Shown: piece after piece, positions 1-64,000 of the stretch
Layout of the letters: every line of letters begins with the position of its first letter
How positions within the stretch are numbered: the stretch's first letter is position 1
From: Cephaloticoccus sp.
GTDB lineage: Bacteria; Verrucomicrobiota; Verrucomicrobiia; Opitutales; Opitutaceae
NCBI GenBank assembly: GCA_030833445.1
Contig: JAURHD010000001.1
Coordinates: 62,001 to 126,000, forward strand
Reading direction: 5' to 3'
Length of the DNA stretch: 64,000 bases
Position numbers and translations under genes: made by a program
Notes under the pieces: model-generated
What the model was told of the DNA's origin: nothing
Seen by the model: the letters and a program-made list of their open reading frames with translations, nothing else
The model's database searches: none

Positions 1-113
1 GGGTTTGCGAATCATTTGAGTGAGATATGCCATAGATTTCCCAAACTTGCTCTTGCCGCCTTAAAAGTGCGTCCACTACCTTGCACGGCTCACCACTTGA
101 GGCACATTACACC

Positions 114-449
114 ATGAAGATTAAAGCATATCTCAAACCGCATTGCGGATGGTCTAACGGAGTCCGTGCCATCATGCAGAAACACGCTCTCCCGTTTGAG
201 GATATCGATATCATCAACAACCGCGCAAATTACGCGGAAATGGTCCAAAAATCGGGTCAGCCTCTCTCTCCCTGCGTGGAGATCGACGGCGTGATGCTGG
301 CAGATGTATCGGGCGAGGAAGTTGAAAACTATCTTTTGAGCAACGACTTGGTTAAACCTACCGAGTTAGCGGCCGATGTCCCCACCAACGCGGGATGCTC
401 GGACGAAGAACACGCCAAATTGGCTACTAAAACCATACGATTTTTCTAG
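114..449 (+). CDS. monothiol glutaredoxin-family protein
   Basis: A 111-residue thioredoxin-fold protein. It opens with a beta strand (MKIKAYLKPHC) followed by a CGWS motif, a one-cysteine CxxS active site as in monothiol glutaredoxins. The later stretch SPCVEIDGVMLADVSGEEVENYL fits the cis-proline/second-strand region of GrxC-like proteins, although the residue before CVEIDG is Ser-Pro rather than the common TVP. It would act in the cytosol in glutathione-linked disulfide exchange or Fe-S cluster transfer. An ATG at 81 lies in frame, but homology to the fold starts at the ATG at 114. A terminator follows, so it is probably transcribed separately from gltB. The tail from about residue 85 has an extra cysteine (NAGCSDEEH) of unknown role. 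The 113 bases before the gene show no other feature. Confidence 0.75.
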   Translation: MKIKAYLKPHCGWSNGVRAIMQKHALPFEDIDIINNRANYAEMVQKSGQPLSPCVEIDGVMLADVSGEEVENYLLSNDLVKPTELAADVPTNAGCSDEEHAKLATKTIRFF

Positions 450-477
450 CCTGAGAGCATCCGAAATAACCATCCGG

Positions 478-510
478 GCCGGCTCTCGCAACACGGGACC
501 GGCTTTTTTT
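478..510 (+). terminator. Rho-independent terminator after glutaredoxin gene
   Basis: A GCCGG/CCGGC stem (478-482 with 499-503), extended by partial pairing inside, is followed directly by seven T residues (504-510). It separates the glutaredoxin gene from gltB, which starts 36 bases further on. Confidence 0.75.
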
Positions 511-545
511 GCGCCCCAACTTCCCCCTTCCACTCGATTACAAAA

Positions 546-3500
546 ATGACCAGCACAGACGCTCACCCTACCGGCAACTTCCGCGCTCGCACCGGCCCAC
601 CAGCCAAACAGGGTTTGTATGATCCATTTTTTGAACACGATGCCTGTGGAGTTGGCTTTGTCGCCGACATGCACGGTCGCAAGACCCACCAGACCTTGCT
701 CAACGGTCTGCAAGTGCTGACCAACCTGGACCATCGCGGTGCCGCCGGCAGCGAACCCAATACCGGTGACGGCGCCGGCGTGCTACTGCAGATGCCGCAC
801 AAGTTCTTCAAGGAGGTCTGCGGCAAATCACAGATCACGCTACCTGCACCCGGAGAATACGGTTGTGGCACGATATTCCTGCCCCGCAATCCCGCCGTCC
901 GACGCAAGATCGAGGAGAAACTTACACAGATCATCCAATCAGAAGAGCAAGTCGTCCTCGGCTGGCGCACGGTCCCGACCGACAATTCCTCACTCGGCGA
1001 CACGGCCAAATCCTGCGAGCCGTTCATGCGCCAGATTTTCGTCGGTCGTGGGGCGGACATCACCGACGAAAATGCCTTTGAGCGCAAACTCTACATCATC
1101 CGCAAGCGCGCCTACAGCGAGATTCGCACCTCCACCATGGCGGGCGCCGAATCGTGGTATGTCGCCAGCCTCTCTTGCCGCACCTTGGTTTACAAAGGCA
1201 TGCTGCTGACCGATCAGTTGGCGAAGTATTTCCCTGATCTCTCCAACCCGTCGATGGAGACCGCCATCGCGCTCGTGCATTCCCGTTTCAGCACGAACAC
1301 ATTTCCCAGTTGGGACCGCGCACATCCCTACCGCTACGTCGCGCACAACGGCGAGATCAACACGCTCCGCGGCAACATCAATTGGATGCACGCGCGCGAA
1401 GCCCTGTTTGAGTCCGAACTTTTCGGCGAAGACATCAAGAAGGCCCTGCCCATCGTCAATCCGAACGGCAGTGACTCGGCGATGTTCGACAACGCACTGG
1501 AGCTGCTCGTGTTGGCCGGCCGGCCGCTGGCCCACGCGATCATGATGATGATCCCCGAGCCTTGGTCCGGGGACCAGAACATGGATGACGACCGCCGCGC
1601 GTTCTACCAGTATCACTCCTGTTTGATGGAGCCATGGGACGGACCCGCGGCCATCGCGTTTACCGACGGCCGCCAAATCGGCGCCATTCTTGATCGCAAC
1701 GGCCTGCGCCCGTCGCGCTTTTGTGTGACGACGGATGGCCTGGTCATCATGGCGTCGGAATCTGGCGTGCTCGACATCCCGCCGGAAAACATTCTCCGCA
1801 AAGGCCGTCTCCAACCTGGACGTCTCTTCCTCGTGGATACCGAGCAGGGCCGCATCATTGAGGACGAAGAGATTAAACAGCAGTTGGCCAGCGAACGTCC
1901 CTACCGGACTTGGATCAACGAGCATCTCGTCCATCTTTCGGATCTGCCCGAGGCCCCGTCGATTCCGCCGCCGGATCACGAAACGCTGCTCCAACGGCAA
2001 ATCGCCTTCGGCTACACGCATGAGGATGAGCGCATCATCATCGCTCCGATGGCGCGCGATGGCATCGAAGCTATCGGCTCGATGGGTAACGACGGCGCGC
2101 TCGCGGTCCTCTCCAACCGCCCGCGCCTGCTCTTCGATTATTTCAAGCAGCTCTTCGCCCAGGTCACGAACCCGCCGATCGATTCGATCCGCGAGGAAAT
2201 CGTCATCTCCGCCGAAACCCGCTTGGGTTCGGAAGGCAATTTGCTCAATCCGCAACCATCGGCCTGCCGTCGCGTCGAATTGAAGTGGCCGATTCTCACC
2301 AACGAGGAATTCGCGAAGATCCGCCGCACCGATTTGCCTGGTCTAAAGATCGGCGTGCTGCCGTCACTCTTCCGCGTCGCCCGCGGCGAGAAGGGCCTCG
2401 CCAAGTCGATGGAGGAAATCTGCATCATGGCGCGCCGCATGATCGAAGAGGAAGAGATCAACGTGATCGTCCTCAGTGATCGCGGCGTGAACAGCGACTT
2501 TGCACCGATCCCGGCATTGCTGGCCGTTTCCGGGCTGCATCACTTCCTCATCCGCGAAGGTCTGCGCACGCGCATCAGTCTCGTGATCGAAACCGGCGAA
2601 GCCAGGGAAGTGCATCACTTTGCGCTCCTCATCGGTTACGGAGCCAGCGCGGTCAACCCCTACGTCGCTTTCGAAACAATCGACGACATGATCCAAAGTG
2701 GATCGCTGACGAATGTTGATCACAAGACCGCCTGCAAGAACTTCGTGAAGGCGGCCGCCAAGGGTGTCATCAAGATCATGTCCAAAATGGGCATCTCCTC
2801 GATCCAGAGTTATCGCGGCGCCCAAGTGTTCGAAGCACTCGGTGTGCGGCAGGACGTCATCGATCATTACTTCACATGGACGCCCTCGCGCATCGGCGGC
2901 ATCAGCCTCAACACGATCGCCCGGGAAGTGCTCGCGCGTCATCACTCGGCTTATCCCGAGCGCCGGGTTGCCGGACATGTGCTGCCCGTCGGCGGCATTT
3001 ACCAGTGGCGCTCCGATGGGGAGTCCCACCTCTTCACGCCGGAATCGATTCACCACCTGCAGAAAGCGACGCGCTCCGGCAATTACGCGGCGTTCAAGAA
3101 TTTCTCCAAGCTCATCAACGAACAGGGCGATAAACTCTGCACACTCCGCAGCCTGCTCGAGTTCAAGGCCGGCACGCCGATTCCCATCGAGGAAGTCGAG
3201 CCCGTCGAAGCCATCATGAAGCGCTTCAAGAGCGGCGCCATGTCCTACGGTTCCATTTCCAAAGAAGCTCACGAAACGCTCGCTATTGCCATGAACCGCA
3301 TCGGCGGAAAGTCCAACACGGGTGAAGGCGGTGAAGATTCCGATCGCTTCACCGCGATGGAGAACGGCGACTCGAAAAATTCCGCGATCAAACAGGTCGC
3401 CGCCGGCCGTTTCGGCGTGACGAGCGAATACCTCACCAATGCGCAGGAGTTGCAGATCAAGATGGCGCAAGGGGCCAAGCCCGGTGAGGGCGGCCAGTTG

Positions 3501-5180
3501 CCCGGTAACAAGGTTTATCCATGGATTGCCCGCACCCGCGGCACCACGCCCGGGGTTGGTCTGATTTCGCCCCCGCCACATCACGACATCTACTCGATCG
3601 AGGATCTAGCGGAACTCATTCACGATCTGAAAAACGCCAACCGCCATGCCCGCGTGAGCGTGAAGCTCGTTTCCGAAGTCGGCGTTGGCACGATCGCCGC
3701 CGGCGTCGCCAAGGCGCATGCCGACGTGGTGCTGATTTCCGGTTATGATGGCGGCACGGGCTCGTCGCCGCAAACTTCGATGCAACACGCGGGTCTGCCG
3801 TGGGAACTCGGTTTGGCCGAGACCCACCAGACCTTGGTGCTCAATAATCTTCGCTCGCGCATCGCGGTCGAGACGGACGGCCAGCTTAAAACCGGCCGCG
3901 ACGTGGTCATCGCCGCACTGCTCGGCGCCGAGGAATTTGGTTTCGCCACCGCGCCCCTCGTCGCCACGGGCTGCATCATGATGCGCGTCTGCCATCTCAA
4001 TACCTGTCCCACCGGTATCGCCACGCAGGACCCGCGTCTCCGCGCCAAATACACCGGCAAGCCCGAGCATGTCGTTAACTTCATGAAGTTCATCGCCGAA
4101 GAAGTGCGCGAACTCATGGCGCAACTCGGCTTCCGCACCATCAACGAAATGGTCGGTCAGGTCGGTTGTCTCGAGCCGCGCCGCGCGGTGGATCACTGGA
4201 AGGCGAAGGGCCTCGATTTCTCCAACATCCTCTACGCGCCGGAAGTCGGCGAGGGCATCGGCCGATACTGCACTACCACCCAGGATCACGGCCTCGACAA
4301 GTCACTCGATCTGACGACGTTGCTGGAAATCTGTCAGCCCGCCATCGAACGCGGCGAGAAGGTGGTCGCCGAACTGCCCGTTCGCAACGTGAACCGCGTG
4401 GTCGGCACCATCACCAGTCACGAAGTCACCAAGAAGCACGGTGCCAAAGGCCTGCCCGACGACACTATCCGCATCCGCTTCAAGGGTTCCGCGGGTCAGA
4501 GTTTCGGTGCATTCATGACGCATGGCATGACCTTCTCCATTGAAGGTGATGCCAACGACTACGTCGGCAAGGGCCTTTCGGGCGGCAAGATCATCATCTA
4601 TCCTTCACAACAGGCTACCTTCAAGGCCGAGGAAAACATGATCATCGGCAACGTCGCCCTCTACGGCGCGACGGCCGGGGAATGTTATTTCCGCGGCATG
4701 GCTGGCGAACGTTTCGCCGTTCGCAACTCCGGCGTCAGCGCCGTGGTTGAGGGCATCGGCGACAACGGCTGCGAATACATGACGGGCGGTCGCATCGTCG
4801 TCCTCGGCACCGCCGGTCGCAACTTTGGCGCCGGCATGTCGGGCGGGATCGGCTACGTCCTCGATGAATCGGGCGACTTCGCCAAACGCGTCAACGCCCA
4901 GATGGTCGGCTTGGAAAAACTCGAAAAGCCGGCGGAAATCGAAGAGGTCCGCACGCTCATCCAAAATCATTTGGATTACACCAAGAGCACGCGAGCGAAG
5001 GCCATTCTCGACGACTGGAAAACGTATCTGCCAAAATTCGTGAAGGTCATGCCCAAGGACTACAAGCGCATGCTCGCCTGCATTGAGCGCGCCAAGGACC
5101 AAGGCCTGACCGGTGACGAAGCCATCATGGCAGCCTTCGAAGAAAACTCCCGCGATACTTCACGCGTCGGCGGCAACTAA
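546..5180 (+). CDS. gltB: glutamate synthase large subunit (first copy)
   Basis: A 1544-residue alpha subunit of glutamate synthase, which uses glutamine amide nitrogen to convert 2-oxoglutarate to glutamate. Order of domains: a 33-residue propeptide, then Cys34 (HDACGVGF) as the predicted N-terminal nucleophile of the class II glutaminase domain; central domain; FMN-binding synthase domain with [12 protein letters not shown] and [14 protein letters not shown]; 3Fe-4S cysteines C1143, C1149 and C1154 (spacing C-x5-C-x4-C); and the C-terminal beta-helix GXGXG domain ([20 protein letters not shown]). Length is normal for the bacterial family. The gltD stop-to-start gap is only 24 bases, so the two should be co-transcribed. 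The unusual feature is a second large-subunit gene downstream of gltD. Confidence 0.97.
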
Positions 5181-5204
5181 ACCCAATCATACCCCTTACA
5201 CATC

Positions 5205-6686
5205 ATGGGAAAGCCAACAGGATTTGTCGAATACATGCGCGAACTGCCGGTGGATCGTCCACCGCTCGAACGCGTGCGCGATTGGAAAGAGTTTCACCAG
5301 CACATGGAGCCGAAGAAGCTCCGCCAACAAGGCGCACGCTGCATGGATTGCGGTGTTCCGTTCTGCCATACGGGCAAACTGATCGGCGGCATGGCTTCCG
5401 GTTGTCCGATCAACAACCTCATCCCCGAGTGGAACGACCTCGTTTACCACAACCAATGGAAGGAAGCACTCGGTCGTCTGCACAAGACGAACAACTTCCC
5501 CGAGTTCACCGGCCGCGTCTGCCCTGCACCCTGTGAAGGGTCGTGTGTGCTTGGCCTCAACGGTCCTCCGGTCACGATCAAGAACATCGAAGCGGCCATC
5601 ACCGACCGCGGCTGGGACGAGGGCTGGGTCATTCCGGAAGCACCGAAAGTTCGCACCGGCAAGAAAGTCGCCGTCATCGGCTCCGGCCCCGCCGGGCTCT
5701 CCGCCGCTGCGCAGCTCAACTTGGCCGGACACTCCGTCACCGTCTTTGAGCGCGCTGATCGTCCGGGCGGCCTGTTGATGTATGGCATTCCGAACATGAA
5801 GCTCGACAAGCAGGACGTCGTCTTGCGCCGCATCAAGCTCATGGAAAAGGAAGGCATCAAGTTCATCTGCAACGCCAACGTCGGCGAAAACGTTGAACCC
5901 GAGATTTTTCTCCACGAATACGACGCCACCGTCATCTGCACCGGGGCGACGCAGCCGCGCAACCTCCCCATCGAAGGCCGCGACCTGAAGGGCGTGCACT
6001 TCGCGATGGAGTTTCTCACCGCCAACACCAAGGCCGTGCTGGCCAAGGAAGGCGCGAGCCCGATCAACGCGGCCGGCAAGGATGTCGTCGTCATCGGCGG
6101 GGGTGACACCGGCACCGATTGCGTCGGCACCTCGATGCGTCATGGTGCGAAGAGCATTCTCCAAATCGAGATTCTGCCCAAGCCCGCCATGGAACGCCAA
6201 GCGGACAATCCGTGGCCCGAATGGCCCAAGGTTTACAAGATGGATTACGGCCAGGAAGAAGCTGCCGCCAAGTTTGGCGAGGATCCCCGCATCTATCTCA
6301 CCACCGTAAAAAAGTTTATCGGCGACGAGCAGGGCAACTTGAAGGAACTCGTCACCGTGGAGATCAAGTGGGACAAAAACGAGAAGGGCCAGTTTATCCC
6401 CGTGGAACAACCCGGCACCGAAAAAACGCATCCCGCGCAGCTAGTGCTGCTTGCGATGGGATTCCTCGGACCAGAGCAGGCATTGCTCAAGGAAATCAAG
6501 GTGGAAACCGATCCCCGCTCCAACGTGAAGGCGGAGCACGGTAAATTCACCACCAGCATTCCGAGCGTCTTCGCCGCCGGCGATTGCCGCCGCGGTCAAA
6601 GCTTGGTCGTGTGGGCAATCAACGAAGGCCGCGGTGCCGCGCGTGAATGCGACCGGTTCCTGATGGGGGCGACCGATCTACCCTAG
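5205..6686 (+). CDS. gltD: glutamate synthase small subunit (NADPH, FAD, Fe-S)
   Basis: A 493-residue beta subunit that passes electrons from NAD(P)H to the large subunit. The N-terminal third has the cysteine sets of the two 4Fe-4S clusters ([24 protein letters not shown]). An FAD-binding Rossmann motif ([12 protein letters not shown]) follows, then an NADPH-binding motif ([13 protein letters not shown]). The segment with [18 protein letters not shown] is typical of true GltD rather than of related dihydropyrimidine dehydrogenase subunits. It sits 24 bases after the first large subunit and 99 bases before the second. Being the only small subunit here, it may serve both large subunits; that sharing is inference. 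Confidence 0.96.
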
Positions 6687-6785
6687 GCCCAGACTAAGCC
6701 AAAAATTCTTTGTCCTATCATCGGCCCGATTCCTGCGTGCACCTCATCGATTCAGTAATCAGGCCTCCCTTTCGATCCTTTCGTC

Positions 6786-9700
6786 ATGACTCAAGTTCAA
6801 CCTTCACCACTCTACCATCCCGACCAGGAGCACGATGCCTGTGGTGTGGGTTTCATCGCGAAAATCTCGGGTGAACGTAGTCATGACTTGGTTGAACGCG
6901 CCCTGAGCGCCCTGCGGGCACTGGCCCACCGGGGGGCGATTGATGCCGACGCGGTCACGGGCGACGGGGCGGGGATTCTCACCCAGATCCCGGTCGAGCT
7001 TTTCCGCGAATTTCTCGATGGTAAAAAGAAACACCTGTTGCGTGATTCCGATCTCGGCGTCGGCATGATTTTTCTGCCGCGTGAGGACGAGTCAGCCCAG
7101 GTAGCCGGCAAGAAGATCATTGAACAGTCCGTTAAAGCGGAAGGGTTGGTTTTCCTCGGCTGGCGGGAAGTGCCAGTCGATTCCGCCTGTCTGGGCCGCA
7201 AAGCGCTCGAGACCCAACCCCTGATCTTACAAGCGTTGGTCAGTCGCCGGGAAGATGACATGAGTGACGATGAGTTTGAGCGGCGGATCTTTCTTGCGCA
7301 GAAGGTGGCGGAGCGCCGGGCGGGGGAAATGAATCTCGAAGGATTCTACATCTGCTCCTTCTCATCCCGCACCATCGTCTACAAGGGCCTCTTCAACGCC
7401 CCGCAGGTCCGCAAGTATTTCATCGACCTCAAGTCGCCGAAATTCACCTCCGCCCTGGCGGTATTCCATCAGCGCTACTCGACCAACACCTTTCCCACTT
7501 GGCACCTCGCGCATCCGTTCCGCCAGATGGCCCACAATGGCGAAATCAACACCATCCGTGGCAACCGCAACCTGATGCGGGCACGCGAACGCAGTGCGGC
7601 GCACGGCGTGTGGGGTGATCGCTTCGCCGATCTTCGGCCGCTCGTGCAGCCGGACATGAGTGACTCAGCCTCTTTCGACAATGCCCTCCAGTTACTGACC
7701 CTCAGTGGCCGCGACCCGCTCCAAGCCTGCACCATCATGATGCCGCCGGCTTGGGAACAGGACAAGTCGCTCACTCCGGAACAACAGGCCTTCTATCGCT
7801 ATCATTCCTGCATGCTGGAGCCATGGGATGGTCCCGCCGCCGTGGTTTTCACCGATGGCAAGATTGTCGGTGCCGCCCTCGATCGCAACGGGCTGCGCCC
7901 GGCCCGTTACAAGATCTTTGATGATGGTTATGTGCTCCTCGCGAGTGAAGCCGGTCTCGTGCACGACTGGCCCGGCAAGGTCGTTACCAACGGGCGCCTC
8001 GGCCCCGGACGAATGATCGGCATCGACCTGATCGCAAAGAAGTTTCTGCCGGACGACGAAATCAAGTCGGCGATGACTGCGCAGCCGCATTTCCGCACTT
8101 GGTGTGACGAGCATCTCGTCAACCTCCACAACTTTGCGAAGGCTCCGGCAGCTGAGCCTGCACCCAAGTCCGTTTCCATCGCGCCACAGCTTTCCTTTGG
8201 CTACGATCTCGACGAACGGGAAATGATTCTCACACCGTTGGCCGAAGGCATGGAGCCAACCGGATCGATGGGCGACGACACCCCGCTGGCCGTGCTATCG
8301 CGCCGCCCCCGGCTGCTCTACACGTATTTCAAGCAGCTCTTCGCGCAGGTCACCAATCCCCCGATCGATTCCATCCGTGAGAAGTCGGTCATGTCACTGG
8401 CCATGTATCTCGGCGGGCGTCTCGGCCTGTTCGAGGAGCTCCCCCGCACCAGTGGTTTTGTGGAACTGGAATCCCCGGTCCTGTTTGATCACGAAGTCGC
8501 CGCGTTGTTTGACGTGCCATTCCTCAAGAACCGCGTCGTGAGGCTCAGTGCGACCTTCAATGCGGCCGATGGACCGACGGCATTGGAACTAGCGGTGCAG
8601 GAACTCGCCGGCCGCGCCACCGCAGCGGTCGAGGACGACAACGCGAAGGTAATCATTATTTCAGACCGGGATGTCAGTGCCGAAAAGGCCGCCATCCCCA
8701 TGTTGCTCGCGGTTGGCGCCATCAACCGTCGCTTGACCCGGGCCGGCCTGCGTCTGCGTTGTGATCTGGTCGCGGAGACCGGGGAAGCCCGCGACGTGCA
8801 TCATATCGCCACTTTGTTGGGCTTCGGTGTGAATGCCGTGAATCCGTGGATGGCTTTTGATATTGTGAGCGAGATTGCGGCCAGCGGCAGCACGACCAAG
8901 CCGGTTACCCCTGCCGAAGCGCGTGAAAACTACAAGAAGGCCATCATGGCCGGTCTGTTAAAGATCATGGCCAAGATGGGCATCAGCACCCTGCACAGTT
9001 ACCGCGGCGCCCAGTTGTTCGAAGCGCTCGGCATCGGTCCGAAGGTCATCGATGACTGCTTCCTGCGCACCGCATCACCGATTGGGGGCATCGGTTACGC
9101 GGAAATCGCCGTGGAAACACTGCGTCGTCACGATAACGCCTACGCCGAAGCGCCTGCCGCCGCCGCGGAAGGGGATGCAGCAGCGGGATCGAGCGATCCC
9201 ACGCTGCACAACGAAGGCTATTTGCGCGTCAACAAGCGCGGCGAGGGTGAATACCACGGTTGGAACCCGAAGGTTGTTTCGGCCATGAACCGCTTCACCC
9301 GGGATGGGTCGGAGGATAATTACAATGGTTGGAAGTCCGTCACCAACGAACATCAACCCCTCGCGATCAAGGACCTGCTCAAAATCCGTTTTGATAAGCG
9401 CCCTCCGGTCGCGGTGGACGAAGTAGAACCCATTGAAGACATTCGTCGTCGTTTCACGACGGCGGGTATGTCCTTGGGCGCACTTTCCCCCGAAGCTCAC
9501 GAAACCCTGGCCATCGCGATGAACCGTATTGGCGGTAAGTCGAACTCGGGCGAAGGCGGCGAGGATCCGGTGCGTTTCTCCATCCGCGAGAACGGGGATT
9601 CCGCCAACAGTGCCATCAAGCAGGTCGCCTCGGGTCGTTTCGGCGTCACCGCGGAATACCTGGCCAACGCGAAGGAAATCGAAATCAAGATGGCCCAAGG

Positions 9701-11366
9701 CGCCAAGCCAGGCGAGGGCGGCCAGCTGCCCGGACACAAGGTTTCGCCACTAATTGCGCGTCTTCGCTTCAGTGTGCCGGGCGTGACGCTCATTTCGCCG
9801 CCGCCACACCACGACATCTATTCCATTGAGGATCTCGCGCAGCTCATCTTCGACCTCAAGGAGGTTAATCCGCGCGCCAAGGTCTGCGTGAAACTCGTTT
9901 CCTCGTCCGGCGTCGGCACCATCGCGGCGGGCGTGGCCAAGGCCTATGCCGACGTTGTGCTTGTGTCCGGCCATGAAGGCGGCACGGGCGCCTCGCCCCT
10001 CGCCTCGATCAAGAATGCCGGGTCTGCCTGGGAAATCGGCGTGGCCGAGGCTCATCAGGTCCTCATGATGAACGGACTGCGCAACCGTATCGTGCTGCGC
10101 ACCGACGGCGGCATGAAGACCGGCCGCGATATCATCATCGCCGCCCTCCTCGGCGCGGAAGAATTCAACTTTGGCACAGCCGCCCTCATAGCGGCCGGCT
10201 GCGCTATGTTCCGCGTCTGCCATTTGAACACCTGCCCGGTTGGCGTTGCTACGCAACGCGACGACTTGCGGGCCAAGTTCCGCGGCAAGGCCGACAACGT
10301 CATTAACTATTTCAACGCCGTTGCCGACGACGTGCGCCATTACCTGGCCAAACTCGGCGTGCGTTCCCTGAACGAAATCGTTGGTCGCACCGAATTGTTG
10401 CAACAAATCGAGGATCCGGAGAACCCGAAGACCCACATGATCGATTTGTCGGCCCTCTTGCACGATCCGGATCCTACCGGAGAGCTGGATCGTTACCACA
10501 CCCGCGAGCGCAACGAGCGCTTCGGTAACGAGGGCTCGCTCGACGAGGCTATTCTGCAGGAAGCGCGCGATGTAATCCTCGGCAAAAGCGCCCGGTTGGT
10601 CGCCCGTTACAAGATCACCAACGTCAACCGCGACATCGGCACCCACTTGTCTGGCCAAATCGCCTACCAACGCGGTAATCAAGGCCTGCCTCCCGGCACC
10701 ATCGACCTCACCTTCACCGGTAGCGCGGGCCAAAGCCTCGGTGCCTTCTTGGTGAACGGCATCAAGCTCACCTTGAATGGCGAAGCCAACGATTATGTCG
10801 GCAAAGGCATGGCCGGCGGTGAGATTATCGTCCGCCCACGACCCAATGAGCAGTTCGAGTGGCACACCAACTGTATTCTGGGCAACACCTGCCTCTACGG
10901 AGCCACCGGCGGCGTGTTGTTTGCCGCGGGCTGGGCCGGAGAACGGTTTGCCGTGCGTAATTCCGGCGCCATCGCGGTGGTTGAAGGAGTCGGCGAGCAC
11001 GGTTGTGAATATATGACCGGCGGTGTCGTGGTAATCCTCGGTCGCACCGGCAAAAACTTCGGCGCCGGCATGAGCGGCGGCCTCGCGTTTGTCTATGACG
11101 AGCGCGGCACCCTGCCGGATCGGTATAATTCGCAGATGATCGGGTTGGAGCGGCTGAACAATGACGATGAGGTCGTAAGTCTGCGCCAACTGGTCGCGGC
11201 CCATGCCAATCAGACCGGCAGTCCGCATGCGCAAAAGCTCGTCGCTAATTGGGAAACCCTGGTGGGCAAGTTCTGGAAAGTGGTGCCGCATCCGCCCACG
11301 CCGGATACGCCCAAACAAGTATTTGCCTTCGATAAAACGAAGGTGCCGGTGTCGATCGCTCCGTGA
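6786..11366 (+). CDS. glutamate synthase large subunit (second copy)
   Basis: A 1526-residue paralogue of the first large subunit with the same domain order. The predicted nucleophile is Cys19 (HDACGVGF) after a shorter 18-residue propeptide. The FMN/synthase motifs ([26 protein letters not shown]) and the 3Fe-4S cysteines C1139, C1145, C1150 are all present, so it looks catalytically complete. It differs from the first copy by a low-complexity Ala-rich insert near residue 785-800 and a different flanking segment (HNEGYLRVNKRGEGEYHGW), which resembles the long-linker GOGAT type. It lies 99 bases after gltD with no obvious terminator between them and is followed by a strong hairpin. Whether it uses GltD or ferredoxin cannot be read from the sequence. 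Confidence 0.95.
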   Translation: MTQVQPSPLYHPDQEHDACGVGFIAKISGERSHDLVERALSALRALAHRGAIDADAVTGDGAGILTQIPVELFREFLDGKKKHLLRDSDLGVGMIFLPREDESAQVAGKKIIEQSVKAEGLVFLGWREVPVDSACLGRKALETQPLILQALVSRREDDMSDDEFERRIFLAQKVAERRAGEMNLEGFYICSFSSRTIVYKGLFNAPQVRKYFIDLKSPKFTSALAVFHQRYSTNTFPTWHLAHPFRQMAHNGEINTIRGNRNLMRARERSAAHGVWGDRFADLRPLVQPDMSDSASFDNALQLLTLSGRDPLQACTIMMPPAWEQDKSLTPEQQAFYRYHSCMLEPWDGPAAVVFTDGKIVGAALDRNGLRPARYKIFDDGYVLLASEAGLVHDWPGKVVTNGRLGPGRMIGIDLIAKKFLPDDEIKSAMTAQPHFRTWCDEHLVNLHNFAKAPAAEPAPKSVSIAPQLSFGYDLDEREMILTPLAEGMEPTGSMGDDTPLAVLSRRPRLLYTYFKQLFAQVTNPPIDSIREKSVMSLAMYLGGRLGLFEELPRTSGFVELESPVLFDHEVAALFDVPFLKNRVVRLSATFNAADGPTALELAVQELAGRATAAVEDDNAKVIIISDRDVSAEKAAIPMLLAVGAINRRLTRAGLRLRCDLVAETGEARDVHHIATLLGFGVNAVNPWMAFDIVSEIAASGSTTKPVTPAEARENYKKAIMAGLLKIMAKMGISTLHSYRGAQLFEALGIGPKVIDDCFLRTASPIGGIGYAEIAVETLRRHDNAYAEAPAAAAEGDAAAGSSDPTLHNEGYLRVNKRGEGEYHGWNPKVVSAMNRFTRDGSEDNYNGWKSVTNEHQPLAIKDLLKIRFDKRPPVAVDEVEPIEDIRRRFTTAGMSLGALSPEAHETLAIAMNRIGGKSNSGEGGEDPVRFSIRENGDSANSAIKQVASGRFGVTAEYLANAKEIEIKMAQGAKPGEGGQLPGHKVSPLIARLRFSVPGVTLISPPPHHDIYSIEDLAQLIFDLKEVNPRAKVCVKLVSSSGVGTIAAGVAKAYADVVLVSGHEGGTGASPLASIKNAGSAWEIGVAEAHQVLMMNGLRNRIVLRTDGGMKTGRDIIIAALLGAEEFNFGTAALIAAGCAMFRVCHLNTCPVGVATQRDDLRAKFRGKADNVINYFNAVADDVRHYLAKLGVRSLNEIVGRTELLQQIEDPENPKTHMIDLSALLHDPDPTGELDRYHTRERNERFGNEGSLDEAILQEARDVILGKSARLVARYKITNVNRDIGTHLSGQIAYQRGNQGLPPGTIDLTFTGSAGQSLGAFLVNGIKLTLNGEANDYVGKGMAGGEIIVRPRPNEQFEWHTNCILGNTCLYGATGGVLFAAGWAGERFAVRNSGAIAVVEGVGEHGCEYMTGGVVVILGRTGKNFGAGMSGGLAFVYDERGTLPDRYNSQMIGLERLNNDDEVVSLRQLVAAHANQTGSPHAQKLVANWETLVGKFWKVVPHPPTPDTPKQVFAFDKTKVPVSIAP

Positions 11367-11385
11367 GACACCATAACTAAGGGGC

Positions 11386-11415
11386 GTTAACGGGTCGCGA
11401 AAGCGACCCGTTAAC
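11386..11415 (+). terminator. 13-bp perfect hairpin with GAAA loop after second gltB
   Basis: GTTAACGGGTCGC (11386-11398) pairs perfectly with 11403-11415 around a GAAA tetraloop. It begins 19 bases after the stop codon of the second large-subunit gene. Only scattered T residues follow (TGCTTGGTTT), so it may act as a terminator or as a 3'-end stabilising stem. The remaining bases up to 11547 show no gene. Confidence 0.55.
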
Positions 11416-11547
11416 TGCTTGGTTTGGCAGGCATGGCCAACAAGCCAATCAACAGGGTGCCGGATAGACGGGTCGCATTGCTCGCCCATTACCCCGTTTA
11501 AGTGAATTGAGGTTGGCGCGGACGGCGTCGCACGGCAAAAAGCCGGC

Positions 11548-12009
11548 ATGCCATCGAAACCCATCCCCGGATCATCGGGCGAAGTGCTGACCGAGTTGCC
11601 TTCCGCGTATCAGCCGCATCTTTCCACCGGTCTTTTGCACCTCCCGCGGTTCATCGCGAAGATCCGTTACGTGCAACGGCACGGATCGCTGCCTGCGAGC
11701 TATGCCAAGAACTACAAACGCGGCATGGACCGTTTCCTATGTCAGCATCTGGGCGTTGAACCCGCCGCGGTGGAGCAAATCGTGCAGACCGCGGCCAATG
11801 ACGCGGAAATGGATGCCCGTTTACTGGAACTGTTCCCCTCCGACCTGCAGGCGGCCAAGTGGAATCGCAACTATGTGCAGAAGGGGATGACCGTAGCGGG
11901 TCGTGAGTTTCTACTCGAAGCGTTAACCGCCATGGGGTGCGCTGATCGGGCCGGTGAAATTATCAGCGTGGTGGATCTGATCGAGTTTGATGAGCGGCGC
12001 ATCGAGTAA
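11548..12009 (+). CDS. DUF5069-family protein
   Basis: A 153-residue soluble protein with the pattern LPRFIAKIRYVQRHGSLPASYAKNYKRGMDRFLCQHLGV, which I recognise as DUF5069, a small family of unknown function frequent in Verrucomicrobiota. Typical features are the Leu-Pro-Arg-x-x-x-K-I-R start, the invariant Gly-x-Leu-Pro turn, and a Trp-Asn pair late in the protein. No signal peptide or membrane segment is visible. A second, more diverged member lies at 29786-30232 on the other strand. It stands alone between gltB and the histone-like gene, with which it is convergent. No function can be given. Confidence 0.7.
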   Translation: MPSKPIPGSSGEVLTELPSAYQPHLSTGLLHLPRFIAKIRYVQRHGSLPASYAKNYKRGMDRFLCQHLGVEPAAVEQIVQTAANDAEMDARLLELFPSDLQAAKWNRNYVQKGMTVAGREFLLEALTAMGCADRAGEIISVVDLIEFDERRIE

Positions 12010-12025
12010 GCGCGACGCTAACGGC

Positions 12026-12058
12026 AAAAAAAGAGCCGCCCCCTTGCGGGAGCGGCTC
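12026..12058 (-). terminator. terminator of the histone-like micro-gene
   Basis: On the minus strand, GAGCCGC pairs with GCGGCTC (12052-12058 with 12033-12039) with an inner CCC/GGG extension, and seven T residues follow (complement of 12026-12032). It ends transcription of the 32-residue gene and may also serve the convergent DUF5069 gene. Confidence 0.8.
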
Positions 12059-12082
12059 ATGTGTTTAACGAATGAAGAGTTT

Positions 12083-12181
12083 TTACTTCTTCTTCGCTGC
12101 CGGCTTCTTCTTAGCTGCAACCTTTTTCTTGGCTGCGGGCTTCTTAGCTGCGGTCTTTTTCTTAGCTGCTTTTTTTGCCAT
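12083..12181 (-). CDS. histone H1-like AAKK-repeat micro-protein (32 aa)
   Basis: An ATG at 12181 opens 32 codons ending in TAA at 12083-12085. Reading the minus strand gives MAKKAAKKKTAAKK, then PAAKKKVAAKKK, then PAAKKK: only Met, Ala, Lys, Pro, Thr and Val. This is the tandem (P/V)AAKKK composition of histone H1 C-terminal tails and of bacterial Hc1/AlgP-like DNA-compacting proteins. The predicted net charge is very high, with about half the residues Lys. It has its own terminator 25 bases downstream and an upstream AT-rich region of about 219 bases, so it is a stand-alone expressed gene rather than chance. A role as nucleoid- or RNA-binding polycation is inferred from composition. Confidence 0.8.
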   Translation of the reverse strand: MAKKAAKKKTAAKKPAAKKKVAAKKKPAAKKK

Positions 12182-12245
12182 GCGATTGCTCCGATTTAGG
12201 GCTTTAGTTGATGTGACTCACCACGACTAAGGGGCGCCGTGCGCA

Positions 12246-12263
12246 AGTTACATTTTGGTAACT
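12246..12263. promoter_or_regulatory. inverted repeat upstream of the histone-like gene
   Basis: AGTTAC and GTAACT form a 6-bp perfect inverted repeat with a 6-base spacer, 65-82 bases upstream of the micro-protein start (minus strand). It could be an operator or chance. The surrounding stretch 12182-12400 is AT-rich and otherwise empty. Confidence 0.25.
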
Positions 12264-12400
12264 CAACAATCTATGCGGTTCGCGCAACACAAATGAGTAA
12301 GAATTTTTCATTAACTCATCCGGCCGTTTTTCGATTTTGACGCGCGAATTTTAGTTTCGTCGTGAATTTTTTGTGATGACGACGCGTTAATGCACCACAT

Positions 12401-13462
12401 TCAGCGCTGATTTATTTGCGCAACCACGTCGCGCAACGACGTGAGGTTTTGCTGCACGAGTGCGCCCATTGATTCACAACGCAGGTAGTCATCGCGGTGA
12501 AAATGTTCGGCGAGTGCCGTGCGCAACGCATGCACTTTCTCAATCGGCGCAATCGGATCGACGCACATCTCTTCGAGCAACGCACCCAAACGCACTCGCG
12601 CCAATTCCGCGCGCTGCACCATGAGGGTTTGCTCCTCGCGTTGGTATTGCAGCGCGGTTTGCGGATGCAGATGCTTGTTACAATAGGCTACCAGAGGCGC
12701 GTTTTCCTTGAAGAACTGCGGCAGATAGAAATTTTTGCGACTGTTGTAGGACTGTTGGTCGAAATCCATCGCGCGAATGCGCACTTGGGCGGCTTCAAAG
12801 TCCGGCGTGATCACAAAAACGAAGTTGTAGGACCGCATATCCCCCAGCAGTCGCACAAAACAACGCTCATTGAACTTCACGAGCTCCTTGGCCACGCGGA
12901 CCGGCCTCAATTCTGGGTATTGCAGCCATCGATCGATGAAAATATCCCCCGGGATACCCGCGATATGCTCTTCAATGAGCGTATTGCCACTGGTGAGGTA
13001 GTTCAGACGGTTGGGTGAGAGCAGATGCTCAAGTTCCAAGCCGTAAACCCGGGAGGCATCGGCCCGTTTCACGTAGAAATAGTCCTGGTTGTCGTTGTAG
13101 GCGTTGACTACCCGGACCCGAAACGGAGTCGAGTTGCCGAAACTGCAGTAATCGACGCGGTCCACGTAGAGATGCTGCACAATACTGTAGTCCCCATCGA
13201 CCTTGAGCAGCGCGTAGATACGTTTCAGACCTTCATAGAGGTCACCCATCTCGTCTGAACGGTAGATAACGGTGTCCCACAAGGTGGGTTTGCCGTCCCG
13301 ATCGACCAAGGGAATGACTTCTTGAAAATCGCGCAGCCGATCATAGGTCACGGGCAGCTGACGTTCGCGTTTATAGCGCAACAGATAACCGCGCAAACCG
13401 GGGTTAATCGGTATGCTGGGTTTACGCGGAGTGACCAACGGGGTCTCTTCGACCTCATCCAT
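12401..13462 (-). CDS. uncharacterised protein with kinase-fold-like motifs
   Basis: I do not recognise the family. The 353-residue protein (from ATG at 13462; a TTG at 13501 would add 13 residues) contains a run of features that resemble the protein-kinase/APH fold in the right order: FYVKRA (beta-3 lysine-like), LIEEHIAGIPGDIFI (hinge-like strand, as in EEYIPG of APH enzymes), LLGDMRSYNFVFV (D-x4-N, as in the catalytic loop HRDLKPEN) and, 20 residues after that Asn, AMDFDQQSY (DFG-like metal motif). The C-terminal 100 residues are helical and charged. No signal peptide is seen. It is 50 bases downstream of a Gfo/Idh gene on the same strand. Kinase activity is inference only; a degenerate or unrelated fold is possible. 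Confidence 0.6.
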   Translation of the reverse strand: MDEVEETPLVTPRKPSIPINPGLRGYLLRYKRERQLPVTYDRLRDFQEVIPLVDRDGKPTLWDTVIYRSDEMGDLYEGLKRIYALLKVDGDYSIVQHLYVDRVDYCSFGNSTPFRVRVVNAYNDNQDYFYVKRADASRVYGLELEHLLSPNRLNYLTSGNTLIEEHIAGIPGDIFIDRWLQYPELRPVRVAKELVKFNERCFVRLLGDMRSYNFVFVITPDFEAAQVRIRAMDFDQQSYNSRKNFYLPQFFKENAPLVAYCNKHLHPQTALQYQREEQTLMVQRAELARVRLGALLEEMCVDPIAPIEKVHALRTALAEHFHRDDYLRCESMGALVQQNLTSLRDVVAQINQR

Positions 13463-13513
13463 GGGCGCCAAGCTGGTGGAGCGACCGGTGGGTGGCAACA
13501 ACTCCCGCGAGCC

Positions 13514-14704
13514 TCAGGCACCGCCTTGATCAAACCAACGCACCAAAGCCGGCTTGAGGGCGGGAACCTGCTGCACCTTGCCGCCATCACGCAACGAGTC
13601 GGTCGCCGCACAGCCCGCCGCAATACTTTCGCGCGCGGCAATGGGGGAAGTGTCGGTCGCTCCGCCGCGACGCACGTAACGCAGGAATTCCGCCAGGATC
13701 TTGGGGTCGGCGCCGCCATGGGTGCCTTTCTCCAGCGGTATGTTGTAGGTGCGATTGCCCTTCGCGTTGTAGTTGGCGCGCTTGTTCCAAAGTTTGAGAT
13801 GGGTGCCGGGTTCGCCATTGCCGAAGTTTTCCAATCGACCCTCCGTGCCGATGACGGTGTAGTTGCGCCAGTAGTCGGGAGTGTAATGACACTGCGCATA
13901 GGTCGCAAAGACTCCGTTGTTCAGCTTCATCTGCATCGAACTGAGGTCTTCGACATCAATGCGGTGATTGAGTCCACGCAAAGTAGTGGGCGGATACTCA
14001 TCAAATTTGAGCTTTGAGATGTTAATCGGTCGCGGTCCTTTGGTCGCGGGCATTCTTCCCGGCAAATCCCCATACACCGTGAGTCCACCGAGCGCACTGA
14101 CGGTCCGGGAATAGCCGCCACAGAGCCAATGGATCACATCGATATCGTGCGCTGCCTTCTGTAGCAGCAGTCCGTTGGTGTAACGGCGCTCCGCATGCCA
14201 GTCGCGGTAATAAAAATCCCCGCCATGCCCGACAAAGTGCCGGCACCAGCACGCCTTCACCTCGCCGATGACACCGGAGTCAATCAACGCCTTCATCTTA
14301 CGGACAAAGGCCATGTGCCGCATATTATGGCCGACATAGAGGCGCGCACGGTGCTGTTTGGCCGTGGTCAGAATGCGATCACAGGCCGCGGTGGTCAGGG
14401 CCATGGGTTTTTCCAAATAGATGGCAAATCCGCGCTCCAGGGCCGCAACGGCCTGCGTTTCGTGCAGAAAATCCGGCGTGCCGATGATGACGGCATCGAG
14501 CGTTTGGGCCAAAAGCTCCTCCACTTGGTGCGTGGTGAAGATATCCGCCCCAAACTCCGTGCGGTTGCGGGCAAGGGTGCCGGGATTGATATCACAACAG
14601 GCCACGATTCGGGCACCCTTGCCGGGTTTGTGGGACAGCCGCGCGAGCAAGCCGCCGCGGCCACCGGAACCGATGACACCAATTTGAAGATCGTTATTTT
14701 TCAT
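13514..14704 (-). CDS. Gfo/Idh/MocA-family oxidoreductase
   Basis: A 396-residue NAD(P)-dependent sugar or cyclitol oxidoreductase. The N-terminal Rossmann domain shows IGVIGSGGRGG and, at the end of the second strand, ACCDINPG. The EKPMALT motif (catalytic Lys) is present, followed by the alpha/beta substrate domain with HDIDVIHWL (conserved Asp and His). The ATG at 14704 was chosen because the longer reading would run into the AraC gene; it starts 23 bases after that gene's stop. No Tat signal is seen, unlike many planctomycete/verrucomicrobial paralogues. Grouping with an AraC regulator and a PhyH dioxygenase suggests a small inducible catabolic unit; the substrate is unknown. Confidence 0.9.
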   Translation of the reverse strand: MKNNDLQIGVIGSGGRGGLLARLSHKPGKGARIVACCDINPGTLARNRTEFGADIFTTHQVEELLAQTLDAVIIGTPDFLHETQAVAALERGFAIYLEKPMALTTAACDRILTTAKQHRARLYVGHNMRHMAFVRKMKALIDSGVIGEVKACWCRHFVGHGGDFYYRDWHAERRYTNGLLLQKAAHDIDVIHWLCGGYSRTVSALGGLTVYGDLPGRMPATKGPRPINISKLKFDEYPPTTLRGLNHRIDVEDLSSMQMKLNNGVFATYAQCHYTPDYWRNYTVIGTEGRLENFGNGEPGTHLKLWNKRANYNAKGNRTYNIPLEKGTHGGADPKILAEFLRYVRRGGATDTSPIAARESIAAGCAATDSLRDGGKVQQVPALKPALVRWFDQGGA

Positions 14705-14726
14705 AAGAGACAAATGCCCCGAAGTA

Positions 14727-15575
14727 TCAATTGGCGGCGGGTCGGTGCTGCCGGCGATAGTCCAAGGGTCGTAATCCGCGGGTATGCGCGGCAAACGCCG
14801 CATAAAAAGGAGCCACCGACGAAAAGCCGCTCTCCATTGCAACGTCGAGCACCTTCATGTCCGAAGTGATAAGTAATCGTTGCGCATGAGAGACCCGCAG
14901 CCGGGTCAAATACTCCCAAACACTCGAGCCGCACTGTTTCTTGAATACCCGCATCAGGTATTTCGCGTGCAACCCCGCATGATCAGCAATGGCCTGCACC
15001 GTCAGCGGATCCCGATAATGGCGCGCGATGAACCGGGTGATATTCGCAATCTGTGCGACCCCTTCGTTCACCCCGGTATCCTTTCGTTTGGCTATTCGCG
15101 GCGTGACCAAAGCCAGCCGATGAAAGCGGGCCTCCATTTCTAGTAACATGACACGCCGCTGGGCGGGATCACTGCTCGCGGCATCCGCCAGCCAACGTTC
15201 CAACTGAGGTCGATCTTCCGGCGCGGGAGCCGAACTCACAATTTCACCCTCCAATAACCGTTCGCCCAAGGCATGCGGCAGTTGCCACTGTAAAAACCAC
15301 GCCAAGGGCAGGGTAATCCAAATTCCTTCACCTAGTATACCCGGCGAAACGGTTTGATGAGGAATTCCGCCCCACAAGGCGGTGAATCGACCCGCTTCAA
15401 CTGGCACGATGGTTCCCCCGTGCAAATAGGAGAACCCGCCCCGAAACAGATAGTTTACCTCGATATCGGGATGGGTATGCGGCCGCGCCATCATCCCGGT
15501 ATTCCGCTGATGCCATACCCGAAACCCGAGTTCATCTTCATGACGGGTTTCAACGGGGTGGGATGGGCGAGGCAT
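14727..15575 (-). CDS. AraC-family transcriptional regulator
   Basis: A 282-residue regulator. The N-terminal cupin-like sensor domain carries PHTHPDIEVNYLFRG and GIPHQT. The C-terminal DNA-binding domain has two helix-turn-helix units (LTVQAIADHAGLHAKYLMRVFKKQ and SVWEYLTRLRVSHAQRLL, then VLDVAMESGFSSVAPFYAAF). It starts with ATG at 15575 and is divergent from the dioxygenase gene, sharing a 73-base promoter region with it. It most likely responds to a sugar-like ligand and controls the dioxygenase and the downstream Gfo/Idh gene; target assignment rests on position only. Confidence 0.92.
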   Translation of the reverse strand: MPRPSHPVETRHEDELGFRVWHQRNTGMMARPHTHPDIEVNYLFRGGFSYLHGGTIVPVEAGRFTALWGGIPHQTVSPGILGEGIWITLPLAWFLQWQLPHALGERLLEGEIVSSAPAPEDRPQLERWLADAASSDPAQRRVMLLEMEARFHRLALVTPRIAKRKDTGVNEGVAQIANITRFIARHYRDPLTVQAIADHAGLHAKYLMRVFKKQCGSSVWEYLTRLRVSHAQRLLITSDMKVLDVAMESGFSSVAPFYAAFAAHTRGLRPLDYRRQHRPAAN

Positions 15576-15648
15576 GGTTACTATTAAAGAGATGTTTCGG
15601 ATAAAACGGAAAGAAAGTTTTGAATAGTTCTGCTAGAATGGCGGGGTC

Positions 15649-16560
15649 ATGGAACAACGCTTTCACAATCACCTCCCCCCACCACCCATCGTTAACGTCC
15701 CCGAGGCTCGGGTGCCGACCGACTTGGACGAATATCTTTTCGATCTGAACGGCTTCGTTATCCTTCGCGGTGTCCTTTCCAAGGAAGAAGTCGCCGACGC
15801 CAACGCCCGCATAGACACCATTCCGCGTTCACTGCCCCGCAACGGTTGGCACGGCTGGGTGCAACGCGAGGACCATCCCGAACATCGTGGTATCAGCTAT
15901 CAGCAGGTATATGAACTGGGTGGCGCGCTGGAGCGCATGATCGATCACCCCAACTACATCAACTACGTGATGCGCTTCATCGGCGGACACGATTGTTTCG
16001 ATTACCACCATGGCCCGGCCTTCATTGATGAGAATTTCTACACCATCCGCGGACCCGGCGAAGCGATTCCGCTGCACGCCGGTGGTCACGACCGCGCCAA
16101 GCGCATGTCATTTGGTTACCACAACGGCCGTTTTCAATGTAACCAGATCAACGTGCTGATGGCCTTCACCGATATCGGTCCCGGAGACGGCGCCACCATG
16201 GTCATTCCCGGTTCCCACAAGTCCAACATCGCCCATCCGGAGTTCAGCAAGCCCAAGCGTTACGACGAATGGCAGGATGGCGGCGGCGGATCGGTCGATG
16301 GCATCGCGGGAGCAATTGAAGTCCACATGAAGGCCGGTGACGCGATCGTCTTCGTCGATGCCACCTGCCATGGATCCGCCAAACGCGTGAATCCCGGCGA
16401 ACGTAAAATCGCGGTTTATCGCTACGGCTCATCTTGGAACCGCACGCGTTGGGGTTATCACGCCTCACCCGAACTCCTGGCCCGCGCCAATCCGTTCGCG
16501 CGGAAAATCATCAATCCGCAGGAATACGTGCGTCCTCCCGGCACGGACGCTCGCTGGTAA
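15649..16560 (+). CDS. phytanoyl-CoA dioxygenase (PhyH)-family Fe(II)/2-oxoglutarate oxygenase
   Basis: A 303-residue non-haem iron oxygenase. After a DEYLFDLNGFVILRGVLSKEE start typical of PhyH proteins, the double-stranded beta-helix core contains LHAGGHDR (a candidate metal His, without the usual neighbouring HxD), LMAFTDIGPGDGATMVIPGSHKSN (the conserved strand with GS-H) and TCHGSAKRVNPGERKIAVYRYG (distal His and 2-oxoglutarate Arg). The canonical HxD pair is therefore not obvious. Such proteins in Verrucomicrobiota hydroxylate diverse small molecules rather than phytanoyl-CoA. Divergent from the AraC gene and followed by a hairpin terminator. Confidence 0.88.
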   Translation: MEQRFHNHLPPPPIVNVPEARVPTDLDEYLFDLNGFVILRGVLSKEEVADANARIDTIPRSLPRNGWHGWVQREDHPEHRGISYQQVYELGGALERMIDHPNYINYVMRFIGGHDCFDYHHGPAFIDENFYTIRGPGEAIPLHAGGHDRAKRMSFGYHNGRFQCNQINVLMAFTDIGPGDGATMVIPGSHKSNIAHPEFSKPKRYDEWQDGGGGSVDGIAGAIEVHMKAGDAIVFVDATCHGSAKRVNPGERKIAVYRYGSSWNRTRWGYHASPELLARANPFARKIINPQEYVRPPGTDARW

Positions 16561-16562
16561 TT

Positions 16563-16628
16563 GTAGGGTGGGATCGCCGAATCCCGCCTTTTCCCATATT
16601 GAGGTAGGGGCGGTTGGCTCAACCGCCC
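16563..16628. repeat. two adjacent GTAGGG-led stem-loops (REP-like)
   Basis: Two stem-loops lie back to back between convergent genes. Each begins with GTAGGG: one at 16563 leading into GGTGGGAT/ATCCCGCC, the other at 16604 leading into a perfect 9-bp stem GGGCGGTTG/CAACCGCCC (16608-16616 with 16620-16628). The shared leader, length and arm composition suggest copies of a dispersed intergenic repeat, as in REP/BIME elements. Only a genome-wide count can prove it. Confidence 0.45.
16567..16592 (+). terminator. hairpin terminator after the PhyH gene
   Basis: GGTGGGAT (16567-16574) pairs with ATCCCGCC (16581-16588, one G-T pair) and is followed by TTTT. It begins 6 bases after the stop codon. 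Confidence 0.55.
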
Positions 16629-16644
16629 TCGCCACTTTCACTGC

Positions 16645-17532
16645 CTAGGCTGCGAGCAACCGCTCACACAGCTGCCGGAGCCGCTCCCGCAAGGGCTGAC
16701 CGCGGTTGGCAAAGCTACGCTGGTGTTCCTCGTATTCGGCCCGGCCGGCAGCAGTCTCGATGGCAATCGGCGCAAAGCCCAGTGCCCGCAGATCGTAAGG
16801 ACTCGCCCGCATGTCGATCTCACGGACGTCGCGGGCCAAGGCAAAGCAATCGGCCACCAACTCGCTCGGCGTAAAGGGCGCCAGTTTGAACGCCCATTTG
16901 TAGAGATCCATGTTGGCGTGCAGGCACCCGCGCTGTTCGTGTTGCGGCGCGGTTTCGCGGGTCGGCTGTAGTTTGTTCAAGGGGCGCGCAGGCGCCGTGA
17001 AAAACCGAAAGGCATCAAAGTGGGTGCAGCGAACCGGATTGGCCTCAACAATCCGGGCCAGTTCCGCCGCCGGGAATCTCAGGGGATAAGCATTATGCCG
17101 CACCTCGTCCGGAGTTTGCCGGTAGACCATCGCCCATTCATGGAGGCCGTAACAACCGAAGAACGCCGGGCGCTCCATGGTAACTTCGAGTAGGTTACGC
17201 AACCATGCGACAAACTCCCGGCGATGCGCGGGCAGGGCGGAGGGGTTAACCATCACGCCTTCCGAAGTCTCGTGGTATTCCGACCAACGCAGAAACTCCC
17301 GCGCCCGCTCACCGGCCAGCACGACATCGGGTCCGGGATGCCAGCGGCGCAGCCAGGCCGCGCGAAATGCATAATAGCTGAACAGGAAATCATAAACCGG
17401 GTGCTTCTGGCCACGTGCAGCCCGGGCTTGATGCTCATCGGTCAATGCACACACCCGTTGTTCATGCGCGGCACGACGTTCGAGCCATTCAGACTCGGCC
17501 TGCACAATCATGGATGTGGCGACTCCCGGCAT
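16645..17532 (-). CDS. conserved protein of the actinobacterial '3-methyladenine DNA glycosylase'-annotated family
   Basis: A 295-residue soluble protein. The stretch HPVYDFLFSYYAFRAAWLRRWHPGPD is the hallmark of a family often labelled 3-methyladenine DNA glycosylase in actinobacteria; I know of no experimental support for that label and see no HhH-GPD or Mpg signature. Conserved aromatic and His residues (FFGCYGLHEWAMVY, RCTHFDAFRFF, CLHANMDLYKWAFKL) suggest a metal or cofactor site. It begins 6 bases after the beta-mannosidase stop, so it is the last gene of the SIS-kinase-mannosidase operon, which argues for a role in carbohydrate metabolism or for a passenger gene. Function not assigned. 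Confidence 0.6.
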   Translation of the reverse strand: MPGVATSMIVQAESEWLERRAAHEQRVCALTDEHQARAARGQKHPVYDFLFSYYAFRAAWLRRWHPGPDVVLAGERAREFLRWSEYHETSEGVMVNPSALPAHRREFVAWLRNLLEVTMERPAFFGCYGLHEWAMVYRQTPDEVRHNAYPLRFPAAELARIVEANPVRCTHFDAFRFFTAPARPLNKLQPTRETAPQHEQRGCLHANMDLYKWAFKLAPFTPSELVADCFALARDVREIDMRASPYDLRALGFAPIAIETAAGRAEYEEHQRSFANRGQPLRERLRQLCERLLAA

Positions 17533-17538
17533 TTATAA

Positions 17539-20040
17539 TCAATACGTATCCACCAGTGAAAGATGGGTCAGTTTCTTTTTGATCTCGGCGACCGTGACCG
17601 GCGTATCGAATTCGACCACCACGTCCTTTTGTTCGCGCGGATAGAGTTCGAAATAGTTGTCACTGGAGTGATGTCCGTGACCCGGAATCTCAAACGCGAA
17701 GCGATGCTGAAATGCAGTCGACTCAAAGGTTAGCAATGCTTGGGTAGGCGTGAGCCGGCGAACCGTCACTTTGGTCTCAGCTGAAGGCAGGGCTAGAAAG
17801 CGTGGCGGGGTAAAAAAGACCGTTTCCTCGCTTACGCGCTGACCGTGAATCTCGAGTGCGATCCGGAGATAAAGGTGGTCACGACCGTGTTCCTGCAAAG
17901 CCGGGCGGAGATCGAGCGTATGTTGCCGCACGCTTTTGCCGTAGTGCAGCCGCACCTCTTTTTTCGCCGATGAAATAATGCGACCATCGAGGTGAAACAA
18001 ATCCCACACCAACACCCCGTCAGCACTTTCGGGTCGGTCATAGACCGTGTAGAGATGGACTTTGTCCACCGAACTGCGCCGGTAGTTACCGATGATGGCC
18101 GTTTCGCTGCCGGGCACATGGGCACTGACCAAGGCAGGCGCAAAGAAACGTCGGGCAACGTGATGGAGTGCCTTCCAACGGCCGGTGTGTTCGATCGAAC
18201 TCCACGATGCCACGGGCCAACAGTCATTGAGCTGCCAGTAAACCGCTCCCATGCAGATCGGCATGATACGGCGGTAATGCTCCACACCGGTTTGCATGCA
18301 ATGCGCCTGGTTGAGCTGAGAAAGATAGATCAACGCGTCCTGGCTTTTCGGAAAACGGTAGAGCCGCGAGACGTAATCGAGGATGATTTGGTTGCCGGCG
18401 GCGTTTTTCTGATGGTTCTCCATCACCGGACCGAACACGTTGCCGTCCGCGGTGGCGCAGAAGGTCGCCTGCGTTTCCGGCGAGGAGTAACTCTGCATGC
18501 CGAACTCCGACACGAAGCGGAACTTCCACTTCTCGTAATCCTTCACCGGATGGCGCGCGTGCCACACATCCCAGAAATGCGTGTCGCCGCTGATTTCGCC
18601 CAGAGCCTTGACCGTGTAATCATTGCTCCGGCCCTCGCCGCGATAGGGCGAGGTCGGCCAATACGGCGTAACCCCATCCATTTTGGCGACTGCTGCCGGC
18701 AGCACCTTGTGGAAAATCGCATCGTAGTTTTTGCGCAGTTTTTTGTCCGCCGCCAAGGCATCCCAGTTGAGGGTCTCGATCTCGTTGTTGCCGCACCAGA
18801 GCGCCAATGAGGCACGGTGACGGATGCGGCGGATGTTATGCTCGGCCTCGGTTTTAACACTCGCAACAAACTCGCGGTCTCCGGGATAAAGCGTGCAGGC
18901 GAACATGAAATCCTGCCACACGAGCAGACCGAGTTCGTCGCAGATATCGTAGAACTCCTCGCTTTCGTAGAGGCCACCGCCCCAGACGCGCACCAAGTTC
19001 ATGTTGGCCCGCACGGCGGACACGAGGTCGCGCTCGTAGTCGGCGCGTGTTAGTCCAGCGACGAAACTATGCGCGGGAATCCAATTGGCGCCCTTCGCGA
19101 AAACCGCGCGGCCGTTGACTTTGAACTGGAACGATTCGCCCCACCGGTCCTTGTGGCGGTCCAGCTCCAGCGTGCGCAGGCCGATGCGTTGTGACCATGA
19201 ACCCAGTTCGCGTCCATCGGTCGCCGTAGCGACAACCGTGAGGTCATAAAGCGGCTGATCGCCGTGTCCGGCCGGCCACCAGAGTTGCGGATTTTTGACC
19301 GCGAGGGTGAGCTGCTTGGTGGTGGAACTGGCGGTGGCAACTGTTTCCCCATTTAACGATAGGGCAACCGCACAAGTGACTCCTATGGCCTGACGATCGA
19401 ATTCCGGCGTGAGGTTGAGCGAGACCTGACCACGGGCCGAGTGATCCTGGTTAACCCGGACCGAATCGAGGCGATTGCCACTCCAACCTTCAAGCCGCAG
19501 ATCACGCCAGATGCCAGCCGTCACAAATCGCGGACCCCAGTCCCACCCGAATTGGCATTGTTCTTTGCGGAAGACCGAGCACCGGCCGATCGAGTCATTG
19601 AATTCCTTGGGCTGATGCTCGGGACGCGTCTTGGGCAACGCCCGACCCGCACTCGCAAAAACGAAACGCAGTTCATTGCGCCCCGCCTTCAACATGGCAC
19701 GCACGTCCCACCGATGGGTGATGAACATGTTGTCCGTCACGGCGATTTTTTTGCCGTTGAGATATACCGCGCAGAGAGTGTCGAGACCATCACACACCAA
19801 TTCGACCACCTCCTCGGCCAACAGGCTTTTTGAAACATTGAAGCTCGCGCGATATTCCCAGTCGCGATCCTCGATCCATTGCAGATCCAGTTCGTTGGTG
19901 CCGAAGAAAGGATCGGGAATCAAATCGTGGCGCCTCAAGTCGCGATGGACGCAACCGGGCACAACGGCGTCACGCCAAAAGGACGATTTAGACGCATCAC
20001 GAAAACGCCATGACGCGGTGGCAAGGGGTAGGGTCTGCAT
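17539..20040 (-). CDS. GH2 beta-mannosidase
   Basis: An 833-residue glycoside hydrolase family 2 enzyme that removes non-reducing beta-mannosyl residues. Domains: jelly-roll N-terminal sugar-binding domain (about 1-185), immunoglobulin-like domain (185-295), TIM barrel from about 300 with Glu420 in WCGNNE as acid/base and Glu512 in FVSEFG as nucleophile, and a C-terminal beta domain. RVWGGGLYE and LLVWQDFMFAC are typical of beta-mannosidase rather than beta-galactosidase. No signal peptide is seen, so it probably acts on imported disaccharides in the cytosol. Its ATG overlaps the stop of the upstream sugar kinase by one base (TAATG), indicating translational coupling. Confidence 0.93.
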   Translation of the reverse strand: MQTLPLATASWRFRDASKSSFWRDAVVPGCVHRDLRRHDLIPDPFFGTNELDLQWIEDRDWEYRASFNVSKSLLAEEVVELVCDGLDTLCAVYLNGKKIAVTDNMFITHRWDVRAMLKAGRNELRFVFASAGRALPKTRPEHQPKEFNDSIGRCSVFRKEQCQFGWDWGPRFVTAGIWRDLRLEGWSGNRLDSVRVNQDHSARGQVSLNLTPEFDRQAIGVTCAVALSLNGETVATASSTTKQLTLAVKNPQLWWPAGHGDQPLYDLTVVATATDGRELGSWSQRIGLRTLELDRHKDRWGESFQFKVNGRAVFAKGANWIPAHSFVAGLTRADYERDLVSAVRANMNLVRVWGGGLYESEEFYDICDELGLLVWQDFMFACTLYPGDREFVASVKTEAEHNIRRIRHRASLALWCGNNEIETLNWDALAADKKLRKNYDAIFHKVLPAAVAKMDGVTPYWPTSPYRGEGRSNDYTVKALGEISGDTHFWDVWHARHPVKDYEKWKFRFVSEFGMQSYSSPETQATFCATADGNVFGPVMENHQKNAAGNQIILDYVSRLYRFPKSQDALIYLSQLNQAHCMQTGVEHYRRIMPICMGAVYWQLNDCWPVASWSSIEHTGRWKALHHVARRFFAPALVSAHVPGSETAIIGNYRRSSVDKVHLYTVYDRPESADGVLVWDLFHLDGRIISSAKKEVRLHYGKSVRQHTLDLRPALQEHGRDHLYLRIALEIHGQRVSEETVFFTPPRFLALPSAETKVTVRRLTPTQALLTFESTAFQHRFAFEIPGHGHHSSDNYFELYPREQKDVVVEFDTPVTVAEIKKKLTHLSLVDTY

Positions 20041-20945
20041 TAGGAAGAAATACGTGTGAGCAATCGGCGGACACCCTCGATTGGGGGGTCAACAATAGCC
20101 GACATTTGGCAACGGGAATCAAGGGTGGCGGCAAGGGTGCTCTGTGCAATCGGCGTTTGCAGGATCAGTCCACTCAGCCCAACCGGCAGGGCGAGCGAGC
20201 CATTTTCGGCAAACACGCGCGCAATCACTTCATTCGCCAATCGGGCTATTTGACCAATGGACTGGGTCAATATCCCGAGCGCAGCCTCATCGTTTTGTGC
20301 CGCCAGTGTTGTAATAAGCGGCCCATATGCGGCAATAGCGGGCGGTGTGGTTGATGGTGAATAAAAATGGCGGGTGAGTGCCGTCGCGTCCCGAATTCCC
20401 GTGGCCTCACAAATGGACGCACCTAGTCCGGATGGTTCAGCCCAACCTTGGAGTTCAAGGATCGTGCGCGCAATGGCGTGCTGGCCCAGATCATATGCAC
20501 TAGCCGGATCGCCGAACCGCCAACCGAGGCCACCGGCATAATGCGCCGTCCCGTCATCACCACGAGCCGCCACAAACGATCCCGTGCCGGCGTGCAAAAC
20601 AAGACCCGGGTGGCCAGCCGTCGCCAGTTCGAGCACTGGAATCGAATCATCGAAAGTCTGCACGCGGCCATAGCCAGTGAGCTCAGCGCCAAACTCGCTC
20701 CAAAATGAGCGACTGCCCGCCATACAGAAGACCGTGTCTGTGATAACAATTCCCTGGCGCGTCTGTCGGCCCGCCGCCAGCAGTTCTTCCAAAGTCGTTG
20801 AGATGAGCTTCGAGATGGCCTGTGAATCCAGGATGCTGGGACTACAACCCGCGGTCCGACGTTGCGCGATGAAAGCCCCCGTCTCATCCACGAGAATGAA
20901 TTCCGTTTTGGTGCCGCCTCCGTCAATGCCGATCCTTGCATTCAT
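20040..20945 (-). CDS. BadF/BcrA-type sugar kinase, N-acetylglucosamine kinase-like
   Basis: A 301-residue ASKHA-fold ATPase. The phosphate-1 motif GIDGGGTKTEFILVDETG opens the protein. The phosphate-2/adenosine region includes HAGTGSFVAARG, and GGLGWRFGDPASAYDLGQHA matches the GWG-LGDEGS-YD-G pattern of eukaryotic-type N-acetylglucosamine kinases. The ATG at 20945 is preferred over an adjacent TTG; it begins 3 bases after the SIS gene stop. It is coupled to beta-mannosidase downstream. Phosphorylation of GlcNAc or a related amino sugar is the most likely role; glucosamine or another hexose cannot be excluded. Confidence 0.82.
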   Translation of the reverse strand: MNARIGIDGGGTKTEFILVDETGAFIAQRRTAGCSPSILDSQAISKLISTTLEELLAAGRQTRQGIVITDTVFCMAGSRSFWSEFGAELTGYGRVQTFDDSIPVLELATAGHPGLVLHAGTGSFVAARGDDGTAHYAGGLGWRFGDPASAYDLGQHAIARTILELQGWAEPSGLGASICEATGIRDATALTRHFYSPSTTPPAIAAYGPLITTLAAQNDEAALGILTQSIGQIARLANEVIARVFAENGSLALPVGLSGLILQTPIAQSTLAATLDSRCQMSAIVDPPIEGVRRLLTRISS

Positions 20946-20948
20946 CAA

Positions 20949-21677
20949 TCAGGCCAGCTGCTTGCTCAGGCGGTGCTTATATTTTTCGCCGACCTGACGG
21001 TTGTGTTCAATTGCACCGGGCTGATTCTGACTGCGCAACAAGGGAAGGGGATGACCCTGCGACTGCATCCAAGCCATTACTTCCAGCATCAGCAGGTTGA
21101 GCAGCATCGCCCCGACCAATGTGGAAGTGGGGCCTGACATCAGGCCATCCCCGAGATCAATCAAGGTATCGCCGGGCACGCCGAGATTATCGAGGGTGTG
21201 GTTGGCGATCTCATGCAGTTTTTGGCCGGACGGATGCACCGTTGCCGCGGTCGTGGACATGGCCAGGGAAGTCAGGCCAATCACATTGAGTCCCTTTTGT
21301 TTGGCGTAGAGCGCCACTTCGATCGGCGCAGAATTCTTCCCCGAATTGGAGATGACAATAATGCTTTCCCCAGAGCGAAGCTCATACTGCCGGTCATAAC
21401 GGCCGGCGAGCACCGTGCCGTAGCCGACTTGGTTTTCGATAAACCCACCCGTCGGATCAAGCATGCCGTTGACGCAGACCAGCCCGCCGGCCCGGCCGAT
21501 AATTTCGCGCGCCAGCACTTCGCTATGACCGCTACCGAAGACATGCAGCATGCCACCCCCCGCGAGATTTTTGCCCATGATCGGGGCCAGTGCACTAATC
21601 ACCGGCTGGTTGCTTTCGCGCGCGGTTGCGATCAGTTTGGTGGAGCGGGTATAAAAAGTGTCGGCGGGAAGACTCAT
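20949..21677 (-). CDS. SIS-domain sugar phosphate protein (UPF0309-like)
   Basis: A 242-residue protein with one sugar-isomerase (SIS) fold. Visible motifs are MLHVFGSGHSEVLAREIIGRAGG (phosphosugar-binding strand and Ser-rich turn) and GESIIVISNSGKNSAPIEVALYAKQKGLNVIGLTS (second SIS strand). This arrangement matches the UPF0309 group, relatives of MurQ/AgaS. The ATG at 21677 was chosen since the alignment with the family starts there; the longer reading overlaps the divergent gene's promoter. It is first in the leftward SIS-kinase-mannosidase operon, where an amino-sugar-phosphate isomerase, deaminase or etherase is expected. Confidence 0.82.
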   Translation of the reverse strand: MSLPADTFYTRSTKLIATARESNQPVISALAPIMGKNLAGGGMLHVFGSGHSEVLAREIIGRAGGLVCVNGMLDPTGGFIENQVGYGTVLAGRYDRQYELRSGESIIVISNSGKNSAPIEVALYAKQKGLNVIGLTSLAMSTTAATVHPSGQKLHEIANHTLDNLGVPGDTLIDLGDGLMSGPTSTLVGAMLLNLLMLEVMAWMQSQGHPLPLLRSQNQPGAIEHNRQVGEKYKHRLSKQLA

Positions 21678-21750
21678 ACCCTTACAAATATAGCCTTCCC
21701 TTGGGCGAAGTCGCTGCAAAAGTATTTGTCGCCCCATAACCGTTATACCC

Positions 21751-22386
21751 ATGCGCTATCTCACATCGCTGGTTCTGTTGTTCAGCTCACTGCTTTCAAT
21801 GCGCGGCGAATTGATACCCGTGGAAGATTTTAGCCATGGGGCCGCCTTCACCGGGATGACCATTTCACCCGATGGCAAGACCGTCGCCTATGTGCAAAGC
21901 ATCAAGGGCGATCAGAAGATCCTGATGCGCGATTTGGACACGGGTAAAATCATGGGCATCGAGATTCCCAATACGGGCGTGCCGTGGGTGGAGCAGCACA
22001 CCAAGCTCGATTGGCTAAATAGCACCCGCTTGTTGTTCAGCCTCTATCCCAACGGATTTTCCGCCATGGACAAGGATGGGAAGCATTATGAAGGGCTCAC
22101 CGGTCGGGATCGCTACGCCATTCGCAAGGACAGCTATTTTAACACCCCATCCACGATCTATAATTTCTATGACGAAAAAGACGGCACGGTGTTGATGAAC
22201 GAATATGACCAAGCTTACTCGGTGGACGGTGTCGGCGAGAATCAGTGGTATGCGATATCTCATCCCCACGTGTTGAAGGTGAACGCACGCACCGGAGGAT
22301 TCGAACGGGTGCTCAAGAACCCGGGCAATATCGAATACTGGCAGGAAGACCTCGACTTCCTCAAGCAACACATGCCGGCGAAGTGA
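21751..22386 (+). CDS. truncated S9-peptidase-like beta-propeller protein
   Basis: A 211-residue exported protein with a signal peptide (hydrophobic LTSLVLLFSSLLS). The body resembles the first blades of the beta-propeller of verrucomicrobial S9 (prolyl-oligopeptidase-like) proteins: TISPDGKTVAYVQS, LDWLNSTRLLFSL and HVLKVNARTGGFERVLKNPGNI. Such proteins are normally around 600-700 residues with a C-terminal alpha/beta hydrolase, which is absent here. The last 18 residues (EYWQEDLDFLKQHMPAK) look like the extreme C-terminal helix of an S9 hydrolase, so an in-frame internal deletion is plausible. The stop overlaps the VOC gene start (TGATG). Probably inactive as a peptidase. Confidence 0.6.
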   Translation: MRYLTSLVLLFSSLLSMRGELIPVEDFSHGAAFTGMTISPDGKTVAYVQSIKGDQKILMRDLDTGKIMGIEIPNTGVPWVEQHTKLDWLNSTRLLFSLYPNGFSAMDKDGKHYEGLTGRDRYAIRKDSYFNTPSTIYNFYDEKDGTVLMNEYDQAYSVDGVGENQWYAISHPHVLKVNARTGGFERVLKNPGNIEYWQEDLDFLKQHMPAK

Positions 22387-22844
22387 TGATTCGCGCGATT
22401 GATCATATCAATATCGTCGTCACCGATCTGGAGCGCTCGGTAGCTTTTTACACGGAGCTGCTCGGTTTCAAGTTGGCCAAGGAAGCCACCCTCGAAGGCG
22501 AGTGGATCGACCGCATCGTCGGCCTTAAGGGCGTGCGCGGTCGGGTCGCCTATGTTGTGGCTCCGGCTGGTGAACCGCGCGTCGAATTACTGTGCTATGA
22601 TTCACCTGCCGGCGAAGACCCGGTTGTGAATCGCGCCGCCAACACCGTCGGACTGCGTCACATCGCTTTGCGGGTCGATGACATCCATGCGATGACCGCA
22701 AAACTCCGAGCCGCGGGCGTCGAAGTATTCAGTGATCCCGTGAAAGTGCCGTCGGGGGTGGTGCAACATGACCAAGGGCACAAGACCCTTGTCTACTTCT
22801 TGGATCCAGACGGGGTTATTCTGGAGCTCGCTCAATATAGTTGA
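22386..22844 (+). CDS. VOC-family (glyoxalase/bleomycin-resistance fold) protein
   Basis: A 152-residue vicinal-oxygen-chelate protein with two beta-alpha-beta-beta-beta halves. The first opens with IDHINIVVTDLERSVAFYTELLGFKL (His metal ligand), the second with GLRHIALRVDDIHAMTAKLRAAGVEV (His) and ends in YFLDPDGVILELAQ (Glu ligand), as in methylmalonyl-CoA epimerase/glyoxalase relatives. The ATG at 22386 shares a base with the stop of the preceding gene. The substrate is not predictable; isomerase, lyase and dioxygenase activities occur in this fold. Confidence 0.85.
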   Translation: MIRAIDHINIVVTDLERSVAFYTELLGFKLAKEATLEGEWIDRIVGLKGVRGRVAYVVAPAGEPRVELLCYDSPAGEDPVVNRAANTVGLRHIALRVDDIHAMTAKLRAAGVEVFSDPVKVPSGVVQHDQGHKTLVYFLDPDGVILELAQYS

Positions 22845-22851
22845 AACCGAA

Positions 22852-23754
22852 TCACTGCTCCCAGCGACCATAGATACCGCAAGGCAGCACCTTGCCATCC
22901 GAGGCGACCGGCAGTCCGACTTCGCCGGCCGTGATTTGGCCGCCGCGATCAAGCAACAGCTCGCCCAAAAGGTTCGCCACCACTGTAGGCGACAGACGCG
23001 CGGTATAGGCATTAATCAAAAAAAACAGCGGCTGCTCGCTCAACAATTCACGGCACTCCGTCAGCAGGGTCCACAGGTGATCCTCCAGTTTCCACATTTC
23101 ACCAGTGCTGCCGCGGCCGTAAGTCGGTGGATCCATGATGATCGCATCGTAACGCCGACCGCGTTTGATTTCCCGGCGCGCAAACTTGAGACAATCGTCC
23201 ACGATGTAGCGGATCGGGGCGTCAGCCAGTCCGCAAAGGGCGGCATTTTCGCGGCACCATTTTACCATGCCCTCGGCCGCATCCACGTGGCAGACACTCG
23301 CGCCCGCAGCAGCGGCGGCGCAGGAAGCCGCCCCGGTATAACCAAATAGATTGAGCACGTTGACTTCACGCCCCGACGCGACCGCCTTTTTTATGCGGGC
23401 ACTGAACCAATCCCAATTTACCGCTTGTTCGGGGAAAAGACCGGTGTGTTTGAAACTGGTCGGGTGAATTTTAAAGGTCAGTTTTAGCGGCGCGTAGCTC
23501 AGGGGCCAATGATCGGGCAGGGGCCGCCGAAACTCCCATTTGCCGCCGCCTTTCTCGCTCCGGTGGTAAAACCCATCCCAGTTTTTCCACGGGGCTCCGG
23601 GTGCTATCCCGTGCCGCGGCCAGATGATCTGCGGATCAGGCCGCACCAGCGTAACATCGCCCCAGCGCTCCTGCTTCATGCCATCGCCACTGTCCAACAC
23701 CTGATAATCCTCCCATTTGTCAGCAAGGAGAATGGCGGGGCGTTGTGGTGTCAT
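22852..23754 (-). CDS. class I SAM-dependent methyltransferase, RlmI-like
   Basis: A 300-residue methyltransferase. It lacks a PUA domain but has a short N-terminal strand region (ILLADKWEDYQVLDSGDGMKQERWG) typical of the RlmI/RlmK-like subgroup. The AdoMet motif I is VNVLNLFGYTGAASCAAAAAGA, the acidic end of strand 2 is CHVDAAEGMVKW and motif IV is YDAIIMDPPTYGRGS. The ATG at 23754 starts the homologous part. rRNA cytosine methylation is the likely reaction by family; the exact position is unknown. Convergent with the VOC gene with 7 bases between them. Confidence 0.85.
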   Translation of the reverse strand: MTPQRPAILLADKWEDYQVLDSGDGMKQERWGDVTLVRPDPQIIWPRHGIAPGAPWKNWDGFYHRSEKGGGKWEFRRPLPDHWPLSYAPLKLTFKIHPTSFKHTGLFPEQAVNWDWFSARIKKAVASGREVNVLNLFGYTGAASCAAAAAGASVCHVDAAEGMVKWCRENAALCGLADAPIRYIVDDCLKFARREIKRGRRYDAIIMDPPTYGRGSTGEMWKLEDHLWTLLTECRELLSEQPLFFLINAYTARLSPTVVANLLGELLLDRGGQITAGEVGLPVASDGKVLPCGIYGRWEQ

Positions 23755-23899
23755 CCCGGCAGCATGCACGACGGAATTCCCGGATGAACACAAAAAATAA
23801 CACGATAAATGGCGTGAGTTTTCGGTGGAAGGCCGACCCAAAGCGCTTTATTGACACTCAACGGCAACAAACCTTCGGATAACCGTTCTCAAAAATTCC

Positions 23900-24964
23900 A
23901 TGCATCTATTCAAACTCTCCAAGGCGGCCATCGTCATGCTCAGCGCCGCGCTTCTCAGTGCGGCCCAGCTCTCGGCTGATGTCGTCGAAACCAAGAACGG
24001 CGCGCGGATCGTCGGCCAAGTCACCAAGATCGATGACGGCAAGATCTACGTTACAACCGACTATGCCGGTGATCTGGTCATCAAGCAGAGCGAAGTGTCC
24101 AGCTTGAGCACCGATGCCCCGGTATTCGTGCGCTTGGCCAGCGGCACGACCATGCAGGGCACGGTTATCAGCGATACCACCGGGATCAGGATTGCCGGAT
24201 CGGACGGCGAACTCAGCACCCAGGTGGATAAAGTCGCCGCGACTTGGTCCCCCAAAGACGAAGACCCGCAGATCGTGGCCATGCGTAACGAGATCGCCGC
24301 CCGCGAACGCCACTGGGCCTATGAGGGCTCCGTCGATATTAGCGGCAAGAGCGGCAACAAGAATCAACTCGGCACTGCCTTGGGTTTCCGGGCCACCCTG
24401 AAAACCCCGGAAGACACCCTGCAGTTCTATACCAACTACAACCGCCAGGTAACCGAGGGCACGAAGTCAGCCGATCAATTCAAGGCCGGGGCCGACTACT
24501 CAAACAACTTTTCCGGCCGCTAGTCCTGGTATGTCCGCGATGAGCTCGGTTTCGACCGCGTGAAAGACATCGATCTCTACAACGTAGCCGGCGCCGGTTT
24601 TGGTTACGATTTCATCAAGAAGGAAAAACGCACGTTGACCGGTCGCGCCGGTTTCTCTTTCCGCTATGAAGGTTATAAAAACCCGGCCACCGACGACGTG
24701 AAAAGCGCCGGTCTCGATTTTGGCATGAATCACGAGTGGGAATTCAGCAACTCCAAGCTCGTGAACCGCCTGTCCTATGTGCCGGCTTTCGAAAATTTCG
24801 CCAATTTCACCCTGACGCACGAGTCCTACTATGAACTACCCTTGGCCAATCCTTCGTGGAAACTGCGCATGGGCGTGAGTAACGATTACAACAGTCAGCC
24901 GGGCGCCGGACTTGAAAAGCTTGATACCTCCTACTTCACGCGTCTCGTGCTGAACTGGAAGTAA
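23900..24964 (+). pseudogene. DUF481-family outer-membrane beta-barrel protein, interrupted by an in-frame TAG
   Basis: A signal peptide (AAIVMLSAALLSAAQLSA) is followed by a small beta domain (ETKNGARIVGQVTKIDDGKIYV and a second such unit) and then a DUF481 barrel with alternating aromatic strands ending in FTRLVLNWK. At 24521-24523 the codon is TAG; the same frame continues without any other stop to 24964, and the residues on either side (NNFSGR before, SWYVRDELGFDRV after) read as continuous DUF481 strands. A single C-to-T change from CAG (Gln) would create it. Thus 355 codons form one gene with one nonsense lesion. Alternatives are a sequencing error or amber read-through. A terminator follows. 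Confidence 0.85.
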
Positions 24965-24987
24965 GCCCCAACCAGAATTTCAGATTC

Positions 24988-25027
24988 AACCGGCCCGTGG
25001 ACTTGATCCCGGGCCGGTTTGCTTTTT
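24988..25027 (+). terminator. Rho-independent terminator after the DUF481 gene
   Basis: AACCGGCCCG (24988-24997) pairs perfectly with CGGGCCGGTT (25010-25019); TGC and five T residues follow. Its presence right after the interrupted gene shows the two halves formed one transcription unit. Confidence 0.8.
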
Positions 25028-25056
25028 GCCGGCCAGCTGGTTGCCTGTAGTCAATC

Positions 25057-25530
25057 ATGATACGGCAGGATTACATACTTCGCCTGATATCCGAGCTGCG
25101 GCAATTCGTTGGCGCCATGATCGGCACCGGGGATCCAGGCCGGGCCGGCGAAGCACTCCATGCAGTTTTACATGCGCAGGAACGGCTCTTTCAATGCCCG
25201 CCGGCCAATTTTCTGGGACTGACGATTGATCAACAAGTGGAACAGCTCGGCCGTGACGAATCCCCGGAAACTGCCGTGGAGAAAGTCGCCACCTATGCGG
25301 CCACTCTCGAACAAGCTGCGCGGATTTATGAAGCGACCAATCGGGATCAACTGGCCAAGAATTCACGGCAGATTGCCCTCGGTTCACTGCTGATCGCCAC
25401 GAACCGTTGGCCGGAGCAACGCACCCTGATGGCCGATGGGATCACAACCCTGCGGCAAGAGTTGGCTGCCGTGGAGTTACATCCGCCCGTGCAGGAGCTG
25501 CTGGATACTTGGGAGGCAAAGCCCGAGTGA
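25057..25530 (+). CDS. conserved helical protein, DUF6483-like
   Basis: A 157-residue, mainly helical cytosolic protein. The N-terminus MIRQDYILRLISELRQFV resembles the start of DUF6483-type proteins (a recollection, not a search). The remainder is Ala/Leu/Glu-rich with two or three tetratricopeptide-like helix pairs (EALHAVLHAQERLF, KVATYAATLEQAARIYEA). It is convergent with upp, 1 base apart. Function unknown. Confidence 0.55.
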   Translation: MIRQDYILRLISELRQFVGAMIGTGDPGRAGEALHAVLHAQERLFQCPPANFLGLTIDQQVEQLGRDESPETAVEKVATYAATLEQAARIYEATNRDQLAKNSRQIALGSLLIATNRWPEQRTLMADGITTLRQELAAVELHPPVQELLDTWEAKPE

Positions 25531-25531
25531 C

Positions 25532-26149
25532 TCACGTGCCGTAAAGCCGGTCACCAAAATCGCCCAGACCCGGCAGGATATATTTACTGTTATTGAGCTC
25601 GCGATCATGCGCGGCCGTAAAAATCGGCACATCGGGATGTTCGGCGTGAACCGTTTCAACTCCTTCAGGTGATGAAACAATGCAAACAAAGGAGACCTCC
25701 CGTGCGCCGGCTCCCTTGACCACCGTGATCGCCTGGGCCGCAGAACCACCCGTCGCCAACATGGGATCGACCACCAAGACCCGCGTTCCGGCCAGCGGAG
25801 GCAACTTGCAATAATAGCTGCGCGCGACGGCGGTTTCATGATCCCGTTCGAGACCGACATAACCCACGCTGACATCTGGGAACAAATCCAAGAACGGCTG
25901 CATCATACCGAGCCCAGCGCGTAGGATCGGGACCACCACCAGCGGACGCGCCAGCACCTGGCCGGTATGGGGCTCGAGCGGCGTCTCAATCACCTTTTCT
26001 TTGGTCGCCAAATTTCGGGTCGCTTCAATGGCCAGCAACAGGCCCACCTGATAAGCCAGCGTGCGAAAGGTGGCCGGCTTGGTGCTCTTATCGCGCAAAT
26101 GCGTCATGATGTGCGCGGCGAATGGGTGTTGGAGAACGTGCAGGGACAT
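25532..26149 (-). CDS. upp: uracil phosphoribosyltransferase
   Basis: A 205-residue enzyme converting uracil and PRPP to UMP in pyrimidine salvage. The PRPP-binding loop VLVVDPMLATGGSAAQAI, the VPILRAGLGM segment and the uracil-binding C-terminal GLGDFGDRLYGT are all present. Length is normal. The ATG at 26149 lies 11 bases after the stop of a nucleoside-deoxyribosyltransferase-like gene, which fits a base/nucleoside salvage function for both. Confidence 0.96.
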   Translation of the reverse strand: MSLHVLQHPFAAHIMTHLRDKSTKPATFRTLAYQVGLLLAIEATRNLATKEKVIETPLEPHTGQVLARPLVVVPILRAGLGMMQPFLDLFPDVSVGYVGLERDHETAVARSYYCKLPPLAGTRVLVVDPMLATGGSAAQAITVVKGAGAREVSFVCIVSSPEGVETVHAEHPDVPIFTAAHDRELNNSKYILPGLGDFGDRLYGT

Positions 26150-26160
26150 GGGGCGGTTGG

Positions 26161-26853
26161 TTATAACAGACGTTTGCTAACTTTGTTTTCCATGATGGCC
26201 GCGAGCTCCTTCATCAACGCTTTGTCCTTGCCGCGTAGTCCGGGCATGAGCGCGAGCCATTTATAAACATCATTGCGCAGTCGCTTGGGCAGGGCCGGTT
26301 TTAACAATATCGCCCGATCAAGCGCACGCACACATTGGGCCGCCACGTGCTCACACATCAACTGGGCGTCGGCGGAACTTTGCTGTCCGGCCAGCCGCAG
26401 GATGTCGTCCAGCGATCGCTGCCGCCGCTTGGCGATCACCTTGTAGTTGCCTAGGCTGTTCGCCACGACGTTGACCGTGCGGGGAAAGAGACTGGACATC
26501 AGGTTCCACGGATCGTTGCCGTCCCCGGCCTGCCGAATATCGCTGCGCAGAATGACCGCGGGAATATCGGCAAACTTCGCGATCATGAATTCGATCACCG
26601 TGCCGGAATCGAGTTCGGTGCCATCGTAATTGAAAAGCCCGAGATCACATTGCAGCAGGGCCCGTATATCCTGGTCCCGGATTGTGCGGGGCGTCTTGCC
26701 GCGCGGCTCAAAATCCTGCGGCAGGCGGCACAGGTATTTGCCGTGCGATTTTTCGAAGATGGCCTCGGCCAGATACGCATTGCCGATGAGGTGCTTGAGG
26801 CTGAACAACTCACTACCGAAATAAACCGTGTAGCTCTTTTTTCTGGGGGCCAT
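26161..26853 (-). CDS. nucleoside 2-deoxyribosyltransferase-like protein
   Basis: A 230-residue protein. YTVYFGSELFSLKHLIGNAYLAEAIFEKS is the Rossmann-like start of the family, and LFNYDGTELDSGTVIEFMIAKFADIPAVIL carries the conserved Asp-Gly-x-x-x-Asp-x-Gly-Thr-x-x-Glu active-site pattern, with the Glu as nucleophile. These enzymes move deoxyribose between bases or hydrolyse nucleosides and nucleotides. The C-terminal 90 residues are an extra helical segment. ATG at 26853 preferred over an upstream in-frame start at 26895. Neighbouring upp would use freed uracil. Specificity unknown. Confidence 0.75.
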   Translation of the reverse strand: MAPRKKSYTVYFGSELFSLKHLIGNAYLAEAIFEKSHGKYLCRLPQDFEPRGKTPRTIRDQDIRALLQCDLGLFNYDGTELDSGTVIEFMIAKFADIPAVILRSDIRQAGDGNDPWNLMSSLFPRTVNVVANSLGNYKVIAKRRQRSLDDILRLAGQQSSADAQLMCEHVAAQCVRALDRAILLKPALPKRLRNDVYKWLALMPGLRGKDKALMKELAAIMENKVSKRLL

Positions 26854-26919
26854 GCGCGCGATGCCGCTAGCAAGCCGCCTAGGCGCCGTGGCCACAATGC
26901 CAAACTCACCCGCGTTGGC

Positions 26920-29295
26920 TCAGGGCTCCAGGGTAAGCGTATGCACCGTCACCCCGGGAAGAAATGGAGTCGGCTTGCCCTCAACCCAAGCTTCATGTCC
27001 CGCGCGGTAAAATGGCGAAAGTGGATGGCCGCTCTGACCACCCGGCATATGAAAAATTCCCTCTTCCTCGCGGCCGGGCGAAACCACGAACCGTTCGCTC
27101 GCACCAAAGTCGGGGCGTTGCACGCGCGGAGTGATACTGTCGCCGGGCAGGGGATCAAACGGCATGTTCAACCAGCCGGACAACCAGTCAGGCAGCACAT
27201 GGGCAAACGGGTGTTTGATTTGGGCCCGGTTGCGTTGCCCCCAAGTAGCTTTGGCCACCTTGAGATCCTTGGCCTGCAATTGCGCGGTCACTTCGTCGGC
27301 TGCGGCCAACAGGAGTTCATCCCAGTTTTGGTAACGAGCACTTAACAGATGAAGTGGACGCTCATTCAAGATGGTCTGGAGCGGTTGTTCGTAGTGGAAA
27401 CGATACCAAGTAAACTGATCAAACTCCCGGACGCAGGGAGCGAAGATGGGCGAAAATACCAAGTTGGCCGTCTGTTGCCGGAATAACCTCACCAAACGGT
27501 AGCTCACCGAATCAATCCGGGCCCGGCCGTCCCAATCCGCCAGTTGGCTCCGTAGTTCTGCCCGGGATTTATTCACCGCCACTGCGGCGGGGGTCAGGGT
27601 GTCGAGGAGCAGTTGACGCCAACGATCCAACATCGGCGCACGGTCATCCAGCTGGATTGCCAGTAAGTCGGCCGGCGTGGCGTTTTCCAAACCAGCCAAA
27701 CGTTCACGAATCCGGGCGGCCCGGTGCGGGCGATCATAACCACCATCGCCCAAGATGCTCAGTCCCGGTTCGCCAACGATGCGGTTATTAGCCGTCCACA
27801 ACCGTCCGCTTGGTGGGTCCTTCAGAAAGGGCACTTCATGATCGGGCACCATGCCATCCCAATACCGGTCGCCATAAGTCCACGCTACGGGGAAACGACC
27901 GTCATAACCGGAGCGCTTGGGCAAACCACCCGCAACCGTCCAAGCAATATGTCCCTGCCGATCGACGATCAGTATATTTTGAGCGGGCATACCTGCGCGA
28001 TGGGCCACCGCCATGGCTTCATCGGTGGTGCGGGCTTCCTCCATGCCCATCAGGGAAAGGTTGATTGCTCCGGGTTGTTGCGCCGTCCAATGCAACACCA
28101 AGGGACGGGTTTTCTCGCCCGTGCCAATTACCGGGCCCCATTCAGTCCAGTCCACTGCAAAATCCACGGGGTCACCGCCCTTGACCTCGATGATCTCGTG
28201 CCGGGTTTCAAAAGGCACCAATTGCTCACCGTTCTTGTATAGTGTGCGGGCAATCACACTCGGCTCCACTACCACAACATCACTGGTATCGGCATAGGCA
28301 TTGGTCATGCCCCAAGCCACCTGTCCATTACTGCCCGCTATAACCAATGGAATCCCGGGCAGAGTGACTCCCGTGAGGGTGTGATCCGGCCAATTCATTG
28401 CAGCGCGATACCATACGTTCGGCACACGCAGATGCAGGTGCATGTCACTGGCCAGCAGCGCCCCACCGTTGGCGGTATGTGCTCCAGCCAATGCAAAACT
28501 ATTACTGCCACCATGCGGCAGCTCGTCATTACCATCCAAACTGGCTGTTCCCTGACTTCCCGCTTCCCGCAAATTTATCACGCGCTCAGAGGGCGGTGGA
28601 ACAACCGTTGTGGATATACTCCCATCCAGTGCCGCGTCCGACGCGGTCACCAGCGGAGCAAAAAAATCCGCCGCGTCCGATCCGTAAACATTTCGCACTG
28701 CAGTCAGTGAGCGCTCATAAAGTCCTTCGTCGCTCAACTCCATCGCCATGGCGAATGCGACCAAATTGGTGTCCTCCGGCCTCCATGGTTGGGGCTTGGT
28801 GCGAAGAAATACATACTCAGGGGGGACTTGGTCCAAGGCCGCCAGCCCCGCGTTGACTCCGGCAGCGTATGTTTCAATCAGCGCGCGTTGATCCGGATCG
28901 AGCTGGGCTACGTTCTCATGGGCAATGCGCCTAAAACCATGGATGCGGGCCGCCTTGTCGGCGGCAACAGCTTTTGGGCCAAACATCGCCGCCAATTCCC
29001 CGGCCCCGCGGCGACGAAGCAGATCCATCTGAAAAAAACGCTCCTGCGCGTGCAGCCAGCCGAGGGCCCGCGCCACGTCCAACCGGTTGGCCCCGCGGAT
29101 TGTCGGCACCCCGAGGGCATCGCGCTGAATATCCACTGGACCGGTCAAGCCAGCCACCGAAGTCTTGCCTTCGAGTTGCGGCAGACTGCGACGCATCTGC
29201 ACATAAAACCAACCGACCCAGATGGTCACTCCCGCTAATGCCACCGCCAAAACGGTCACCGTCCATCGCAATAGTCGTCGACGCGAAAAGCTCAT
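26920..29295 (-). CDS. penicillin acylase-family N-terminal-nucleophile hydrolase
   Basis: A 791-residue precursor. A membrane-anchor/signal sequence lies at about residues 12-32 (VTVLAVALAGVTIWVGWFYV). The alpha-chain region has GVPTIRGANRLDVARALGWLHAQERFFQMDLLRR, diagnostic for the family. Ser264 in HGGSNSFALAG is the predicted nucleophile freed by autocleavage, starting the beta chain; MTNAYADTSDVVVVE follows as in the family. It acts in the periplasm on acylated amides; family members also cleave acyl-homoserine lactones. Its ATG overlaps the gluconokinase stop by 4 bases (ATGA). Confidence 0.9.
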   Translation of the reverse strand: MSFSRRRLLRWTVTVLAVALAGVTIWVGWFYVQMRRSLPQLEGKTSVAGLTGPVDIQRDALGVPTIRGANRLDVARALGWLHAQERFFQMDLLRRRGAGELAAMFGPKAVAADKAARIHGFRRIAHENVAQLDPDQRALIETYAAGVNAGLAALDQVPPEYVFLRTKPQPWRPEDTNLVAFAMAMELSDEGLYERSLTAVRNVYGSDAADFFAPLVTASDAALDGSISTTVVPPPSERVINLREAGSQGTASLDGNDELPHGGSNSFALAGAHTANGGALLASDMHLHLRVPNVWYRAAMNWPDHTLTGVTLPGIPLVIAGSNGQVAWGMTNAYADTSDVVVVEPSVIARTLYKNGEQLVPFETRHEIIEVKGGDPVDFAVDWTEWGPVIGTGEKTRPLVLHWTAQQPGAINLSLMGMEEARTTDEAMAVAHRAGMPAQNILIVDRQGHIAWTVAGGLPKRSGYDGRFPVAWTYGDRYWDGMVPDHEVPFLKDPPSGRLWTANNRIVGEPGLSILGDGGYDRPHRAARIRERLAGLENATPADLLAIQLDDRAPMLDRWRQLLLDTLTPAAVAVNKSRAELRSQLADWDGRARIDSVSYRLVRLFRQQTANLVFSPIFAPCVREFDQFTWYRFHYEQPLQTILNERPLHLLSARYQNWDELLLAAADEVTAQLQAKDLKVAKATWGQRNRAQIKHPFAHVLPDWLSGWLNMPFDPLPGDSITPRVQRPDFGASERFVVSPGREEEGIFHMPGGQSGHPLSPFYRAGHEAWVEGKPTPFLPGVTVHTLTLEP

Positions 29296-29789
29296 AATGA
29301 ATAGGCCTGCCGGATCGCCGCCACCAGTTCCGGCGGCTCGGGCGAGATATTCAAAGTCAGGGCGTTGGTCGGTTCCTCCAACGTGGCCAGCTGGCTGTCG
29401 AGCATGGCTGGTTTCATGAAGTGATTTTTACGCGCCCCGATCCGCGCCCACAACAATTCACGCGAACCCTGCAGGTAGACGAGCCCGACCCGGGCATCAT
29501 CCCCGAGCAGGATTTTACGGTAGGTCTCCTTGAGTGCCGAGCAGGTCACGACCGCGCCTTCACCCCGAGCAAGACATTCTTCGATATGCCGGCGAATCGC
29601 CCGCAACCATGGCTGGCGATCCTCGTCGGTGAGCGGGGTGCCGGCTGACATTTTGGCCACGTTTTCAGGCGGATGAAATCCGTCCGCGTCATTGAACCGC
29701 CAGCCAAGCTCACGCGCGAGTAACTCGCCAACCGTGGTCTTGCCACTGCCGGCGACACCCATGATCACGATGACCCGTGACGCACTCAC
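29292..29789 (-). CDS. gluconokinase (GntK-type)
   Basis: A 165-residue P-loop kinase that phosphorylates D-gluconate to 6-phosphogluconate. Walker A is GVAGSGKTTVGELLA, followed by FNDADGFHPPENVAKMSAGTPLTDEDRQPWL, the substrate-binding signature of thermoresistant gluconokinases. ALKETYRKIL and the HFMKPAMLDSQLATLE segment are also typical. I chose the GTG at 29789 because it forms a 4-base GTGA overlap with the preceding DUF5069 stop; a TTG at 29798 is the alternative. Downstream it overlaps the acylase start by 4 bases. Confidence 0.9.
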   Translation of the reverse strand: MSASRVIVIMGVAGSGKTTVGELLARELGWRFNDADGFHPPENVAKMSAGTPLTDEDRQPWLRAIRRHIEECLARGEGAVVTCSALKETYRKILLGDDARVGLVYLQGSRELLWARIGARKNHFMKPAMLDSQLATLEEPTNALTLNISPEPPELVAAIRQAYSL

Positions 29790-30232
29790 TGCTCCCAAGC
29801 ACGAATCGACACGGGGTCGCGACCCTCATCATATTCAATGTAGTCAAACATCGTCTCGATCGTTTTGTCGGTGAGCCCGGATTCCTGAACCCGTTGACGC
29901 AGCCGCGGGGTGAGGGCGTCACGCCAGCCGCGTTTCATCATAAAGCCATTCCATACGTCGCACTCATCCTCAGTGCGTGAGCCGCCCTGTTCATGGCACC
30001 AATCAAGAATTTCCTCTTCGGTGCCTCCGGCGAGGGTCCGCGATTTGAGTGCCGCGTAATCCACTTTCAGAAAATCGCAGCAGCGTTCGTCAAACCCCTT
30101 GCCGAGGCCGCCGTGGTAATCCTCGGGCAACTGACCGGCGGCGTGGAGTCGGATTTTATCCAGCATTCGGCCGAAATAGACCAAGTGACGGGTCTTGAGG
30201 TAGATGCTGCGGAGTCCGGGAACGTTGGGCAT
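29786..30232 (-). CDS. DUF5069-family protein (second member)
   Basis: A 148-residue soluble protein with the DUF5069 pattern: FGRMLDKIRLHAAGQLPEDYHGGLGKGFDERCCDFLKVDY, a central WCHEQGG segment, and WNGFMMKRGWRDALTPRLRQRV near the end. It is clearly related to, but diverged from, the protein at 11548-12009. It heads the leftward operon with gluconokinase (4-base overlap). The genetic coupling to a sugar-acid kinase is the only functional hint; no catalytic residue can be named. Confidence 0.7.
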   Translation of the reverse strand: MPNVPGLRSIYLKTRHLVYFGRMLDKIRLHAAGQLPEDYHGGLGKGFDERCCDFLKVDYAALKSRTLAGGTEEEILDWCHEQGGSRTEDECDVWNGFMMKRGWRDALTPRLRQRVQESGLTDKTIETMFDYIEYDEGRDPVSIRAWEQ

Positions 30233-30278
30233 AGAAATTTATTTCCGCGTTTTTACTTCTTTCCGGCGAGCCGAAAAA

Positions 30279-30611
30279 CTATCGGCGCAGGTAATACACC
30301 AAGGTGGCCAGCAACCCGAGGGCAAAGGTAGGCGCATTGATCCAAAGCTGATGAAACGGAACCGGCCAATGGCTGCAGGCATAGATCACCGCCACGTGCT
30401 TGATCGCTATCAGCAGCCAGCAAATCATGATGAAACGCTCGACCCGGGCATTGCGCACCGGTTTCGAACGCACATTTACCTCCACAACAAAGGCGGTATC
30501 GGTGCCCGGATGTGGAGGACGGGTGATGAGTCGGATGAGATTGGCAAACACGGGATGCTTGAAAGATAGCGCAAAGCTGCCGAAATGAAAGCTGTCGTGT
30601 CGAATCAAACC
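30279..30611 (-). CDS. small membrane protein, unknown function, TTG start
   Basis: About 110 residues. Two hydrophobic segments near the C-terminus (IMICWLLIAIKHVAVIYA and FALGLLATLVYYL) suggest two membrane helices after a polar N-terminal half (HPVFANLIRLITRPPHPGTD). No suitable ATG exists before the first helix; a TTG at 30611 preceded by GGAGG at a 7-base distance is the best start, though it places the first 27 bases antisense to the start of the molybdoenzyme gene. The family is not recognised. Same strand as the DUF5069 operon, 46 bases upstream of it. Confidence 0.45.
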   Translation of the reverse strand, partial: GLIRHDSFHFGSFALSFKHPVFANLIRLITRPPHPGTDTAFVVEVNVRSKPVRNARVERFIMICWLLIAIKHVAVIYACSHWPVPFHQLWINAPTFALGLLATLVYYLRR

Positions 30612-32960
30612 CCCACCTCCGCCCAACCTCCCGTCGAACTGGAGGGCACCAAATTAGGCAAGCCCAGCGCCGCTGCGGCGGGGCTGCCCGCCGTCATTAA
30701 GACCACCAGCTTTGCCGTGGCCGGGGTTGGTCCGGTCAAGGGCACCAAACTGCTGCTCAACGTGAACCAAAAGGACGGCTTCGACTGTCAGTCCTGCGCG
30801 TGGCCGAGCCCGGATGGTGATCGGCACACCTTTGAATTTTGTGAGAACGGCGCCAAGGCCATCGCGGACGAAGCAACCCCCAAGCGCTGCACGCCGGACT
30901 TTTTCGCCCAGCATTCGGTCGAGAAGCTGGCGCAACAAAGCGACTATTGGCTCAACCGCCAAGGTCGGCTCACCCATCCGATGGTCTTGCGGCCGGGTGC
31001 CACTCACTATGCACCGATTCCATGGGATGAGGCGTTCGCGCTCATCGCCAGCGAACTGAAAGCATTAGGCACACCGGACGAAGCCGCGTTTTATACTTCC
31101 GGGCGCACGAGCAACGAGGCCGCCTTTCTCTACCAGTTGCTCGTTCGGCAATTCGGCACCAACAACCTGCCGGACTGCTCCAACATGTGCCACGAATCCA
31201 GCGGCACAGCGCTCGGCGAGACCATAGGCATTGGCAAAGGCACGGTGAAACTGGACGACTTCGAGAAGTCCGACTTGATCTTTATCATCGGCCAGAATCC
31301 CGGAACGAATCATCCGCGCATGCTCTCATCACTGGAAGAGGCCAAGCAGCGCGGGGCAAAAATCATTTCGGTCAACCCCCTGCCTGAAGTGGGCACGGAC
31401 CGGTTCAAGAATCCGCAGCACTTCATGAACCCGCTCAAGGCGTTGCCCACATTGTTGGGCGAGGGTGCTCGGTTGGCCGACGTATGGCTGCAACCGCGCA
31501 TCAACGGTGATCTGGCCCTTTTCAAGGGCATCATGAAGGAGATGCTCACCGCTGAAGAAGCGGCACCCGGCACCATTTTTGACCACGCCTTTATCACGGA
31601 GCACACCCACGGTTATGATGCCCTGGTCGCGGATCTGCATGCCGCGGACTGGGATCAAATCGTCCAATCCAGTGGTATTGACCGCGCCCAAATCAAAGCC
31701 GTGGCGGATATCGCCATGCAGTCGAAGGCCACCATTTGTTGCTGGGCCATGGGCCTGACCCAGCAACCCAACGCCGTCGAAACCATTCAGGCGGTGATGA
31801 ATTTCCTCTTGCTGCGGGGTAACCTGGGCCGACCCGGGGCAGGCGCCTGTCCCGTCCGGGGCCATTCCAACGTGCAGGGCGACCGCACGATGGGCATTTT
31901 CGAAAAGATGCCCGACTGGTGGCTGGACCGGCTGGATGCAGAGTTCGCCTTCAAGTCTCCTCGCGCCCACGGATTCGACACCGTGGACGCCATCAAGGCA
32001 ATGCATGCCGGTAAAGTGACCGTCTTCGTCGCCATGGGCGGCAACTTCCTGTCGGCCACTCCTGATACGGAATACACCGCGACCGCCCTTCGCCGGTGCG
32101 CACTTACCGTCCAAATTTCCACCAAGCTCAATCGCGCGCATCTCATCACCGGGCGCACCGCTTTGATCCTGCCTTGTCTCGGTCGCAGTGAGGTGGATGC
32201 CCAGGCAACCGGGGAGCAATTTGTAACCGTCGAGGATTCGATGGGGATCATCAATCCCTCCCGTGGCCACGCGAACCCGGCCTCCCCGGATTTGAAGAGC
32301 GAACCCGCCATTGTGTGCGGGCTGGCCCGGGCCATTCTGGGCCAGCAGAATTCCGTGCCTTGGGAAGACTTTGCCGCAGACTATGCTTTGATTCGTGACC
32401 GCATTGCGCGGGTGGTGCCGGGTTTCGAAAAGTTCAACCAGCGCATCACCGATGGAATTTTTTATCTGCCCAACGCGCCGCGCGACACGCGCGAGTGGCG
32501 CACCTCGACGAAGAAGGCCAATTTCACCGTCGCCCCGATTCCGCAGCACAATCTGGCGGCGGGCGAATATGTGATGATGACCATCCGCACCCACGACCAG
32601 TTCAATACCACGGTCTACGGACTGGATGATCGTTATCGCGGCGTGTTCGGTGGGCGGCGCGTCGTGTTCATGCACGAAGCCGACATCCAGGAAGCCGGTC
32701 TGCAACCCGGGCAGTTGGTCGACTTGCACAATAACCATGGCGGAGTGGAGCGTCTAGCCGCTGCCTTTATGATCGCGCCTTACCGGATTCCGCGCGGGTG
32801 CGTTGCCACCTATTTTCCCGAGGCCAATGTCCTGGTGCCCATCGGCAGTGTGGCCGCAAAAAGCAATACGCCCACCTCGAAGTATATCGTTGTTAGCCTG
32901 AAACCTACGGAAGATCCTGCTGCCGCCTTGGCCCAACGACGTGCTGAACTCAATTCGTAA
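30585..32960 (+). CDS. FdhF/YdeP-family molybdopterin oxidoreductase
   Basis: A 791-residue molybdenum bis-MGD enzyme of the FdhF/YdeP group. The N-terminus contains GFDCQSCAWPSPDG and FEFCENG, the modified Fe-S cysteine pattern of this group. LPDCSNMCHESSGTAL supplies Cys where formate dehydrogenases have Cys/Sec. VRGHSNVQGDRTMG and the C-terminal dihydropterin-binding domain (TIRTHDQFNTTVYGLDDRYRG) follow. It has no Tat signal and no partner electron-transfer subunit next to it, as usual for YdeP. E. coli YdeP has been linked to acid resistance; the substrate remains unsettled. Confidence 0.88.
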   Translation: MKAVVSNQTPTSAQPPVELEGTKLGKPSAAAAGLPAVIKTTSFAVAGVGPVKGTKLLLNVNQKDGFDCQSCAWPSPDGDRHTFEFCENGAKAIADEATPKRCTPDFFAQHSVEKLAQQSDYWLNRQGRLTHPMVLRPGATHYAPIPWDEAFALIASELKALGTPDEAAFYTSGRTSNEAAFLYQLLVRQFGTNNLPDCSNMCHESSGTALGETIGIGKGTVKLDDFEKSDLIFIIGQNPGTNHPRMLSSLEEAKQRGAKIISVNPLPEVGTDRFKNPQHFMNPLKALPTLLGEGARLADVWLQPRINGDLALFKGIMKEMLTAEEAAPGTIFDHAFITEHTHGYDALVADLHAADWDQIVQSSGIDRAQIKAVADIAMQSKATICCWAMGLTQQPNAVETIQAVMNFLLLRGNLGRPGAGACPVRGHSNVQGDRTMGIFEKMPDWWLDRLDAEFAFKSPRAHGFDTVDAIKAMHAGKVTVFVAMGGNFLSATPDTEYTATALRRCALTVQISTKLNRAHLITGRTALILPCLGRSEVDAQATGEQFVTVEDSMGIINPSRGHANPASPDLKSEPAIVCGLARAILGQQNSVPWEDFAADYALIRDRIARVVPGFEKFNQRITDGIFYLPNAPRDTREWRTSTKKANFTVAPIPQHNLAAGEYVMMTIRTHDQFNTTVYGLDDRYRGVFGGRRVVFMHEADIQEAGLQPGQLVDLHNNHGGVERLAAAFMIAPYRIPRGCVATYFPEANVLVPIGSVAAKSNTPTSKYIVVSLKPTEDPAAALAQRRAELNS

Positions 32961-33035
32961 AAATCGCCAGCGATCCACATCGCCAAGGCAACAACTTGGA
33001 ACCAAAACAACCCCGCAGGAGTCAGAATCACCGCT

Positions 33036-33554
33036 ATGAAGAGCAACCATTTCATTCTTGCAGCCATTATTGGCTTGGGCGCATCGGGTATGGCTTTGGC
33101 CGCCGATGCCGCCGCCAGCGAAAGCAAAGTTCAAGTTACCTTGGAGAATCCTGAAAATTATTCCGATGTCCGTGACGCCTTTTTGGCCTCGGACAAAGGC
33201 AAAGCCGGCAACATCGACCTGATCCGCCAATATGTGGAAAAGGAAGCCGCCAAGTATGTGCCGGACGGCCAGAAGCTGGAAGTCACCATCACCAACATTG
33301 ATCTGGCCGGTGATTTCGAACCATGGGGACAAGCCGGCAGCGAGGACATCCGCATCGTCAAGGATATCTATCCACCCCGCATCGACTTGAGTTATAAGCT
33401 GACAGATTCGACGGGCAGCGTGGTCAAGGAAGGCACCCGCGAACTCCGCGATTTGAACTTCATGATGAAGATCAACATCCACCGGGACGACGCCCTCCGC
33501 TACGAAAAGGCTTTGATCAAAGACTGGGTTCGCAAGGACCTCAAGACGGGCTGA
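33036..33554 (+). CDS. DUF3016-family secreted protein
   Basis: A 172-residue protein with a signal peptide (FILAAIIGLGASGMALAA). The mature part matches DUF3016: VQVTLENPENYSDVRDAF, YVPDGQKLEVTITNIDLAGDFEPW, DIRIVKDIYPPRIDLSYKL, and RELRDLNFMM near the end. The family is periplasmic or outer-membrane-associated with unknown role. A perfect hairpin follows. No operon partner is evident. Confidence 0.8.
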   Translation: MKSNHFILAAIIGLGASGMALAADAAASESKVQVTLENPENYSDVRDAFLASDKGKAGNIDLIRQYVEKEAAKYVPDGQKLEVTITNIDLAGDFEPWGQAGSEDIRIVKDIYPPRIDLSYKLTDSTGSVVKEGTRELRDLNFMMKINIHRDDALRYEKALIKDWVRKDLKTG

Positions 33555-33583
33555 TTTCAGTCTGAGTAAAACCCATTTGCGCC

Positions 33584-33612
33584 CGGCCGCGAGCAGTCCA
33601 TGCTCGCGGCCG
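33584..33612. terminator. 12-bp perfect hairpin between DUF3016 and S4 genes
   Basis: CGGCCGCGAGCA (33584-33595) pairs perfectly with TGCTCGCGGCCG (33601-33612) around a GTCCA loop. It begins 29 bases after the DUF3016 stop and ends 20 bases before the S4 start. The trailing T tract is weak (TGTCATTTG), so termination is probable but not certain. Confidence 0.55.
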
Positions 33613-33632
33613 TGTCATTTGAGGGCAACAGC

Positions 33633-34001
33633 ATGCGGATCGACAAGTGGCTGTGGTGTGTGCGGCGGTGCAAGACCCGGGCCACGGCCACCGCCGCCTG
33701 CCGCGCCGGCTCGGTCATGATTGACGGTCAGTCCATCAAACCGGCCCGCGAAGTTCAGGTCGGTGAAATCATCACCCTGCAAGAAGGCCTGATCATCCGC
33801 ACCCTGCGCGTCATCGGTCATCCCGCCTCACGGGTCGCCGCCAAGTTGGTGCCGACCTATTGCGCCGACCTGACCCCGCCGGAGGAATTCGCCAAGGTTC
33901 AAACCCAGCGGGTGCAGCAGGTTCTCGCGAGAGAGAAGGGTGCCGGGCGGCCCACCAAGCGGGATCGCCGCAAACTCGACCAACTCCGGGACCGGACCTG
34001 A
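33633..34001 (+). CDS. S4-domain RNA-binding protein (Hsp15-like)
   Basis: A 122-residue protein. The S4 RNA-binding domain fills the N-terminal half (MRIDKWLWCVRRCKTRATATAACRAGSVMIDGQ, KPAREVQVGEIITLQ) and the tail is basic (GRPTKRDRRKLDQLRDR), as in Hsp15, which binds stalled 50S subunits carrying nascent chains. ATG at 33633 was chosen because an upstream in-frame start would lie inside the hairpin. It is 30 bases before a thioesterase gene and probably co-transcribed. Confidence 0.88.
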   Translation: MRIDKWLWCVRRCKTRATATAACRAGSVMIDGQSIKPAREVQVGEIITLQEGLIIRTLRVIGHPASRVAAKLVPTYCADLTPPEEFAKVQTQRVQQVLAREKGAGRPTKRDRRKLDQLRDRT

Positions 34002-34031
34002 ACGAGCGAACCTTCATACCAAATTCAATCC

Positions 34032-34445
34032 ATGAACGTGCTATCCAAATTCGAAACCGAGCTGGCAGTTCGCCCGGATGACATCGACCTGTATCAGCAC
34101 GTGCACAGCACCCGGTATCTGGATTACGTGCTGGCCGCCCGTTTCGAACAGATGGAACGCTACTACGGCATGTCGATGCAGGACTTCGCCGACCGCGGCC
34201 TCGGATGGTTCATGATCACCGCTCACATCCAATACAAGCGGCCGTTGGGCTGGGGTGACCGCATGGTCGTGCGCTGCTGGATTGATCACTTTACCGAAAC
34301 CGGATGTCGCGTCGCCTTTGAGATTGAAAAGCTGCCCAACCGCAAGCGGGTGTGCGACGGTTATTGCGATTATACCCTCGTCACGCTGGCAACCGGCCGG
34401 GGCACTCCACTACCCGAAGATATCAAGGCAAAGTATTCCATCTAA
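34032..34445 (+). CDS. acyl-CoA thioesterase, 4-hydroxybenzoyl-CoA thioesterase-like
   Basis: A 137-residue hotdog-fold protein. RPDDIDLYQHVHSTRYLDYVLAARFEQME is the family's active-site helix entry (Asp followed by His-Val and the long hotdog helix), with QHVHS in place of the usual GHVNN. HIQYKRPLGWGDRMVVRCWI is the second-strand region. YbgC/FadM-type members hydrolyse short or aromatic acyl-CoA. Likely cytosolic tetramer. Downstream of the S4 gene by 30 bases. Confidence 0.85.
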   Translation: MNVLSKFETELAVRPDDIDLYQHVHSTRYLDYVLAARFEQMERYYGMSMQDFADRGLGWFMITAHIQYKRPLGWGDRMVVRCWIDHFTETGCRVAFEIEKLPNRKRVCDGYCDYTLVTLATGRGTPLPEDIKAKYSI

Positions 34446-34639
34446 TGGGTGCCTACGGGGCCGGGCGGGGATTTGGCTTGTGTCATCCGGGCCGGTCTGC
34501 CTAGCTGTCCGTCTCGATAGAGAAAACGTTAGATGACAGGATCTGGTGAGTCGTTAGCAGAGCAGGTGCTCTAGTGATGATTTCGAAACCCACGGTGGGA
34601 ACGGGACTGGCAGCGGACGGAGGATCTACGAATCATCAG
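34446..34639 (+). other. 194-base non-coding leader before the RRM gene
   Basis: No convincing gene. It contains an AGAGCAGGTGCTCT inverted repeat (34559-34572) and a possible CTGTC/GACAG stem (34505-34539) enclosing TCTCGATAGAGA. A long, structured 5' untranslated region would suit an RNA-binding protein gene, many of which regulate their own mRNA. No riboswitch class is recognised. Confidence 0.35.
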
Positions 34640-35029
34640 ATGAGCAACTCCAAACTATATGTTGGCAACCTGTCCTTCAAAACCACCGAAGACGAACTCC
34701 GTTCACACTTCGGTCAGTATGGCAGCGTTACCGACGTTTATGTCGCTATGGACCGCATGACCGGTCGTCCCCGTGGTTTCGCATTCGTGACCATGGGCAC
34801 AGCAGAAGAAGCGCAAAGCGCAGCCGAGAAAGTTAATGGCTCCGAACTCGATGGCCGTCAGTTGACGGTTAACGAAGCTCGTCCCAAGGAAGAGCGCTCC
34901 GGCGGCTTCGGTGGTGGCGGCGGCGGTGGCGGTCGTGGCTTCGGCGGCGGCGGCGGTCGTGGTGGCTTTGGCGGTGGTCGTGGCGGTGATCGCGGTGGCG
35001 ATCGCGATCGCGGCGAGCGTCGCTACTAA
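34640..35029 (+). CDS. RRM-domain RNA-binding protein with Gly/Arg-rich tail
   Basis: A 129-residue protein. Residues 1-80 form one RNA recognition motif: RNP2 is KLYVGNLS and RNP1 is RGFAFVTM, as in cyanobacterial Rbp and eukaryotic glycine-rich RNA-binding proteins. The tail from about residue 88 is almost only Gly, Arg, Phe and Asp, with repeated GGGRG and RGGDRG units. ATG at 34640 starts the domain; an in-frame ATG at 34574 would add 22 residues unlike the family. A strong terminator follows. In cyanobacteria similar genes respond to cold; here that is inference, supported by the helicase next door. Confidence 0.93.
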
Positions 35030-35063
35030 TAGCACTCCCGGTTCCAAAAAACCGATTTTCAGG

Positions 35064-35095
35064 GACGGAGCTCCTAACCGGGCTCCGTCTTTTTT
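35064..35095 (+). terminator. Rho-independent terminator after the RRM gene
   Basis: GACGGAGC (35064-35071) pairs with GCTCCGTC (35082-35089), followed by six T residues. Confidence 0.88.
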
Positions 35096-35213
35096 GTCTT
35101 AATATCCCCTGTCATTCCGGCAGGGAGAGGACGGGTAATTCATCCGTCCGTGGGCGCGCGGACCGCGCGCCCGTGCTGGCATATCCAGCGTTAACCGGTC
35201 CGCACCCAATCTC

Positions 35214-36458
35214 ATGCCTTTTAAAGCTCTCAATCTTTCCGAACCCGTCCTGCGCGGCGTCCAAGCCGCCGGCTATTCCGATCCCACGCCCATTCAGTTG
35301 CGCGCCATTCCCCTCGTGTTGGGCGGTGGCGATGTCGTCGGCTCCGCCCAAACCGGCACCGGTAAGACCGCGGCCTTCGCGCTGCCGATTCTGACCCGTT
35401 TGGGCGCCCACGGTAAAACCCGCGTGCTGGTGCTTGAGCCCACCCGCGAACTTGCCGCCCAGGTTGAAACCGCCTTTCGCGATTTCGCCCGCTTCACCGA
35501 CCTGCGCACCGTCGCGGTTTTCGGCGGGGTTGGTTATGGCAATCAACGCAAGGAACTCAGTCGCGGGGTCGATATCATTGTCGCCACCCCAGGTCGACTG
35601 ATGGACTACCTCAAGGCCGGCACCATTAGCCTCCGCGATATCAACACGCTCGTGCTCGATGAGGTCGACCACATGCTCGACATGGGCTTCCTCCCGGTCG
35701 TAAAGGACATCATCAGCCGCTGCCCGCGCGAGCGCCAGACCCTGCTGTTTTCCGCCACGGTGCCGCCAGAGATTCAGGCGATCGCGTCCTTCGCCCTGCG
35801 CAATCCCAGCCGGATCGAGGTCGGCGTTAACCGCACGGTCAATGAATCCGTCAATCACGCGCTCTATCCCGTCGGCTACGCGCAGAAGTTCGATCTGCTA
35901 CTCGCTTTGCTCGAAAAAACTGATTTCGACAGCGTGCTGGTTTTCTCCCGCACCAAGCATGGGGCCGACAAGATCGCCCGCCGGCTCAAGAGCGCCAATC
36001 ACAGTGTGGCCGTGCTTCACGCCAACCGATCCCAGAATCAACGCATCGAAGCGCTCGAAGGCTTCAAGTCGGGCAAATATGAAGTCATGGTCGCCACCGA
36101 TATTGCGGCCCGTGGCATTGATGTCGCCGGAGTTTCGCACGTCATCAACTATGATGTGCCGGAAAAGCCCGAGGATTACGTCCACCGCATCGGCCGCACC
36201 GGCCGGGCCCAAGCAGTTGGCGATGCCTTTACCTTGGTCACGCCGGAAAACGAAAAGGACATTCGGGATATTCAACGTTTCATCGGGGCCAAAATTCCCG
36301 AGCTCAAACTCGAGGGTTTCCCATACGGGCCCTACGCCCCTCGCCCGGATCAACCGCCCCAACAACGCGAAAGTCGCGGCCGGGCCCAGGCCCATGGTGA
36401 TTTTCCGCAAAAACGCGGTGGTTTCCGTGGCTTCGGCGGTCGCCGTGGCCAGCGCTGA
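35214..36458 (+). CDS. DEAD-box-type RNA helicase with DEVD motif II and Arg/Gly tail
   Basis: A 414-residue helicase. Q motif PTPIQLRAIP, motif I AQTGTGKT, Ib TPGR, motif II LDEVD (Val-Asp instead of Ala-Asp), motif III SAT, motif V DIAARGIDV and motif VI HRIGRTGR are all in order. The C-terminal 40 residues are basic and end in KRGGFRGFGGRRGQR. It unwinds RNA in ribosome assembly or mRNA turnover, like RhlE/CshA. It follows the RRM gene by 184 bases beyond that gene's terminator, so it has its own promoter. The intergenic part shows no gene. Confidence 0.93.
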   Translation: MPFKALNLSEPVLRGVQAAGYSDPTPIQLRAIPLVLGGGDVVGSAQTGTGKTAAFALPILTRLGAHGKTRVLVLEPTRELAAQVETAFRDFARFTDLRTVAVFGGVGYGNQRKELSRGVDIIVATPGRLMDYLKAGTISLRDINTLVLDEVDHMLDMGFLPVVKDIISRCPRERQTLLFSATVPPEIQAIASFALRNPSRIEVGVNRTVNESVNHALYPVGYAQKFDLLLALLEKTDFDSVLVFSRTKHGADKIARRLKSANHSVAVLHANRSQNQRIEALEGFKSGKYEVMVATDIAARGIDVAGVSHVINYDVPEKPEDYVHRIGRTGRAQAVGDAFTLVTPENEKDIRDIQRFIGAKIPELKLEGFPYGPYAPRPDQPPQQRESRGRAQAHGDFPQKRGGFRGFGGRRGQR

Positions 36459-36551
36459 TCTACCCCTCACTTCATCCACCATTACGGCGTCGCCAAACCG
36501 CCGGCTAAAAAAATCCGTGTGTTCGCGACGCAGTTTGCTAAGCGTTCTGTC

Positions 36552-37013
36552 ATGTTCTGCCGTATTGTTTTCCTCGTAACCCTGTTGCTCCTCCCGGGCA
36601 CCTTGCACGCCCAGCGTGAAAAACTGCCGCCGGAAGATCTGGCGTGGGTGGAAAAAAACTTTCCCGACGCCCAGAAATCCAACACCGGGATTCGCTACCT
36701 GGTGATCGAAAAGGGGCATGGCGAAACCGCCCAGCGGGGCCAGATGGTTTCGTTGGTTTATGTCGGCCGCCTGATTGACGGTGAAACCTTCGATCAGCAG
36801 CTCGATCCGGCCAAACCTTTCACTTTTCGCCTCGGTCGCGGGAAGGTCATCCAAGGGTGGGACCAGATCATTCGGTTGATGAGTCCTGGCGACAAATGGC
36901 TGGTCATCATTCCGCCCGAACTCGCCTACGGCACTCGCGGTCAACCGCCAAAGATTCCGGCCAACGCCACCTTGGTTTTTACCATGCAGTTATTGTCGGC
37001 TAATCAGGAATAG
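36552..37013 (+). CDS. FKBP-type peptidyl-prolyl isomerase, exported
   Basis: A 153-residue protein with signal peptide (FCRIVFLVTLLLLPGTLHAQ) and an FKBP domain: QMVSLVYVGRLIDGETFDQ, VIQGWDQIIRLMSPGDKWLVIIPPELAYGTRG and IPANATLVFTMQLL. It catalyses proline isomerisation in the periplasm. The ATG at 36552 starts directly before the signal peptide; the GTG at 36519 is less likely. The 3' end overlaps the convergent RarD gene by 10 bases. Confidence 0.92.
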   Translation: MFCRIVFLVTLLLLPGTLHAQREKLPPEDLAWVEKNFPDAQKSNTGIRYLVIEKGHGETAQRGQMVSLVYVGRLIDGETFDQQLDPAKPFTFRLGRGKVIQGWDQIIRLMSPGDKWLVIIPPELAYGTRGQPPKIPANATLVFTMQLLSANQE

Positions 37014-37906
37014 ATCTGGCGGCGTTGGGTCCAGATGGCATCGACGGTATAGATCGCCAGACCAATCCAAATCAGCCCAAACGATTGCGCCCGAACCGCG
37101 CTAAATGGCTCGTGATAAAACCAGATACCAAGGGCAAATTGCACGGTGGGGGCCACATATTGCAATAAACCCATCGTGGTGAGTTGCAGCTTTCGGGCTC
37201 CATAGGCGAACAACAACAGCGGCACCCCGGTAACCACTCCAGTGGTCAAGACCAGCCACTGAATGTGGAGTGGGGCAAATCCAAGGGCGCCGGTGCCCGT
37301 GTGTGTGCGCCAGATCAGGAACGCTCCCGCCAATGGAGCGAGCAACAGGGTTTCTACCGTGAGTCCTGCAAGCGAACCGAGGGCCGACCGTTTGCGCAGC
37401 AAGCCGTAGATGCCGAACGTTACCGCGAGGACCAGTGCGATCCAAGGCAGCCGGCCCAGCTGCCAGAGCTGCCAGACCACCCCAAAGACCGCGAAGCCGA
37501 TCGCGATCCGTTGAGCGGGTCGCAATCGTTCATGCAGCACTCCCCAACCCAAAGCGATATTGACCAAGGGCACTAAAAAATAGCCCAAACTGCTCTCAAT
37601 GACATGTCCGTTATTAATCGCCCAGACAAACACCAGCCAGTTGATCGTGAGTAACCCACCACTCAAGGCGTAGCGGCCCAACTGTCGGCCGGAGGAAAAT
37701 GCGGCATACACCGGCTCGAATCCGCCCCGCCACCAAAGCAACGGCACCGTAAACAACATCGTCCAAAACAACCGGTGGGCAATCAGCTCGGTCGCATCCA
37801 CCGAGGCAAGCTGATGCCAAAAAAGGGGAAATATGCCCCAGGCCAAGTAACAGCCAAAGGCCGCGAGCACGCCGCGAACCGACGCCCGACCCGGATTGGG
37901 GTTCAT
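37004..37906 (-). CDS. rarD: RarD-type EamA transporter
   Basis: A 300-residue inner-membrane protein with ten predicted helices in two EamA repeats. RGVLAAFGCYLAWGIFPLFWHQL, NGHVIESSLGYFLVPL and GLLQYVAPTVQFALGIWFYHEPF are RarD hallmarks. Substrates are poorly known (chloramphenicol sensitivity in Pseudomonas). Its ATG overlaps the stop of the preceding lipoprotein gene by 4 bases. Confidence 0.9.
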   Translation of the reverse strand: MNPNPGRASVRGVLAAFGCYLAWGIFPLFWHQLASVDATELIAHRLFWTMLFTVPLLWWRGGFEPVYAAFSSGRQLGRYALSGGLLTINWLVFVWAINNGHVIESSLGYFLVPLVNIALGWGVLHERLRPAQRIAIGFAVFGVVWQLWQLGRLPWIALVLAVTFGIYGLLRKRSALGSLAGLTVETLLLAPLAGAFLIWRTHTGTGALGFAPLHIQWLVLTTGVVTGVPLLLFAYGARKLQLTTMGLLQYVAPTVQFALGIWFYHEPFSAVRAQSFGLIWIGLAIYTVDAIWTQRRQIYS

Positions 37907-38160
37907 TCCTGGGCTGCGCCGGTAAATTCGTAGCGCTGCCGGAATTCGCTGACCGCCTGATTCATGGCTGCATCTGCCGACTTGCCCTGACCCACCAGTT
38001 CGGAAGTGCGCCGCTCAATCCAACGCTGTTTGAAGGACTGTTCAACCTGGGTCGTGATGGACTTCTCCGGGGGTGACTTCTTTTTGAAAGTGGAACATCC
38101 CGTGAACAAAAATGTGGCGCCAATCAGGCAGAAAATAACCGGGCGTAGTTTGTCGGACAT
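37903..38160 (-). CDS. small lipoprotein of unknown function
   Basis: An 85-residue protein. VIFCLIGATFLFTGC is a signal peptide ending in a lipobox-like FTGC, so Cys would be lipidated and exported. The mature part is a basic/acidic helix (QRWIERRTSELVGQGKSADAAMNQAVSEFRQRYEF). ATG at 38160 gives the cleanest signal; an ATG at 38172 adds four residues. It is translationally coupled to rarD. No family recognised. Confidence 0.6.
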   Translation of the reverse strand: MSDKLRPVIFCLIGATFLFTGCSTFKKKSPPEKSITTQVEQSFKQRWIERRTSELVGQGKSADAAMNQAVSEFRQRYEFTGAAQE

Positions 38161-38252
38161 GATTGATTTCATTTGAAGGATCGCTTCCTCTGACCGCGAG
38201 CGTATCTTTTTGTTTTCGCGCAATTCAATAATCGTGTTAAGCCAGTTTCATC

Positions 38253-39584
38253 ATGAGTGAAGAGCCCAATCCACCGCCGCTGCGGTTGAAACCGCGTTTG
38301 AAACCGGATGCGGCGGAGACTGAAGCTCCCACTCCCCCAAGCGAGACCCCGGCTCAACCCGCCACCGAGCCCAGTGCGGATAACGAAGCTCCGAAACTTC
38401 GACTGAAACCCCGATTAACGGTTGATCCTGCCCCGGAAAAGAAAGCGGAAGAACCGGCCAAATCCGTGGAAGAAACACCCCCCGCCGAAAAACCCGCCGA
38501 GGAGAACCCGACGGCCGGTAGATTACGCCTTAAACCAAAATTAAACTTGGAGCCGGAGCCCACCCCCAAGGAATCCACCGCTCCGGAGCCGGGTTCTGAT
38601 GCTCAGCCAACGGCCCCCGTGACTCCACCGCCAGTCGCCACTGAAAGCAAACCGCCAGAACCGGCCCCCACCGCGACACCGCCCTCCAGTGAACCTGCCC
38701 CCAAATTCAAATTAAAACCCAAACCGGCCGCGAGCGCGCCACCCCCGGCCGCTGCCGCCAGTGCTCCTCCACCAAGCAACACACCAGCACCGGCCGCTCC
38801 GCCACCGGGCATCAAGCTGAAACCCGCGGCCGCTCCTACGCCAGCCCCAGCTGAAGCACCGCCGCAAGTCGCCCCGGTCGCTCCTCCGCAAGAAGCGGCC
38901 CATGAAGAAATGCCGCCGGTAACTCCGGAAGATACCCCGACCGCGCCTCCGCCAGCACCACCCAAAAAGCGGCGGCGACCAGGCAAACCGCCGTTTGCCA
39001 TGTTAATCTTGGTCGGCTTGGTAATCCTGCTGGGAGCGGGGGGATTCTTTGCCTGGAAAATTTTCATGGGCCCCCCACCGCCGGTGATCCTGACACCCCG
39101 ACCCGCTCAGATCAAACCGGCCGCAACGCCCGAAGCCGCGCCGGTAGAGGAACCCGCAGCCCCGGCATCCATGGCCGGTAAGATGATCGAACGCGCCAAG
39201 GAAGTCGCCGCTGAGCACGGGACCAACCTGACCGATCCGGTGGATGATATCATGGCGGAACCCACGGCCCCGACACCCTCACCGGCAGAAGATCGGGTGG
39301 CCGCCACTTCGCAATCCGAGATCGCCCCCGGTGTGACTGCCACAACCACCACCATGCTGTCCGCGGTGGAGGCGAGTCATGATTTTCAAAACTTTGTCGC
39401 GGAAATGCGGATCAACGGGGTCTTTCAAGGTTCACCAGCGCGCGCATTGATCAATGGGCACACCGTCTCGGAAGGTGAAGTAATCGATAGCGGCTTGGGC
39501 ATCATCTTCGATCACATCGAAGCCGAAGATAAACAGATCATTTTCCGCGATGGCACCGGAGCCACCGTGCGTCGCAAATACTGA
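38253..39584 (+). CDS. Pro-rich bitopic membrane protein with repeated LKP motifs, GspB-like C-terminus
   Basis: A 443-residue protein. Residues 1-245 are Pro/Ala/Glu-rich and disordered, and contain five copies of a short basic motif: LRLKPRL (10-16 and 49-55), LRLKPKL (91-97), FKLKPKP (152-158) and IKLKP (187-191). A KKRRRPGKP cluster precedes one membrane helix (about 250-270, LILVGLVILLGAGGFFAW), so the N-terminal part should face the cytosol. The last 70 residues (INGVFQGSPARALINGHTVSEGEVI and EDKQIIFRDGTGATVRRKY) resemble the small beta domain of GspB/PulB-like proteins. Divergent from the lipoprotein gene. Role unknown. Confidence 0.6.
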   Translation: MSEEPNPPPLRLKPRLKPDAAETEAPTPPSETPAQPATEPSADNEAPKLRLKPRLTVDPAPEKKAEEPAKSVEETPPAEKPAEENPTAGRLRLKPKLNLEPEPTPKESTAPEPGSDAQPTAPVTPPPVATESKPPEPAPTATPPSSEPAPKFKLKPKPAASAPPPAAAASAPPPSNTPAPAAPPPGIKLKPAAAPTPAPAEAPPQVAPVAPPQEAAHEEMPPVTPEDTPTAPPPAPPKKRRRPGKPPFAMLILVGLVILLGAGGFFAWKIFMGPPPPVILTPRPAQIKPAATPEAAPVEEPAAPASMAGKMIERAKEVAAEHGTNLTDPVDDIMAEPTAPTPSPAEDRVAATSQSEIAPGVTATTTTMLSAVEASHDFQNFVAEMRINGVFQGSPARALINGHTVSEGEVIDSGLGIIFDHIEAEDKQIIFRDGTGATVRRKY

Positions 39585-39591
39585 TTCCCTG

Positions 39592-42006
39592 TTACTCTTT
39601 GTTACTAGGTATCAGCCAACGTCTCTGACCCGTCACACGATGGCGTGGAATTCCCGGGAGGGAGGCCATAGCAGCGATACCTCGAGGCAGTTCCAGGTTC
39701 ACTTCTATGCCCGTTGAAGTGCGATTCCAGGCACTGCGAATAGTTCCCCGCGGGGTAGGAATCGTGGCCCCGCCGTGATCACCGTGGAACACGGGCGCAA
39801 AGCTCACTTCCTTCCACGTTGGGGCGGTCTGGCGCACGCCACCGATTATCTGCATGAGGTGAAACAGCGGATGAGCCGACCATGCGTGGGAACGGCTGCT
39901 GATAAACCCTTCGTGCTCCGCGCTGAATGTCTCGAAGGTGGAACCGTAGGCGATCATCGGTTCCCAGCGGGGCTTGATGTGGTCCAGCACCGCCGCGCCA
40001 TGTCCACGCTCCGCGAGCAACGAATAAACATAGGTGATCCAATAGGCACTCGGACGCGACTGGTGGCCGGATTCGTCGCGCAGGTAGTTGACGAGAAACT
40101 GCTCCATGATCGCTTCCGATTTCGGGGCCAGTCCAGCCATGAGGCTGAGGGTTTGCGCATGCGGTGAAGTGGTTTTGACGATGCGCCCCGACCAATCGAT
40201 GCCGTCTCGCATCAGCCCGTGCCGATCGATAAGTTTTCTCAACGGCGTGCGCAGCTTGGCCGCCCACCGTTTGCAGCGTGCGGCCGCCTTATGGTCGCGC
40301 GTCAGGCGATGCAGCTCAGCCAGTTTGTCGAGTGCCAGCAGCAACCAAAGATTATAGACACTCGAAGCCCCGTCCTTGAAGAGCTGCGTCCAATCCAAGA
40401 ACAACCAATAGCGGTCATCATACTCCACCAGTCCGTGTTTGCCGGTGTGCTGTTCGAAGTAGGTGAGGGCATGCTCAATCGTGTGACGTTGACTCCGGAA
40501 GGTCTCCAGATCACCCGTCTGCCAATAAAGGTCCCACATCGTGATGATCCAGATGAGCGTAAAGTCGGGCAGGATGCAGTTGTGCGCCATGGTCGGCGCA
40601 TGGCCGTAGGTGACGCCGTCTGACGTCGTCTGTGCGCCGATCTGCCGGATGCCACGTTGAAACAATCGGGCGTCGCCGGTGAGATGAAACGTATTCCATG
40701 CCTGCACCCGGGCATCGCCCCACCATTGCGCCTGCTCGCGCCAAGGCGTATCCACATAGGCATCGAGCATGCAGTTCTGCTGCGACCAGGCACAGGTTTC
40801 CCAAATGGACTCCCACCGTTTATCCGAACTCGTAAAGCTTCCCTTGCGCTCAATGGGATAACCCACGCGATGCAGACAAGAGGATATGTGAAGCTCCCGC
40901 GTGCTGTTGCGCACGGTGAGCATGGCGTAGCGAAAACCAAAGGGATGATAGAAGCGGTGCTCGGTTCGTCCCGCCCGACAGATCAGCCGCGTGCTAAAAG
41001 TCACCCGGCTGCCGTCGGGATATTGCAGCATCGGCTCCAGTTTTTTAAAATCCACGCTCTCGACATAGATGATGTCGATGGTTTCGCCCCCAGTCGCCCC
41101 ACCGACGGCGAGTGAATAGCTACCCACCACGGGACGTCCGACATCGATCAGGTAACTGCGGAAATTATTTTCGCCCGTGGCCGGCACCATCAGACCGGCG
41201 GCAAACAAGCCCACCGGCGCCTTCGGATCGGCCGGCTGATTCATGCCCGCGCCGGAAGCCTCCATGGGTTGATGGGTATGGTCCTCGTTCTGTCGCAACA
41301 CGTAGAGATTGCGCGCGGTTCGCCAGTCGGCCCCGCATTTACCTTTCCCCGTGCCGATCACATGTCCGGGACGATTGGCCTCTTCAAACATCTGCGGCAG
41401 GCCCCGTGGTTCCAGCGTGGCCCAAGGCATTTGGCCTATCGGCCGCAGGGCTGGATGCGACCAATCGCTGTCATCGAAATCAGAATTCATCCACGCAGCC
41501 GGACCCTCGCGGGCATCGTAGTGCTCCTGGGCAAACAGCTGATGACTGTTGAGGACGGTATCGCGCCGGATCCCCGGTTGTTGGAGACATTTCCATGTCG
41601 CGTCGGTTTGCACCACGGTGCGGCCCCACTTCGCCGCCATCAGCAGACCGGCGTAACCGGCGGATAGATACTGAAAATTTCCCATGCCGGGATTGTGAGC
41701 CCGCACGGCGATGACGTTGCGCCCGGGCACCAACCAGCGCGCGACATCGACCTCGTCATAGGGCCAGTGCGATTGAAATCCGCGCGCGGGTCCGCGGGTC
41801 ACGAAGGCTCCGTTGATATAAAGCTGATACGATTGATCGGCGGTGATGAACAACGGCGCAACGCTTGGCTGTCGTGCAAGCGACAGCTCCTGACGAAACA
41901 GGACAAAGCTGTTATGGAGATCCCAGCGATGATCCTCCGGCCAGATCCACTGGGCCTGACCAAAACTGGCAAAAGAGGGGTGCAACTTGGAGCTGGCTTT
42001 TTTCAT
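39592..42006 (-). CDS. GH78-like alpha-L-rhamnosidase
   Basis: An 804-residue enzyme. N-terminal beta domains (DQSYQLYINGAFVTRGPARG, an accessory sugar-binding region) are followed by the (alpha/alpha)6 barrel. The segment DTPWREQAQWWGDARV (419-432 and following) is the catalytic-site signature of family 78, with the general-acid carboxylate in this motif. YWLFLDWTQLFKDG and a C-terminal beta sandwich complete it. No signal peptide is apparent, so rhamnosides may be imported first. Stands alone between the convergent LKP-repeat gene and marC. Confidence 0.87.
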   Translation of the reverse strand: MKKASSKLHPSFASFGQAQWIWPEDHRWDLHNSFVLFRQELSLARQPSVAPLFITADQSYQLYINGAFVTRGPARGFQSHWPYDEVDVARWLVPGRNVIAVRAHNPGMGNFQYLSAGYAGLLMAAKWGRTVVQTDATWKCLQQPGIRRDTVLNSHQLFAQEHYDAREGPAAWMNSDFDDSDWSHPALRPIGQMPWATLEPRGLPQMFEEANRPGHVIGTGKGKCGADWRTARNLYVLRQNEDHTHQPMEASGAGMNQPADPKAPVGLFAAGLMVPATGENNFRSYLIDVGRPVVGSYSLAVGGATGGETIDIIYVESVDFKKLEPMLQYPDGSRVTFSTRLICRAGRTEHRFYHPFGFRYAMLTVRNSTRELHISSCLHRVGYPIERKGSFTSSDKRWESIWETCAWSQQNCMLDAYVDTPWREQAQWWGDARVQAWNTFHLTGDARLFQRGIRQIGAQTTSDGVTYGHAPTMAHNCILPDFTLIWIITMWDLYWQTGDLETFRSQRHTIEHALTYFEQHTGKHGLVEYDDRYWLFLDWTQLFKDGASSVYNLWLLLALDKLAELHRLTRDHKAAARCKRWAAKLRTPLRKLIDRHGLMRDGIDWSGRIVKTTSPHAQTLSLMAGLAPKSEAIMEQFLVNYLRDESGHQSRPSAYWITYVYSLLAERGHGAAVLDHIKPRWEPMIAYGSTFETFSAEHEGFISSRSHAWSAHPLFHLMQIIGGVRQTAPTWKEVSFAPVFHGDHGGATIPTPRGTIRSAWNRTSTGIEVNLELPRGIAAMASLPGIPRHRVTGQRRWLIPSNKE

Positions 42007-42028
42007 GAAAAAAGGTGCCGAAGCAAAA

Positions 42029-42709
42029 TTACCGCACCATCAGGGCATCCCGGATGCGATGCAGGAGGGCCGGATCGGTGGCGATGCCCAGCACGCCATT
42101 CACGACAAACTGGATGCCGATGCAGATCAGTAAAAAGCCCATGATTTTGGTCAGTGCATTCATCCCGCTGAAGCCGATCACCTTCACGATTTTCCCGGAC
42201 AAACGCAGGGTCACATAAATCATGATGGCGACACACAGGATGCCGAGGATCACCGCGACGTAATCAATCCATCCGGTCGCCAACGAAGTAAAACCAAGTG
42301 TGACCGCAATAGCACCGGGCCCGCTGAGCATGGGCATGGCCAGGGGAGAAAACGCGATGTCCCGCTTGGCCTTCGCCTCGGCGTGTTCCTGTTGCGTCTG
42401 CACCGGATCACGCGGCGGAGCGACCAGCATACTCCAACCGATACCCGCCACCAGCAGTCCGCCGGCGATGCGCAGGCCCGGGATCGAGATACCAAAGAAA
42501 CCCATGATGAAAGTGCCCCCCACCAAAAAGCTCACCAGGATCACCACCATATAGACGCAAGCCATGAACAGCTGCTGATTGCGCCGGGCCGGGGAATCGC
42601 CCTCGGTGATGGCGAGAAAAGTCGGCGCCGCCGCCAGCGGATTGATCAACGGCACGAGCGCAATGATCGTGCCGAGAATTAATTCCCAAAAATGGCTGAT
42701 GGATAGCAT
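42029..42709 (-). CDS. MarC-family integral membrane protein
   Basis: A 226-residue protein with six predicted helices. IIALVPLINPLAAAPTFLAIT and ISIPGLRIAGGLLVAGIGWSML are family hallmarks, as is MPMLSGPGAIAVTLG in the second half. The function of MarC (UPF0056) is unsettled, with transport proposed. The gene is 22 bases upstream of the rhamnosidase on the same strand and may be co-transcribed with it. Confidence 0.92.
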   Translation of the reverse strand: MLSISHFWELILGTIIALVPLINPLAAAPTFLAITEGDSPARRNQQLFMACVYMVVILVSFLVGGTFIMGFFGISIPGLRIAGGLLVAGIGWSMLVAPPRDPVQTQQEHAEAKAKRDIAFSPLAMPMLSGPGAIAVTLGFTSLATGWIDYVAVILGILCVAIMIYVTLRLSGKIVKVIGFSGMNALTKIMGFLLICIGIQFVVNGVLGIATDPALLHRIRDALMVR

Positions 42710-42791
42710 GGGCGGGGTAGGCTGAACTTGAACAAAATCAACCCGACCTAAGCAAACCGCGAATCGACCGGATTACGAGAACGATGGCAGC

Positions 42792-43904
42792 TCACCACAC
42801 ATCCACCGGGCCCTTGGGCACGGGAATCGCGGTCCGATTGAGCCCGGCCGGTTCGTTCTCTTCCTGCATGAACGAAGCCGTCATCGGACCGAGCGCGAAA
42901 CGCGGGAGAAGTTCGCCCGTTTCGTCGCAATACTGGGCGCGCCATGCGGTGTAGTCGGCCAAAACCCGGTCAAAGTCAGCCCGCGACTTGATCGTGATGA
43001 CCGCCTGCTTGAACGGCTTGGCCGGACCGAACCGCTTGGCATACCACGGAGCCACCTTACGGAACAGCCGGGTGCCATGGTCTTCGCCATAGAAATCACA
43101 ATAGCGCTCAAAGTGCCGGCCCATGACTTTGACGCGCTCGGCAAAACTTGGCTCGGCCATCAATTCACCCGTCGCCAGATAATGAGCCGTGCGCCGGAAG
43201 ATCCACGGATCATAAAACGCCCCGCGGCCAATACTCACTCCGGCGCAACCGGTTTCCTCAAACATGTGCTTCGCTGCCTCGGGAGTGGTGACGTCGCCGT
43301 TGCCGATCACGGGAATTGATTTAACCGCTACCACCACGGAGCGGATGCCGCTGAGATTGACCCTGCCGCTGAAACCCTGGGCCCGGGTGCGTCCGTGGAC
43401 AAAGATCGCGGCAACCCCGGCATCCTCCAACACCCGCGCAAGGTCGGGCGCGGTTAAATTATCGTCGTCCCAGCCCAATCGCATCTTGGCCGTAATGGGA
43501 ATCTTAACCGCCGCCACCATCCCGCGCACCAGCGCCGCCGTTTTGTCGAGTTCGGTCATCATGGCGGAGCCCCCGCCAATCTTGACGACCTTCTTCACCG
43601 GACAGCCCATGTTGATATCGACTGACTGCACGCCCATCTCCTGACAGATGATCGCCGCGTCGCGCATCTCCTCCGGCACGCTACCGAACAACTGGATCGC
43701 CAAAGGCGAATCACCCACCGCCGTCTCGACCAACTTAACCGCGGTGCGATTGCGCTCAATGAGTGAACGAGCATTCACCAAGTCCGTTGTCGCCCAACCC
43801 AGTCCGCCAATTTCCCGAATGGTCAGTCGAAAGGGCAGGTTGGTGTAACCCGCCAAGGGCGAGAGAAACAGATTGGTCGACAACTCATGGGGCCCGATGC
43901 GCAT
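42792..43904 (-). CDS. tRNA-dihydrouridine synthase (DusB-like)
   Basis: A 370-residue FMN enzyme reducing uridine in tRNA. LFLSPLAGYTNLPFRLTIREIG is the flavin-binding start, VDINMGCPVKKVVKIGGGSAMM contains the conserved catalytic Cys, and IFVHGRTRAQGFSG and PVIGNGDVTTPEAA are the flavin-phosphate parts. The C-terminal helical tRNA-binding domain is complete. It lies 14 bases downstream of the MalY-type gene on the same strand. Confidence 0.94.
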   Translation of the reverse strand: MRIGPHELSTNLFLSPLAGYTNLPFRLTIREIGGLGWATTDLVNARSLIERNRTAVKLVETAVGDSPLAIQLFGSVPEEMRDAAIICQEMGVQSVDINMGCPVKKVVKIGGGSAMMTELDKTAALVRGMVAAVKIPITAKMRLGWDDDNLTAPDLARVLEDAGVAAIFVHGRTRAQGFSGRVNLSGIRSVVVAVKSIPVIGNGDVTTPEAAKHMFEETGCAGVSIGRGAFYDPWIFRRTAHYLATGELMAEPSFAERVKVMGRHFERYCDFYGEDHGTRLFRKVAPWYAKRFGPAKPFKQAVITIKSRADFDRVLADYTAWRAQYCDETGELLPRFALGPMTASFMQEENEPAGLNRTAIPVPKGPVDVW

Positions 43905-43918
43905 GACGCCGATTCAGC

Positions 43919-45070
43919 CTAGATGGCCGCGATGGCCCGCTTCATGCGCTCAAGTCCCTCAACCAATGTCGCCCGTGGACAACCAAAGTTGATCCGCACG
44001 TAATGCCCGGGTTGGGCGCCAAAGTAGGCCCCGTCACTCAAGCCGACGCCGTGCTTTTCAAAATGGGCAATCGGATCACTGAGGTTCAGTGCCCGCACAT
44101 TCAGCCACGCGAGATAGGTCGCCTCGATCGGCGCCTCCACCTTCACACCTGGCAATTCCCGGGTCACAAAATCCAGCAGGTAATCCCTATTGCCGCGGAG
44201 CGCACTCAACAAAGCCTGCCGCCATTCCTCACTGTCGCGATAAGCCGCCTCGCAGGCATCATAGCCTAGCGTGTTCACTTCGGCGACAATCCCGGCGGTG
44301 GCGCGGACAAATTGCGCCCGCAGGGCGCGGTCGGGAATGATCGCAAAAGACGTGCCGAGACCGGGAATGTTATAGGTTTTGCTCGGCGCCATCAGCGTGA
44401 TGCTGAGTTTGGCAATCTCATCACCCAACAATGCGGTGGGCACATGCGGCAGATCATCGAGAATGAGGTCGCAGTGAATTTCATCGCTGCAGAGCACGAG
44501 GTTGTGACGGACACAGAATTCACCGAGCCGCTGCAGTTCCTCGCGACGCCAGACCCGGGCGACCGGGTTGTGCGGACTGCAGAGCAGAAACAGTTTCGTG
44601 CGCGGGGTGACGGCCTTTTCCAAAGCGGCCCAATCAATCTCCCAATGCCCGTCCTTGAGCACCAAATTCACAGATACCGAAACCCTAGCGCTGTTCTTCG
44701 GTGCGCTCATGAACGGCGGATAGATCGGGGCGAGTGTGAGCACCTCGTCACCGGGTTCAGCAAAGGCCTGCGCCGTCACATTAAGTCCACAGACCAACCC
44801 GGGCAGCCAGACAAACCATGACGGATCCACCGTCCAGCCATAGCGCGTGGCCATGGCGGCAACCATCGCATCCATCGTGGACTTGGTCGGTCGGGCATAG
44901 CCAAAGACCCCGTGCTCCACCCGCCGGTGCAGCGCATCGATGATCGCCGGGGCGGTCTTGAAATCCATGTCGGCCACCCACATCGGGAGGATGTCGCGTC
45001 CGGCATATTTCTGCCACTTCTGGGAGTCGGTCCCCGCCCGGTTGATGGAGGTATCAAAATCAAAGTTCAT
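43919..45070 (-). CDS. MalY/PatB-type PLP aminotransferase, cystathionine beta-lyase-like
   Basis: A 383-residue fold-type I PLP enzyme. NFDTS-like start (FDFDTSINRAGTDSQKW), LPMWVADMDFKTAPAIIDALHRRVEHGVFGY, LLCSPHNPVARVW, LVLCSDEIHCDL and the lysine motif MAPSKTYNIPGLGTSFAII are typical of C-S lyases. The predicted reaction is cleavage of cystathionine or cysteine conjugates to pyruvate, ammonia and thiol. ATG at 45070 was chosen as it precedes the conserved start; the longer reading adds 36 unlike residues. Confidence 0.92.
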   Translation of the reverse strand: MNFDFDTSINRAGTDSQKWQKYAGRDILPMWVADMDFKTAPAIIDALHRRVEHGVFGYARPTKSTMDAMVAAMATRYGWTVDPSWFVWLPGLVCGLNVTAQAFAEPGDEVLTLAPIYPPFMSAPKNSARVSVSVNLVLKDGHWEIDWAALEKAVTPRTKLFLLCSPHNPVARVWRREELQRLGEFCVRHNLVLCSDEIHCDLILDDLPHVPTALLGDEIAKLSITLMAPSKTYNIPGLGTSFAIIPDRALRAQFVRATAGIVAEVNTLGYDACEAAYRDSEEWRQALLSALRGNRDYLLDFVTRELPGVKVEAPIEATYLAWLNVRALNLSDPIAHFEKHGVGLSDGAYFGAQPGHYVRINFGCPRATLVEGLERMKRAIAAI

Positions 45071-45229
45071 CGGTTGCAAGGGGCCACCCAACCACGTCCG
45101 TAGCAATTCGGCACGGATTTTTTCCGGCATAACCCTCCCCGCGTGATAACGCGCACTAACCCCATGCATGCCGTGCAATATCTTCCCAGTTGAGACGGCG
45201 CAGGCCGGGTCGTTTCTTCACACTGCGAA

Positions 45230-45246
45230 TTACGATAAATTCGTAA
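45230..45246. promoter_or_regulatory. inverted repeat in the hsp20 upstream region
   Basis: TTACGA (45230-45235) and TCGTAA (45241-45246) form a perfect inverted repeat with a 5-base spacer, about 105 bases before the first Hsp20 gene. It lies in a 280-base AT-rich region (45071-45350) holding no gene. It is not a CIRCE element. Possible heat-shock operator, unproven. Confidence 0.3.
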
Positions 45247-45350
45247 GTTAATAAAATATAACCTGTTAACGTGTTTCTGAAGATCGGCATCGCGCATGCA
45301 ATACCACTGGCACGGAACCCAATCCATTAACCAAAACTGAAAATAACATC

Positions 45351-45800
45351 ATGAGAATTATACGATACAACCAACCCTACACTCGCGGCTATGCTCCCTT
45401 CTTCCGGGGTTATAACCGCTCCGCTTGGTCCGGTCTTGAGAACGAGATCGACCGCCTCTTCGCCTCGACCTTGGGTGACTTTACCGGGACCGAGTCCCGT
45501 CAATTCCCCGTCGATCTGTATGAGGACAAGGACAACGCCTATGTGCGCGCCGAACTCCCGGGCATCAGCCGCGAAGCCATCCAAGTCGAGCTGGTAGACG
45601 GCTCACTTGCGATCAGCGCGACGCGCAAGACCAAGGACGGTGACAACGAGCAATTATTCGAGCTCAAGCGTTCGGTCACTGTGCCGGATAACGTGCAGGT
45701 CGACCAAATCGGTGCCGCATATGAAAACGGCGTGCTGACCGTCACCTTGCCCAAGCAGGAGGCAACCAAGCCCAAGAAGATCACCGTGGCGGTCAAGTAA
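45351..45800 (+). CDS. Hsp20/alpha-crystallin small heat-shock protein
   Basis: A 149-residue holdase chaperone. The N-terminal arm (YTRGYAPFFRGYNRSAWSGLENEIDRLFAST) precedes the alpha-crystallin domain FPVDLYEDKDNAYVRAELPGISREAIQVELVDGSLAISATR and ENGVLTVTLPKQEATKPKKITV, which includes the A-x-x-x-NGVL-like strand. The usual C-terminal I-x-I motif is replaced by ITVAV. It binds unfolding proteins in large oligomers. First of a tandem pair, 38 bases before the second. Confidence 0.95.
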   Translation: MRIIRYNQPYTRGYAPFFRGYNRSAWSGLENEIDRLFASTLGDFTGTESRQFPVDLYEDKDNAYVRAELPGISREAIQVELVDGSLAISATRKTKDGDNEQLFELKRSVTVPDNVQVDQIGAAYENGVLTVTLPKQEATKPKKITVAVK

Positions 45801-45838
45801 CCCGCCCAAACCAACCTAAACCTACAAAGGAAACCAAC

Positions 45839-46240
45839 ATGTCATTCTTAAACACCCTCATTCCCACCATCCGCCAGTCGTCCAATGCCTGTGCGGTTGC
45901 GGATCAATCGTCGACTCCGGTTCGCCGGCCCGCCTACCAAGTGAAAGAAACCGAAGACGCCTATCAACTCACCGTGCAATTGCCCGGCGTAGCCAGGGAC
46001 AGTCTCGAAGTTACTTCCGATAATACCGAGGTTCGTATCTCCGGTCGCTGCGCCTGGGCGCAACCGGAAGGGTGGACCGCCATTCACCGCGAATCAGCCG
46101 AAGCGGCCTACGAGCTGGTGCTCACCCACGACAACGCGCTGAACAACGATGCCATCGCCGCCGAGCTGCGCGACGGGGTGTTGCAAGTGACGCTGCCCAA
46201 GGCCGAGGCCATCAAGCCACGCAAAATTACCGTGAGCTGA
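45839..46240 (+). CDS. Hsp20/alpha-crystallin small heat-shock protein (divergent partner)
   Basis: A 133-residue paralogue with an alpha-crystallin domain (YQVKETEDAYQLTVQLPGVARDSLEVTSDNTEVRISGRCAW and RDGVLQVTLPKAEAIKPRKITVS). The N-terminal arm is different and the middle has an unusual Trp-rich loop (CAWAQPEGWTAIHRES). An AAAGGA Shine-Dalgarno-like site lies 8 bases before the ATG. Tandem, unequal Hsp20 pairs often form mixed oligomers; that is inference here. A strong terminator ends the operon. Confidence 0.92.
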   Translation: MSFLNTLIPTIRQSSNACAVADQSSTPVRRPAYQVKETEDAYQLTVQLPGVARDSLEVTSDNTEVRISGRCAWAQPEGWTAIHRESAEAAYELVLTHDNALNNDAIAAELRDGVLQVTLPKAEAIKPRKITVS

Positions 46241-46269
46241 TTCTCACGATATTAACGAAAAACAAAAGC

Positions 46270-46300
46270 AAGGCCGGGCACGCAAGTGTCCGGCCTTTTT
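46270..46300 (+). terminator. Rho-independent terminator of the hsp20 operon
   Basis: AAGGCCGGGCAC (46270-46281) pairs with GTGTCCGGCCTT (46286-46297, one G-T pair) over a GCAA loop, followed by TTT and flanked by further A/T pairing. Confidence 0.9.
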
Positions 46301-46359
46301 GCTGGTCGCACCCATACAGATCAACTCGCGGTCAATTTCGGGAGGCCTAGTTTCATTTT

Positions 46360-46992
46360 ATGCAAATGCCTGAACTGGTGCCGTTGTTGTTCTTCGGCGG
46401 CTTCTTGATCTTCCTCGGCGTGATCATGCGGGTGGCCGTCATCACTTCGCGCAAGGCGCTCGAGAACATGCAACGCCTCGCGGAGCAGTTGCATCTGCAG
46501 GTCAAAGCCAGCAAACCCGTGATGGGCTTTCATCGGTCCCCCGAGGCGACGGGAAGCATCCGCGGCAAAACGGTGCGCATCTACAACTACACGACCGGAA
46601 CCAGCAAATCGAAGACGATCTGGGCGGCCGTGGCGGTGATTCCCTCGACCCAGAGCAAGCTGACCTTCAAACTGAGTCATCAAGGCTTCGGCACGAAGGT
46701 GAAGGAAGTTTTCGGGGCCAAGGAGATCACGGTCGGACGGGCGGAATTTGACGAAAGCTGGTTTATCCAAACCAACGCGCCGGAATTTTTTCGTGCCGCC
46801 TTGTTGCCCGAGGTGCAGGAAAAAATCCAACATCAGAAAGGCACGTGGAAACTGGAGGCTGGCGTCGTGCATTATGCAGAGCGAGGCAGCTTCACCGACC
46901 CCCATCGCTGCGAGCGGTTTGCCGGCGTGGTGGACGCGGCTTGCGATTTGGCCGACATTGCAGAGGTTTACGCGCAACAAGCCAAGTCGTGA
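46360..46992 (+). CDS. membrane-anchored protein of unknown function
   Basis: A 210-residue protein with one N-terminal membrane helix (LVPLLFFGGFLIFLGVIMRVAVI) and a cytosolic beta-rich domain (GSIRGKTVRIYNYTTGTSKSKTIWAAVAVIP, WFIQTNAPEFFRAALLPEVQEKI, GTWKLEAGVVHYAERG). The pattern of a short anchor followed by this domain recalls DUF3137-like proteins, but I cannot assign it. Translation is coupled by a 4-base GTGA overlap to the DCC-family gene. ATG at 46360 or 46366 are both possible starts; GGAGG lies at 46341, rather far from either. Confidence 0.6.
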   Translation: MQMPELVPLLFFGGFLIFLGVIMRVAVITSRKALENMQRLAEQLHLQVKASKPVMGFHRSPEATGSIRGKTVRIYNYTTGTSKSKTIWAAVAVIPSTQSKLTFKLSHQGFGTKVKEVFGAKEITVGRAEFDESWFIQTNAPEFFRAALLPEVQEKIQHQKGTWKLEAGVVHYAERGSFTDPHRCERFAGVVDAACDLADIAEVYAQQAKS

Positions 46993-47429
46993 GCAACCAT
47001 CCGGAAAAATCCCCGTTACCAGTCCTGCTGTTCGACGGCACCTGCGGACTGTGCAATCGCAGCGTGCGGTTGCTGCTGCGGATGGACCGGCACGCCCGGA
47101 TTCATTTTGCGCCACTGCAGAGCGAACCGGCACAGGCATATCTGCGGTCGCAGGGTTTACCCACCGAGGATTTTGATTCGATGGTTTTCGTGCCGGACTG
47201 GACGAACCCGTCGCAGGGGCACTATCTCTTGCGCACCAATGGGGTGGTGGCCGCTTTGCGCGTTTGCGGAGGTTTGGCCAAAGCGATGGGCACCGTGCTG
47301 GGCATCATTCCGACCAGCTGGCGCAACGCCGGCTACAAGGTGATCGCGCGTTGGCGCTACCGGATCTGGGGGGAATGGCAGGCCTGCCCGTTACCCAAGC
47401 CGGAATGGACGAAGCGGTTTCTAGCCTGA
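46989..47429 (+). CDS. DCC-family thiol-disulfide oxidoreductase-like protein (DUF393)
   Basis: A 146-residue protein. LLFDGTCGLCNRSVRLLLRMDRH is the defining D-x-x-C-x-x-C motif of the DCC family, followed by FAPLQSEPAQAYL and the helix-rich tail with IPTSWRNAGYKVIARWRYRIWG. The GTG start at 46989 overlaps the preceding stop (GTGA), which decides it over the upstream ATG. Family members are proposed to be thioredoxin-like, but the biochemistry is scarcely known. Convergent with the TerC gene, 2 bases apart. Confidence 0.9.
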   Translation: MSNHPEKSPLPVLLFDGTCGLCNRSVRLLLRMDRHARIHFAPLQSEPAQAYLRSQGLPTEDFDSMVFVPDWTNPSQGHYLLRTNGVVAALRVCGGLAKAMGTVLGIIPTSWRNAGYKVIARWRYRIWGEWQACPLPKPEWTKRFLA

Positions 47430-47431
47430 CC

Positions 47432-48385
47432 CTATTTCTTTTCGGGAATCAAAACCGACAACAGGATCGAGGTGGTCAGCACCCCGGCTATCACGCCAAG
47501 GGAAACGGCTATGGACAGTTCAACCCAGTGCTCAATCAGCATCTTGACGCCAATGAAGGTCAGGATGAGCGCAAGGCCGACCTTGAGGTAGCGGAAGAGG
47601 CGCATCACGCCATTGAGTGCAAAATAAAGTGAGCGCAGTCCGAGAATCGCAAAAATATTGGAGGTCAACGCGATGAAGCCGTCGCGGGTGATCGCCAGCA
47701 CGGCGGGTAGCGAATCCAAGGCAAAGACCAGGTCGGTGGTCTCGATCACGATCAACACGATGAACATTGGCGTGGCGAGAAAACGCCCGTTCTCCTTGAT
47801 GAAGAAATCGCCGCCGTGCTTTTTCTGGGTGACAGGGAAAAATCGGCGGAAGAGACGGACCGCGAAATTGTGGTCCGGGTCCACATCGACTTCCTCCTTG
47901 CTCGGCAGCGCCATTTTGATGCCGGTGTAAACCAGGAACGCGCCGAAGACATACAGGATCCAGTGGAAACGTGCGATCACGCTGACCCCGACCAGGATGA
48001 ACACGGCTCGCATGATCACGGCACCGATAATGCCCCAGAACAACACCCGGTGTTGGTAGCGCGGTGCCACCTTGAAGTAGGCGAACACCAGAATGAAGAC
48101 GAAAACGTTGTCCACGCTCAGACACAGCTCCACCAGATAGGCGGCCAGAAATTGCTGGGCCGGATGCGGTCCCTGCCACCACCAGATCAAGCCGTTGAAT
48201 GCAAGGGCGAGGGTGAACCACACGACGCACCAGGATAGCGCCTCCTTCATCTTCACCTCATGGGCCTCCTTTTGAAATACCCCCAGGTCCAACATCAGCA
48301 TGCCCGTAATGAAGACGAAGAAACCTGTCCAAGCCCACCACGGTAGGGCAGGCAGGGTATCGACGATGGCGAACAGGTTAAACAT
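47432..48385 (-). CDS. TerC-family membrane protein (Alx-like)
   Basis: A 317-residue inner-membrane protein with about nine helices. YLVELCLSVDNVFVFILVFAYF and VVIETTDLVFALDSLPAVLAITRDGFIALTSNIFAILGLRSLYF carry the conserved Asp residues of the family. Members such as Alx are linked to manganese export and pH response. The ATG at 48385 is preferred over a TTG at 48424. Divergent from mscS with 153 bases between; no alx-type riboswitch could be recognised in that gap by eye. Confidence 0.93.
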   Translation of the reverse strand: MFNLFAIVDTLPALPWWAWTGFFVFITGMLMLDLGVFQKEAHEVKMKEALSWCVVWFTLALAFNGLIWWWQGPHPAQQFLAAYLVELCLSVDNVFVFILVFAYFKVAPRYQHRVLFWGIIGAVIMRAVFILVGVSVIARFHWILYVFGAFLVYTGIKMALPSKEEVDVDPDHNFAVRLFRRFFPVTQKKHGGDFFIKENGRFLATPMFIVLIVIETTDLVFALDSLPAVLAITRDGFIALTSNIFAILGLRSLYFALNGVMRLFRYLKVGLALILTFIGVKMLIEHWVELSIAVSLGVIAGVLTTSILLSVLIPEKK

Positions 48386-48538
48386 GGACCCGGGAGGATG
48401 CGCGCAGCCCATGCCCGGATTCAAGCCGGGGATTGGCCTTCTGGAAAATTACAGGCGGTTTCCACCATCCAGCGGAACGGGATTGAGAAGATTTTGACAA
48501 GCTGACGCCAACCGATGATTTGTCGGCCATCTGACCAT

Positions 48539-49810
48539 ATGAAACGCCGCCTCTGCTTGCTCCTTGTCTGCTTCACTTTGCTGGCCGGAGGCCGGGCGCA
48601 GGAATCCGATGCGCCCGATAGCGCTGCCGCTGCGGCCCAGACGCAAACCGTCAACGCCGCCGCCGCGGTGGCCAGCGGTCAGGCCGAACCGCGCACCCCG
48701 GATTTTATGGAAGTGGTCGTGGATAGTGCCCTGGAAATTTTTGACGTGAGAAACAGCGGCAACACGACCGCGCACTATGTCATTGCGGTTCTGATTATCA
48801 TTTTTGCCTTCCTCCTGCGAAAGGTCGTTACCGTGATCATTTTTGGGTTCTTCCGCAAAATGGCGGCCCGCACCAAGACCACCTTGGACGAAAAGCTGTT
48901 TCCCGCGCTGCAGGATCCCGTGGCGACCTTGATCGTGGTCACCGGGATCATGACTGCGCTCAAGGTGCTCAAACTTTCACCGAGCGGAGACGATGCATTG
49001 GGCTATGCCATGACCGTGGCCTATTCACTGACCCTTTTTTGGCTCTTCCTCCGCGCTTTCGATACCATTCTGGATCATCTGCAAGCGGCAGCGAAGGAAC
49101 GGCAGATGGGCATCGCGGCCTTCATGCCGTGGATCAAAAAAACGTTGATCGCCATTGTCGTGGTGTTCGGGGTGCTGCTGATCGCGCAAAGCCTCGGCGC
49201 TGACGTGAAGGCGTTTCTCGCCGGTCTCGGGATCGGCGGACTGGCCTTCGCCCTCGCCGCGCAGGATACGATTGCGAATGTCTTTGGCTCGATCGTCGTC
49301 GCCATTGACCAGCCGTTTAAGATCGGGGAATTTGTGCAGATCGGTTCGCTCAAGGGCACGGTCGAGGACATCGGCCTGCGCTCGACCAAGCTGCGCACCC
49401 CGGAACGCACCCTGATCATCATTCCCAACAAGTCAGTGGCGAGCGACCCGGTTACAAACTACTCGCGCATGCCGCAGCGCCGCGTTGACCTGACAATCGG
49501 GCTGACCTACGAGACCAAGCCGGAGCAGATGGAGGCAATTCTCGGCGACATCCGCGATATCTTGAAGCAGGACCCCGGGGTTCATCAGGAGTTCTCCGCC
49601 GTGAACTTCCTTAACTACGGCGCCTCATCCCTGGATATCCAGATCATCTATTTTGCCACCGAACCCGCGATCTTGAAGGCGTTCGAACTGCGCGAAGCGA
49701 TCAACCTGAAGATCATGCGCGCCGTGCTTGCCCGTGGTCTCTCGTTCGCCTTCCCGACGCAAACCGTGCACGTGGCCACGTTGCCCCCGCCACCGAAAAG
49801 CCTGAACTGA
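48539..49810 (+). CDS. MscS-family mechanosensitive channel
   Basis: A 423-residue protein with a signal peptide (CLLLVCFTLLAGGRA), a short Ala-rich periplasmic part, three or four helices and the MscS pore domain: SLGADVKAFLAGLGIGGLAFALAAQDTIANVFGSIVVAIDQPFKIGEFV. The cytosolic beta and alpha/beta domains follow (LRSTKLRTPERTLIIIPNKSVASDPVTNYSR). It releases solutes on membrane tension. ATG at 48539 starts the signal peptide. Confidence 0.93.
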   Translation: MKRRLCLLLVCFTLLAGGRAQESDAPDSAAAAAQTQTVNAAAAVASGQAEPRTPDFMEVVVDSALEIFDVRNSGNTTAHYVIAVLIIIFAFLLRKVVTVIIFGFFRKMAARTKTTLDEKLFPALQDPVATLIVVTGIMTALKVLKLSPSGDDALGYAMTVAYSLTLFWLFLRAFDTILDHLQAAAKERQMGIAAFMPWIKKTLIAIVVVFGVLLIAQSLGADVKAFLAGLGIGGLAFALAAQDTIANVFGSIVVAIDQPFKIGEFVQIGSLKGTVEDIGLRSTKLRTPERTLIIIPNKSVASDPVTNYSRMPQRRVDLTIGLTYETKPEQMEAILGDIRDILKQDPGVHQEFSAVNFLNYGASSLDIQIIYFATEPAILKAFELREAINLKIMRAVLARGLSFAFPTQTVHVATLPPPPKSLN

Positions 49811-49815
49811 GATTA

Positions 49816-50949
49816 TCAATCGAGCGTCTGGCGGTAGCGTTTCACCCCGATCGTCATCGCGATGGTGAGAAACAGCAGCAACGGCCAGAGTTCGGGAATG
49901 ATTTCGGTGAAGCCGTTTCCTTTTAGTAGAATGCCGCGCACGATGCGCAGAAAGTGCGTGTTGGGCAGGCAGGTGCCAACCCACTGGGCCCACTCCGGCA
50001 TGCCGCGAAACGGAAACATAAATCCGGAAAGTAGAATCGACGGCAGGAAGAAGAAGAAAGCCATCTGCACCGCCTGCAATTGATTCTTGGCCAAAGTGGA
50101 GAAGGTGATCCCCACGGCCAGATTGGCGGCGATGAAAACAAACGCGACCAGGTAGAGCAGGGTGACACTGCCGACCAGCGGAACTTGAAATATGAAATGG
50201 GCCGCCAACAAAATGAGCGACAACTGGATATAGCCGACGACGATATAGGGAATGATCTTGCCGAGCATCACCTCGAAAGGTCGCACGGGAGTCGCGAGCA
50301 GATTTTCCATCGTGCCTCGTTCGCGTTCGCGGGTGATGGCCAAGGCCGTGATCACCACCATCGTCATCGTGAGCACCACGCCGAGCAAACCAGGCACCAC
50401 GTTGTATTGGGTGATATTTTCCGGGTTGTAATGCGCATGCAGCCGCAGCTCGATCGGACTTTGCGAGACCCGCAGGGCGGCCAAGGGACCTTTTAAGTCA
50501 CGATCCAATACCGAGTCAGCCACGGCCCGCAGTGCCGAAACCGCCGGACCCACCGCCGCGGGGTCAGTGGCATCGGCCTCGACCAATAGGGCGGGGCGCT
50601 CCCCGCGCAATAGTTGACGGGAGAAATCCACCGGAATGTTCACCACAAACTGCACCTCACCCAATTGCAGCAATTGTTGCGTCTCCGCCTCCGTGGCCGT
50701 CGTGCGAATGATGTTAAAGTATTCGCTGTGCTGCATCGCCGCCACGAGGGTGCGCGCAAAGGGGCCGTCATCCGCCATGCGCACCGCCGTGGGGAGTTGC
50801 CGCGGATCCGAATTGATCGCAAACCCGAAAAGCATCAGCTGCATGAGCGGGATGCCGACCATCATGCCAAAGGTCACGCGGTCGCGCCGCATCTGGATGA
50901 ACTCCTTGATGACGACGGCCCAGAGACGATGAGGGGTGAAGCGTCGCAT
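49816..50949 (-). CDS. ABC-2 type exporter permease
   Basis: A 377-residue permease. One N-terminal helix (GMMVGIPLMQLMLFGFAI), a large periplasmic domain (about 45-170) and five further helices, with the family signature TALAITRERERGTMENLLATPVRPFEVMLGKIIPY. Such YhhJ/YbhS-type permeases form drug, lipid or polysaccharide exporters. It starts 2 bases after the ATPase gene stop. Only one permease is present, so it probably works as a homodimer. Confidence 0.92.
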   Translation of the reverse strand: MRRFTPHRLWAVVIKEFIQMRRDRVTFGMMVGIPLMQLMLFGFAINSDPRQLPTAVRMADDGPFARTLVAAMQHSEYFNIIRTTATEAETQQLLQLGEVQFVVNIPVDFSRQLLRGERPALLVEADATDPAAVGPAVSALRAVADSVLDRDLKGPLAALRVSQSPIELRLHAHYNPENITQYNVVPGLLGVVLTMTMVVITALAITRERERGTMENLLATPVRPFEVMLGKIIPYIVVGYIQLSLILLAAHFIFQVPLVGSVTLLYLVAFVFIAANLAVGITFSTLAKNQLQAVQMAFFFFLPSILLSGFMFPFRGMPEWAQWVGTCLPNTHFLRIVRGILLKGNGFTEIIPELWPLLLFLTIAMTIGVKRYRQTLD

Positions 50950-50951
50950 GG

Positions 50952-51878
50952 TCAGGCGAAGTTGTCTTTCGATTCTCCCATCAGGCTGATGAAAACATCC
51001 TCCAAACCAGCCTGAATTTTCGTCCATTGATGCCGGTCGTCGCGCAATTGCTGAATCGCCGACTCCAATTGGGCCGCGTCGCGGCCACTGACGTGCAGCG
51101 TGGTGCCAAAGGCCACCACCTGCTCGATGCCGTCGAGTTGGCGGAGCTTCACCGCCAACTCACGCAGCCCAGGACCTGCCACGCTCCACGTGGTCAGGGC
51201 GGCGGAAGCGACGACTTCACGCACCGTGCCTTGGGTGAGCAAAGTTCCGTAAGCCAGGTAGGCCAGCTGGTGACACCGCTCCGCCTCGTCCATGTAGTGT
51301 GTCGTGATCAGCACCGTCAGCCCATCCGCGGCCAGGCCATGGATTTCATCCCAGAAATCCCGCCGCGCCTTGGGGTCCACGCCGGCGGTCGGTTCATCGA
51401 GCAGCAGCAGTTTCGGCGAATGAATCAAGCACGCCGCCAAGGCGAGGCGCTGTTTCCACCCACCGGACAATTCCCCCGCCAGTTGCTTGCGCCGGTTTTT
51501 CAGCCCGAGTCGTTCAAGACTGCGGTCCACCACGGCCTTGCGATCCGGCACGGCATAGACGCGGGCGATGAAATCGAGATTCTCCGCAATGGTGAGATCT
51601 TCGTAATAGCTGAAGCGCTGCGTCATGTAGCCGACCTGGCGTTTGATCTCGGCCTGTTGCGACAAGACATCGAAACCCAGACAAGTGCCGCGACCCGCAT
51701 CAGGTGTGAGCAAGCCGCACAGCATGCGGATGAAGGTGGTCTTACCGCTGCCGTTGGGACCAAGGAATCCATATATTTCCCCGCGCTTCACCTGCAGGTC
51801 GATGCCGTTGACCACCGTCTTGTCGCCGAAGCGTTTCGCGATGCCGCTGACATCGATCACGAAATCGTGGTCGTTCAT
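50952..51878 (-). CDS. ABC exporter ATP-binding protein
   Basis: A 308-residue ATPase. Walker A GPNGSGKTTFIRML, Q-loop YMTQRFSYYEDLT, signature LSGGWKQRLALAACLIHSPKLLLLDEPTAGVD (LSGGW in place of LSGGQ), and the H-loop in ITTHYMDEAERC. The C-terminal 70 residues form the extra domain of the YbhF/NodI type. It sits between HlyD-type adaptor and permease genes with gaps of 5 and 2 bases. Confidence 0.93.
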   Translation of the reverse strand: MNDHDFVIDVSGIAKRFGDKTVVNGIDLQVKRGEIYGFLGPNGSGKTTFIRMLCGLLTPDAGRGTCLGFDVLSQQAEIKRQVGYMTQRFSYYEDLTIAENLDFIARVYAVPDRKAVVDRSLERLGLKNRRKQLAGELSGGWKQRLALAACLIHSPKLLLLDEPTAGVDPKARRDFWDEIHGLAADGLTVLITTHYMDEAERCHQLAYLAYGTLLTQGTVREVVASAALTTWSVAGPGLRELAVKLRQLDGIEQVVAFGTTLHVSGRDAAQLESAIQQLRDDRHQWTKIQAGLEDVFISLMGESKDNFA

Positions 51879-51883
51879 CGTGA

Positions 51884-52858
51884 TTAGTTCACTGGCTCAA
51901 CATCGACCGGCTGGCCCGGATGTAATTCCCGCGTATCGGCCGCATCGAGGCTGGCTTCCACCATGAAGGTCAGTTTCGCCCGGTTTTCACGATTGTAGAG
52001 CACCGGAGGCGTGTATTCGGGCTTGGGCGAGAGATAGCTGATGTGTGCCGTCAGAGGCCCGGGCCGACCATCAATGTTTACGTGTAGTGCATCGCCCACC
52101 TTCAGTGAGCCAAACACCGTTTCGGCCACAAAGAAGCGCACCTTGATATTTTCCGGCGGCAGCAGCACGACAACCGGCTTGGCGGCCGCCACAAATTCTC
52201 CCGCACGATAAAGGGTATCATACACCAAGCCGCCATGTGGCGCCGTCTGACTTTTTTGCGCAACACTCCAGTTGGCACGCGCCAAGGACGCTTCAGCTAC
52301 ACTTACCTCGGCCTCGGCGGCGGTTACAGTGGAGGCTCGTCCACCCAATCGCGCCGTCTCTAGTTGTGCGACCAGTTCGTCCACCGCACTAAGGTTCTTT
52401 TGATGGGTAAGCTTGGCCCGATCATAAGTCTCGGCCGAGTTGACTTGGGCAATCCGGAGCTCCTCCTGCCGGTCCAATTCATTCCCGGACAGCTCGGCGG
52501 CACTCCGCGCTTGGGCGAGGCGGGCCTCCAAGGCGGCCAACTCACTCGGGCGGGCCCCGATCAGCAGATCAGCCAAGCGGGCTTGAGCCGCCTTCACCCG
52601 TTCCGCCGCTTCCTGCCGGGTGGCCAATTCCGCCGTTTGCTCCAAGGTGAACAAAGACGCCCCGGCCTCAATCTGGTCGCCGCGGGTCACCGCCAGCGTA
52701 TCCAGCTGCCCGGACAATGGCGCGGCCACATAGATGAATTCTCCTTCGAGATAGCCCTGCCAGTGGGTGGATTCGGTTCGATTGCAGCCGGCTATTCCCA
52801 GCCAAACCAAGAGCACGGGCACCAGCGGGAGAAACGTTGCACATGGATATTTTTTCAT
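51884..52858 (-). CDS. HlyD-family periplasmic adaptor, lipoprotein-type
   Basis: A 324-residue adaptor. The N-terminus PLVPVLLVWLGIAGC ends in a lipobox-like IAGC, so it may be lipid-anchored rather than held by a membrane helix. The lipoyl half-motifs (GEFIYVAAPLSGQLDTLAVTRGDQIEAGASLFTLE and PHGGLVYDTLYRAGEFVAAAKPVVVL) enclose a coiled-coil hairpin (about 80-190). It is the first gene of the adaptor-ATPase-permease operon, as in the YbhG-YbhF-YbhSR system. An outer-membrane partner is not nearby. ATG at 52858 precedes the signal peptide. Confidence 0.92.
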   Translation of the reverse strand: MKKYPCATFLPLVPVLLVWLGIAGCNRTESTHWQGYLEGEFIYVAAPLSGQLDTLAVTRGDQIEAGASLFTLEQTAELATRQEAAERVKAAQARLADLLIGARPSELAALEARLAQARSAAELSGNELDRQEELRIAQVNSAETYDRAKLTHQKNLSAVDELVAQLETARLGGRASTVTAAEAEVSVAEASLARANWSVAQKSQTAPHGGLVYDTLYRAGEFVAAAKPVVVLLPPENIKVRFFVAETVFGSLKVGDALHVNIDGRPGPLTAHISYLSPKPEYTPPVLYNRENRAKLTFMVEASLDAADTRELHPGQPVDVEPVN

Positions 52859-53007
52859 AGGCTCAGGGACCGGCGGACAGAACGGAAACAGGAAAACCGC
52901 CGTCATGGATAGCGGATTGTGACCGGTGCTGGCGAGGAGGATTGTAACAAGTGCGCATCTCGCGGGTGAGAGATTGCCAGAGGCACAGGCAACACTAGCG
53001 TGCAAAA

Positions 53008-54393
53008 ATGCCCGAAACCACCACCGAGCTCAAAGCCGAGATCAGCGCCTTGTTAAAGGCCAAGGACGGCGTGGGCTTGCGCCTAAAGCTGACCCGCTGG
53101 TTGCCGAGTGACTTGGCGCCGATCATTGCGGATCTGCCGGTGGAAAAGTTAGCGCTGTTGTTTCGTCTGACTTCGCGCGAAATGGCGGCGGCCACGTTTC
53201 CCTATCTCGCATTGGAGGCGCAGCACCGCCTGTTGAAACTGCTCACACCGGAACAATCGGCCGCGCTCTTGAACGAACTTTCGGCGGATGACCGCACCGC
53301 TTTCCTCGATGATTTGCCGCTGGATCTGGCCATGCAGCTGCTGTCCTTGCTCAGCCCGGATGAAAGACAGGTCGCGCAGTCTTTGCTCGCTTATCCCGAA
53401 CACAGTGTCGGTCGCATGATGACCCTTGATTATGTCGCCGTGCACCCGGAATGGTCAGTGCGCGAGTCGCTGGATTATATTCGGCAACATGGCTACGACC
53501 GGGAAACCCTTAACGTGGTTTACGTGGTGGATGACGGCGGGCGACTGATTGACGACGTGCGGGTGCGGCGGTTTCTGCTCGGGTCGGTGGACCGTCCGGT
53601 CAAGGAATTGATGGATGGCAACTACGCGGCACTGGCCCCGGACGATGACCGGGAAAAAGCGCTGGAGATGTTTCGTAAGTTTGACCGCGTTGCTCTGCCG
53701 GTCGTGGGCGAGGGGAAAAAGTTAATCGGGATTGTCACGGTCGACGACATGCTCGACGTGGCGGATGAAGAAGCCACCGAGGATATTCAGAAACTGGGCG
53801 GCAGTGAAGCGTTTGATGAGCCCTACACGACGACCCCGCTGCACCGGATGATCCAGAAACGCGCCACTTGGCTGGTGGTCCTGCTCATTGGGGAGATGTT
53901 CACCGCCACGGCCATGGCTTTTTTTGAAGATGAAATCGCGAAGGCCGTGGTGCTGATGCTGTTCGTGCCCTTGGTCATCAGTGCCGGTGGCAACGCGGGT
54001 TCGCAGGCGGCGACCCTGGTGATCCGCGCACTGGCTTTGGGTGAGTTTAAACTCCGCGAGTGGTGGAAAATCATGCGGCGGGAACTCATGGCCGGCACGG
54101 CCCTGGGTTTGATTCTGGGTTTGATCGGATTTCTGCGCATCGCGATCTGGTCCATGTTTTCCCCGGTCTATGGTGAACACGCACTGAAAGTAGCCGTCAC
54201 CGTAGGCATGTCTCTCGTGGGGATTGTGTTGTGGGGGTCCTTGGTCGGATCGATGTTCCCCTTGATCCTGAAACGTCTGGGCCTCGATCCCGCGACTTCG
54301 AGCGCTCCGTTTGTCGCCACCCTCGTGGACGTGACCGGTTTGATCATTTATTTCAGCGTGGCATTCTTGGTTTTACGGGGTTCGCTGCTCTAG
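53008..54393 (+). CDS. mgtE: magnesium transporter MgtE
   Basis: A 461-residue Mg2+ channel. The helical N domain (about 20-135; LLNELSADDRTAFLDDLPLDLAMQLLSLLSPDER) is followed by two CBS domains (SVGRMMTLDYVAVHPEWSV and VKELMDGNYAALAPDDDREKALE, to 260) and the five-helix pore (from 290) with LVISAGGNAGSQAATLVIRALALGE. Length is typical. Cytosolic Mg2+ closes the channel through the N and CBS domains. Divergent from the HlyD exporter operon across a 149-base gap. Confidence 0.96.
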   Translation: MPETTTELKAEISALLKAKDGVGLRLKLTRWLPSDLAPIIADLPVEKLALLFRLTSREMAAATFPYLALEAQHRLLKLLTPEQSAALLNELSADDRTAFLDDLPLDLAMQLLSLLSPDERQVAQSLLAYPEHSVGRMMTLDYVAVHPEWSVRESLDYIRQHGYDRETLNVVYVVDDGGRLIDDVRVRRFLLGSVDRPVKELMDGNYAALAPDDDREKALEMFRKFDRVALPVVGEGKKLIGIVTVDDMLDVADEEATEDIQKLGGSEAFDEPYTTTPLHRMIQKRATWLVVLLIGEMFTATAMAFFEDEIAKAVVLMLFVPLVISAGGNAGSQAATLVIRALALGEFKLREWWKIMRRELMAGTALGLILGLIGFLRIAIWSMFSPVYGEHALKVAVTVGMSLVGIVLWGSLVGSMFPLILKRLGLDPATSSAPFVATLVDVTGLIIYFSVAFLVLRGSLL

Positions 54394-54467
54394 CGCGGCC
54401 TGGATGACTTTAATTAGTTAAAAAAAATCGTGTATTCGTCGGCATGGTTTTTAACGTGGGGGTTCAC

Positions 54468-56366
54468 ATGTCAGAACCTCCGCCTACCACCGCCGCGGCG
54501 ATTCCCTCGAACGGGGAACTGATCCGACGGCTGTTTGGACTGGCGTGGCGTTACCGGCTCTCCTGCATCGGGGTGGTCCTGATTCAGATCGTGCTGCTGA
54601 CCCTGGGCATTTTCGGCCTGAGCTTCACCGGAGTCGGAATCGACTACATCCGTCACATCGTGACTCCCGCCAATGCGGACGGCACCCCGGGAGTAGCCGC
54701 CCCGCAGCTGAAGTTCGGGGTCGATCTGCCGCTGCACTGGGAGCCCATGCACGTGCTGCTGTTGCTGGCTGGTATTATTCTGGGGCTGGCATTGACACGG
54801 GCGATTCTCAACTACGCCTACGCCGTCGCGGTGAACATCCTCGTGCACAAGAAACTGGTGCTGGATCTGCGCAGTGAGGTTTACGACAAGCTGCAGCGGC
54901 TGAGTTTCCGCTTCTTCGACGCCAACACCACGGGATCGATCATCACCCGCGTAACCAGTGACGTGGGAGCCGTGCGGATGTTTGTCGACCAAGTGCTGAT
55001 CCAGACGGTGATCATGGTGATATCACTCACGGTCTACGTCATCTACATGGTGAGCCTGAGTCCGGGGCTAACGGTGGCCTGCCTGGCCACGACCCCCATC
55101 TTGTGGATCATCTCGATGTTGTTTTCGCGGAAAATTCAACCCGAGTATGCGAAGAACCGGGGGCTCGTGGACAAGATGGTGCAGACCTTTGCCGAAAGCA
55201 TCCAGGGCATCGCGGTCACCAAAGGCTTCGGCCGGGAGGAAGAGGACCGCGCCAAATTCGATGCCGCGAACAACGCCGTGCTGGACCAGCAGCAAAATAT
55301 CTTCAACCAAGTGAGCTTGTTTTCACCCGCGGTCGGTTTCCTCACCCGCATCAACATGATGGTGCTGCTCGGTTACGGCGGCTGGTTGGTGATCCAAGGC
55401 CAACTGGCGCTCGGCGCCGGACTCGTGGTATTTGCGGGATTGCTCGAGCAGTTTTCCGGACAGGTCAACAACGTGGCCAACCTGGTGAACACCGTGCAGC
55501 AATCCCTGATCGGGGCGCGCCGGGTGTTCGAGATTCTCGATTCGCCAGTCGAAGTGGAAAACGGGCCCAATGCCCTGCGGCGTCCCAAACTCGCAGGGAC
55601 CGTGCGCTTCGAAAATGTTTCCTTTGATTACAGCGGCCTGACCCCGGTGCTGAAGGAAATCAACCTGCAGGTAAACCCCGGTCAATGCGTGGCCATTCTC
55701 GGTGCGACCGGGGCCGGCAAAAGTGTGCTGATGAGCCTCATCCCGCGCTTTTACGATCCGGTGCGCGGCAGCCTGCTGATTGATGAAATCGATGCGCGCC
55801 GGCTGCATCTTGATGACTTGCGCCGCAATATCGGTCTCGTGTTTCAGGAGAGCTTTCTCTTTTCCAATACCGTTGCGGCCAACATCGCTTTCGGCCATCC
55901 GGATGCGACGATGGAGCAGGTGGTGAAGGCGGCAAAAATCGCGGCGGCCCACGAGTTCATAATGCAGCTGCCAAAGGGCTACGAAACGATCCTCGGTGAA
56001 AGCGGCAACACCCTCTCCGGCGGGCAACGGCAACGGCTCGCCATCGCGCGCGCCGTCCTGCTGGAACCAGCCATCCTGCTGCTGGATGATCCGACCGCGG
56101 CGATCGACAGCGAAACCGAACACGAAATTTTTGAAGCCCTCGACCGAGCCATTGCCGGACGCACCACTTTCATCGTGGCGCACCGTTTAAGCACCCTGCG
56201 CCGCGCGGACTTCGTCATCGTAATGGAAGAAGGTCGGATTACCCAGCAGGGCACCCACGAGGAACTCATGCGGGTGCCGGGACCCTATCGCCGGGTGGCG
56301 AAGCTGCAATTACTCGACGGCAGCGAACTGCAGGTCGGCCCCGCGGCACCGGAGGACGCCTCATGA
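54468..56366 (+). CDS. heterodimeric ABC exporter subunit A (degenerate Walker B)
   Basis: A 632-residue half-transporter: six helices with an extended first periplasmic loop, then a nucleotide-binding domain. Walker A GATGAGKSVLMSL, signature TLSGGQRQRLAIARA, Walker B ILLLDDPTAAID, H-loop VAHRL. The residue after the Walker B Asp is Asp rather than the catalytic Glu, as in the degenerate site of heterodimeric exporters such as TM287/288 and BmrCD. The stop overlaps the next subunit's start by 4 bases. ATG at 54468 was preferred; an in-frame ATG at 54444 would add 8 residues. Substrate unknown; lipids or drugs are likely. Confidence 0.92.
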   Translation: MSEPPPTTAAAIPSNGELIRRLFGLAWRYRLSCIGVVLIQIVLLTLGIFGLSFTGVGIDYIRHIVTPANADGTPGVAAPQLKFGVDLPLHWEPMHVLLLLAGIILGLALTRAILNYAYAVAVNILVHKKLVLDLRSEVYDKLQRLSFRFFDANTTGSIITRVTSDVGAVRMFVDQVLIQTVIMVISLTVYVIYMVSLSPGLTVACLATTPILWIISMLFSRKIQPEYAKNRGLVDKMVQTFAESIQGIAVTKGFGREEEDRAKFDAANNAVLDQQQNIFNQVSLFSPAVGFLTRINMMVLLGYGGWLVIQGQLALGAGLVVFAGLLEQFSGQVNNVANLVNTVQQSLIGARRVFEILDSPVEVENGPNALRRPKLAGTVRFENVSFDYSGLTPVLKEINLQVNPGQCVAILGATGAGKSVLMSLIPRFYDPVRGSLLIDEIDARRLHLDDLRRNIGLVFQESFLFSNTVAANIAFGHPDATMEQVVKAAKIAAAHEFIMQLPKGYETILGESGNTLSGGQRQRLAIARAVLLEPAILLLDDPTAAIDSETEHEIFEALDRAIAGRTTFIVAHRLSTLRRADFVIVMEEGRITQQGTHEELMRVPGPYRRVAKLQLLDGSELQVGPAAPEDAS

Positions 56367-58225
56367 AGGAACACGCGGTCAAGACCGGCGATATCACCGT
56401 CGTGGAACGTTCACCGGAGGAAATCGAAGAGGCACACTTCCGGCCCTTGCAATGGAGTTTGATCCGGCGGTTGTTCAGTTACACCGGTCCGGTAAAATCC
56501 AAGACCCGGTGGTTGATCGTCATCGTGATGCTGCGACCACTGCAGTTGTCCGCGATGATCTGGGCCTCGTCGCGCATCATTGCGGGCCCGATCGCGGAGG
56601 GCAAAATTGATGTGCTGCCTTGGGCCGTGCTGGGCTATGCGGCCATTGCCCTGATTACGGAGGGCATGATGCGCTGGCGGCAACGCCTGGCTTTGGAAAT
56701 CGGCCAAATTGTCGTGAACCTGCTGCGCGCCCAGATCTTCGAGCGGGTGCAACGCCAGCCCATGAGTTTCTTTCACCGGATGAAACTTGGCCGGATTATC
56801 AGCCGGCTGACCAGCGACGTTGAGTCACTGCGTGTCGGGATTCAGAATGTATTTTTTGTTTCCGTCGTGCAGGGCGGACAGATGGTGGTGACGGCGGCCG
56901 TCATGGCTCATCTGGACCTCAAGCTATTCGGCGTGGTGCTCGCGATGGCTCCGATTCTTTGGAGTATCAACCGCCACTTCCGCGTCAAACTCAGCAACCT
57001 CACGCGGTCGGCCCAGGAAAGTTTCAGCCGCGTAACCGCCACCCTCGCCGAATCGGTCAGCGGCATCCGCGTCACCCAGGGATTTGTGCGGCAGGAGACC
57101 AACGCCGGTTTCTTCCGTTCATTGTTGGCCGATCATTCCCGCTACAATCTGGCGCTCGCCCGCACATCCGGGGTGCTCACCCCGTTGTTGGAATTGAACA
57201 GTCAGTTCTTCGTCGCAATCCTGCTGCTGTTCGGCGGTTGGCGGGTGTTTCACGGCGACATGGCCGTGTCCTCGCTGATTCAATTTTTCTTTCTGTCCAA
57301 TTTCTTTTTCTCGCCGATTGCCACGCTGGGTAACCAATACAACCAGGCCTTGGTCGCGATGGCCGGGGCTGAACGCGTGTTCCGCCTGATTGATGCGAAG
57401 CCGGACTGGGAGGATGATCCGGCCGCCGTTGATCTGCCGCGCCCGGCCACCGGCGCTGATAATATTCCGGTGGGAGCCCGGGTGGAATTGCGCAACCTCA
57501 CGTTCAGTTACATTCCGGACAAACCGGTGCTGCACGAGGTGAATTTCACGGCCGAGCCCGGCCAGACCGTCGCCTTGGTGGGGCATACCGGCAGCGGCAA
57601 AAGCTCCATCATCAACCTCGTCGCCAAATTCTATCTGCCGACCAGTGGGGTGCTGTTGATCGACAGACACGACATCTGCGCCCTGAACAGCAAATCCCTG
57701 CATCGCCAGATGGGCATGGTGCAGCAGCAGAACTTTCTCTTCAGTGGCACGGTGCTGGACAACATCCGACTGAGCCGGCCGGAAGCAACCGATGTGGAAA
57801 TCCGCGAAGCCGCCCGCCAACTCGATTGCTTGGATATATTTGAAAACCTGCCGCAAGGCCTGTTCACCGAAGTGGGGGAACGCGGTTCCGCCCTGTCGGT
57901 CGGGCAACGCCAGCTGGTCTGTTTCACCCGGGCCCTGCTGGCGGATCCCCGGATTGTAATCCTGGATGAAGCCACCAGTTCCATCGATGCCTTGACGGAG
58001 GAGCGCCTGCAAAAAGCCCTCGTCGCATTGCTGCGCGGTCGCACCAGCTTCATTGTCGCCCACCGTTTAAGCACGATCCGCCATGCCGATCAGGTGTTGG
58101 TTTTGGATCAAGGCCGTATCATTGAACAGGGCCGTCACGAGGAACTGCTCGCACAAGGCGGCCACTACGCGGAACTTTACCAACAGTTCGTGCAAATGGA
58201 GGACAAGCCCGCTAAAAACGGGTAA
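56363..58225 (+). CDS. heterodimeric ABC exporter subunit B (canonical Walker B)
   Basis: A 620-residue half-transporter partner. Six helices precede the nucleotide-binding domain: Walker A GHTGSGKSSIINLV, signature ALSVGQRQLVCFTRA, Walker B IVILDEATSSID with catalytic Glu, and H-loop IVAHRL. The signature is LSVGQ instead of LSGGQ, so paired with subunit A's Walker B Asp it builds the degenerate site, while its own Glu and subunit A's LSGGQ build the consensus one. Overlaps subunit A by ATGA. A 134-base gap with no terminator-like hairpin leads to the SWIB gene. Confidence 0.93.
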   Translation: MKEHAVKTGDITVVERSPEEIEEAHFRPLQWSLIRRLFSYTGPVKSKTRWLIVIVMLRPLQLSAMIWASSRIIAGPIAEGKIDVLPWAVLGYAAIALITEGMMRWRQRLALEIGQIVVNLLRAQIFERVQRQPMSFFHRMKLGRIISRLTSDVESLRVGIQNVFFVSVVQGGQMVVTAAVMAHLDLKLFGVVLAMAPILWSINRHFRVKLSNLTRSAQESFSRVTATLAESVSGIRVTQGFVRQETNAGFFRSLLADHSRYNLALARTSGVLTPLLELNSQFFVAILLLFGGWRVFHGDMAVSSLIQFFFLSNFFFSPIATLGNQYNQALVAMAGAERVFRLIDAKPDWEDDPAAVDLPRPATGADNIPVGARVELRNLTFSYIPDKPVLHEVNFTAEPGQTVALVGHTGSGKSSIINLVAKFYLPTSGVLLIDRHDICALNSKSLHRQMGMVQQQNFLFSGTVLDNIRLSRPEATDVEIREAARQLDCLDIFENLPQGLFTEVGERGSALSVGQRQLVCFTRALLADPRIVILDEATSSIDALTEERLQKALVALLRGRTSFIVAHRLSTIRHADQVLVLDQGRIIEQGRHEELLAQGGHYAELYQQFVQMEDKPAKNG

Positions 58226-58322
58226 TCCCAAGGCTCAACCACTGATCATCCGACCTGCCTCAACTGTTACGATTTGCAAAATTCTCCTAGGCAAACAGGG
58301 CTTTCTCCCTCTATAAATGCGT

Positions 58323-58340
58323 TGCTTTCGATCGAAAGCA
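58323..58340. promoter_or_regulatory. 18-bp perfect palindrome just before the SWIB gene
   Basis: TGCTTTCGATCGAAAGCA (58323-58340) is a perfect palindrome lying 19 bases upstream of the SWIB start. A TATAAA sequence at 58312-58317 could be a -10 element, which would place the palindrome across or just after the transcription start. It may be a repressor operator or a 5' stem-loop in the mRNA. No good -35 was found. Confidence 0.5.
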
Positions 58341-58359
58341 CCCTAATCAAAAAATTACT

Positions 58360-58629
58360 ATGGCTAAAAAAACCGCTCGCAAACCCAACGCCGCGTTCAT
58401 GAAACCGGTCACACCTGACGCTAAGCTCGCTGCTGTCGTCGGCTCGACCCCCCTCCCTCGCACGGAGCTTACCAAGAAACTGTGGGTCTACATTAAGAAG
58501 AACAAACTGCAGGATCCGAAGGTGAAGACCCAGATCAATGCCGACGACAAGCTGAAGGCTGTCTTCAATGGCAAGTCCAAGGTCAGTATGTTCGAGATGA
58601 CCAAGCTCGTCTCGGGTCACGTTTCCTAA
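58360..58629 (+). CDS. SWIB/MDM2-domain protein
   Basis: An 89-residue protein. After a basic start (MAKKTARKPNAAFMKPVTP) comes a complete SWIB domain: LAAVVGSTPLPRTELTKKLWVYIKKNKLQDPKVKTQI and NADDKLKAVFNGKSKVSMFEMTKLVSGHV. In eukaryotes the domain occurs in SWI/SNF subunits and MDM2; in bacteria stand-alone versions are known from Chlamydiae and Verrucomicrobia, often with basic tails, and are suspected chromatin proteins. A strong terminator follows, and a palindrome precedes it, so the gene is an independent unit. Confidence 0.95.
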   Translation: MAKKTARKPNAAFMKPVTPDAKLAAVVGSTPLPRTELTKKLWVYIKKNKLQDPKVKTQINADDKLKAVFNGKSKVSMFEMTKLVSGHVS

Positions 58630-58650
58630 ACTTCATTCATTTCAACATTC

Positions 58651-58681
58651 AGCCGTCGCGAATACTCGCGGCGGCTTTTTT
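58651..58681 (+). terminator. Rho-independent terminator after the SWIB gene
   Basis: AGCCGTCGCGA (58651-58661) pairs with TCGCGGCGGCT (58666-58676, one G-T pair) over an ATAC loop, followed by five more T residues. Confidence 0.9.
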
Positions 58682-58736
58682 GTGCCCTGCTTCGTGATTG
58701 CGTGGGGCATGCCCCCGGTCTTAATTCCCTCTCACC

Positions 58737-61353
58737 TTGTCGAGCCAATTACGATCACGCATCCGTAGACACCGCCTGCCTCTGTTGGCTGGTCTGATTA
58801 TTGTGGCCGGCTTGCTGGCCGGCCGCTGGGGCTATGTCTCCACCCGCGATGAATTGCTCCACTCCCTGATCAGCGATGCGAAACGGGCCGCATCTGCTTT
58901 TGATAAAAGTGAAATGCACAAATTGACCGGGACGGAGGCGGATCAAACGTCGCCGGTCTACAGCGATATCAAGGAACGCCTGATACGCTATCGCACGGCG
59001 GATACCAATGTGCATTTCGTCTACCTCTTTCGGGCCCCATGCCCGAATATCCGCACGTAATCTTTCTCGCAGATTCAGAACCGGCGGGGTCACCCGATAT
59101 TTCGCTGCCCGGCGATGATTACCCCGAAGCGGTCGCTTCGCCCGGTTTGCAATCCATCCTGAAGAATGGTCTGCCAGCCACCGAGGGGCCCATCAAGGAT
59201 GCCTTTGGCACCTGGGTGACCGGCTACGCCTTGGTCTCCCGGGATGCGAACGGCAATGTGCAGGAAGTATTGGGGGTGGATATGGCCGCATCCAATTGGC
59301 GTTGGCAAATCTGGTCGGCGAGCGCCAAGTCCACCCTCTATGTCTGGGTGTTATTTGGTTTCTCGCTGGTCGGTTATGCGGTGCTGCGGCGGCAACAGGA
59401 GCAGAATGAGGTTATTCGCAATCTTTCCGAGGCCATCGAACAAAGCCACACCGCCGTGATGATCATCGATCTGCAGGGCCGTATTGAATATGCCAACCAA
59501 GGTTTTTGTTCCCAGGTGGGCCATTCCCGCCGCGATCTCATCGGCAAACCGTGGCGGGAATATATCCGCGAGACCATTCCGGTCGAAACCGCCACGGATA
59601 TCGCCGCCATTTTTTACGCTCGGCGAAACTGGAGCGGCGAATGGCTGAACAGCCGGCCGGATGGGTCCAGTTATCCGGTGCGGGGTATTATCACCGCCGT
59701 GCGCGACCGGCAGGATCAAGTGACTTGCTTCGTCGCCATCTATGAGGACCTGAGCGAGGTGCGCCGCAACGAGACCATCCTGCGCGAGGCCAAGGAGCAG
59801 GCCGAAGCGGGCGACCGGGCCAAGAGCCATTTCCTCGCGACCATGAGCCACGAGGTGCGCACGCCCCTCAACGGTATTGTGGGCTTTACCAACCTCCTGC
59901 TGGAAACCCCGCTCAACGCCGAACAGGAGGAATACATGCGCACCATTCGTTCCAGTGGCGAAGCGCTGATTCAACTGACCAACGATATCCTGGATTCGGC
60001 CCGCATCGAGACCGGCAAACTCAAACTCGACCTGCAGCCCACCGATCCGCGCGAATGTCTCGAGGATGCGCTGGACATGATGGCCACCCGCGCCAGCGAG
60101 AAAAACATCGAGTTACTCTACCGTATCGACGAATCGGTGCCCAAGTCAGTCCTGACCGATATGGGCCGGTTGCGGCAAGTGCTCCTGAACCTGATCGGTA
60201 ACGCGGTGAAGTTTACCGAATCCGGGGACGTGATGATCACCGTGCAGGGTGAGCCGGTCGCTCCGACCGAAGACCACCCCAAGGGCCAGCGTGCGGTGAT
60301 CTTTACCGTCAAGGATACCGGCATTGGCATTGATCCGGCCAAGTTTGAAAAACTATACCGCCCTTTCAGTCAGTTGGAGACTTCCAGCACGCGACGCTAC
60401 AATGGGGCCGGGCTGGGTCTCGCGATCAGTAGCAATCTGGTGCAATTGATGGGCGGCTCCATGAAAGTGGAAAGTTCGGTGGGCTCGGGTTCCACTTTTT
60501 CCTTCAGCATCATTGCCGAAGAGGTCGAGCCTCCGGCGAGCAAAGCGATCATCCCGCCCCACAACATCTCGGGGGTGCGCGTGGCCATCGCCGCGGAAGC
60601 CGGGATCTTGCGGGATGAACTCTGTCGCATGTGCGAACAATGGGGCGCCCGGATTACCGCCTGCACTCCCGAGGAACTGCCCGCCCAATCCTGGGATACC
60701 GCCTTGGTGAATATCACGGATAAACTGGCCAAGGAGCTGATTCAAAGCCACGGTCTGCCCGCGAATTTGCCACGGGAAAAACTGATCGCCTTGGTGCCAT
60801 TGGGCCTTTCGCCCGCAAATCGCGCGGCGCTGCGGCCCTATACTTCCGCCTACTGGTCAACAAGCCGGCCCACCACGATGCGCTGCGCTCCGCCTTGGCG
60901 ACTCCGGCCACCGGCACAACTCCGCTGCCGTTTACCAACATCAACACCTTCGATCTGCAAGTGCTGTTAGTGGAAGATAATCCGGTGAACCAATTGTTGA
61001 TGCAAAAGGTGCTGGGTCATTTCGGCTGTCAATGGACCGTGGCCGAGAATGGCCGGATCGCGCTCGATGAACTGAAACGCTCCGACTACCACTTGGTCTT
61101 GATGGATCTGCACATGCCGGAGATGGACGGTTACACCGCCATTCAGAAAATCCGGGATGGTTCCGGCGGCGAAAACATGCGTCACGTATGGATCACGGCC
61201 CTCACGGCGGATGCCCGGGCTGAACAGAAGGAGCGCGTGATGGAGGCGGGGGCCAACGACTATCTGCTAAAACCGGTCCGCCTGAAGGACATGGAAGCCA
61301 TGATGCGCCGATTCAATGCCCACCGCAGTGGCGAGGCGCCGACGGAATCCTAG
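58737..61353 (+). pseudogene. hybrid sensor histidine kinase with two frameshifts
   Basis: Three reading frames join into one hybrid kinase of about 870 residues. Order: membrane helix (LPLLAGLIIVAGLLAG), periplasmic sensor, second helix (VWVLFGFSLVGYAVL), PAS domain, HisKA with SHEVRTPLNG (His at 59849), HATPase (NLIGNAVKFTESG, DTGIGID, GAGLGLAIS), a linker resembling a degenerate receiver, and a receiver domain (LLVEDN, LMDLHMPEMDG with Asp at 61105). The frame slips near 59031-59038 (in GGGCCCC) and again near 60834-60838 (in CGGCCC); each is repaired by adding one base. Start is TTG at 58737, no ATG being available. Either decayed or misassembled. Confidence 0.85.
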
Positions 61354-62837
61354 CCCTGCGCCAAGGCCGCTTCCAGTTGCCGGCACGATAACTTCAATAC
61401 CTGCAGGCGCGCATAGCGCTTGTCCTCGGCCGAAACCAGATGCCAAGGGGCATGCGGTTGCCGGGTGAGAGCCAGCATATCGCCCACCGCAATTTCGTAT
61501 TGGTCCCACTTGCGCCGGTTGCGCCAGTCCTCGGCGTTGATCTTGTGCCGTTTGTATTCGGTCTGCTCGCGGACCCGGAATCGGCGCAGCTGCTCCTCCT
61601 TGCTGATGTGCAGCCAAAATTTGACCACGATCGTGCCGTGCTCGATGAGCTGATGCTCAAACACGTTGAGTTCGCGGTAAGCCCGTCTCCATTCATCTTC
61701 CCGCGCAAACCCTTCCAGACGCTCGACCAGCACGCGGCCATACCATGATCGATCATACACCGTCACCATGCCATCGCGGGGCACGTGCCGCCAAAAACGC
61801 CAGAGGTAATGGTGGTCCTTCTCCTCGTCGGTGGGTTTACTGACGGGAATGACGCGGCAATCCCGCGCATCAATCGCACTCGTGAGTCGGCGGATGGCAC
61901 CGCCCTTGCCGGCCGCGTCCCAACCTTCAAACACAAAGACGATCGATCGCTTGAGCGCAGACGTGCGGCGGATCAGTTCGTTGAGTTTGCCCAGCCACTT
62001 GTCGCGTTTCACTTCATAGGCTGAGGCGGAGATCTTTTTGTTGAGCGGCAGATCGGTCAACTTGCGCAGGCCGGCGGGTTCCAGCGACTTGATGGTCTTC
62101 GGGCGCACCGGCTGGGCCAGTTTGCGCGATGCGGCCAGATGCACCTTGAACGCCGTGAGCAAGGTTTCCGTTACCGCGACATTGCGGCCACGTTCGTCCG
62201 CAGCATCAATCACCGTCCAACGCGCCCCGGTGCGATTGGTGGCCTGCCGGAGCGTGCGACCCAACCGGTCGATCCGGTCGTAGGCCCGATGACTCTTCCA
62301 ATCATCCGGCGAAACCCGCCAGGCCGTGCGCGGATTTCCCGACAGTTTCTTCAAGCGCGCCGCCTGATCCACTTTGGATAAATGCAACCAGCACTTCACC
62401 ACCAACGCACCGTCGGCCACGAGCAAGCGTTCAAAATGTTTGATGCGGTGGAGGGCGTGCTGAAATTTTTCACTTTTGGCCTTGGGCACCGAGGCCTCGC
62501 GCAATGCCTCGGTATACCAAGAGCCGGCATAAACCCCGAGTCGGCCGCGTGGCGGGAGGCAACGCCAGTAGCGCCACATGAATGGCCGCTCGCGTTCCTC
62601 GTCGGTCGGCGGATGAAAAGCAAACACCTCGACCCCGCGCGGATCGAGCCAGCCATTCAGGGTGTTGATCACCTCGCCCTTGCCGGTGGCCTCGACCCCG
62701 GCGATGACGAGGAGAACGGGAAACGGCGCCGCCTTGAGCTGCACTTGCAGGTTGATCAACTGCTCACGCAGCACCGGCACGAGTGACTCGTAATCTTTTT
62801 TGGGAAGCTTGGTTCGTTTCGTGCCCGATTTCGCCAT
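61350..62837 (-). CDS. pap: polyphosphate:AMP phosphotransferase, two-domain PPK2
   Basis: A 495-residue enzyme made of two fused PPK2 domains, each with its own P-loop: GVEATGKGEVINTLNGWLDPRG (N-terminal half) and GWDAAGKGGAIRRLTSAIDARD (C-terminal half), with the lid-type motifs RPFMWRYWRCLPPRGRLGVYAGSWY and DHHYLWRFWRHVPRDGMVTVYDRSWYGRVL. It transfers phosphate from polyphosphate to AMP, giving ADP. The C-terminal domain keeps the D-R-S-W-Y motif, whereas the first has AGSWY, so the second is probably the active one. Stop codons of this gene and the histidine kinase overlap on opposite strands. Confidence 0.93.
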   Translation of the reverse strand: MAKSGTKRTKLPKKDYESLVPVLREQLINLQVQLKAAPFPVLLVIAGVEATGKGEVINTLNGWLDPRGVEVFAFHPPTDEERERPFMWRYWRCLPPRGRLGVYAGSWYTEALREASVPKAKSEKFQHALHRIKHFERLLVADGALVVKCWLHLSKVDQAARLKKLSGNPRTAWRVSPDDWKSHRAYDRIDRLGRTLRQATNRTGARWTVIDAADERGRNVAVTETLLTAFKVHLAASRKLAQPVRPKTIKSLEPAGLRKLTDLPLNKKISASAYEVKRDKWLGKLNELIRRTSALKRSIVFVFEGWDAAGKGGAIRRLTSAIDARDCRVIPVSKPTDEEKDHHYLWRFWRHVPRDGMVTVYDRSWYGRVLVERLEGFAREDEWRRAYRELNVFEHQLIEHGTIVVKFWLHISKEEQLRRFRVREQTEYKRHKINAEDWRNRRKWDQYEIAVGDMLALTRQPHAPWHLVSAEDKRYARLQVLKLSCRQLEAALAQG

Positions 62838-62967
62838 GCGGCTGCAATCAGTGGGGCAGCCACCGGAGCTTGTCGAGGCAGGGATAAAATTATGCCAAGG
62901 TAAGCCGATTTCACGGAGCCAATTCGCTTGCGGGGTCGGATGGTCGGTTCACGCTGCGCGGTTTGCC

Positions 62968-63975
62968 ATGACCACCCCGGTGAAGTCCCCCAAGTCGACC
63001 GCTCTGCTCATGCTGTTGCTGGCCAACTTACTTTGGGGTATGAGCTTTCCCTTGGTGAAAGGCCTGGCGCTATTGCATGCGATGCTCGTGCCGGCGGCGG
63101 GCACTTGGTTCTCCGCGTTTTACAGCATCGCCCCGCGCTTTCTGATCGCAACGGTCATCCTGTTGATCCTGCAGGCCCGCAGTTTTTGGAAAATCACCCG
63201 CGCGGAATGGCAGCAAGGCCTGATGATCGGCGCCTTCTTATCAATCGGAATGCTGCTGCAGAATGACGGGCTGCAATTTACCGATGCGTCGACCTCCGCC
63301 TTTCTGACCCAGCTGTATGCCATCCTGATTCCCGTCAGTCTGGCACTCTATTTCCGGCGCAATCCGGGAACCAGTGTGTGGTTGAGCTGCCTGCTGGTGC
63401 TCGCCGGAGTGGCCATCCTCGGGCGTTTCGACTGGCAGGATTTTTCCTTCGGGCGCGGGGAATCCGAAACGTTGTTGTCCTCGGTCTTTTTCATGGGGCA
63501 AATCCTCTGCCTCGGCTGGCCGCGCTTCGCGAATAACCGGGCGGAGAAAATCACCTTGGTGATGTTCGCGTCCCAAGCCGTGATCTTTGGCGCCCTGTCG
63601 CTATGGTCCGCCCCGGATCTCGCCACCCTCGTGCAACCCTGGACCTCCGCCCCATGGCTGGGCTTTACCTTTGGGCTCACCGTGTTTTGCACCATCGGAT
63701 CCTTTTCTCTCATGGTCGCCTGGCAACCCAAGATCACTACGACCGAGGCGGGTCTCATCTACTGCGTGGAACCGATCTTCGCCTCGTTGATGGCGCTGTT
63801 CCTGCCCTATTGGTTGTCGCGCTGGGCTGGTTTTGACTACGCCAACGAGACCGCGACCTGGACCCTGCTGATCGGCGGAGCGCTCATCACCTCGGCCAAT
63901 GTGCTCATCCAACTTCGCCCACCCAAGATCAGCTTGAAAGCCAACCTCTCAGAGCGGGGCAGGGCGGCGGATTGA
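62968..63975 (+). CDS. DMT/EamA-family transporter
   Basis: A 335-residue protein with ten predicted helices in two EamA repeats. ALLMLLLANLLWGMSFPLVKGLALL opens the first repeat, DASTSAFLTQLYAILIPVSLAL ends it, and AGLIYCVEPIFASLMALFLP lies in the second. The substrate is unpredictable (amino acids, nucleosides or metabolites). ATG at 62968 begins the first helix region; the upstream extension would overlap the phosphotransferase gene. Divergent from that gene, 130 bases apart. The last 25 bases of the window show nothing further. Confidence 0.9.
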   Translation: MTTPVKSPKSTALLMLLLANLLWGMSFPLVKGLALLHAMLVPAAGTWFSAFYSIAPRFLIATVILLILQARSFWKITRAEWQQGLMIGAFLSIGMLLQNDGLQFTDASTSAFLTQLYAILIPVSLALYFRRNPGTSVWLSCLLVLAGVAILGRFDWQDFSFGRGESETLLSSVFFMGQILCLGWPRFANNRAEKITLVMFASQAVIFGALSLWSAPDLATLVQPWTSAPWLGFTFGLTVFCTIGSFSLMVAWQPKITTTEAGLIYCVEPIFASLMALFLPYWLSRWAGFDYANETATWTLLIGGALITSANVLIQLRPPKISLKANLSERGRAAD

Positions 63976-64000
63976 GGCCACCGCCCGCCAAGTGACCGCG

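Follow-up and report, generated by a model that had tools for sequence, protein, structure and literature searches.

A predicted kinase of a new family in Verrucomicrobiota with a modelled fold resembling that of PI3K, PI4K and PIKK enzymes

The gene described here, from a 64,000-nucleotide stretch of Cephaloticoccus sp. DNA (the window), probably encodes a phosphotransferase that uses ATP and represents a new family, its kinase fold being of the PI3K/PI4K/PIKK type. In support of this reading are the fold models, the PI3K/PI4K/PIKK structures with which VIA-align aligns them and a catalytic set that is constant in all 135 aligned sequences; the fold is that of a predicted model and the activity is what we infer from it and from the conserved residues. 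A kinase-like protein had been suggested in an earlier note on this DNA, and the fold model together with the invariant catalytic residues upholds that suggestion. The family is almost always single-copy, has a full catalytic set and lacks annotation, and as over half of the order's sampled genomes retain it, Verrucomicrobiota may hold a regulatory or metabolic step that has yet to be studied.

The open reading frame lies at 12404-13462 of the window on the minus strand (353 codons, 353 amino acids) with its stop codon at 12401-12403, so that the span 12401-13462 given in the earlier note was exact, and the window gene is the sole match of the predicted kinase in its source genome, a 2.9 Mb draft. 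The motifs that had been read there in kinase order are found where they were placed: FYVKRA starts at residue 129 (Lys132), EEHIAGIPGD at 164, GDMRSYN at 207 (Asp208, Asn213) and AMDFD at 231 (Asp233, Asp235). The parts of the gene, in window coordinates, are these:

12404..13462, minus strand: predicted kinase, 353 amino acids, with its ATG at 13462 (open reading frame, homologues, model)
13172..13402, minus strand: predicted N-terminal extension of the N-lobe, residues 21-97, with helix 21-29, strands 48-53 and 59-66 and helix 69-88 (model secondary structure)
13121..13141, minus strand: P-loop-like turn, residues 108-114, F108 G109 N110 S111 x P113 F114, of which N110 and P113 are invariant (alignment, model)
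13049..13069, minus strand: candidate ATP-binding Lys132 in K-x-x-D-x-x-R (K132, D135, R138, all three invariant)
13028..13036, minus strand: candidate glutamates of helix C, E143 and E145, each invariant (alignment, model)
12944..12973, minus strand: putative hinge region EEHIAGIPGD, residues 164-173 (alignment, model)
12824..12844, minus strand: predicted catalytic loop GDMRSYN, residues 207-213, with D208 and N213 invariant (alignment, model)
12770..12823, minus strand: extended beta hairpin, residues 214-231, in which P220, D221, R228 and R230 are invariant
12755..12766, minus strand: DFDQ motif at the DFG position, residues 233-236, invariant in the alignment
12404..12742, minus strand: C-lobe helical region, residues 241-353 (model)

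The AlphaFold (AF2) model of the full-length protein is a confident two-lobe kinase fold (pLDDT 92.1, pTM 0.89), and residues 92-353 modelled alone gave a pLDDT of 91.8 and a pTM of 0.88; what is predicted is the two-lobe fold of the protein-kinase-like (PKL) superfamily. As in this model, the N-lobe of PI3K opens with a helix, followed by a hairpin of two strands and a second helix, ahead of a five-stranded sheet. In the N-terminal half of our model, the listed elements of the extension are accompanied by a short helix at 40-43, before strand 48-53, and by another short helix after helix 69-88. These are followed by strands 98-106, 114-120 and 126-133 (Lys132), helix 136-148 (E143, E145) and strands 155-158 and 161-165, after which come the hinge, helices 172-179 and 187-204, the catalytic loop 207-213, the hairpin 214-231, the DFD motif and seven helices. 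A P-loop-like role for residues 108-114 would fit their modelled position between strands 98-106 and 114-120, and a hinge role for residues 164-173 would fit their place after strand 161-165. The D-x4-N spacing reported for the catalytic loop is that of Asp208 and Asn213, and the distance of 20 residues to DFD holds from Asn213 to Asp233. A longer inserted beta hairpin, proposed from that distance, does appear in the predicted structure, formed by strands 214-219 and 226-231: Asp208 and Asp233 are 25 residues apart, compared with 18 between the loop Asp and the DFG Asp in Vps34, 19 in mTOR and 22 between the corresponding positions of the HipA-type entry 7vkb.

Structure prediction followed by a fold search, which the earlier note had put forward as a check, gave a high-confidence two-lobe kinase topology that matched kinases in the PDB. 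VIA-align re-aligns the top 1000 matches of Foldseek, and among the best 50 listed in each run all belonged to the PI3K/PI4K/PIKK group, both when the full-length model was queried (best Z 13.4) and when residues 92-353 were (best Z 12.2, 220/262 residues), with PI4KIIIbeta, mTOR and Vps34 in the top rows. That the closest solved folds in VIA-align come from this group is, like the breadth of gene retention described below, a point beyond the earlier note. The best row for the whole model was PI4KIIIbeta 8q6g (Z 13.4, rmsd 4.0, 258 residues, approximately 10% identity), while the best PI4KIIIbeta row for the domain alone was 6gl3 (Z 10.0, 212 residues); the rise of Z with the whole model suggests that the fold includes the N-terminal part, two different entries being compared here. 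With Vps34 2x6j, the change from domain alone to whole model (Z 12.2 to 13.0) was a tie. These Z values are to be read with VIA-align's own caveat that a Z of 14 is within reach of mostly helical models even where nothing matches clearly. Foldseek by itself placed PI3K beside or below Ser/Thr and Tyr kinases with modest TM-scores. For the whole model, its best 50 were headed by Vps34 (E 3.9e-5) and a second Vps34 entry, followed by FGFR and other kinases; when only the domain was searched, Ser/Thr kinases of eukaryotes led the best 50, with Vps34 35th but with the highest query TM-score of these rows (0.49). Since Foldseek mixes in Ser/Thr and Tyr kinases, placement with the PI3K type depends mainly on a single aligner. 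A fold search against viral models returned mostly kinases from large viruses.

Conservation among homologues supports the phosphotransferase reading. A protein sequence came from 144 of 145 loci (the last spans only 100 bases), and the alignment comprised 135 distinct sequences, among them that of the window; these are mostly the best-scoring loci plus chosen distant ones, with the weaker matches of genomes G205, G253 and G258 lying outside. Pairwise identity in this set runs from 42%, with a median of 65%, and 60 of the 353 positions are invariant. K132, E143, E145, D208, N213, D233, F234 and D235 are identical in 135/135 sequences, which answers in the affirmative the second check proposed earlier, namely whether the Lys, Asp, Asn and DFD Asp are constant in homologues. 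The joint invariance of the five kinase sites K132, E143, D208, N213 and D233 has a hypergeometric P of 1.2e-4, and given this value and the eight constant residues we take the kinase motif to be beyond chance. Mean conservation reached 0.97 for the catalytic loop and 0.95 for helix C, its highest values, and fell to its lowest over the C-terminal region (0.56) and over residues 1-97 (0.57).

In the available text of PMC1821047, the key residues of the PKL superfamily are K72, E91, D166, N171 and D184 (PKA numbering). Their counterparts here, assigned by order and secondary structure, would be K132, E143 or E145, D208, N213 and D233, all of them invariant. At residue 206, the position of the HxD His, Leu is present in 133/135 sequences and Ile in 2/135. 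The same text describes loss of this His (H164 in PKA numbering) in other kinase-fold families, and because Vps34, mTOR and other families lack it too, PKL membership is still open to a protein with no HxD His. In the mechanism that we envisage, Lys132 and one of E143 and E145 would keep the phosphates of ATP in place, and the GDMRSYN loop would contribute D208 to orient the hydroxyl of the substrate or remove its proton. Metal ions would be bound by N213 and by D233 of DFD, and R210 would stand in for the His of the PI3K 'DRH' loop.

The likeness to the PI3K/PI4K/PIKK group extends, in the predicted fold, across nearly the whole protein, and it includes a GD-x4-N loop with no HxD His and a D-F pair after a hairpin. 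Further motif likenesses, chosen after the fold result and carrying no statistic, are found at what we take to be the ATP Lys and DFG of Vps34 and mTOR: (i) counted from the ATP Lys, Vps34 has D at +3 and R at +6, matched here by the invariant D135 and R138; (ii) mTOR carries E and R at these two positions (K-x-x-E-x-x-R); and (iii) mTOR has a Pro 18 residues before the Lys, compared with 19 residues for the invariant P113 of the predicted kinase. The protein differs from the group in that DRHxxN is replaced by DMRxxN and DFG by DFD in all 135 sequences, and in being a single 353-aa protein that lacks that group's large extra domains. The use of DFD for DFG and of Arg210 for the DRH His could mean altered chemistry, and it speaks to this extent for a kinase fold put to other ends, be it AMP transfer, glutamylation or a non-phosphorylating scaffold. 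SelO reportedly transfers AMP by means of a kinase fold. Polyglutamylation by SidJ is another precedent, as far as the available text of its source goes. We nevertheless think such chemistry unlikely, as the K, E, D, N and D sites are intact in 135/135 sequences.

If the protein is a phosphotransferase, the VIA-align top rows (PI4KIIIbeta, mTOR, Vps34) would also agree with a lipid kinase that, like PI3K/PI4K, acts on inositol or other membrane lipids. This narrower reading is very unlikely. Inositol-1-phosphate synthase (PF01658) is missing from the source genome and occurs in only 7/161 carriers of the predicted kinase, compared with 5/112 non-carriers of the order, which makes phosphatidylinositol an unlikely substrate; non-inositol lipids or imported inositol are possible. 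Absence of the synthase from 154/161 carriers is also a further difference from the PI3K group.

A point against the phosphotransferase claim is that a sequence-level link to any kinase family was not found, whether with PF00454, with a profile against the PDB or with hhalign. PF00454 was not matched by the window protein at E<=10 nor by 65 members of the family at E<=1; the same domain gave no match above cut-off in 115 genomes of the phylum, with sub-threshold matches in 9 of them. Searched against PDB sequences, the 65-member profile returned no kinase; its one match, to a zinc-finger protein (E 0.23), was treated as chance. The window protein matched no family of Pfam, NCBIfam or PADLOC at E<=10, and its single PHROGs match, phrog_8807 (E 0.053), is to a family of unknown function. 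The 65 members hit 21 Pfam and 9 NCBIfam families, each through 1-6 members with best E values of 0.009-0.23, and we treat these matches, which share no common theme, as chance. The statement in the earlier note that no named family fits holds in this respect for Pfam, NCBIfam, PHROGs and PADLOC, where only weak, chance-level matches were seen. Judged by these sequence searches, the predicted kinase is a family new to all four libraries, one that is not to be filed under PF00454 or HipA, and none of the titles and abstract openings listed in literature searches describes it.

Kinase folds also occur in the HipA/CtkA Ser/Thr kinases, in CotH and in APH/choline kinase. Against profiles of HipA, CotH (PF08757) and APH (PF01636) taken from the order, hhalign gave probabilities of 0.4%, 0.2% and 0.2%, respectively. 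This negative has limited weight because the control pairs HipA-APH (0.2%) and CotH-APH (0.0%) were missed too, HipA-CotH scoring 81%. CotH-domain matches (L193-L212) are abundant in some genomes of the order (13 in G018 and 9 in G021), and many of them lie in open frames of more than 1000 aa, up to about 2500.

Some likeness to HipA/CtkA (PF07804) is apparent: D-x4-N is shared, as DMHLKN in some HipA members, DFG is missing, and the Lys-to-Glu spacing of 13 in HipA (K184-E197) equals that of K132 and E145. A HipA-type toxin kinase, or another defence or mobile-element gene, is nonetheless extremely unlikely. Pfam HipA_C was not matched, and the hhalign match with HipA covers 19 columns outside the catalytic motifs of the predicted kinase. 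A HipA-like fold was absent among the best 50 listed of each Foldseek and VIA-align run, although lower ranks could hold one, as they could folds of other families. The gene is present in 161/273 genomes of the order, compared with 14/52 for HipA_C, which the source genome lacks. There was no PADLOC match, phage and plasmid collections held no relative of the predicted kinase, and of 108 viral-contig stretches matching a peptide pattern none encodes one. A widely shared neighbour was also lacking across 114 loci, where small, divergent HipB-like regulators could have escaped because clustering used E<=1e-10; a cluster judged by eye to be HTH-like occurs at 4/114 loci, approximately 4.4 kb from the kinase gene.

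The neighbourhood comparison covered the window and 113 other loci, 33 of the 114 being distant, and the 40 largest clusters were inspected. None of these represents a neighbour widely shared by near and distant relatives: besides the kinase, six include any distant member, and the most shared of these, of the ABC-transporter ATPase type, reaches 10/114 loci and 4/33 distant ones, the highest distant count of the six. A conserved operon as a clue to function was set aside on these counts. Upstream, at 13517-16557 of the window, lie genes for a GFO/IDH/MocA oxidoreductase (same strand, ending 51 bases upstream of the kinase gene), an AraC-type regulator and a PhyH-type dioxygenase, whose clusters are present at 22, 14 and 17 of the 114 loci, respectively, none of them distant. 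A convergent DUF5069 gene at 11548-12009 (plus strand) has counterparts nearby in 42/114 loci, 0/33 distant. Downstream, at 12083-12181 (minus strand), is a 32-aa peptide (MAKKAAKKK...) composed after its Met of Lys, Ala, Pro, Thr and Val and resembling a histone H1 tail. Versions of 31-113 aa flank the kinase gene at 6/113 loci (101 of which had at least 1500 bases downstream), and as all six are near relatives we do not regard the peptide as part of the system. It is followed by a terminator-like stem at 12058-12033, one of 6 such sites in 1.8 kb where 2.6 were expected; the sole sigma-70-like promoter found sits downstream of the kinase gene and corresponds to the chance rate.

These data bear on the substrate. 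A small-molecule kinase, with the same fold but a soluble substrate (a sugar, nucleoside, amino acid or cofactor), is a tentative possibility within the phosphotransferase claim. The available text of PMC1821047 lists lipids, sugars and amino acids among the substrates of kinase-fold families, and the APH match, weak and non-significant as it is (0.2%), aligns GD-x4-N and the next Asp, after the hairpin, in register. Against it, the nearest folds among the best 50 listed by VIA-align are lipid and protein kinases, and pathway neighbours are not conserved, the best cluster with distant members being the one at 10/114 and 4/33 loci. We favor, at not quite an even chance, a stand-alone protein kinase that would act on Ser or Thr of a common intracellular partner, itself being presumably intracellular. 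Our reasoning for this is that no operon at the 114 loci ties the gene to a metabolic pathway and that its retention is fairly wide. The best-studied bacterial kinases with such a fold are toxins (HipA) or injected effectors. A bolder version, which we hold to be doubtful, is that the protein is a native PIKK counterpart, neither effector nor toxin, that shares ancestry with eukaryotic PI3K/PIKK and regulates one conserved intracellular protein target. If true, a regulatory gene would have been kept across much of a verrucomicrobial class, and shared ancestry behind the fold likeness would supply a data point on the origin of the eukaryotic PI3K/PIKK fold.

Within the order the gene was found in 161/273 sampled genomes, or 122/183 good ones (61/183 lack it), and across the phylum in 82/387. 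With the 65-member profile at E<=1, 85/387 genomes of the phylum matched, and because the three extra ones reach only E 0.1-0.4 the matches break off sharply below the strong relatives. Phyla beyond Verrucomicrobiota were covered through a tblastn scan (one genome per GTDB species) that confirmed relatives at 224 places; the 80 of these examined are all, by record title, Opitutaceae, Opitutia/Opitutae, Opitutus, Cephaloticoccus, Lacunisphaera, Didemnitutus or Verrucomicrobia/Verrucomicrobiia. Two named isolates carry close versions, Cephaloticoccus capnophilus CV41 (79% identical) and C. primus CAG34 (78%). In a second class of the phylum the gene is present in 5/148 genomes (G433, G447, G469, G542, G599), from one family and two genera, which may reflect an old transfer. 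That the gene is not universal, even among small genomes of the order, counts against the phosphotransferase claim. Its retention by some lineages whose assemblies measure 1.2-1.5 Mb counts in favor of that claim, as does its nearly constant single copy. Small carriers include G079, G100 and G171 (1.3-1.4 Mb, completeness 97-98%), whereas the gene is absent from G006, G025, G026, G029 and G034 (0.9-1.1 Mb, 92-95%); whether a small genome keeps it depends on the lineage. Within its own family, G232 and G248 also lack it.

A quick tree of 65 members holds coarse family labels together with 7 changes, the minimum possible being 6, which fits mainly vertical inheritance. Under midpoint rooting, members of the order do not fall on one side of a branch, and transfer between orders is possible because five of them group with families f29, f33 and f59 (support 94). 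Copy number is nearly always one, two or three matches being found in the order and phylum scans only in G028, G253 and G259. Gene fusion was considered as a functional clue and dropped: long open frames in seven genomes and at locus L124 carry extra stretches that look by eye like chance frames, not domains. Some profile matches were flagged with 1-2 stop codons, none of which appeared at the same places in the phylum scan, and these are taken as read-through beyond the gene end.
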